Origin: a virus
Reading direction: 5' to 3' (one strand)
Virus record (IMG/VR): IMGVR_UViG_3300043449_000454
Coordinates: 1 to 22,160 of that record
Length of the DNA: 22,160 nt
The notes below the pieces were generated by a model. It was not told where the DNA came from and did not search any database. It saw nothing but the letters and a program-made list of their open reading frames with translations. Every line of letters starts with the position of its first letter. Position 1 is the stretch's first letter. Positions 1-22,160 of the stretch are shown in pieces. A program made the translations under genes and the position numbers.

Positions 1-93
1 GATGATGAAGAAGAAGAACACAGTAGCGAATGCGACAATGACTATGATGGTGGCCGATATGACTTTTACACGACACGGGGAGTTACGAAATGA
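1..93 (+). CDS. C-terminal fragment of an acidic hypothetical protein (5' end outside window)
   Basis: The first frame is open from the window edge to a TGA at 91-93 and gives 30 residues with a Glu/Asp-rich stretch (DDEEEEH) and a Tyr/Gly-rich end. There is no start codon, so this is the tail of a gene that begins upstream of the window. The next gene's ATG overlaps this stop as ATGA, the same coupling seen along the rest of this strand, and that is the main reason to call it coding. No family is recognisable from so short a piece. Confidence 0.55.
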   Translation, partial: DDEEEEHSSECDNDYDGGRYDFYTTRGVTK

Positions 94-185
94 GCGCAAC
101 GACAAAAGCCAAAGTTTTTTTATTCACCATATGGCTGACAGCGTTAATCTATATGCTGCTAACAGAAAGGCCCGAATGGTCATGA
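90..185 (+). CDS. Small single-TM protein, 31 aa
   Basis: This very short gene starts at an ATG that overlaps the previous stop (ATGA) and ends in a TGA that overlaps the next ATG in the same way. The product is a mini membrane protein: a few polar and basic residues (MSATTKAK), then a hydrophobic stretch VFLFTIWLTALIYMLL at about residues 9-24, then a short polar tail. A perfect chain of 4-base overlaps on both sides argues for a real gene rather than chance. Function is unknown; small phage membrane peptides of this type can be accessory lysis or superinfection proteins, but nothing here shows that. Confidence 0.55.
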   Translation: MSATTKAKVFLFTIWLTALIYMLLTERPEWS

Positions 186-325
186 TAAAGCCAGCGCAAG
201 CAGCCCCATTGGGCAAGCCACACCGTGTATCATCCGATAGCGCATGGCCTTTACGAAATTCAGAGGGATTGACCTTTGCAGAAGTAAAGCGCCGCAGGGA
301 ACAGGAGCAAAAAAATGAACAATGA
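182..325 (+). CDS. Hypothetical small basic protein, 47 aa
   Basis: The product is 47 residues if started at the ATG at 182, which overlaps the upstream stop as ATGA. An in-frame ATG six bases earlier (176) is possible and sits 5 bases after a GAAAGG sequence, so the start is uncertain by two residues. The frame stays open far upstream, but that part underlies the two preceding genes. The C-terminal half (LTFAEVKRRREQEQKNEQ) is highly charged and predicted helical. The end of the gene supplies the AGGAG ribosome binding site of the next gene. No family recognised. Confidence 0.5.
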   Translation: MIKPAQAAPLGKPHRVSSDSAWPLRNSEGLTFAEVKRRREQEQKNEQ

Positions 326-497
326 TGACGATATGATAATCCGCAAAGCCGCACGGGAAATTTGTGCCGCGCAAGCCGCGAAGAGTGATACCCCAGGTAG
401 GACGCTGTATAGGTCTGGCGCTTGGGATGACACAGTATGGATGCGTCTGGTCGAGCAAGGCATCCGCAAGGGCATCGAGATTGGGAGGTCGCTGTGA
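315..497 (+). CDS. Hypothetical protein, 60 aa
   Basis: The ATG at 315 has a good AGGAG Shine-Dalgarno at 304-308 with 6-base spacing, inside the end of the preceding gene. The 60-residue product has an acidic start (MNNDDD), a small Ala/Lys-rich helix and a Trp-containing segment (SGAWDDTVWMRLVEQGIRKGIEIG) that looks like a short folded helical unit. The stop overlaps the next gene's GTG start (GTGA). No family is recognised; position suggests an accessory protein from a non-structural phage operon. Confidence 0.6.
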   Translation: MNNDDDMIIRKAAREICAAQAAKSDTPGRTLYRSGAWDDTVWMRLVEQGIRKGIEIGRSL

Positions 498-1015
498 ACG
501 ACGATAACAGCATCACAACCCATGCTGATATGAAATTAAGCATTAGGCCAGCCGCGCCGCCACCTCCCATCATTTCCATTATGGCAAATGATTATCGTCC
601 GTTGCTAACCATCCACCCAGACGGCACAGTGACAGGTGAGATTGAAAATGCGTCCGAAGCTGCGCGTGTATTTGTTGACCACATCCGCAAGTATATTGGG
701 GAACCCCAGACCGATGCGCGGGTAGCCGACCTGTTATTCAAGTTGGATGTAGCAGCCACGACATTCGAGAAGGTGACGACATCCGAGCATCGGGAGGCTG
801 TGTTTAATGCTGAACATGCGAAAATGCTGCGCGACACAATCAAAGCCCTCCGCCAACCCCAGACCGATGCGCTCAAGATGGCGCGGGAGATACCAGCCGC
901 TGCGTTAGATGCGCTTCGGAATGGACAAAAGCAAATTGACGCGGATGGAGAAATGGTGGGCGTATCGCGTCAAGCACTTGATGAAGTCCTCGCAGCACTA
1001 AAGGAAAGCAAATGA
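494..1015 (+). CDS. Hypothetical phage protein, 173 aa
   Basis: I take the GTG at 494 as start: it has GGGAGG at 483-488 with 5-base spacing and overlaps the previous stop. The frame runs open further upstream to 437 but has no ribosome site there. The product has a proline-rich N-terminal segment (about residues 20-30), a compact region (YRPLLTIHPDGTVTGEIENASEA) and long amphipathic helices to the C-terminus, ending ALKESK. The DNA contains an exact 18-base in-frame direct repeat at 702-719 and 855-872, so the motif PQTDA occurs twice. It looks soluble, with no signal peptide or TM. No function can be assigned. Confidence 0.7.
   Translation: MNDDNSITTHADMKLSIRPAAPPPPIISIMANDYRPLLTIHPDGTVTGEIENASEAARVFVDHIRKYIGEPQTDARVADLLFKLDVAATTFEKVTTSEHREAVFNAEHAKMLRDTIKALRQPQTDALKMAREIPAAALDALRNGQKQIDADGEMVGVSRQALDEVLAALKESK
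702..872 (+). repeat. Pair of 18-bp in-frame direct repeats
   Basis: AACCCCAGACCGATGCGC occurs at 702-719 and exactly again at 855-872, 153 bases (51 codons) apart and in the same reading frame of the 173-residue gene. Both copies encode the PQTDA motif. An exact match of this length inside one short gene is unlikely by chance. It could reflect an internal duplication whose other parts have diverged. Confidence 0.8.
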
Positions 1016-1083
1016 CAGACACTAAATGGGCTGAAGAAATAGCCGACGCAATCATTGAGAAGTACAAAGAGGAGCAAATGTAA
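1012..1083 (+). CDS. Hypothetical micro-protein, 23 aa
   Basis: The ATG at 1012 overlaps the stop of the previous gene (ATGA) and is preceded by AAAGGAAAGC, a typical Shine-Dalgarno for this operon. The frame gives 23 residues (start MTDTKWAEEIADAIIEKYKE), a predicted amphipathic acidic helix, and stops at TAA 1081-1083, overlapping the next ATG by one base (TAATG). It could be a genuine micro-protein, or a translated spacer that couples ribosomes into the synthetase-like gene, since its 3' end carries the AGAGGAG site for that gene. Confidence 0.5.
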   Translation: MTDTKWAEEIADAIIEKYKEEQM

Positions 1084-1808
1084 TGTCTGAGGCACTATTC
1101 AAGCTAGGCGGGCTTCGCTTTTGGCATGAAAGCGAAATCGAACTGCGCGAGGCCTTCCAAGCCCGCGTTGCCAATGTCATCAAGCGGAAGCTGCTGGACA
1201 TTAACCCCGCATGGCGGTTCGCTCGCTGCGAAGGCCCAATCCTGCACCCGCGTTCGCAAATCAGCGCAGCATATGACGACAGCGATATTTTCGTGACCAA
1301 CGATATTCGCGGCGGCGAAGCGCTGTGCCTGCGGGCTGAAACTACGCCCAGCAGCTATGCTTATGCGCGCTGGCTTGGTGGGAAGTTACCCCTGTGCGTT
1401 TGGCAGACCGGAATTAGTTCGCGCCGAGAGGCGAATGACGGGGCGTCAGCCAGTAAGCTGCGGTTCAATTCATTCTGGCAGATGGAGTTCCAGTGCATCT
1501 ATCGCGCCGATACGAAGGCTGATTATCGCGCTACACTGATGCCAGCGGTTGTGCGGGAAATCGAGCGCTTCACGATGAGCATGGTCCGAATTGTCCCCAG
1601 CGACCGCCTGCCCAGCTACAGCGAAAGCACTCTGGACATCGAGGCGCTCCATAACGGGTTTTGGCGCGAAATGGCGTCCTGCTCTATCCGCAACGATTAC
1701 AGTGACGAAACGCGGGTGTGTGAAATCGCGATTGGTCTTGACCGCGTTGCCACCCTTGCAAACCAAGATTACGCCGCCCGCGCCACACTACAGGAGCAAA
1801 GCAAATGA
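1083..1808 (+). CDS. Class II aminoacyl-tRNA synthetase-like catalytic core protein
   Basis: The 241-residue product carries the landmarks of a class II synthetase catalytic domain. A motif-1-like helix and strand with conserved proline lies at about 33-56 (INPAWRFARCEGPILHP). The segment LRAETTPSSYAYARWL (83-98) matches the 'LRPET' region of Gly/Thr/His/Pro enzymes. A motif-2-like loop QTGISSRREAN...LRFNSFWQMEFQ spans 108-137, and a motif-3-like EIAIGLDRVATL (214-225, Arg221) closes the fold. It most resembles the class IIa group including GlyRS. Full-length enzymes are much longer; here both an editing domain and an anticodon-binding domain are absent. By family knowledge such cores activate an amino acid with ATP, but the acceptor (tRNA, carrier protein, protein or metabolite) is unknown. 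It sits mid-operon, coupled on both sides (TAATG, ATGA), with AGAGGAG upstream. Confidence 0.8.
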   Translation: MSEALFKLGGLRFWHESEIELREAFQARVANVIKRKLLDINPAWRFARCEGPILHPRSQISAAYDDSDIFVTNDIRGGEALCLRAETTPSSYAYARWLGGKLPLCVWQTGISSRREANDGASASKLRFNSFWQMEFQCIYRADTKADYRATLMPAVVREIERFTMSMVRIVPSDRLPSYSESTLDIEALHNGFWREMASCSIRNDYSDETRVCEIAIGLDRVATLANQDYAARATLQEQSK

Positions 1809-2008
1809 CCGACCCCCTATCCAGATGGCAAAAGGGATTCAACTCAGGCGTCGAAGCTGCCGCATCCGCCTTAGAAGTTGACGCGAAGAAATGTGACTGC
1901 GCTGCACGGAAATCACGCGATTGCGCTTGCGGGGTGTGGTATGATTACAAGACCATTACATCAGCGAGGGCTATTGAGATTGTTCGCGCATTAAAGGATA
2001 GCAAATGA
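1805..2008 (+). CDS. Small cysteine-rich protein, 67 aa
   Basis: The ATG overlaps the stop of the synthetase-like gene (ATGA) and follows AGGAGCAAAGCAA. The 67-residue product has an N-terminal helix (SRWQKGFNSGVEAAASALEVDAKK), then a cluster CDCAARKSRDCACG at about 30-43 giving C-x-C-x7-C-x-C, which could bind one zinc, and a C-terminal helix ending ALKDSK. Many small phage proteins share a 'W..Gf..G...A' helix followed by cysteines, but no function is established. Tight coupling to the synthetase-like gene makes joint expression certain, joint function only possible. Confidence 0.65.
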   Translation: MTDPLSRWQKGFNSGVEAAASALEVDAKKCDCAARKSRDCACGVWYDYKTITSARAIEIVRALKDSK

Positions 2009-2133
2009 CCGCCGATAACTGGCTTTTTTTATTGGTCATATCAATCTGGTTATTGACCGCATACCTAATTGCAACCGCGCCTGACATTACAGAGCAAGAG
2101 CGCAAGGAAATGGAAGAAGAATGGTGGGGGTAA
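2005..2133 (+). CDS. Small single-TM protein, 42 aa, last gene of the plus-strand operon
   Basis: The gene begins at an ATG overlapping the previous stop (ATGA), with AAAGGATAGC upstream, and stops at TAA 2131-2133. The product has a short polar N-terminus (MTADN), a hydrophobic segment WLFLLVISIWLLTAYLIA at about residues 6-23, and a highly charged tail (EQERKEMEEEWW). This is an N-out or N-in single-pass micro-protein. It is the last gene before the convergent junction. Function unknown. Confidence 0.6.
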   Translation: MTADNWLFLLVISIWLLTAYLIATAPDITEQERKEMEEEWWG

Positions 2134-2138
2134 AAGAA

Positions 2139-2166
2139 TTGGGCCACTTCCCAACAAGCGGCCCAA
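2139..2166. terminator. Stem-loop at the convergent operon junction
   Basis: TTGGGCC at 2139-2145 and GGCCCAA at 2160-2166 form a perfect 7-bp stem with a 14-base loop, between the last plus-strand stop (2133) and the stop of the last minus-strand gene (2170). On the minus strand the stem is followed by TTCTTTTA, moderately U-rich; on the plus strand the flank is less U-rich. Position between convergent units fits a terminator, stronger for the minus-strand late transcript. Confidence 0.6.
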
Positions 2167-2169
2167 ACT

Positions 2170-2451
2170 TTACCATTTAACCTTATCAGCCCAATATGCA
2201 GCCGACATTTTGCCCTTGGCGATATTGTCAGCATGACGCGCTTTGAACGAAGCCCGACGCGCTTTATCGGCCTTGCTTTCATCTTTGCGTGGCGGTGAAC
2301 CAGATACGCCTTGTTGACCAAAACGAATGGTTTTTACCTTGTCACCAACCTTAGCCACAACAACATGACTTTTGGTCGGGTGGCTTGGTGTGCGCTTGGG
2401 CTTGTTATAGCCTTCCACGCCCACCTTTGCCAGCTTTGGGTCTTTAGCCAT
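2170..2451 (-). CDS. Conserved basic phage protein of unknown function, 93 aa
   Basis: The 93-residue product is very rich in Lys/Arg and ends with a conserved-looking motif (KARRASFKARHADNIAKGKMSAAYWADKVKW), preceded by a short beta region (VVVAKVGDKVKTIRFGQQGV). I recognise this combination from many marine and freshwater phage genomes where it is annotated as a domain of unknown function; the exact family name cannot be confirmed here. The strong positive charge and lack of membrane segments suggest nucleic-acid or cell-wall contact, which is inference. The ATG overlaps the upstream stop by one base (TAATG). It is the last gene of the late operon, just after the lysis genes. Confidence 0.8.
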   Translation of the reverse strand: MAKDPKLAKVGVEGYNKPKRTPSHPTKSHVVVAKVGDKVKTIRFGQQGVSGSPPRKDESKADKARRASFKARHADNIAKGKMSAAYWADKVKW

Positions 2452-2657
2452 TACCCACCGATGATTTGCGATAGGCCAGCAGCAGCGGCAGCGACAAACG
2501 CCAGCGCAGCGGCAACAGTTGCCTTCCAGCCCAGCTTCTTTTCAGATGCATCGACCATAGGCAAAAGATTGCCAGTGGCTTTCTTGATGATGGCTTTTTC
2601 GGCTTCCTTCTTCAAAGCTTTGCCAGCTTCTTTTTGCAGCTTGCTTTTTAAGTCCAT
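2451..2657 (-). CDS. Small membrane protein next to endolysin (holin candidate), 68 aa
   Basis: The frame has two nearby ATGs, at 2663 and 2657. The AGGAG site (complement of 2665-2669) lies only 1 base from the first but 7 bases from the second, so 2657 is chosen. The product has a Lys-rich amphipathic N-terminal half (MDLKSKLQKEAGKALKKEAEK) and one hydrophobic segment near the C-terminus (WKATVAAALAFVAAAAAGLSQIIGG, about residues 44-68). The Shine-Dalgarno overlaps the endolysin stop codon (TAG of TAGGAG), so the two are coupled. One TM, small size and location next to the endolysin fit a class III-type holin, or an assembly-associated membrane peptide; there is no sequence proof. Confidence 0.7.
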   Translation of the reverse strand: MDLKSKLQKEAGKALKKEAEKAIIKKATGNLLPMVDASEKKLGWKATVAAALAFVAAAAAGLSQIIGG

Positions 2658-2667
2658 GTTCATTCTC

Positions 2668-3279
2668 CTATAACCAAGTTGCGTATTTCTTGGTCTTCAG
2701 TTTGCGGTCATCAAGGCCATGTGTTCCGCCATTGATGCGCTTTGTAAGGGCAAGGATTGCAGCATCATTGATGCCTTGGTCGCAGATGCCCCACAATTTA
2801 TTGCGGTCAAAGAACCACAGCGCACTTTCGATTGCCAGTTCACCAGCCACAAGGTCAGGGTTGTCCATAATATCAGGGCGATTGATATACTGCGACAACG
2901 CCTTGTAATTGTCGTGGCCTGTCAGTTGCAGAAAGCCACGGCCACGGAATTTCCATCCATCGCCGCTGCTTTCGGGGCCATTACCCATCCGATTGCCATA
3001 AACCTTGTTGGCAATCTTGGCTGGTTGACGCTCATAGGCTTTTGCCAAGGCATCTGTCGGAAAGTATTTCCCGAAAATGCCCCGCAACCCTTTTGCTCCA
3101 TAGTTAAGGTTTTCGCTTGTGGCTTTCCAGTTGCCGCTTTCATGGGCGCACTGCGCGAAGAAATGCGCCGCACGAACCTTGTTTAGCTTATAATGTGCAG
3201 CAGCAGCCTTCAATGTAGCAGGGCCAAAAGCACCATCAGCGGGTATACCGATTTTTTCCTGTAGTTTTATAAGGCTCAT
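2668..3279 (-). CDS. Endolysin, GH19 chitinase-like family
   Basis: The 203-residue enzyme begins with a short peptidoglycan-binding-like repeat (LQEKIGIPADGAFGPATLKA, residues 6-25) followed by a GH19 catalytic domain. The signature FFAQCAHESGNWKATSENLNY spans 40-60, with Glu47 in HESG the expected general acid and Glu56 the expected second acidic residue. The segment GDGWKFRGRGFLQLTGHDNY forms the conserved substrate-binding core. Phage GH19 enzymes cleave the glycan backbone of peptidoglycan. No signal peptide is present, so release needs a holin; several small membrane proteins are adjacent. The ATG at 3279 overlaps the upstream stop (ATGA) with AGGA before it. A longer TTG-initiated reading from 3297 is possible but less likely. 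Confidence 0.93.
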   Translation of the reverse strand: MSLIKLQEKIGIPADGAFGPATLKAAAAHYKLNKVRAAHFFAQCAHESGNWKATSENLNYGAKGLRGIFGKYFPTDALAKAYERQPAKIANKVYGNRMGNGPESSGDGWKFRGRGFLQLTGHDNYKALSQYINRPDIMDNPDLVAGELAIESALWFFDRNKLWGICDQGINDAAILALTKRINGGTHGLDDRKLKTKKYATWL

Positions 3280-3782
3280 TTTCCTGCACTCCGCCAATCT
3301 GGAAAGTCGTTTTCGTCAACCACGCCATCGCCGTTGGCATCATAGCGAAGGTCGCCGCGATACTTTTCCCAAGGTTCAAGTTCGTCATCGTCATCGTCTT
3401 CTGGTTCATCAATAAACACAGTTGCCGCAGGGTCATCATAACTTGGCGCTGGTGCAACCATGTCAGGTGTAAGTGGCAGCGGGTCTGGTTGTGGCGCTAC
3501 AGGGGCCAGAGGCTCCGGCTCTGGGTCGTTGCGGTCTTCAGGTGGTGGTGGAACCAACTCGCCCTTCATGCCCATCAGCGTGGCGTATGAGCCAGCCACA
3601 GCACCAACAACCGAAGTCATAACGTATGACAGCAAGCCAAATACGTCTTTGTTGTCGATAACCTCATTTGATACGAACAGCCCGACAATCATCGCGCAAG
3701 TGATGGCAACAATGACAAACGCCATCGTCTTTGCAGCCATCAGCAACGCTTTAATCCGTGCCTCTAATAATTTATCTTCCAT
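3276..3782 (-). CDS. Two-TM protein with Pro-rich linker and EF-hand/dockerin-like C-terminus
   Basis: The 168-residue product has two hydrophobic segments at about 19-38 (MAFVIVAITCAMIVGLFV) and 47-72 (VFGLLSYVMTSVVGAVAGSYATLM). A Pro/Glu/Asp-rich linker follows (about 75-135, including a run of five Asp), then a C-terminal acidic loop DANGDGVVDEND at 148-159. That loop has acidic or Asn residues at positions 1, 3, 5, 9 and 12 of a calcium-binding EF-hand, and is close to half a dockerin repeat. Directly upstream of and overlapping the endolysin, it could be the holin or an anchor that presents a calcium-responsive tail; this is inference. GGAATAAGG precedes the ATG, 2 bases after the neighbouring stop. 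Confidence 0.75.
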   Translation of the reverse strand: MEDKLLEARIKALLMAAKTMAFVIVAITCAMIVGLFVSNEVIDNKDVFGLLSYVMTSVVGAVAGSYATLMGMKGELVPPPPEDRNDPEPEPLAPVAPQPDPLPLTPDMVAPAPSYDDPAATVFIDEPEDDDDDELEPWEKYRGDLRYDANGDGVVDENDFPDWRSAGK

Positions 3783-3784
3783 CC

Positions 3785-4315
3785 TTATTCCTTTCCTGCC
3801 AGCGGGTTTGCCAGCGTCTTTTGGATACGTTCTTTCGTTTCAGCTTCCAGTTCCTTGATACGGCGCTGTTGCTCTTGGTCTTGTTGACGCAATTGGTCAA
3901 TTACCGCCCGTTGCATCGCCATATTCTGTGCATCGCTACTGCGAACGCTACTGCTTACAGCGTCAACAGTCTGGCGTGTTGCACCAACGCTGCTTGATAT
4001 GCTGCCAGTTAGATAGTTCAGCGCTTCGCTGTTCCCCTTGGTTAAACGCTCAACGCTTGTGACGCGCTCATCAAGAACGGAAATGCGCCCTTCAATGCCA
4101 GACAGGTCGGGCGGCACATAAGCGGCGGTCACTTCCTGCATGGTTAGGAATTGCTGATACACTTGGAAACCAGCCCACAGGCCACCAAGGATTGTCGAAA
4201 AAGCCGCAAAGATAATAGCAATCTTGCCGCTGCTTAGGCCACCGATGTTAAAGCTAAAGCCGCTTTCGTCAAAGGATACCTTGGGTTCGTCTTTTTCTTC
4301 ATTTGTATTGGGCAT
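3785..4315 (-). CDS. One-TM protein with long coiled coil (spanin/holin-module candidate)
   Basis: I choose the ATG at 4315 (176 residues) because GGGAG lies 8 bases upstream; an ATG at 4342 has no visible site. Both overlap the end of the NIDO-like gene. The product has a cytoplasmic-looking acidic N-terminus, a TM helix at about 31-53 (IAIIFAAFSTILGGLWAGFQVYQ), then a long helical region with coiled-coil heptads: RISVLDERVTSVERL and, near the end, IDQLRQQDQEQQRRIKELEAETKERIQKTL. A single TM followed by a periplasmic coiled coil resembles an inner-membrane spanin, but no outer-membrane lipoprotein partner with a lipobox is visible. Role in lysis or envelope remodelling is inference. Confidence 0.72.
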   Translation of the reverse strand: MPNTNEEKDEPKVSFDESGFSFNIGGLSSGKIAIIFAAFSTILGGLWAGFQVYQQFLTMQEVTAAYVPPDLSGIEGRISVLDERVTSVERLTKGNSEALNYLTGSISSSVGATRQTVDAVSSSVRSSDAQNMAMQRAVIDQLRQQDQEQQRRIKELEAETKERIQKTLANPLAGKE

Positions 4316-5810
4316 CAACAATCTCCCGCCATTTGGCGTCATTAGTTTGGTTCATCCGATACATTTCAAAGTCAGCGTCACGCAGCCTTCTGTTGCGGTA
4401 TATATCACGCACAGCGTAAAAGTCAGCCCTGTCAGATAATCCCGCTTGTCGGTAAGCGTTAAATGCAGGAACAGAACCCATTTCGGCAATCGTATCTGAT
4501 TGCCCTTCTGCCATTTCATTGTTTGATTGGTCTGCCGATGCAGTAGGCGCGGTAACAACGGGGCGACTTCCCATGCTGTTCAGCACTTCAAAATTGCTTG
4601 TGACAGACATAGGACTGCTAAATGAAACGGCGGCATCAACGCCAGAACCAGAACCACTTGCGGCGTTGCTGATAGATGCGCTTGCCGAAGCTTCAAACCT
4701 GACTTGCACGGATGCCACATTTTGAACGCCACCAGCGCTGTCCTCGAACGTCGCTGAAGCTTGTTGCGACATATCTGGCTCTAAGCCACCAGTTGCCAAA
4801 TCTTGCGCCTGTGGAGCGTTTTCTGGGCCTGTGGCGGCAAGTGCAGCTACTTGGTCGGGCGATAGTCGTTCTGCTTCGGTTTTTTCGGCCACGGCAGCAC
4901 GTTCAACGGCAACTTCAACCGCTGCCTCAACCGCAGCTTCGACAGATGCGTTTGCCGTTTCCAATGCCTGTTGCGCCACTTCAAGCACCTGTGCGATGTC
5001 TTCGACATTTTCGATGCTATCGACCATTTGCGTTTCTTCTATCGCCTCTTGCTCGACCGAAGCCACGGCAGCTTCTAATGCGCTTTCCGTTGGGTCAGGT
5101 GCGCCGACATCAATAGCAATGGATGCTGGTGGGCAGGATGGGTGCAGCGGCGTTGCATTGCAATCAATCACAACTTCATCAGGGATTGGCGAACCATAGG
5201 TCAACAGGCCCGATTGGTTTTGCAAGAATTGCGGATTGCGCCCGTAAAAAAGCGGCACGTTGTCATCCGCTTCTGGGCCAGTAATGCCAGCCGTAAAGTC
5301 GCGCCAGCCAGAGGCAGTCAAAGAACCATAGTTAAATTGAATATTGCCGTTGCTGAACAGCCCGATTTCAAACGTATTTAGGTTGTTCGTGCCATATTCC
5401 TGCACGTTATACCAACCGAACAAGGCTGAACCATCGCTTAGGCGATAGTAAGGGTTGCCAGTGAAGCTGATAAGGTCTGACCAGTATGCGTAAATCGTGT
5501 TGCGCTGCGCTTGTTCAATAGGCTGGCCATTGCAGCATAAATGGTTGCCGCTTTGAAAGGACACAAAGCCATTGCTCGATACCCAAACATCGGTGAAGGT
5601 CTGGCCCCAATATTCAAATTCAAAACCAAGGTTGATGCGCCGTGTGCTATCGTCGCCAAGGTTTAAGGGCGTCATCGTCGTGGGAGCGCCGATTATTTGC
5701 GGCGTCAGCAAGGTTGGGTCGTATGTTTGGGCAGACGCAGATGCGCTTACCAGCAATGCAGCCGATAAAGATATGATGCGCTTATTCAGCGTCAGGGCGG
5801 CGGTCAGCAT
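4299..5810 (-). CDS. Secreted NIDO-like domain protein with Ala/Glu helical region, 503 aa
   Basis: The ATG at 5810 begins a clear signal peptide: MLTAALTLNKR, hydrophobic core IISLSAALLV, then SASASA with probable cleavage before QTYDP (about residue 27/28). The frame extends upstream to 5930 inside the neighbouring gene, but that part has no signal peptide or ribosome site. The mature N-terminal ~200 residues resemble a nidogen-like (NIDO) extracellular domain: GFEFEYWGQTFTDVWVSSNG, then NTIYAYWSDL, and a repeated beta pattern ending FTAGITG. A helical Ala/Glu/Val-rich stretch follows (about 240-335), then a Ser/Ala/Gly-rich linker and a charged C-terminal domain (YRQAGLSDRADFYAVRDIYR). It is probably exported to the periplasm or surface. 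An exported adhesin-type protein in a phage late operon is unusual. Confidence 0.78.
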   Translation of the reverse strand: MLTAALTLNKRIISLSAALLVSASASAQTYDPTLLTPQIIGAPTTMTPLNLGDDSTRRINLGFEFEYWGQTFTDVWVSSNGFVSFQSGNHLCCNGQPIEQAQRNTIYAYWSDLISFTGNPYYRLSDGSALFGWYNVQEYGTNNLNTFEIGLFSNGNIQFNYGSLTASGWRDFTAGITGPEADDNVPLFYGRNPQFLQNQSGLLTYGSPIPDEVVIDCNATPLHPSCPPASIAIDVGAPDPTESALEAAVASVEQEAIEETQMVDSIENVEDIAQVLEVAQQALETANASVEAAVEAAVEVAVERAAVAEKTEAERLSPDQVAALAATGPENAPQAQDLATGGLEPDMSQQASATFEDSAGGVQNVASVQVRFEASASASISNAASGSGSGVDAAVSFSSPMSVTSNFEVLNSMGSRPVVTAPTASADQSNNEMAEGQSDTIAEMGSVPAFNAYRQAGLSDRADFYAVRDIYRNRRLRDADFEMYRMNQTNDAKWREIVDAQYK

Positions 5811-6618
5811 TTTGTTCCCACGCCGCTGTTGCAGCTTCGCCAATTTCACCCATGAACGGGCAAGGTGTGCCAGCCATTTCCATTGCCCTAAATACGCGAG
5901 TGTCTTGGCACAAAAGGCTAACAGCGGCAACGCGCATACCCATATCGTAAAGCGTCTTGGATAGCTTCATGCGTTCGCAGTTTTGGTCGCGCACAGTGCG
6001 GCCAGCCGACAGGCCAATGATTTGCGTCTGCACAGCGCCCGATTGCCCCGTGGTGCAAAGGTCTTGGCTATAAGACATCATCGACGGCGCGATTGCGCTT
6101 GGAGGCGGCGACTTGATGTTCTGGTCGATAATCTGGCGATTGACGCTTTCGCTATAGCTTTTGCTGTCATTCACGTTGACGTTATTATTCTGATTTACGT
6201 TGTTTGATGTCTGGTTGATGTTGTCAGTGTTGTTGCTTGTGACGTTGCTATTGACCGTCTGATTGATGGTGCTGTTGCTCGTGTCATTGTTGTAATTGTG
6301 ATTGGAATTGGAGTTGACCGAGGTGCTTGTCGAATTGTTCTGATTTATGTTGGTCATCGTGCCAGAATTGATATTGTTGTTGGTGTTCACCGATGTGCTG
6401 GCATTGACGTTGTTGTTGTTGTTGGTGTTCGTCGATGTGCTGGTCGATGTGTTGTTGTTGTTATTCGTGTTGGTGCTGGTGGACGTATTGGTGTTGTCCG
6501 ATGTGCTGTTCGTGGTGGTGTTATAGATGTATTCCGTTGGCGCTACGGAAACAGCCTGTGCAAGCACCATCGACGATGATGCAGTGAACGCAATAAAAGC
6601 CAGCACAAATTTTTTCAT
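5782..6618 (-). CDS. Secreted Asn/Thr/Ser-rich repeat protein, 278 aa
   Basis: A textbook signal peptide opens the protein: MKKFVLAFIAFTASSSMVLA, cleavage before QAVSV. Residues about 33-160 are almost entirely Asn, Thr and Ser with short repeats such as NTNNNNNTSTSTS, and are likely unfolded or fibrous. The C-terminal ~110 residues are ordinary and cysteine-containing (QDLCTTGQSGAVQ, RDQNCERMKL, SLLCQDTRVF, GTPCPFMGEIG), four cysteines that could form disulphides in the periplasm. The start overlaps the upstream gene (ATGA) and the end overlaps the NIDO-like gene by 29 bases, so the two secreted proteins are co-translated and probably act together. No family is recognised; a lysis, envelope or host-surface role is inference. 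Confidence 0.78.
   Translation of the reverse strand: MKKFVLAFIAFTASSSMVLAQAVSVAPTEYIYNTTTNSTSDNTNTSTSTNTNNNNNTSTSTSTNTNNNNNVNASTSVNTNNNINSGTMTNINQNNSTSTSVNSNSNHNYNNDTSNSTINQTVNSNVTSNNTDNINQTSNNVNQNNNVNVNDSKSYSESVNRQIIDQNIKSPPPSAIAPSMMSYSQDLCTTGQSGAVQTQIIGLSAGRTVRDQNCERMKLSKTLYDMGMRVAAVSLLCQDTRVFRAMEMAGTPCPFMGEIGEAATAAWEQNADRRPDAE
6160..6530 (-). repeat. Low-complexity Asn/Thr/Ser codon repeat region
   Basis: On the plus strand this stretch is dominated by GTTGTTGTTGTTGG-type runs and variants of GTGTTCGTCGATGTGCTGG, the complement of AAC, ACC/ACG and AGC codons. It encodes the Asn/Thr/Ser-rich central region of the secreted 278-residue protein. Copies are degenerate and in frame, without the constant spacing or unique spacers of a CRISPR. 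Length variation by slippage or recombination would be expected. Confidence 0.8.
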
Positions 6619-6845
6619 GGTCGGTCAGCCTTGTTATCCAGTTTGTCTTCGATACGGCGAAGGTGCATCATCACTTCGTCAAACTTTTTGTCGATGGCAG
6701 CAAATTTTTCATCGCCAAAGCCAAGCCGCGCTTCAAGGAGCGTCAGCTTATTGGTCAAATTTACCCACACAGTTATGAGTGCCCCAACAAAAGTCAGGGC
6801 GGTCATAACAAAACCAAGAATGGTGAAAAGGGTAGTGGTGTCCAT
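6615..6845 (-). CDS. Small TM protein with coiled coil, XhlA-like layout, 76 aa
   Basis: The product has an N-terminal TM helix (LFTILGFVMTALTFVGALITVWVNL, about 6-30) and a C-terminal amphipathic helix with heptads (LTLLEARLGFGDEKFAAIDKKFDEVMMHLRRIEDKLD). This layout resembles small phage membrane proteins of the XhlA/haemolysin type, although in those the TM segment is usually C-terminal. The ATG overlaps the upstream stop by one base (TAATG), and its own stop overlaps the start of the secreted repeat protein (ATGA). A holin or membrane-anchor role is possible, not shown. Confidence 0.68.
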   Translation of the reverse strand: MDTTTLFTILGFVMTALTFVGALITVWVNLTNKLTLLEARLGFGDEKFAAIDKKFDEVMMHLRRIEDKLDNKADRP

Positions 6846-7291
6846 TATGCGTTACCATTAACCTGAAGTTCAACAGTCCAATAACGGGTAACGCCACCAG
6901 CCGTTGCCGAAACTGACCAAGATGCCGTTCTTGGGTTGGTGGTTGTGGATAAATAGAATGTTATTATAGCATTAGAACTGCCGCTTGGGATGCTGACGCT
7001 ACCCCCAAGTCCGCTATATGTCCAAACAGCTTGCTGTGAGCACTGGATTGTGACTTGAGCGTCAAATTCACCTTCAGCAAAAAGATAAACTGCTTCACCA
7101 GCCGATGCGCCGCCAGCAGGGTCAAAACTCACTGCGCTTTTGCCGCGCAAATCGTTCATTGAAATTGTCCCAGACGGAACGCCAGCCAAAGTGCGGACGG
7201 CACTTTCATTCAGCGAAATAGTCGCAGTCGCTGAACGGCCAAGTTCCGTGTTGACCTGTGACATGGATATAGTTCCGGTGGGCAATGTCAT
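6845..7291 (-). CDS. Fibre-associated/structural protein with GTISM repeats, 148 aa
   Basis: Residues 1-50 hold two copies of a motif around TGTISMSQVNTELG and SGTISMNDLRGKS, which I recognise from phage tail fibre and adhesin-associated proteins, where these helices probably dock onto a fibre or baseplate. The rest (about 53-148) is beta-rich, Ser/Gly/Thr-rich and looks like one Ig-like sandwich (VSFDPAGGASAGEAVYLFAEGEFDAQ is its start region). No signal peptide, so it is probably a virion protein. It starts 2 bases after the stop of the repeat-rich fibre gene, supporting a shared role in host recognition. Confidence 0.75.
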   Translation of the reverse strand: MTLPTGTISMSQVNTELGRSATATISLNESAVRTLAGVPSGTISMNDLRGKSAVSFDPAGGASAGEAVYLFAEGEFDAQVTIQCSQQAVWTYSGLGGSVSIPSGSSNAIITFYLSTTTNPRTASWSVSATAGGVTRYWTVELQVNGNA

Positions 7292-7293
7292 GG

Positions 7294-8196
7294 TTATGCA
7301 GTCCCGTATGCAGTGACGTTATTGACGGCGGTAAACGCACCCGCGCTGCTTAACTTCGCAATGGTCGTGCCGTTGTATTTAAACAACAGGTCAGTGCCGC
7401 TTTGCTCGACAGTAAAGTTTGCAGCCGCCAGCTTTGTCGCATTGGTCGCGTTGGTAGCATTGGTTGCGTTTGTTGCGTTTGTTGCGTTTACTGCGTTTGT
7501 CGCATTGGTTGCGTTCGTTGCAGTCGCGGCAGTTCCGCTAATGCTGATTGCCCAAGTGCCAGTTGCGTTCGCGCCACCCGTCGAAGGTGCGCCGATTGTG
7601 TTATAGCTAATCGTTCGTGCAGCCGAGCCGTTAAACGTGCCACCAGCCGCCACGCCATCGCCACCGCTGCTAAATGTCACAGCAGCCGCAGTTGCCGTTG
7701 CTGTTGTCGCAGTCGTTGCCGTGGTCGCAGTCGTTGCCGTTGCAGCATTGCCCGTTACATTGATATTCCAAGTTCCGCTTGCGCCACCGCCAGTCAGCGA
7801 AGGCACAGCAAGGTTTGTTCGCGCACCAGCGGCATCAGAAGCGCCCGTGCCGCCATTGGCAACCGCAAGGTCAGTGCCGCTCCATTGGTCGTTGTTGATT
7901 GTGCTTAAAACAGCCAATGAACCAAGGCCAAGGGCAGTCCGTGCGCCAGATGCGCTATTCGCACCAGTGCCGCCATTAACAAGCGCAACGATACCACTGA
8001 CGTTATTTGCGACCACATTCCAGTTGCCGCTTGCGTTAGAGCCGTCGGCGCGTGACAATGCGCGGCCACCGACAGTCGCGCCATCGTGAACGTGAATTGT
8101 ATCGGTGGTGGTGTTGACCGTTATTTCGCCTTCGACGCCAGTAAAACTCGCGTGTTGGGTTGTCGTGCCGCGACGAATTTTTACTTGCTTACTCAT
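7294..8196 (-). CDS. Tail fibre with NAT and TAT repeats, 300 aa
   Basis: The N-terminal region ([39 protein letters not shown], residues 5-43) is the common phage fibre attachment module also seen at the N-terminus of tropism-determinant proteins. Two GGTGA stalk repeats follow ([19 protein letters not shown] and [18 protein letters not shown]). Low-complexity collagen-like stretches then appear: TAT repeats around 155-170 and about eleven NAT tripeptides around 225-258. The C-terminus stops abruptly after a stalk segment NNVTAYGTA. In the other fibre of this window the matching NVTAY is followed by a self-cleaving chaperone, absent here. The start overlaps the previous stop (ATGA). Confidence 0.88.
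7435..7528 (-). repeat. Tandem 9-bp repeats encoding Asn-Ala-Thr
   Basis: About ten to eleven consecutive imperfect copies of a 9-base unit (TGTTGCGTT, TGGTCGCGT and similar on the plus strand) encode NAT tripeptides in the fibre stalk. The units vary mostly at third codon positions, so selection keeps the tripeptide. No spacers are present. Confidence 0.85.
7677..7752 (-). repeat. Tandem Thr-Ala repeats in fibre stalk
   Basis: The plus strand shows repeated GTCGCAGTCGTTGCCGTGG units, encoding alternating Thr-Ala-Thr tripeptides in the same fibre. Exact repetition of a 15-18 base block (GTCGCAGTCGTTGCCGT) at about 7708 and 7726 suggests recent duplication. Confidence 0.75.
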
Positions 8197-8798
8197 GCTA
8201 TAAAACCCCAGTCATCAGTTTCGGTGTATACTATATCAATTTGCGACCAATCTTCATAGCCGCTTGAAAATGTAGCAACGTAATTTGCCAAGCCTTGCAA
8301 CGACAACGAAAACGTCCGTGCGCTTGCATAGAACGACAAAGCCTTGCTTTCAAAAACGGCCTGTCCATCGTTACGCAATGGGCTTGGGTTTACAGTTGGA
8401 ATAGTCGGGCGGTTCGGGTCAACGACACTTGGGTTATCAACGTCCGTTTGCCCATCAATCCAAGATGCGACAGTGTTTGCATCGGATATAAACGGATTAA
8501 ATGTTGCCAGCATATCGTCGATAGCATCGGCCAAAGCTTGACCAGCAAAGGGCGGGTTAGTTGGCGTGGCGCTGATAAAGTTCGTTACTGTTACGGGCGC
8601 TGAACCGCTAACAGGGCCAAGGTCGCCCCAATCGTTCGGGTTAAACTTGCCAGCGTTTAATGTCGCAGAAACGCTGTTGCACTGTGTCGCAAAGCCATCT
8701 TGCGCGTCAAGAAAAGCAAGGCTTTCTGTGATAAAATTGCTGGGGTCGCCCAATCGTGAAGGCGATGCTGGCATTGCTGAAATTGTTGTAATGGCCAT
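8193..8798 (-). CDS. Probable minor structural protein of the tail/fibre module, 201 aa
   Basis: The N-terminus ([46 protein letters not shown]) matches a pattern I know from phage tail-fibre-adjacent proteins: 'L.a.PsrsdP.tF...adafl..lp.f...~n', a helical connector that joins a fibre to the tail. The middle is Pro/Asn/Asp-rich and the end ([27 protein letters not shown]) is beta-like. It lies between the tail-tip-like protein and the repeat fibre, overlapping both neighbours (TAATG at its start, ATGA at its end). A role as adaptor or short fibre is likely by position. Confidence 0.7.
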
Positions 8799-9697
8799 TA
8801 AATCAACCCTTCAACAGACAACGAACATTCCGATATTGTCGGGCCTGATAGCACAATCGAGAAGTCGCGGTAATAGCCTAAAACAATCGTTTCGCTTCGG
8901 TTTTCGTCACCGATGTAAACAACAGGCGTTGTGCGAACGGATGCCAGAAAGCGGGTGAACGCGCTGACATCGCTTGTTTCAACAGTTACGTCATAATCAG
9001 CACGTTTGCTGTAGGCCCGTGGCGTGATGGTTACGTTGCCAAAGTCATCAATGGTTTTGACCGAATAATCTTTAATGCCAACCGATGTGCCGAAATTGGT
9101 GACAGCCAGCGCAGACTTTTGACCGATGATAAATTCGCCGCATGAAGCCGTGCCAGCGCCAGCATCAATGATAAGCTGGAACGATGCACCCGAATAATTT
9201 GGAACATCCAAAAACGCGACTTCAGACGCGCCCGTTTCGGTTATCGGCGCGAAGAAATAATTAAAATAGCCGTTAATGGCGCTGTAATCTGCAAGGCTGA
9301 TTGTTTCATCATAAACAGTCGTGCCGCCAGATGATTTAACGATAAGCTGTGCGCTCGACCCATCGACGTTGAATAGCACCACGGCATTGCAGACTGTCGC
9401 TGGCGTTACTTTGACATCAATCGTGCCGCTGTTTTGTGTGCCAGAGCCGACAGATATATCGAACATCTTAAAGCGGTTTGTCGCGCTCACAAAAATCCAT
9501 GTAGGCGATATTGCAGCCGCACCGACATCAGGTCGGTCAGTTGTGGATGTGGCAACCACTTCATAAATCTTATGGTCGTATATACGGCGCGTTCCAATCG
9601 TATACGTGCCAGCCGTCCATGCGGGATAATCAGTTTCCGCAACATTCGTGGCTGTCAGGTTGGATGCCGTAACAGTGACGGGCTTAATAATAATCAC
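8798..9697 (-). CDS. Tail-tip or adhesin-like protein with carbohydrate-binding-like segment, 299 aa
   Basis: The GTG at 9697 has GGGAGG (complement of 9704-9709) 6 bases upstream and overlaps the end of the tape measure gene; the frame opens further to 9733 without a better site. Residues about 20-60 (YPAWTAGTYTIGTRRIYDHKIYEVVA, then PTWIFVSATNRFKMFD) have the W-x-x-GTY-x-x-G...Y...A pattern of small chitin/carbohydrate-binding modules. The remainder is beta-rich, ending YYRDFSIVLSGPTISECSLSVEGLI. As the first gene after the tape measure it takes the slot of the distal tail protein, but I see no clear Dit family signature. Alternatives are a baseplate hub or adhesin. Confidence 0.72.
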   Translation of the reverse strand: MIIIKPVTVTASNLTATNVAETDYPAWTAGTYTIGTRRIYDHKIYEVVATSTTDRPDVGAAAISPTWIFVSATNRFKMFDISVGSGTQNSGTIDVKVTPATVCNAVVLFNVDGSSAQLIVKSSGGTTVYDETISLADYSAINGYFNYFFAPITETGASEVAFLDVPNYSGASFQLIIDAGAGTASCGEFIIGQKSALAVTNFGTSVGIKDYSVKTIDDFGNVTITPRAYSKRADYDVTVETSDVSAFTRFLASVRTTPVVYIGDENRSETIVLGYYRDFSIVLSGPTISECSLSVEGLI

Positions 9698-12600
9698 TTG
9701 CGTCCTCCCGAATGTCAGGCAACCCGTCACCATCCCACCTGTCCATCAATTCGTATGATTTACCAGTGTTCTTGGCGACTTGATACAATACGTTATACAT
9801 TTCATTCCGCATATTGCTTATGCCGTCAGCGGTTTCGGCGCTATTGCTTGCCATGCTCGTTTGATTGCCGTCGAAGACAAGCCCTGCGCCAGTGGTGGCG
9901 GCTTCTGCATTGCTGGCATTTTGCGCTCCCAATGTTTCGCTAAGGCTTGCCGATAGCCATGCACGGATACGGGCAACTTCAAGCGCCGATGTTGCCGAAC
10001 CAAGTGTGGCTTCTTCAATCGAGCGGCTAAGTTCTGGCAGCTTGCCAAGGGCTTCCAGATTGCCTGTCCTCGCTTGTGCAGTAAGGGTAGCAAACTGCGC
10101 CTTCAACAATACCGACGATGAGGATGCATTGATGCCGCGCAGACGATTGATTTCGTCAACGACAGTTTGGCTAACATTCGCAAGCGTATCAGCATACTTT
10201 TGCATAGCATCAGCAGCGTCTTGCGCGGCCTTTTCTTGCACCTTGGCAGCGTCTTCAGCCGCCTTCGCAGCCGCAGCGTCGGCTTCAGCCTTAGCTTGTG
10301 CAGCCCAGATTTGCTCTTTCAAACCACGAAGGCTGGCTTCAGTGGCTTCCAGTTCTATTGCGCGACGAGCAGCAAGCGCTTCCACAGCAAAGCCCTGCGC
10401 TTCAAGAAGCTGGATTTCCAATTCACGGCGGTCAGCAGCCAGTTTAGCAGCGGCTTCAACTTGCTTGGCCTGTTCTTCAGCAAGAGCCTTGGTCGCGGCG
10501 GCGGCTTCATCGGCGGCACGTTTAGCGTCAATCGCGGCCCAGATTTGCTCCTGCAATCCACGTAGGCTTTCATCCATCGCGGCCAGTTCAATCTTGCGCC
10601 GTTCTGCCAAAGCCCCGCTGCTATCGCCAAGCGCTTCCATCAAATCAATTTCAAGCGAACGCCTATCGTTTGCCAAAGCCAGTGTCGCTTCAGCCAATGC
10701 AGCAGCTTCTTCAGCAGCCTTTTGTTGTGCGTCAGCCAATTCCTGCGCTGCCTTTGAAGCGTCTTCAGCGGCATATATTTGCTCTTGCAACCCGCGAAGG
10801 CTTGCATCCATGCTTTCAAGTTCAAGCGCACGTTGTGCAGCCAGAGCGCCAGTTGCATTGCCCTGCGCTTCCATTAACTGGATTTCCAATTCACGGCGCG
10901 GCCTGTTGGCTTCAAATGTAGCCTTGGCTTGCTTGATGGCATACAATTCTTCAAGCTTGGCATAATCAGCCGCAGTCGCGCCAGCTTCCTTAAAGATAAC
11001 CTTCAGCTTTTCCATTTCGACCGAAAGTTCATCAAGGCTAAATTGCAGTGGGTCGCTTTGGCTTTGCAAGTCTTTAAACACTTGGTCGAACTTCAGCGCC
11101 TTTTGCACCTGTTCGTTTAAGTCATTGCCAGCACGGATAAGGGTCTGCGCCCCAGCACTAATACCCGTGACAATCCCTTGCTGGATTGCCAGTTGCGTTA
11201 CGTATGCAACCGCAGCGGCTTCATCTGTGCCAAAGTTTTTAACGCCAGCGCCTTTAGTGCGGCCAGCGCCAGTCGGGTCAACAACGTAATCCTTTTTACG
11301 CATACCAAGGCTGACCTTGACGTTGCCACCCAATACGCCGCCAAGTTGCTCTGCGATGTTGCCCAAGCCCTTTAGCAAGCCATTTGCCATATTATTGGCG
11401 ACATCTTTCAGAGCCGCGCTGTTACCCGTCAACGTGCGTTCCATAGCGCCGCCAGCGATTTGGTTTAGTGTAACAGAACCTGTCTTGGTCTTCTTCATTA
11501 AGCCGCCAATGACACCGCCCAAAATGCCGCCAGCCAAAGCGCCAAGCGGCCCAGCAAACTTACCAAGTTCGGGCGCAATTTTTGCCAAATTATCCGTTAG
11601 CAGTTTTTTGCCCAACGCTCCGCCAATGCCACCGCCGACAGTGCCGCCAGTTTTACTGCCCGTCATACCACCGACCAAATTGCCAAGCTGCATACCAGAT
11701 ATAACACTGGCCAAGGCTTCGCCTAATTGTGGGAATGTTTTGGCAATGGCATCGCTAATTTTTTGGGTTGAGCCATCAGCTAATTCCACTTCCATTTTGA
11801 AAATGCCTTGCAAGGCGCGTCCGCCCTTTCCGCCAATCATGCCAGCGGCAGTTTCAAGGTTGTTTGCAAGGGTTTGCAGGGCTTGAATGTCTTTATCAAA
11901 AACGCTCTTATTGTTGATGCCAGCCAAACGCGCCGCATAATATTCTTGCCAAGCTTTTTCGCCAAATTTCAACACATACGCTTCACGCTCCAAAGCCAAT
12001 GAAGCTTTTTCACGCTCCACACCAACAAGGCCAAGCAGCTTTGCTTCGCCTTTTAATGAGGTCATATTCGCATTATGCGCCTTGTTTGTTTCTTCGATTG
12101 CCTTGGCATATTCTTTAAGCTTTTCGGAAATGCCAAAAGCCATTTCCTTGGCGGCATTGGCAGCACCAACTTCGCGTATAGATGCAGCAAGTTCTTTATT
12201 TTTTAATGCCAAAGCGCCAGCAACAAGCTTTTGAACTTCAAGAGCCTTGATTTGTTCGGGCGTCTTGCCGATTTTTTCGCCTTCTTCAATCATGTCGGCC
12301 AAAGCGTCGCGGTATTTTTCCAGAGGGTCTACGGCTTTTTTGGCTGCTTCTCCAGTCGCGGCAATGCCAGCCGATGCAGCCGCAGCGGGAACAGTAATCG
12401 CAGCCATTGCGTCTGCTTGCTCTTTAAGAACATCCGCTTCCTTTATACCAATCCTTAATGCGTCCAACCGCTCTTGCTTTGCGGCGACCGTGCTGGCGAC
12501 ATATCCCGCGCCTTCCGCTTGACCACGAGCGCCTTGCGCTGATTGCTTTTGCTTAAGCAAGCGAATGTCACGTTCTAATAAACGGGCTTCTAATTCGCGT

Positions 12601-13751
12601 TCAGTTCTGGCTTGTGCCCAGCCCACAGACCTTGCTTGCGACAACGCCTTTAGCGATGCAATGTGTCCATTGGTTTCTTCACGGGCGCGTGACTGCGCTG
12701 TAGCAAGCGAATATATTGCGCCGACCAATGCGCCAATAGCTACCAATGCCAAGCCCCATCCAGTCGAGGCAAGCGCGGCCTGTAATCCCTTAATGCCAAC
12801 GCCAGCCAATGCGCTGGCTGTAGTTGTTGCACCAAGGGCAATGTTAAGCGCCATCATTTGCGTGATATATGCAACGATAGCTTGTATGCCCAAGGCAGCA
12901 CGAAATGCGACAAAGGCAGCGGCCATGCCAGCAACGGCAACCATTGTTACTTCAATGGCGCGTAAAATTGAATTTAAGTTCGTCGTTAAATATGTGACCG
13001 CAGAACTTGCGGCAGTTAACGCTTGCGAAAATATATTGGTCGCGCCAGCATTGCCCAAGGTAACATAAAGGTTGTCAATGTTATCCTTCAGGTTCGACAT
13101 CCGACCATTAAGGGTCTTCATCTGCTCGTCCATCGCACCAGCAAATTGCGTGTTGCCGATGTTGATAAGGTATTGCTGAATTTCTTCAGAATTTTTCTTA
13201 ACGGTTGTGGACACGCCTTGGAACGTGAACGTAACAGTGTCTTTTTGCTGCTTCGCCCTTATGCCAAATTCTTTTAGGCGCTCAAATTCAAGCGTTGAAG
13301 CGTCAGCGACAGCCTCAATCATCTGATTTAAGCTTTTGCCCATTGATGCCGCCGTGTTGCCGTATGAGCGCAACGATGCCATGCTTGGGTCAAGGCCAAG
13401 GTTTTTCAGCTTTAAGAAAGCTTCGACAGTCTGGTTTAATTGATAAGGCGTGGTCGCCGCAAATTTGCGTATTTCATCAAACGCAGCGGATGCCGCAGCC
13501 GTGCTGCCAGTGGCAACCTTTAATGAGGCATTGAGCGATTGAAATTCAGCATTGGCTTTCGCAATACCTGTAGCAAGGCCAAAAATACCGACGGCAGCAA
13601 GAGCGCCGCCAAAAAGCTTCGCCGCATTTGTAAGGCTGTTCGCAGAACGCTCCGCATTGCCAGAAGCGCGGGACAAATTGTTTAGGTCGTTGGTTGCCGA
13701 CTTAACGTCGCGGCTATCAACTGAAATACGAAGGTTCGCTAAATCTGCCAC
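9684..13751 (-). CDS. Tail tape measure protein, 1355 aa
   Basis: The N-terminal ~200 residues carry the phage tape-measure N-terminal domain (ANAEFQSLNASLKVATGS; AFDEIRKFAATTPYQLNQTV; then ADASTLEFERLKEFGIRAKQ). Hydrophobic helices follow at about 265-350, then a Gly-rich region (LGNLVGGMTGSKTGG; GGILGGVIGGLMKK). Near 950-1180 come three 78-residue coiled-coil repeats, each with a R-R-x-L-E-I-x-L core and SLRGL[QK]EQI[WY]AA. The protein sets tail length and enters the host envelope during DNA ejection; at roughly 1.5 angstrom per residue (family knowledge) it predicts a tail near 200 nm. The GTG at 13751 lies 8 bases after AGGA; a TTG at 13757 is possible. It follows the tail chaperones as in other siphophages. 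Confidence 0.93.
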   Translation of the reverse strand: MADLANLRISVDSRDVKSATNDLNNLSRASGNAERSANSLTNAAKLFGGALAAVGIFGLATGIAKANAEFQSLNASLKVATGSTAAASAAFDEIRKFAATTPYQLNQTVEAFLKLKNLGLDPSMASLRSYGNTAASMGKSLNQMIEAVADASTLEFERLKEFGIRAKQQKDTVTFTFQGVSTTVKKNSEEIQQYLINIGNTQFAGAMDEQMKTLNGRMSNLKDNIDNLYVTLGNAGATNIFSQALTAASSAVTYLTTNLNSILRAIEVTMVAVAGMAAAFVAFRAALGIQAIVAYITQMMALNIALGATTTASALAGVGIKGLQAALASTGWGLALVAIGALVGAIYSLATAQSRAREETNGHIASLKALSQARSVGWAQARTERELEARLLERDIRLLKQKQSAQGARGQAEGAGYVASTVAAKQERLDALRIGIKEADVLKEQADAMAAITVPAAAASAGIAATGEAAKKAVDPLEKYRDALADMIEEGEKIGKTPEQIKALEVQKLVAGALALKNKELAASIREVGAANAAKEMAFGISEKLKEYAKAIEETNKAHNANMTSLKGEAKLLGLVGVEREKASLALEREAYVLKFGEKAWQEYYAARLAGINNKSVFDKDIQALQTLANNLETAAGMIGGKGGRALQGIFKMEVELADGSTQKISDAIAKTFPQLGEALASVISGMQLGNLVGGMTGSKTGGTVGGGIGGALGKKLLTDNLAKIAPELGKFAGPLGALAGGILGGVIGGLMKKTKTGSVTLNQIAGGAMERTLTGNSAALKDVANNMANGLLKGLGNIAEQLGGVLGGNVKVSLGMRKKDYVVDPTGAGRTKGAGVKNFGTDEAAAVAYVTQLAIQQGIVTGISAGAQTLIRAGNDLNEQVQKALKFDQVFKDLQSQSDPLQFSLDELSVEMEKLKVIFKEAGATAADYAKLEELYAIKQAKATFEANRPRRELEIQLMEAQGNATGALAAQRALELESMDASLRGLQEQIYAAEDASKAAQELADAQQKAAEEAAALAEATLALANDRRSLEIDLMEALGDSSGALAERRKIELAAMDESLRGLQEQIWAAIDAKRAADEAAAATKALAEEQAKQVEAAAKLAADRRELEIQLLEAQGFAVEALAARRAIELEATEASLRGLKEQIWAAQAKAEADAAAAKAAEDAAKVQEKAAQDAADAMQKYADTLANVSQTVVDEINRLRGINASSSSVLLKAQFATLTAQARTGNLEALGKLPELSRSIEEATLGSATSALEVARIRAWLSASLSETLGAQNASNAEAATTGAGLVFDGNQTSMASNSAETADGISNMRNEMYNVLYQVAKNTGKSYELMDRWDGDGLPDIREDASDYY
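10197..10898 (-). repeat. Three tandem 234-bp (78-codon) repeats in the tape measure gene
   Basis: Repeat 1 spans 10898-10665, repeat 2 10664-10431, repeat 3 10430 to about 10197. Each begins with an Arg-Arg pair followed by Leu-Glu-Ile, and contains SLRGLQEQI or SLRGLKEQI at about offset 33. The first two are exactly 78 codons; the third decays after about 50 residues. Such units in tape measures change tail length in steps. Confidence 0.85.
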
Positions 13752-13767
13752 GCGCAATATCCTGTTA

Positions 13768-13797
13768 GGCCCAGAGCGTTATCGCTTAATATGGGCC
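13768..13797 (-). promoter_or_regulatory. Two-part stem-loop just upstream of the tape measure gene
   Basis: GGCCCA (13768-13773) pairs with TGGGCC (13792-13797), and inside it AGCG (13775-13778) pairs with CGCT (13783-13786) around a TTAT loop. It lies in the 63-base gap between the chaperone T stop and the tape measure start, some 17 bases before the start codon. There is no U-run, so it is not a typical terminator; it could affect tape measure translation or message stability. Moderate stem length makes chance possible. Confidence 0.35.
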
Positions 13798-13814
13798 ATA
13801 GCACAAGATTATCG

Positions 13815-14250
13815 TCATGTCTTGGTGTTGATGCGATTTGCCCAATCAGACATTGCTTTGGATATTTTTTCGCGCCGCTCTGCCGTCATAATTGCTGGGT
13901 CAATCCAAGGCGGTGGAGTGTTTGGTTCGGCAGCTTCGGATAACATTGCTGCATATTCGCGGGATAATTGCCTGACTGTTTTGGCTTCCCAAGGCGTCAA
14001 CGTCACGCCTTGGTTCGCCATCCATGCAGCTAAATCAACTTCATCTATCGCGGTGCTTCCACCCATGCCAACAGGCTTGGCGGGGCCAACCTCGAAAAGA
14101 ATTTCGATAAGGTAGGCTCCGCCAAGCAGGGGAGGCATTGCGTCTGACTTGGTTTCCCGTCGAGGGCGCTTTGCCTTCGACGGGATTGTGTTAAGCCAAG
14201 CAGCTTGTTTTACGAATAAGGTGAGTTGCTCAATCGTTTGCGCGAAAAAA
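13815..14250 (-). CDS. Tail assembly chaperone, T part expressed by probable +1 frameshift (G-T fusion)
   Basis: This frame lies +1 relative to the upstream chaperone gene and overlaps its 3' end. Its open frame extends to 14309, but the only ATG at a sensible point (14138) has no good ribosome site. After the shift it encodes about 142 residues: a linker (AQTIEQLTLFVKQAAWLN), then a conserved-looking domain (PPLLGGAYLIEILFEVGPAKPVG; DLAAWMANQGVTLTPWEAKTVRQLSREYAAML) and a charged tail. This is the arrangement of lambda G/GT, where the T part binds the tail tube and G binds the tape measure. The likely slip site is TTTTTTC (14250-14244). The fusion would be about 272 residues. Independent initiation is the alternative. 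Confidence 0.75.
14155..14185 (-). promoter_or_regulatory. Strong 13-bp hairpin inside the T frame, downstream of the frameshift site
   Basis: TCCCGTCGAGGGC (14155-14167) and GCCTTCGACGGGA (14173-14185) are complementary with one mismatch and a 5-base loop. In the minus-strand RNA the single mismatch is A-C. It begins about 59 bases after the slip site and about 45 after the G stop codon. That distance is larger than for a standard stimulator, and there is no U-run for a terminator. It encodes PSKAKRPRRE in the T frame. Confidence 0.5.
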
Positions 14251-14634
14251 GTTTGCGCGGTCAGCAACAAACTCCGACACCTGTTCTTTAATCCACGACC
14301 ATTCGGCATAAACAGTGCGGACGTTTTCAGGTGTGCAATCCAGCTTTACGCCATCAAGCGTGAAGCCTTCCCAAGCAACAGTCAGCTTTACAAGGTCATC
14401 AATGCTGTCTTCAGCCAGCTTTTCAGCGTCAAAATCGACAGCCTTCTTGCCCTTGGAAATGCGGTTCAATGCCGCTTGCTGCTTTGCAAGTTGGATTTTG
14501 CGGTAAACTTTGCTGTCCTGTCCCAGCAGGGTAATGGTCATACCCTCAATGATTTCTTCGCTTTCGGGGTGCGCGATTTGCAAAACAGCGCCATCGTCAG
14601 CTTTAACAGGTTTCAAAGAATTTAGGTCAAACAT
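14230..14634 (-). CDS. Tail assembly chaperone (gpG-like), 134 aa
   Basis: The ATG at 14634 (MFDLNSLKPV) has GGATGGA about 8 bases upstream and is preferred over ATGs at 14646 and 14697. The 134-residue product has a beta-rich N-terminus (GAVLQIAHPESEEIIEGMTITLLGQDS), a Lys-rich helix (KVYRKIQLAKQQAALNR) and helices to EWSWIKEQVSEFVADRANFF, the pattern of gpG-like chaperones. It sits between the tail tube and the tape measure, the diagnostic place. Its last codons contain AAC TTT TTT CGC, where +1 slippage would enter the T frame. The protein binds the tape measure before tube polymerisation and is not part of the virion. Confidence 0.85.
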   Translation of the reverse strand: MFDLNSLKPVKADDGAVLQIAHPESEEIIEGMTITLLGQDSKVYRKIQLAKQQAALNRISKGKKAVDFDAEKLAEDSIDDLVKLTVAWEGFTLDGVKLDCTPENVRTVYAEWSWIKEQVSEFVADRANFFRAND

Positions 14635-14672
14635 ATTTAATTCCATCCGAATGCACCGATGTTGAAAGTCTC

Positions 14673-14704
14673 CCCCGCCGTGGTCGGATGCAGCCACGAC
14701 GGGG
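14673..14704 (-). terminator. GC-rich hairpin between tail tube and chaperone genes
   Basis: CCCCGCCGTGG (14673-14683) and CCACGACGGGG (14694-14704) give an 11-bp stem with one G-U pair in the minus-strand RNA and a 10-base loop. The downstream flank (GAGACTTTCAAC) has only three U, so termination would be partial at best. It follows the tail tube stop by 17 bases and probably lowers chaperone expression or protects the 3' end of the tube message. Confidence 0.6.
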
Positions 14705-14720
14705 AAGTTTGTTGGCTACC

Positions 14721-15179
14721 TTATGCAGCAACCTTAACGACAGAGTTGTCGATTTCAAGCGTGACTTCAGCCATCGTAATGGCGTCAGCGTTGCCGACAT
14801 TGGTTTTGTAGGACATGACTTGGCCTGTGAAATACTGGATTTCGCCATTAACCAAAGCAACCTTGACCGAGATAGAAGCGTCAACGCCAGCAGCGGCTTC
14901 GCCCTTGTCTTGGATAATTGCTTGACCAGCATCGTCAGCCGACAGTGCCATAGTCAAAGTTACCGAACCATAGTTCAGCGAACCACGGCGCTTGGCAACG
15001 ATACCAGTTTTCAAAGGCGTGTGAGTTGCAAGCGCAGCTTCAGCGCCGAAAGCTGGCAAGTCAGCCAGTTCACCGCAAGCAGCCCAAGTCAGGGCAGCGA
15101 AGCCAGTCGCGTCATAAGTGGCAGGGGCAGTAGCAGACACCGAAACGATAGTGCCAACCGAGGAAACAACGTCAGACAT
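14721..15179 (-). CDS. Major tail tube protein, 152 aa
   Basis: The product is a 152-residue Ala/Val/Thr-rich beta protein with segments typical of siphophage tube proteins: an N-terminal strand (SSVGTIVSVSATAPATYDATGFAALTW), a loop (ADLPAFGAEAALATHTPLKTGIVAKRRGSLNYGSV) and a C-terminal strand (ADAITMAEVTLEIDNSVV). The motif GSLNYGSVTLTM, a tube-fold core strand, is seen. GGAGA lies about 7 bases before the ATG. Position after the neck genes and before the chaperones matches the tube gene. It forms the hexameric rings of the non-contractile tail; no sheath gene is present. Confidence 0.87.
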   Translation of the reverse strand: MSDVVSSVGTIVSVSATAPATYDATGFAALTWAACGELADLPAFGAEAALATHTPLKTGIVAKRRGSLNYGSVTLTMALSADDAGQAIIQDKGEAAAGVDASISVKVALVNGEIQYFTGQVMSYKTNVGNADAITMAEVTLEIDNSVVKVAA

Positions 15180-15236
15180 AATTTAATCTCCATGCATGGG
15201 ATTGAACATTTAACACAAAAAAGCAGCCAAGTCACC

Positions 15237-15650
15237 TTAACGCATTTTGCGTTCTGCGCGGTTGATTGCCAGCCGCACCATACCATTTGGCGCTTGCTTT
15301 GACCATTGCTCAAATTCAAGGCGATAAATGTATGGAAGATTGTTGCTAATCCAAAAGATATTGCGTGGCGCACTGGCTATAGCGGCGCTTCCATCAGCAA
15401 TAGCACGGGCAGATGCGGCGCTTTCTCTTGGCGCTGTAATCCCGCTGCCAGCATCGGCGTCAAATGACACCTCACCAGATGCGGGTGAACCAATACTGCA
15501 CTGCCAGTTCGCCCTTGCCCTTCCCGTATCAACAGGCGTGTTCAGAACGATGTCAGACAATAAATCCAAGCACACTTTGCTGATAACTTCATCGGCGTTT
15601 TTTTCTGCCCGTTCAGCAAATGCTTTTATGTCTAAGCTAAACGTGCTCAT
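15237..15650 (-). CDS. HK97 gp10-like neck/tail completion protein, 137 aa
   Basis: The 137 residues contain the family hallmark VDTGRARANWQ (about 40-50) after an N-terminal amphipathic helix (IKAFAERAEKNADEVISKVCLDLLSDIVLNTP), and later IFWISNNLPYIYRLEFEQWSKQAPNGMVRLAI. That matches HK97 gp10-like proteins, which act at the head-tail junction. The ATG at 15650 overlaps the end of the tail terminator gene by 4 bases (ATGA). It lies after the tail terminator and directly before the tube, the reverse of the more usual order. Confidence 0.85.
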   Translation of the reverse strand: MSTFSLDIKAFAERAEKNADEVISKVCLDLLSDIVLNTPVDTGRARANWQCSIGSPASGEVSFDADAGSGITAPRESAASARAIADGSAAIASAPRNIFWISNNLPYIYRLEFEQWSKQAPNGMVRLAINRAERKMR

Positions 15651-16042
15651 GCAAAAGCCCGATACGTCACGCTAACGGGAATGACAAAGCGGTCGCCAGA
15701 CATAAAGGCTGGGTTTTGGCTCGTGCGCTGTATCGTCACTGTAACACCATCATAAACGAGCCTATCGCCACGCTGAAAGGCAGCGGCAACATCGTCGGCA
15801 GTCGCACGGGCAGGGCCTTTGTTGGCGTCCGCAGGGGCATATACAAGCACTTGGTAAACGCCGCCAAATTCATCCGATGCCGCGCTTGATACGCCGACAG
15901 GGATAGTGTCGCCGCTTAAGAGGCTTTCGCTTAGGTATATCTCACCATTGGTGGGCGTGAACTTAGCGTTCTCCCAATGGGTCGGGAGGCCAAGCGTATC
16001 CAGTTGGGTCGCAAGCGCCGCGCTAATCTTGCTGTTAATCAT
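15647..16042 (-). CDS. Tail terminator protein, 131 aa
   Basis: The product fits the tail-terminator-like family often annotated as a phage domain of unknown function (lambda gpU analogues): an N-terminal helix (INSKISAALATQLDTL), strands with a W-containing turn (LPTHWENAKFTPTNGEIYLSESLL), a core strand (FGGVYQVLVYAPADANKGPA) and a final strand (FVIPVSVTYRAFA). Such proteins cap the growing tail tube as a hexameric ring and join it to the neck. It overlaps the small upstream gene by 8 bases. Confidence 0.8.
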   Translation of the reverse strand: MINSKISAALATQLDTLGLPTHWENAKFTPTNGEIYLSESLLSGDTIPVGVSSAASDEFGGVYQVLVYAPADANKGPARATADDVAAAFQRGDRLVYDGVTVTIQRTSQNPAFMSGDRFVIPVSVTYRAFA

Positions 16043-16202
16043 CTAAAGCCTCCACGATTTGCATATCTATGGCGACCTTTTTACCATCATCCAGCTTAAT
16101 TATATAGGCGATAACGTGGTTTTGCGTATCGTGCAGAACGCTATCCAAAATGCCAGAGTTCCATTGCGATGGAAAGAAAACCCTCTGGCCTATTGGAAGC
16201 AT
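16035..16202 (-). CDS. Small hypothetical beta-rich protein, 55 aa
   Basis: Two starts are possible. The ATG at 16202 overlaps the upstream stop (TGATG) with AAGG 8 bases before it, giving 55 residues (MLPIGQRVFFPSQWNSGILD is the start); the ATG at 16223 adds seven residues but has a ribosome site 12 bases away. I prefer 16202. The sequence has alternating hydrophobic residues and a short SH3/KOW-like layout (HVIAYIIKLDDGKKVAIDMQIVEAL). It lies inside the neck gene block. Function unknown; a small neck or accessory protein is possible. Confidence 0.6.
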   Translation of the reverse strand: MLPIGQRVFFPSQWNSGILDSVLHDTQNHVIAYIIKLDDGKKVAIDMQIVEALDD

Positions 16203-16555
16203 CAATTTGACCTTAGCTGGCATATGTAAATTACATCCTCGCCTGTCAGTCGGATGGGTTGCACATCCATGATGCGGTATGTCGTGCCGTCGATGCTTGC
16301 CAAACAGCCCACAGCAGGGCGTGTGGTGATAAGTTCAAGGATTAAGCGCACATCACCCGCTTGAATGACAGTGCCGTCAATATCGCGCTTGTGGTAAGCA
16401 GCGGGATAGCCTTTGCCCGTTATCGTCGTGCTTGTATCCGTGCCGATTACCGCGCCAGTAATAGGGTCTGTCGCGCCGTAAACGGGAAAGATAATGGATA
16501 CCGCTTCGCCATATTTAGCAAGCAGCCGTGATGCTGTTTGCGCTTGGCTGCTCAT
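16202..16555 (-). CDS. Head-tail joining (stopper-like) protein, 117 aa
   Basis: The 117-residue protein has an N-terminal helix (SQAQTASRLLAKYGEAVSIIFP), the usual opening of neck proteins of the SPP1 gp16/HK97 stopper type ('l..kyG..v.l'), followed by a small beta barrel (GKGYPAAYHKRDIDGTVIQAGDVRLIL; then TYRIMDVQPIRLTGEDVIYICQL). These proteins close the head channel beneath the connector until the tail docks. The ATG overlaps the upstream gene by 4 bases. Family assignment rests on this pattern and its position. Confidence 0.78.
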   Translation of the reverse strand: MSSQAQTASRLLAKYGEAVSIIFPVYGATDPITGAVIGTDTSTTITGKGYPAAYHKRDIDGTVIQAGDVRLILELITTRPAVGCLASIDGTTYRIMDVQPIRLTGEDVIYICQLRSN

Positions 16556-17064
16556 GTGCGAACAACCCGTGTTACGCTAAATCCGCTTTCCGATGAGGAT
16601 AAAAGATAGGGCGTTAATATCCGATTGATAAATGGGTAACGCTGCGTCGGGTCTGAATAATCTTGGTATTCAATCTCGATTACGTCAATCTTTTCGCGCT
16701 TCACCTTTTGACCTTGGTCGGCAATCAGCGTGTCGCCAGCCGCAGCCCGTAGCGCCATCTCTACGCAAGCGTTTACGACTTGTGGCGGCACTACGCCACT
16801 TGGGTAATTAAAGCCATCTACGACCACGTTATAGCGGGGCCATGACAAGGCTTGCGTTTCGCTAACCCGATTGCCCTTCCAAGCATCGCGGTATGTGGCT
16901 TCCAGATAGTCGGTTGCCTTAACCAGCGATTGTTCTTTGATTGATTGCGACAGGCTCGACCAGCCCGTTATGCCACGGTCAGCAACATAGCCATCCGCAG
17001 CCGAAACGCTGGCATAGCTATTTGCGTTAGAAAGCCCTGCACCTGTTTCGACCACGAATGCCAT
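16552..17064 (-). CDS. DnaT-like head-tail connector (adaptor) protein, 170 aa
   Basis: The start MAFVVETGAGLSNANSYASV is characteristic of phage proteins annotated as putative DnaT-like ssDNA-binding proteins, which occupy the adaptor position next to the capsid genes. Helices follow (QSIKEQSLVKATDYLEATY; GVVPPQVVNACVEMALRAA), with ALSWPRYNVV between them, typical of SPP1 gp15-like adaptors. GGAG lies 6 bases before the ATG. Despite the database name, its position between capsid and stopper argues for a structural role in the neck. Confidence 0.85.
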   Translation of the reverse strand: MAFVVETGAGLSNANSYASVSAADGYVADRGITGWSSLSQSIKEQSLVKATDYLEATYRDAWKGNRVSETQALSWPRYNVVVDGFNYPSGVVPPQVVNACVEMALRAAAGDTLIADQGQKVKREKIDVIEIEYQDYSDPTQRYPFINRILTPYLLSSSESGFSVTRVVRT

Positions 17065-17067
17065 TTG

Positions 17068-17382
17068 TTACTCCTTGCGGCTTTTGCCAGTTTTCGTCGT
17101 TGCTTCTGCTTCTTCGGCAACTGGGGCTTCTTCAACCACAGGCGCTTCTTCAACAGCTTCTTCAACGGCTGGTGTTTCTTCTACTGGCGCTTCTACCACT
17201 TCCACTACCTCTGGGGCAATGACAGCTTCAACTTCAGCAGGGATTTCTTCGACATCCAGTTTTTCGTGCAAAGGTGTGCCAGCGGGGGCAAAAATAGCAT
17301 CAATGATTTTGTAACCCTGCTCTTGCAATTTAGCTTTACGCGCTGGGTTCATTGGATGCGGTTCGTAAATGATTTTAGCCAT
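17068..17382 (-). CDS. Small capsid-adjacent protein with Glu/Val/Ala/Pro-rich tail, 104 aa
   Basis: The ATG at 17382 (MAKIIYEPHPMNP) has GGAGG 4-5 bases upstream and is preferred over the ORF start at 17418, which lies inside the terminator. The first ~40 residues form a small folded segment (KIIYEPHPMNPARKAKLQEQGYKIIDAIFA). Residues about 50-93 are low complexity with repeats such as VVEAPVEETPAVEEAVEE, then a basic end (KTGKSRKE). The acidic tail is probably disordered. It lies between the capsid and adaptor genes; a head decoration or completion role is possible but unproven. Confidence 0.72.
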   Translation of the reverse strand: MAKIIYEPHPMNPARKAKLQEQGYKIIDAIFAPAGTPLHEKLDVEEIPAEVEAVIAPEVVEVVEAPVEETPAVEEAVEEAPVVEEAPVAEEAEATTKTGKSRKE

Positions 17383-17392
17383 AAAATCCTCC

Positions 17393-17430
17393 AAAAAGGG
17401 TGGGGGCCGCCCTTCCAACCGACGGCCCCC
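17393..17430 (-). terminator. Intrinsic terminator after the major capsid gene
   Basis: In the minus direction GGGGGCCG (complement of 17430-17423) pairs with CGGCCCCC (complement of 17409-17402), an 8-bp GC-only stem with a 13-base loop, followed by ACCC and TTTTT (17397-17393). It is 14 bases after the capsid stop and just before the GGAGG of the next gene. It should partially stop transcription and so make capsid message more abundant than downstream message. Confidence 0.8.
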
Positions 17431-17443
17431 GCTCTGTGCTTAA

Positions 17444-18412
17444 TTAAGCAGCAGAACCAATCGCCATAACACCAGCGGTATGCTTGATGGACGTTGCAAC
17501 CTTGTCCCAGTTGGAACCAGTTGCAAGTTCAGCATCCGTTGGCGACTTGCCGCCATTGGTGATGTCCCAAGTGTAGCCCTTCAAAGCCACGCCAAAGGTG
17601 TAATCGACCTGCATCGTGGTTTCGATGCGGGTCTGACCGTTGTTGGTTTCGATGTTGCTGATAACGTCGCCGCCGTCATAAACGATTGCTGCGCTGTCTG
17701 CGAGGCCAAGAACACGGTTCTTGTTTGGTGTGCCGGAAACGAACAATGCAGGAGCATCGGTCACGATGACAGGACGGCCAAGGATGTCCACAACTTGAAC
17801 ATTCTGTGCAACGAACAACTGTGCGCCGTTCGTTAAGTTCTGACCAATCAGCTTGTGATAGCTGTCGCCGTTCATGACGTTTGCAACGATGCTCGACGAA
17901 TTGTCGCCAAACAAAGCGTTTGCGCTGTTCATTGTGGCATAGGTGACAGCACCAGTGCCAGAAACGTCAACAGTCGTTGCAGCGCCTTGGTTGGCAATCG
18001 CAGCAGCAACAGCGGCAATCGCAGTGTTAAGCTGGTCAGCCATCAGTGCTTCAGCAAAGTTACGCGATGCAACTTCGATGCCTTCCGACGTTGGCTTCTG
18101 CAACCATGTAAGCTGCGAAGGTTCAAAGCGGATAGGGCCAAAGCCACCAGCAACCTTTACGCCATTAAGCTGGAGTTGCGTCAGGTCAGTTGCGGTAGCC
18201 GATGCTTGCGAAGCATAACGGTCAACACGACGCTGTGCGCTATGCACGGCAGCGAAGAAGCTTTCCTGATAGAAGTCGCCGTCAAAGCCAGTTGTGGTCA
18301 AACGGATTGCGCCGCCAGATGCTGCATTGAACTTCTCGACCATTTGGGCAAGAGTTTCGATGGTTGCTGGCATAACGTATTCGTTAAATACCTTCATTTG
18401 CGAAAGTGACAT
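17444..18412 (-). CDS. Major capsid protein, 322 aa
   Basis: The gene follows scaffold and precedes the neck genes, the standard place. The 322-residue product has an N-terminal helical part (SQMKVFNEYVMPATIETLAQ), a long helix (EVASRNFAEALMADQLNTAI) and a beta-rich body (NVQVVDILGRPVIVTDAPAL; RIETTMQVDYTFGVALKGYTW), consistent with an HK97-type fold and its E-loop, A and P domains, although the fold cannot be proven from sequence alone. AGGA lies about 10 bases before the ATG. It assembles the icosahedral shell around the scaffold. A strong terminator after its stop fits its need for the highest expression in the operon. Confidence 0.87.
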   Translation of the reverse strand: MSLSQMKVFNEYVMPATIETLAQMVEKFNAASGGAIRLTTTGFDGDFYQESFFAAVHSAQRRVDRYASQASATATDLTQLQLNGVKVAGGFGPIRFEPSQLTWLQKPTSEGIEVASRNFAEALMADQLNTAIAAVAAAIANQGAATTVDVSGTGAVTYATMNSANALFGDNSSSIVANVMNGDSYHKLIGQNLTNGAQLFVAQNVQVVDILGRPVIVTDAPALFVSGTPNKNRVLGLADSAAIVYDGGDVISNIETNNGQTRIETTMQVDYTFGVALKGYTWDITNGGKSPTDAELATGSNWDKVATSIKHTAGVMAIGSAA

Positions 18413-18425
18413 AATTCAAAAATCC

Positions 18426-19019
18426 TTATGGTAGGTCAGGGAACATTTGTTTAATTGCATTTGTCCGCTGCGTCTTATCGCCGCCAAGGTTGCCCTTCGG
18501 TGCGATAGGAGCGCCATTGCCTGTCCCGCCAGTGGCTCCACCACCAGAGTTCGCGGGTGCAGAAACGAAGTGTTTACCTTCATCGCCAGCAGCCCATTCA
18601 GCAATCGCTTCAATCAGCGGTTTGTCACCCATAAGTGCAGAATATTGACCGTTATCAGCCATCAACTTGGTTTGTGACTTCAGCATGGCCTTTGCTGCCG
18701 CCATAAATTCAGGTTTGATACCAGCCTTCAACATTGCATCGTTTAACCCGTTGTCGATTAGATAAGACTGAAGCGCACCATCCTTTTCGGTTAGGTTTGC
18801 TTGCAACTGTTCAATCGTCTTCGCGTTATCCTTTGCAACCTTTTCGAGTTGCGACTTAAGCGTTTCATTTTCAGTTTGAAGCGCCATAAAATCGTTTGGG
18901 TCTATCTCAACGCCCTTTGCTTTCGCTCTGGCAATTTTGACTTCCCTTAAAAGTTCAGCGTTTTTGGCATTCATCGCCTCCATCGCTTCTTCTAACTCTG
19001 CAATCCGTTCTTCACTCAT
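18426..19019 (-). CDS. Capsid scaffold protein, 197 aa
   Basis: The ATG at 19019 (MSEERIAELEEAMEAMNAKN) has GAGG 8 bases upstream and is chosen over the ORF start at 19049. The N-terminal half is a long coiled coil (residues about 3-85, with heptads of Glu/Lys/Leu). Then come helices (SYLIDNGLNDAMLKAGIKPE), a Gly/Ala-rich flexible linker (NSGGGATGGTGNGAPIAPKG) and a short C-terminal end (TQRTNAIKQMFPDLP), typical for capsid binding. No protease motif is seen. It guides capsid assembly and is absent from mature heads. It lies just upstream of the capsid gene. Confidence 0.9.
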   Translation of the reverse strand: MSEERIAELEEAMEAMNAKNAELLREVKIARAKAKGVEIDPNDFMALQTENETLKSQLEKVAKDNAKTIEQLQANLTEKDGALQSYLIDNGLNDAMLKAGIKPEFMAAAKAMLKSQTKLMADNGQYSALMGDKPLIEAIAEWAAGDEGKHFVSAPANSGGGATGGTGNGAPIAPKGNLGGDKTQRTNAIKQMFPDLP

Positions 19020-19116
19020 AGATTTGTCCTCTGGACTTGGTTGCCCCACGGGGGCGGTTTATGCCGCAGCACAGCCTTGGCGTAACTTTTCTAATATCAC
19101 GGTAAACACTATATTA
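19020..19116 (-). other. 97-base intergenic gap before scaffold; short hairpin, no clear promoter
   Basis: This is the largest gap in the right operon. It holds a small GC hairpin (GCCCC-ACG-GGGGC, 19043-19055) near the scaffold start, and an AT-rich patch around 19085-19116 (TATAGTAATATAG on the minus strand). The patch could be part of a promoter, but I cannot place a convincing -35/-10 pair with proper spacing. Confidence 0.35.
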
Positions 19117-20139
19117 CTATAGTCGCTTCAACTGCGCCAAAGTCAGCGGATTGCCACGTTGGTCTAACAGTTGGTTTAACGTAATCTTTCCGCTGCGCCA
19201 AAGTTCTGCGCGGCCTTTACCGAGCATCTTGTCTGCAAATTCGGGTGGTTTTCTTTTTAGGAATTGGTCAAAAGTTAGGTCGCCAGCAACAACGCCATCC
19301 ATGCTGGCGCGGGTCGATGGTTCAATACTGTCCTTAATCTTGCCGCCCGTCAGTTCCTCGAATGATTTAGTAATCGGGATAAAACTGCTTCGGCAATTCC
19401 AATGCGCGGGTGGGCCACCATTCCACGGTATTTTGTGACCGATGGGCTTAAAGTCGGGATATGTCCATGTCTTGCCCGAACGCACAACGCATATTTCGCT
19501 GGTGCGGCTATCAAGGGTTGAAACCCATTGCACTGCCTTGATGATGTTGGAATTTGCTTCCAGTGATGCCAGCCTTGCGTCTTTCGCTACAGTTTGAACG
19601 GCTGTGCGGGTAATCGCCATTGCATCGCGCCGCGCCTTGGCAATCGGTTGACCGCCCTTGTCGCCCACGCCGATAAGTTCCTTGGCAATCTGTGCGTTGG
19701 TCTGCCCAAGCAAGACGCCGTTTTTAACAACGCGCTCAATGTCGAAACGGGCGCTTTCGTTTAAACGGGAGAACCAGTTGCCGATTGTCGCGCCTTGTAT
19801 CAGGCTGCTTTGTGCAACGCTTTCCAATACTGTCGCAGAAGGCAGCACAGCGTCGATACCGACGTTGACCATAGCATCCCTAAAGAAACCCGCTTCCGCC
19901 GTTGTCAGGTCGGTTAAATCAGGCTCTTTGACCGTTACGATGTTCTTTAGTTCGGCAATGGCCTTATCCAGCCGCTTGCCTTGGTATTCGGTAAACTCCT
20001 TGCCTTTTAATTGCTTTTGCAGTGCAGCGGCAATTTCATCAAGCTGCTTGTTTAGCGCAGCACTTTGCCCAGCAATAACCCGCTCTAGTAGCAGTTGCCG
20101 GATGATGGTCAGGTCAAGGAGTTTATCCGATACGTTCAT
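19117..20139 (-). CDS. Head morphogenesis (SPP1 gp7/Mu F-like) minor head protein, 340 aa
   Basis: The C-terminal half carries the family signature: VSTLDSRTSEICVVRSGKTW (about 206-225; Asp210, Cys217) and GGPPAHWNCRSSFIP (241-255, with His246 and Cys249), the Cys/His set conserved in SPP1 gp7 and phage Mu F-like proteins. The N-terminal half is helical (IRQLLLERVIAGQSAALNKQ; AALQKQLKGKEF). The end (ELWRSGKITLNQLLDQRGNPLTL) contains a motif common in these proteins. These bind the portal and help head assembly or DNA exit. The ATG overlaps the upstream stop (TGATG). It implies that the portal and terminase lie further upstream, beyond the window. Confidence 0.9.
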   Translation of the reverse strand: MNVSDKLLDLTIIRQLLLERVIAGQSAALNKQLDEIAAALQKQLKGKEFTEYQGKRLDKAIAELKNIVTVKEPDLTDLTTAEAGFFRDAMVNVGIDAVLPSATVLESVAQSSLIQGATIGNWFSRLNESARFDIERVVKNGVLLGQTNAQIAKELIGVGDKGGQPIAKARRDAMAITRTAVQTVAKDARLASLEANSNIIKAVQWVSTLDSRTSEICVVRSGKTWTYPDFKPIGHKIPWNGGPPAHWNCRSSFIPITKSFEELTGGKIKDSIEPSTRASMDGVVAGDLTFDQFLKRKPPEFADKMLGKGRAELWRSGKITLNQLLDQRGNPLTLAQLKRL

Positions 20140-20342
20140 CAATTAGGTTTTTCGATTTGCGCCTGTGCTTGTTGCATTAAATTGCGAATAAGCGGGTCAG
20201 AAATGCGGTGCGGCAATTCACCCAATGCGCGGAACAAGAGGTTAATCTCATCAACGGACATTGTGATGTGCAACTGCGGCTGTTGCATTGATTGCGGCGC
20301 GTGTTGCTGCGCTTCGTCGTATTGGTCTAATTCGGGGTTCAT
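20139..20342 (-). CDS. Small hypothetical protein between minor head and structural genes, 67 aa
   Basis: The 67-residue product has a Gln/Pro-rich acidic start (MNPELDQYDEAQQHAPQS; then MQQPQLHITMS) and a helical core (VDEINLLFRALGELPHRISDPLIRNLMQQAQAQ). It overlaps both neighbours (4 bases with the upstream gene). Similar 'L...LG.LP......lI..i..Q' small proteins are frequent in phage head modules, but no function is established. It may be a subunit-regulating or accessory head protein. Confidence 0.7.
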   Translation of the reverse strand: MNPELDQYDEAQQHAPQSMQQPQLHITMSVDEINLLFRALGELPHRISDPLIRNLMQQAQAQIEKPN

Positions 20343-20734
20343 TCACTTGCTCCTTCTTCAACTGGTGCTACGGGTGCAGCGCCTTCTTCAACTGGTGGCG
20401 ACCAAGGCAGTTCATTGCTTGGCACTTCAACAACGGGGTCTTTGATAAGCGCAATCTGCTTCATGATTTGCTCGTCGATGTGCTCCTTGTAAGCGCCAAC
20501 AACGACGGCTTGTATCCATGACAGAACGTCAGCTTCCGTCAGTTCTTCGTATGGAATGAAATTTTCTGGGTCAACGCTGCTTAACGGGAATGGGGTCGCG
20601 CCGTTAAACGTGCCACTGTCGCCGTCTGCGTCCGTGCCAGTGCAAGTCCAATTCGTTTGCACAACGACATTGCTGATGTTGCCGTCGGTGGTTTTCTTTA
20701 GGGATGTGATTGCCCATGTGTAGGAAAGTGTCAT
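20339..20734 (-). CDS. Conserved phage protein of unknown function, 131 aa
   Basis: The start (TLSYTWAITSLKKTTDGNIS; then NVVVQTNWTCTGTDADGDSG) matches a family common in marine and cyanobacterial phages, usually adjacent to structural genes: 'sYtW.i..lk......n.Vv.t.W...g.D.dG.sG.f.G...f'. A helical part follows (TEADVLSWIQAVVVGAYKEHIDEQIMKQI) and a Pro/Glu-rich tail (PPVEEGAAPVAPVEEGASE), the latter with a short internal duplication VEEGA. AGGAG lies 9 bases before the ATG. Position beside a fibre suggests a virion or fibre-assembly role. Confidence 0.8.
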   Translation of the reverse strand: MTLSYTWAITSLKKTTDGNISNVVVQTNWTCTGTDADGDSGTFNGATPFPLSSVDPENFIPYEELTEADVLSWIQAVVVGAYKEHIDEQIMKQIALIKDPVVEVPSNELPWSPPVEEGAAPVAPVEEGASE

Positions 20735-20745
20735 TGTAAAAACTC

Positions 20746-22160
20746 CTATTTTTTTAGTTCTAAAACCTGTTGCTCCAACTCTTTTATTGCTTCGACAAGC
20801 AAGCCAATCGTTGCGTTGTAATCCACCGCCAATTTGCCTTGTATTTCATGCACGGCTTCCGGCAACGCCTTTTGAACATCTTGCGCCAATAAACCAGCAT
20901 ATTTGCGAGTAATATCAGCAAGGTCGATGCGTGTAAAAGTCACGCCACATAATTGACGCACCTTAGAAAGCGCAGATGTGATTTGTTCAATGTTATCCTT
21001 TAATCGGCGGTCAGAATAAGCAGTGACGTTACCGCTTGCTGTGATGCTGCCGTATACATAAAGGCCACGTGAACCCGCACTACCAATTTCGACGTTAGTC
21101 CCTGCCGTGGCTTTAATCATTGGCGCGTTAGATGTTAAATCCCAAACTTGCCATGTGCCGCTTGTGGCAACGTCGAAAGAACATTCAGCGCTTGCCGGAA
21201 CATTGATATTGACGGCGCTATTCCATGTAATATCACTGCGCCAAGTTTGAGCGCCCATGCTGACTGTGTTAAGAAAGCTTGTGCTGGCTGCGTCGAGATA
21301 AAAGCTAGTGTTGTTCTGGTCATAGAATATCGGCGCTCTCATATCGCTTGCCGTCGATATAATCGAACCAGTCATGTTAAGGTTGCCGTTATAGGTGCGG
21401 CCACTTGTGTTTAGATATTCAACCCACGCACTAAACGCACCCGCACCCACGTTGCGCTGCAACATCCTGTTTGCATTGTCTTCCCAACCCCAAGCAATTT
21501 GGGTTCCCCAAAAATTGCTGGCATTTGCATGGCGCATACTTTCGTAAAACCACCATACACCCGCAGGGCCACCAGATGAAACGTCACCATGCCAAGAATA
21601 TGATTGTGCTGGCGTATTTTGAAATGCAGCATTCCAATCGCCAGAATTGTATTGAGCCGCTGTATAGCTTGCTAAACGATAAATGTTAGATGTGCTGTTG
21701 GGGTCAATATAATAACCAGTGTTATTACTATCGTAAAAGACAGGTGCGCGAAAATCATTCAATGCCTGAATAGCGCCGCTACCAAAAACCTGAAGGCAGT
21801 TAGACTGCGCTGACCAGCCACCAATGCGAAACACGTTGTCAGTGCCGAGGCCCATATTTATGGCATACGCACCAGTGCGGTGGAATGACATAGACGCTAC
21901 TGTGGTGGTGCTGCCACGAATAGAAATAGAACCAGTATCGTTAGCAGTGTTTACGTCCGTCGAAGGGCTACTGCGGCCAGTAATAAGGTCGCTAAACGTA
22001 GCGCCGCTTAGTGATGAACCAGTGGCAGGGTCTACATAGAAGGCAGTGTTGTTGCTGTCGTAAAAGATAGGTGCTCGTGAACTGGCCCTTGAAAAGGTAT
22101 TGCCGCTGGCATCCCAGCGTAAGCTCCAGTTATCACCGCCCAAGTTGGTTGCCAACTCAC
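20746..22160 (-). CDS. Tail fibre/spike with C-terminal S74 intramolecular chaperone (5' end outside window)
   Basis: The frame is open to the right edge; the TTG near 22155 is not a real start. The C-terminal 89 residues form a peptidase S74 domain: SDRRLKDNIEQITSALSKVR, KYAGLLAQDVQKALPEAV, then a coiled coil (IGLLVEAIKELEQQVLEL). By family knowledge the domain trimerises the fibre then cleaves itself off just before the Ser of Y-SDRRLK (codon 21013-21015), using a Ser/Lys pair that is present. Three beta repeats of the form RAP-[IV]-FYD-x-NNT precede it, along with a beta-rich middle including a segment SYSWHGDVSSGGPAGVWWFY and IAWGWEDNANRMLQRNVG, likely a receptor-binding part. It probably recognises a host polysaccharide. 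Confidence 0.9.
   Translation of the reverse strand, partial: ELATNLGGDNWSLRWDASGNTFSRASSRAPIFYDSNNTAFYVDPATGSSLSGATFSDLITGRSSPSTDVNTANDTGSISIRGSTTTVASMSFHRTGAYAINMGLGTDNVFRIGGWSAQSNCLQVFGSGAIQALNDFRAPVFYDSNNTGYYIDPNSTSNIYRLASYTAAQYNSGDWNAAFQNTPAQSYSWHGDVSSGGPAGVWWFYESMRHANASNFWGTQIAWGWEDNANRMLQRNVGAGAFSAWVEYLNTSGRTYNGNLNMTGSIISTASDMRAPIFYDQNNTSFYLDAASTSFLNTVSMGAQTWRSDITWNSAVNINVPASAECSFDVATSGTWQVWDLTSNAPMIKATAGTNVEIGSAGSRGLYVYGSITASGNVTAYSDRRLKDNIEQITSALSKVRQLCGVTFTRIDLADITRKYAGLLAQDVQKALPEAVHEIQGKLAVDYNATIGLLVEAIKELEQQVLELKK
21299..22067 (-). repeat. Three dispersed 41-bp repeats encoding RAP-[IV]-FYD in the S74 fibre
   Basis: Copies lie at 22027-22067, 21700-21740 and 21299-21339 (minus strand). 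Each gives R-A-P-[IV]-F-Y-D-[SQ]-N-N-T and an aromatic/Asp ending. Spacing is 327 and 401 bases. They mark beta-helix or stalk repeat units separating variable segments of the fibre. Confidence 0.82.

Follow-up and report, generated by a model that had tools for sequence, protein, structure and literature searches.

A single-domain, GlyRS-like class II synthetase core in a phage accessory operon and its relatives in phages and alphaproteobacteria

The DNA analyzed here (the window) is the complete 22,160-nt stretch of the viral record IMGVR_UViG_3300043449_000454. In this 22-kb viral fragment, a short set of + strand genes, among them the one for a small synthetase-like protein (mini-GlyRS), faces a long - strand block of structural and lysis genes:

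437..1015, + strand: 192-aa ORF, the upstream operon neighbor on the same strand as the synthetase gene
1083..1808, + strand: mini-GlyRS coding sequence, a single-domain class II aminoacyl-tRNA synthetase core of 241 aa with an ATG start
1805..2008, + strand: 67-aa ORF whose ATG overlaps the stop codon of the synthetase gene (ATGA)
2668-3297, - strand block: endolysin
9684-13757, - strand block: tape measure
17444-18412, - strand block: major head protein
19117-20142, - strand block: head morphogenesis

Because a tape measure, a major head protein and an endolysin are encoded, the window can be assigned to a phage, and its head protein resembles those of siphophages of approximately 40-60 kb (the ~50-kb type), such as TCUAN1, Pkon1, and PS-1. 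No tRNA genes are found in the 22-kb contig. The 192-aa ORF has no family match, while the 67-aa ORF, which is likely coupled translationally to the synthetase gene through the ATGA overlap, is not conserved among the relatives of the synthetase locus.

The initial annotation described the product of 1083-1808 as a free-standing class II core encoded among the accessory genes of a phage operon, without anticodon-binding parts and with its catalytic residues intact, and this description is borne out. The segments that it quoted (LRAETTPSS at 83-91, R114/R115/E116, LRFNSFWQMEFQ at 126-137, and IGLDR at 217-221) all lie at those positions in the translation. An alignment of 84 sequences, with rows from the window, IMG/VR and genome loci only, was fed to AlphaFold, and the resulting model of the window protein has a mean pLDDT of 95.5 and a pTM of 0.91. 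Foldseek matches this model to class II synthetases at a probability of 1.00, and the 50 best PDB matches are all class II synthetases, including Mtb GlyRS (8t5n). The class II fold thus held when checked by structure prediction, as did the best family match and the arginines of motifs 2 and 3, and none of the contrary outcomes named in the initial annotation occurred.

PheRS and ProRS rank close to GlyRS in Foldseek, which alone does not single out GlyRS, and the family assignment comes from profile comparisons. A family profile search returned GlyRS at 9e-18, followed by SerRS (6e-7), PylRS (9e-6), and ProRS (1e-5). The GlyRS model is matched by 23/23 members, more than any other model, and in individual NCBIfam scans it ranked first for the window protein (1.6e-6) as well as four other members. 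The EpmA/genX model (EpmA/PoxA, LysRS-type), in comparison, is matched by one member of the 23 at E=0.15. The scores themselves are low: the window protein reaches 27.2 bits, below the curated GlyRS family cut-off of 312, and as a single sequence searched against Pfam it matches PF00587 at a sub-threshold 22.2 bits (cut-off 29.3). On these comparisons the nearest characterized family is the alpha2-type GlyRS, so that the earlier label of a "GlyRS/ThrRS-like core" stands as regards a synthetase core but is too generic, the protein being GlyRS-like specifically. By domain content and score mini-GlyRS falls outside GlyRS proper, yet it most likely works like GlyRS.

The elements of the catalytic core that support this view are as follows:

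1212..1250, + strand: motif 1 region, residues 44-56, a dimer-interface element placed by alignment, with Glu50 and Pro52 (80/84)
1329..1358, + strand: LRAETTPSSY, residues 83-92, with E86 (83/84), equivalent to the glycine amino-group binder Glu165 (Mtb)/Glu245 (human)
1392..1493, + strand: motif 2, residues 104-137, with R114 (Mtb Arg197), E116, the loop, R127, F131, Q133 (Gln214), E135 (Glu216), and Q137 (Glu218 in GlyRS)
1599..1637, + strand: lid, residues 173-185 (SDRLPxYSxxTxD), the counterpart of the [AS]HY[AS] lid in GlyRS, with Y179 invariant
1662..1697, + strand: WxExxSxSxRxDY, residues 194-205, with E196, R203 (T. thermophilus Arg311/human Arg410), and D205 invariant
1716..1754, + strand: motif 3 region, residues 212-224 (VCEIAIGLDRVAT), with E214 (Mtb Glu324/human Glu522), A216 (Mtb Ala326), and the motif 3 arginine R221

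The first inventory of motifs was correct for motifs 2 and 3 but did not mention motif 1, whose proline P52 is present. Of the two motif 2 arginines it listed, only R114 is invariant (84/84); R115 is variable. In the window and its relatives L009 and L010, the segment before the motif 2 arginine reads GISSRRE as opposed to GKSFRRE in the family (residues 111-113, window 1413-1421), with Ser in place of the usual Phe just before the arginine.

In Mtb GlyRS with glycyl-AMS, Arg197 and Gln214 hold the glycyl carbonyl, Glu216, Glu165, and Glu324 hold the amino group, Ala326 excludes side chains, and the [AS]HY[AS] lid (Tyr264) closes over the ligand (PMC12208437). Human GlyRS uses Glu245, Glu296, and Glu522, two of which are contacted by Arg410, and the Glu296 position is shared by class II enzymes generally (PMC4938167). 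When mapped by alignment of the 84 sequences, as opposed to superposed coordinates, Mtb Arg197, Gln214, Glu216, Glu165, Glu324, Ala326, and Tyr264 correspond to R114, Q133, E135, E86, E214, A216, and Y179. Of these, R114, Q133, E135, E214, and Y179 are present in 84/84 sequences, as is R203; E86 is present in 83/84, with the single exception in the metagenome-assembled contig L028; and A216 is present in 82/84, with Ser in the other two. The buried Glu218 of GlyRS is replaced by Gln in 83/84. Some of these positions recur in other class II enzymes, but E214 together with an Ala/Ser gate is, at the level of sequence, the GlyRS combination. Since GlyRS is the closest family and the glycine-binding residues are conserved, homology predicts that mini-GlyRS converts glycine and ATP to glycyl-adenylate, and it is quite likely that glycine is indeed activated in this way. 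The resemblance could be read differently: many of the 23 members also match SerRS and HisRS models, the WxExxSxS segment is SerRS-like, and the Phosso copy was deposited as a serine-tRNA synthetase, all of which would suit activation of another amino acid (serine, alanine or other), with the likeness to GlyRS reflecting ancestry only. Given the GlyRS-type glutamate triad and Ala gate, the invariance of E214, and a family-profile match to GlyRS that is ten orders of magnitude better than the one to SerRS, this alternative is improbable.

Outside the catalytic core, little of GlyRS is left. The insertion domain (Mtb 88-143) has no counterpart, motif 1 and the RxETT segment being only ~30 residues apart; neither does the beta-hairpin linker anywhere in the 241-aa protein, nor the anticodon-binding domain (Mtb 341-463), as the protein ends 20 residues after motif 3. 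Because the insertion domain is absent, the A76-stacking Phe of GlyRS lacks a counterpart as well. The claim that both anticodon-binding and editing parts are missing therefore holds for the former only: GlyRS naturally has no editing domain to lose, and it is the insertion domain that is absent instead. Retention of the motif 1 proline makes a dimer likely, and mini-GlyRS is probably homodimeric, judging from this residue.

The search of phage genomes suggested with the initial annotation uncovered a family. Proteins that share 33-50% identity with the window protein across >90% of its length are encoded in 19 phage records (a 20th match, at E=0.9, was spurious and was left out of the count) and in 104 viral contigs, with Dolichocephalovirinae, Mimasvirus, and huge phages among the carriers. 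Another 75 loci lie on genome contigs, mostly alphaproteobacterial, with soil bacteria among them and chromosomal copies included. The copy on a Devosia plasmid is labeled "aminoacyl--tRNA ligase-related protein," and names deposited elsewhere range from aminoacyl-tRNA synthetase, serine-tRNA synthetase, and RNA synthetase class II to hypothetical. None of 23 members finds a convincing family in PHROGs, where the best E value, 0.0056, was reached by two of them, and a literature search for phage GlyRS and stand-alone phage synthetases, which covered few subscription journals, found no description of the family. The gene is under purifying selection: dN/dS is < ~0.1 in the window clade, where synonymous sites are saturated and dN is 0.13-0.18, and 0.05-0.16 in bacterial pairs. 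Together with the relatives in phages, viral contigs, and genomes, these low ratios show that ORF 1083-1808 is not a chance reading frame.

In bacteria, the gene is accessory. Within the Rhizobium group, 48 of 100 sampled genomes match, mostly with intact copies, and the broken or fragmentary ones (L081, L101, G098:C1, G104:C27, and G038:C2) indicate that the gene is dispensable there; it is an accessory chromosomal gene, in decay in some cases. No alpha2-type GlyRS scores above cut-off in six sampled alphaproteobacterial genomes, and their alpha2-GlyRS-like matches over the catalytic region are to the mini-GlyRS gene alone, making it the only alpha2-type protein in these six. This distribution bears on the suggestion that the protein interferes with a host enzyme. 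A non-charging regulator or competitor of host GlyRS or of another host enzyme, analogous to HisZ, would fit both the domain loss and the non-essential, patchy distribution, as expected of a repurposed fold. However, catalytic residues have not been lost in the manner of HisZ, those for catalysis and substrate being essentially invariant across phages and bacteria, and the alphaproteobacterial genomes tested offer no alpha2-type GlyRS above cut-off to interfere with. A regulatory role is thus highly improbable.

In a quick tree with a midpoint root, the closest companions of the window sequence are L009, L010, L103, and L105. Copies from Rhizobiales and Phenylobacterium make up a single clade that sits within the phage sequences, a placement that is suggestive only as to the direction of transfer. 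The window and the phages closest to it by synthetase (G025, G024, and G029) have only this gene in common, plus one weak match (30% identity), which indicates that the gene moves between unrelated phages. For the same reason, and because its capsid is that of ~50-kb siphophages, the closest synthetase relatives of the window phage were rejected as a guide to its tRNA content.

If glycyl-adenylate is formed, the question becomes which acceptor receives the glycine. In the reading that we favor, mini-GlyRS is a minimal single-domain class IIa synthetase derived from the alpha2-type GlyRS core, which would load glycine onto the CCA end of tRNA. With the insertion and anticodon-binding domains gone, it could recognize the acceptor end at most. 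Since acceptor-stem minihelices suffice as substrates for GlyRS and HisRS, a core that lacks the anticodon domain could be functional. Phages rich in tRNAs would have their own tRNAs charged, and the smaller phage of the window would use a host tRNA; anticodon-independence and use during infection are inferred. Every near-complete phage record examined carries tRNAs (62 in Phosso, 32 in XbC2, 28 in CcrBL9, 27 in G025, and 25 in Domovoi), and at nine loci a tRNA lies ≤100 bp from the mini-GlyRS gene, as in the arrays of L138, L149, L151, and L134. Genuine CysRS (above cut-off) overlaps mini-GlyRS by 4 nt in L125 and is also encoded close to it in the Phosso clade; in L103, a close relative of the window, the gene has a genuine SerRS 1.3 kb upstream; and a T4-type RNA ligase is encoded ≤6 kb from the gene at 11 loci of several clades. 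As raw counts, these adjacencies are suggestive of a link to tRNA. The proximity is not universal, as the gene is ≥16 kb from any tRNA in Domovoi, CcrBL9, and G025, and among the bacterial loci a single tRNA-Ser, in L052, is the only tRNA nearby. A preference for tRNA-Gly as gene neighbor was rejected after comparison with the tRNA composition of 20 loci: it is the nearest tRNA in 2/20, with 2.9 expected (p=0.84), and shows no enrichment. The phage tRNA array upstream of mini-GlyRS in L020 also contains a bacterial-type RNase P RNA (1621-1943, Rfam 179.6 bits).

An alternative possibility is that glycine (or alanine) is activated and passed to something other than tRNA, either a small molecule or a protein, which could be a carrier protein or another protein of host or phage; the initial annotation preferred acceptors of this kind, naming carrier proteins and EF-P. 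All tRNA-recognition domains are absent, the window phage has no tRNA in 22 kb, R2K ATP-grasp enzymes adjoin the gene in the Phosso clade and XbC2, and on alphaproteobacterial chromosomes, including about half of the sampled Rhizobium-group genomes, mini-GlyRS is a lone accessory gene with no tRNA cluster close by. Despite this, no conserved protein partner or carrier protein lies next to the gene, and almost every locus has a different ORF downstream. The 67-aa ORF of the window was rejected as an acceptor protein, as the CcrBL9 ORF of the same size bears no similarity to it and other loci differ. The amino acid:carrier-protein ligase model is matched by 1/23 members at E=0.12, and the neighbors that do recur are tRNAs, CysRS/SerRS, and RNA ligase, that is, translation and tRNA-repair genes. 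A non-tRNA acceptor is accordingly rather unlikely, although it carries more weight than the other alternatives considered here, and a tRNA 3' end is on balance the likelier acceptor. For glycine activation and a tRNA acceptor taken jointly, the chances are about even.

Other neighbors appear to be incidental. NAD salvage genes (Nampt, NMN adenylyltransferase/Nudix, NadR, and PnuC) are found in the mini-GlyRS region of three separate phage lineages:

L104:4580-5599 and 8146-9528: NAD salvage genes
L001:2192-4710: NAD salvage genes
L005:605-2450: NAD salvage genes

A functional link to NAD salvage (Nampt, NadM) was discarded as a coincidence of the accessory region, as these genes lie near mini-GlyRS in L104, CcrBL9/BL47, and XbC2 only. 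On the Devosia neptuniae plasmid (L278:3995-6718), a HipA-domain gene and an HTH regulator gene are directly downstream of mini-GlyRS. HipA targets GltX in E. coli; the adjacency on the plasmid is probably a coincidence.

The most telling parallel for tRNA as the acceptor of mini-GlyRS, albeit by analogy, is a second stripped class II core, a HisRS-like protein of 196 aa without an anticodon domain (Phosso XYS97181.1), found in Phosso, G019, G128, and LR745206:

L281:1597-2187 (Phosso 4096-4686): mini-HisRS
L282:11014-11580: mini-HisRS
L283:9712-10266: mini-HisRS
L287:2501-3010: mini-HisRS
L288:2501-3013: mini-HisRS

Several of these phages also carry mini-GlyRS. In Phosso the mini-HisRS gene is 275 bp from tRNA-His, in G128 it stands between two flanking tRNA-His genes, and in G019 it is part of an array of 51 tRNAs. 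Unlike mini-GlyRS, it has HisRS motifs (RYERP..GRYREF and RGLSYYT) and represents a separate family. Other phage proteins of ~185-217 aa, uncharacterized or unnamed, have a predicted class II core fold in BFVD: K7QJG2 (Escherichia phage phAPEC8), A0A141HRQ2, A0A2I7SAH4, and A0A292GIB7.

In some jumbo phages, the neighboring tRNA is an amber (CUA) tRNA:

L004:5591-5666: CUA tRNA near mini-GlyRS
L121:5528-5602: CUA tRNA near mini-GlyRS
L122, L123, L124, L132, L133, L136, L143, L111, and L151: further CUA tRNAs near mini-GlyRS
XbC2 292074-292147: CUA tRNA elsewhere in the genome

In an eight-member clade (L121, L122, L123, L124, L132, L133, L136, and L143; tree support 99) and in Phosso, the CUA tRNA is the only tRNA ≤6 kb from the gene. 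Combined with the precedent of PylRS cores for anticodon-blind class II enzymes, this raises the possibility of a synthetase with a specific phage tRNA partner, for example the CUA tRNA in one jumbo-phage clade and other partners elsewhere. The CUA tRNA is, however, absent from the window and most other mini-GlyRS lineages: a pattern search found none in 13 sampled bacterial genomes carrying the gene, and ARAGORN scans found none in Domovoi, CcrBL9, G025, and G024. The CUA tRNAs of the clade and of Phosso carry G73, and the closest non-CUA relative of the adjacent Phosso tRNA is tRNA-Trp, not tRNA-Gly. TAG is a normal terminal stop in the records checked, Phosso included, where the frames opened by reading through TAG show no clear excess in length over those behind the other stops. 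The jumbo Xanthomonas phage XacN1 likewise has CUA tRNAs for which its authors found no readthrough targets (PMC5852040). As a universal partner the CUA tRNA was thus rejected, and a specific phage tRNA as the true partner is improbable. The fullest version, in which mini-GlyRS and mini-HisRS charge by the acceptor end alone and the jumbo-phage clade pairs mini-GlyRS with the CUA tRNA to place glycine at UAG, is a long shot; if true, the pairing would be a natural orthogonal suppressor system.

The question of the acceptor is common to >100 genes that are unlabeled or vaguely labeled. If a tRNA is charged, mini-GlyRS would be a natural synthetase cut down to its catalytic core, the living equivalent of the "urzymes" made in the laboratory, which have been used to argue that early synthetases read the acceptor stem only. 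Phages would then bring a GlyRS type absent from their hosts (alpha2 rather than alpha2-beta2), and orthogonal tRNA pairs could be developed from a small anticodon-blind enzyme. With an acceptor other than tRNA, a new glycine-transfer activity would be spread over phages and Rhizobiales.

Among known systems, alpha2-type GlyRS (class IIa; PRK04173/TIGR00389; Mtb 8t5n, T. thermophilus 1ati/1b76) has the same catalytic core with motifs 2 and 3, the glutamate triad, the Ala/Ser gate for glycine, an xY[SA]-type lid, and the equivalent of Arg311/410. Mini-GlyRS differs in being half as long, in lacking the insertion domain, beta-hairpin linker, and anticodon-binding domain, in having Gln at the buried Glu218 position, and in scoring far below the family cut-offs. 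The full-length synthetases of huge phages, whose standard annotation was confirmed by TIGRFAM HMMs, have been proposed to charge phage tRNA variants (PMC7162821). These are phage-borne translation genes like mini-GlyRS, which falls below cut-offs of the TIGRFAM type. In a HisZ-type regulatory paralogue the catalytic residues are free, whereas mini-GlyRS keeps R114, E116, and R221 in 84/84; HisZ itself regulates HisG. The amino acid:[carrier protein] ligases of Bradyrhizobium and Agrobacterium are atypical SerRS-like enzymes that can use glycine, and they too are class II cores without a tRNA-binding domain found in Rhizobiales, but their model reaches a single member of the family and mini-GlyRS has no conserved carrier-protein neighbor. 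Finally, the catalytic core of PylRS (delta-N PylRS type, ~270 aa) is a single-domain class II protein of similar size and a second-tier profile match. Mini-GlyRS departs from it in its profile (9e-6 for PylRS vs. 9e-18 for GlyRS), in its glycine-type pocket, and in a window without tRNA-Pyl context, while PylRS cores of ~270 aa provide the precedent for anticodon-independent class II charging.
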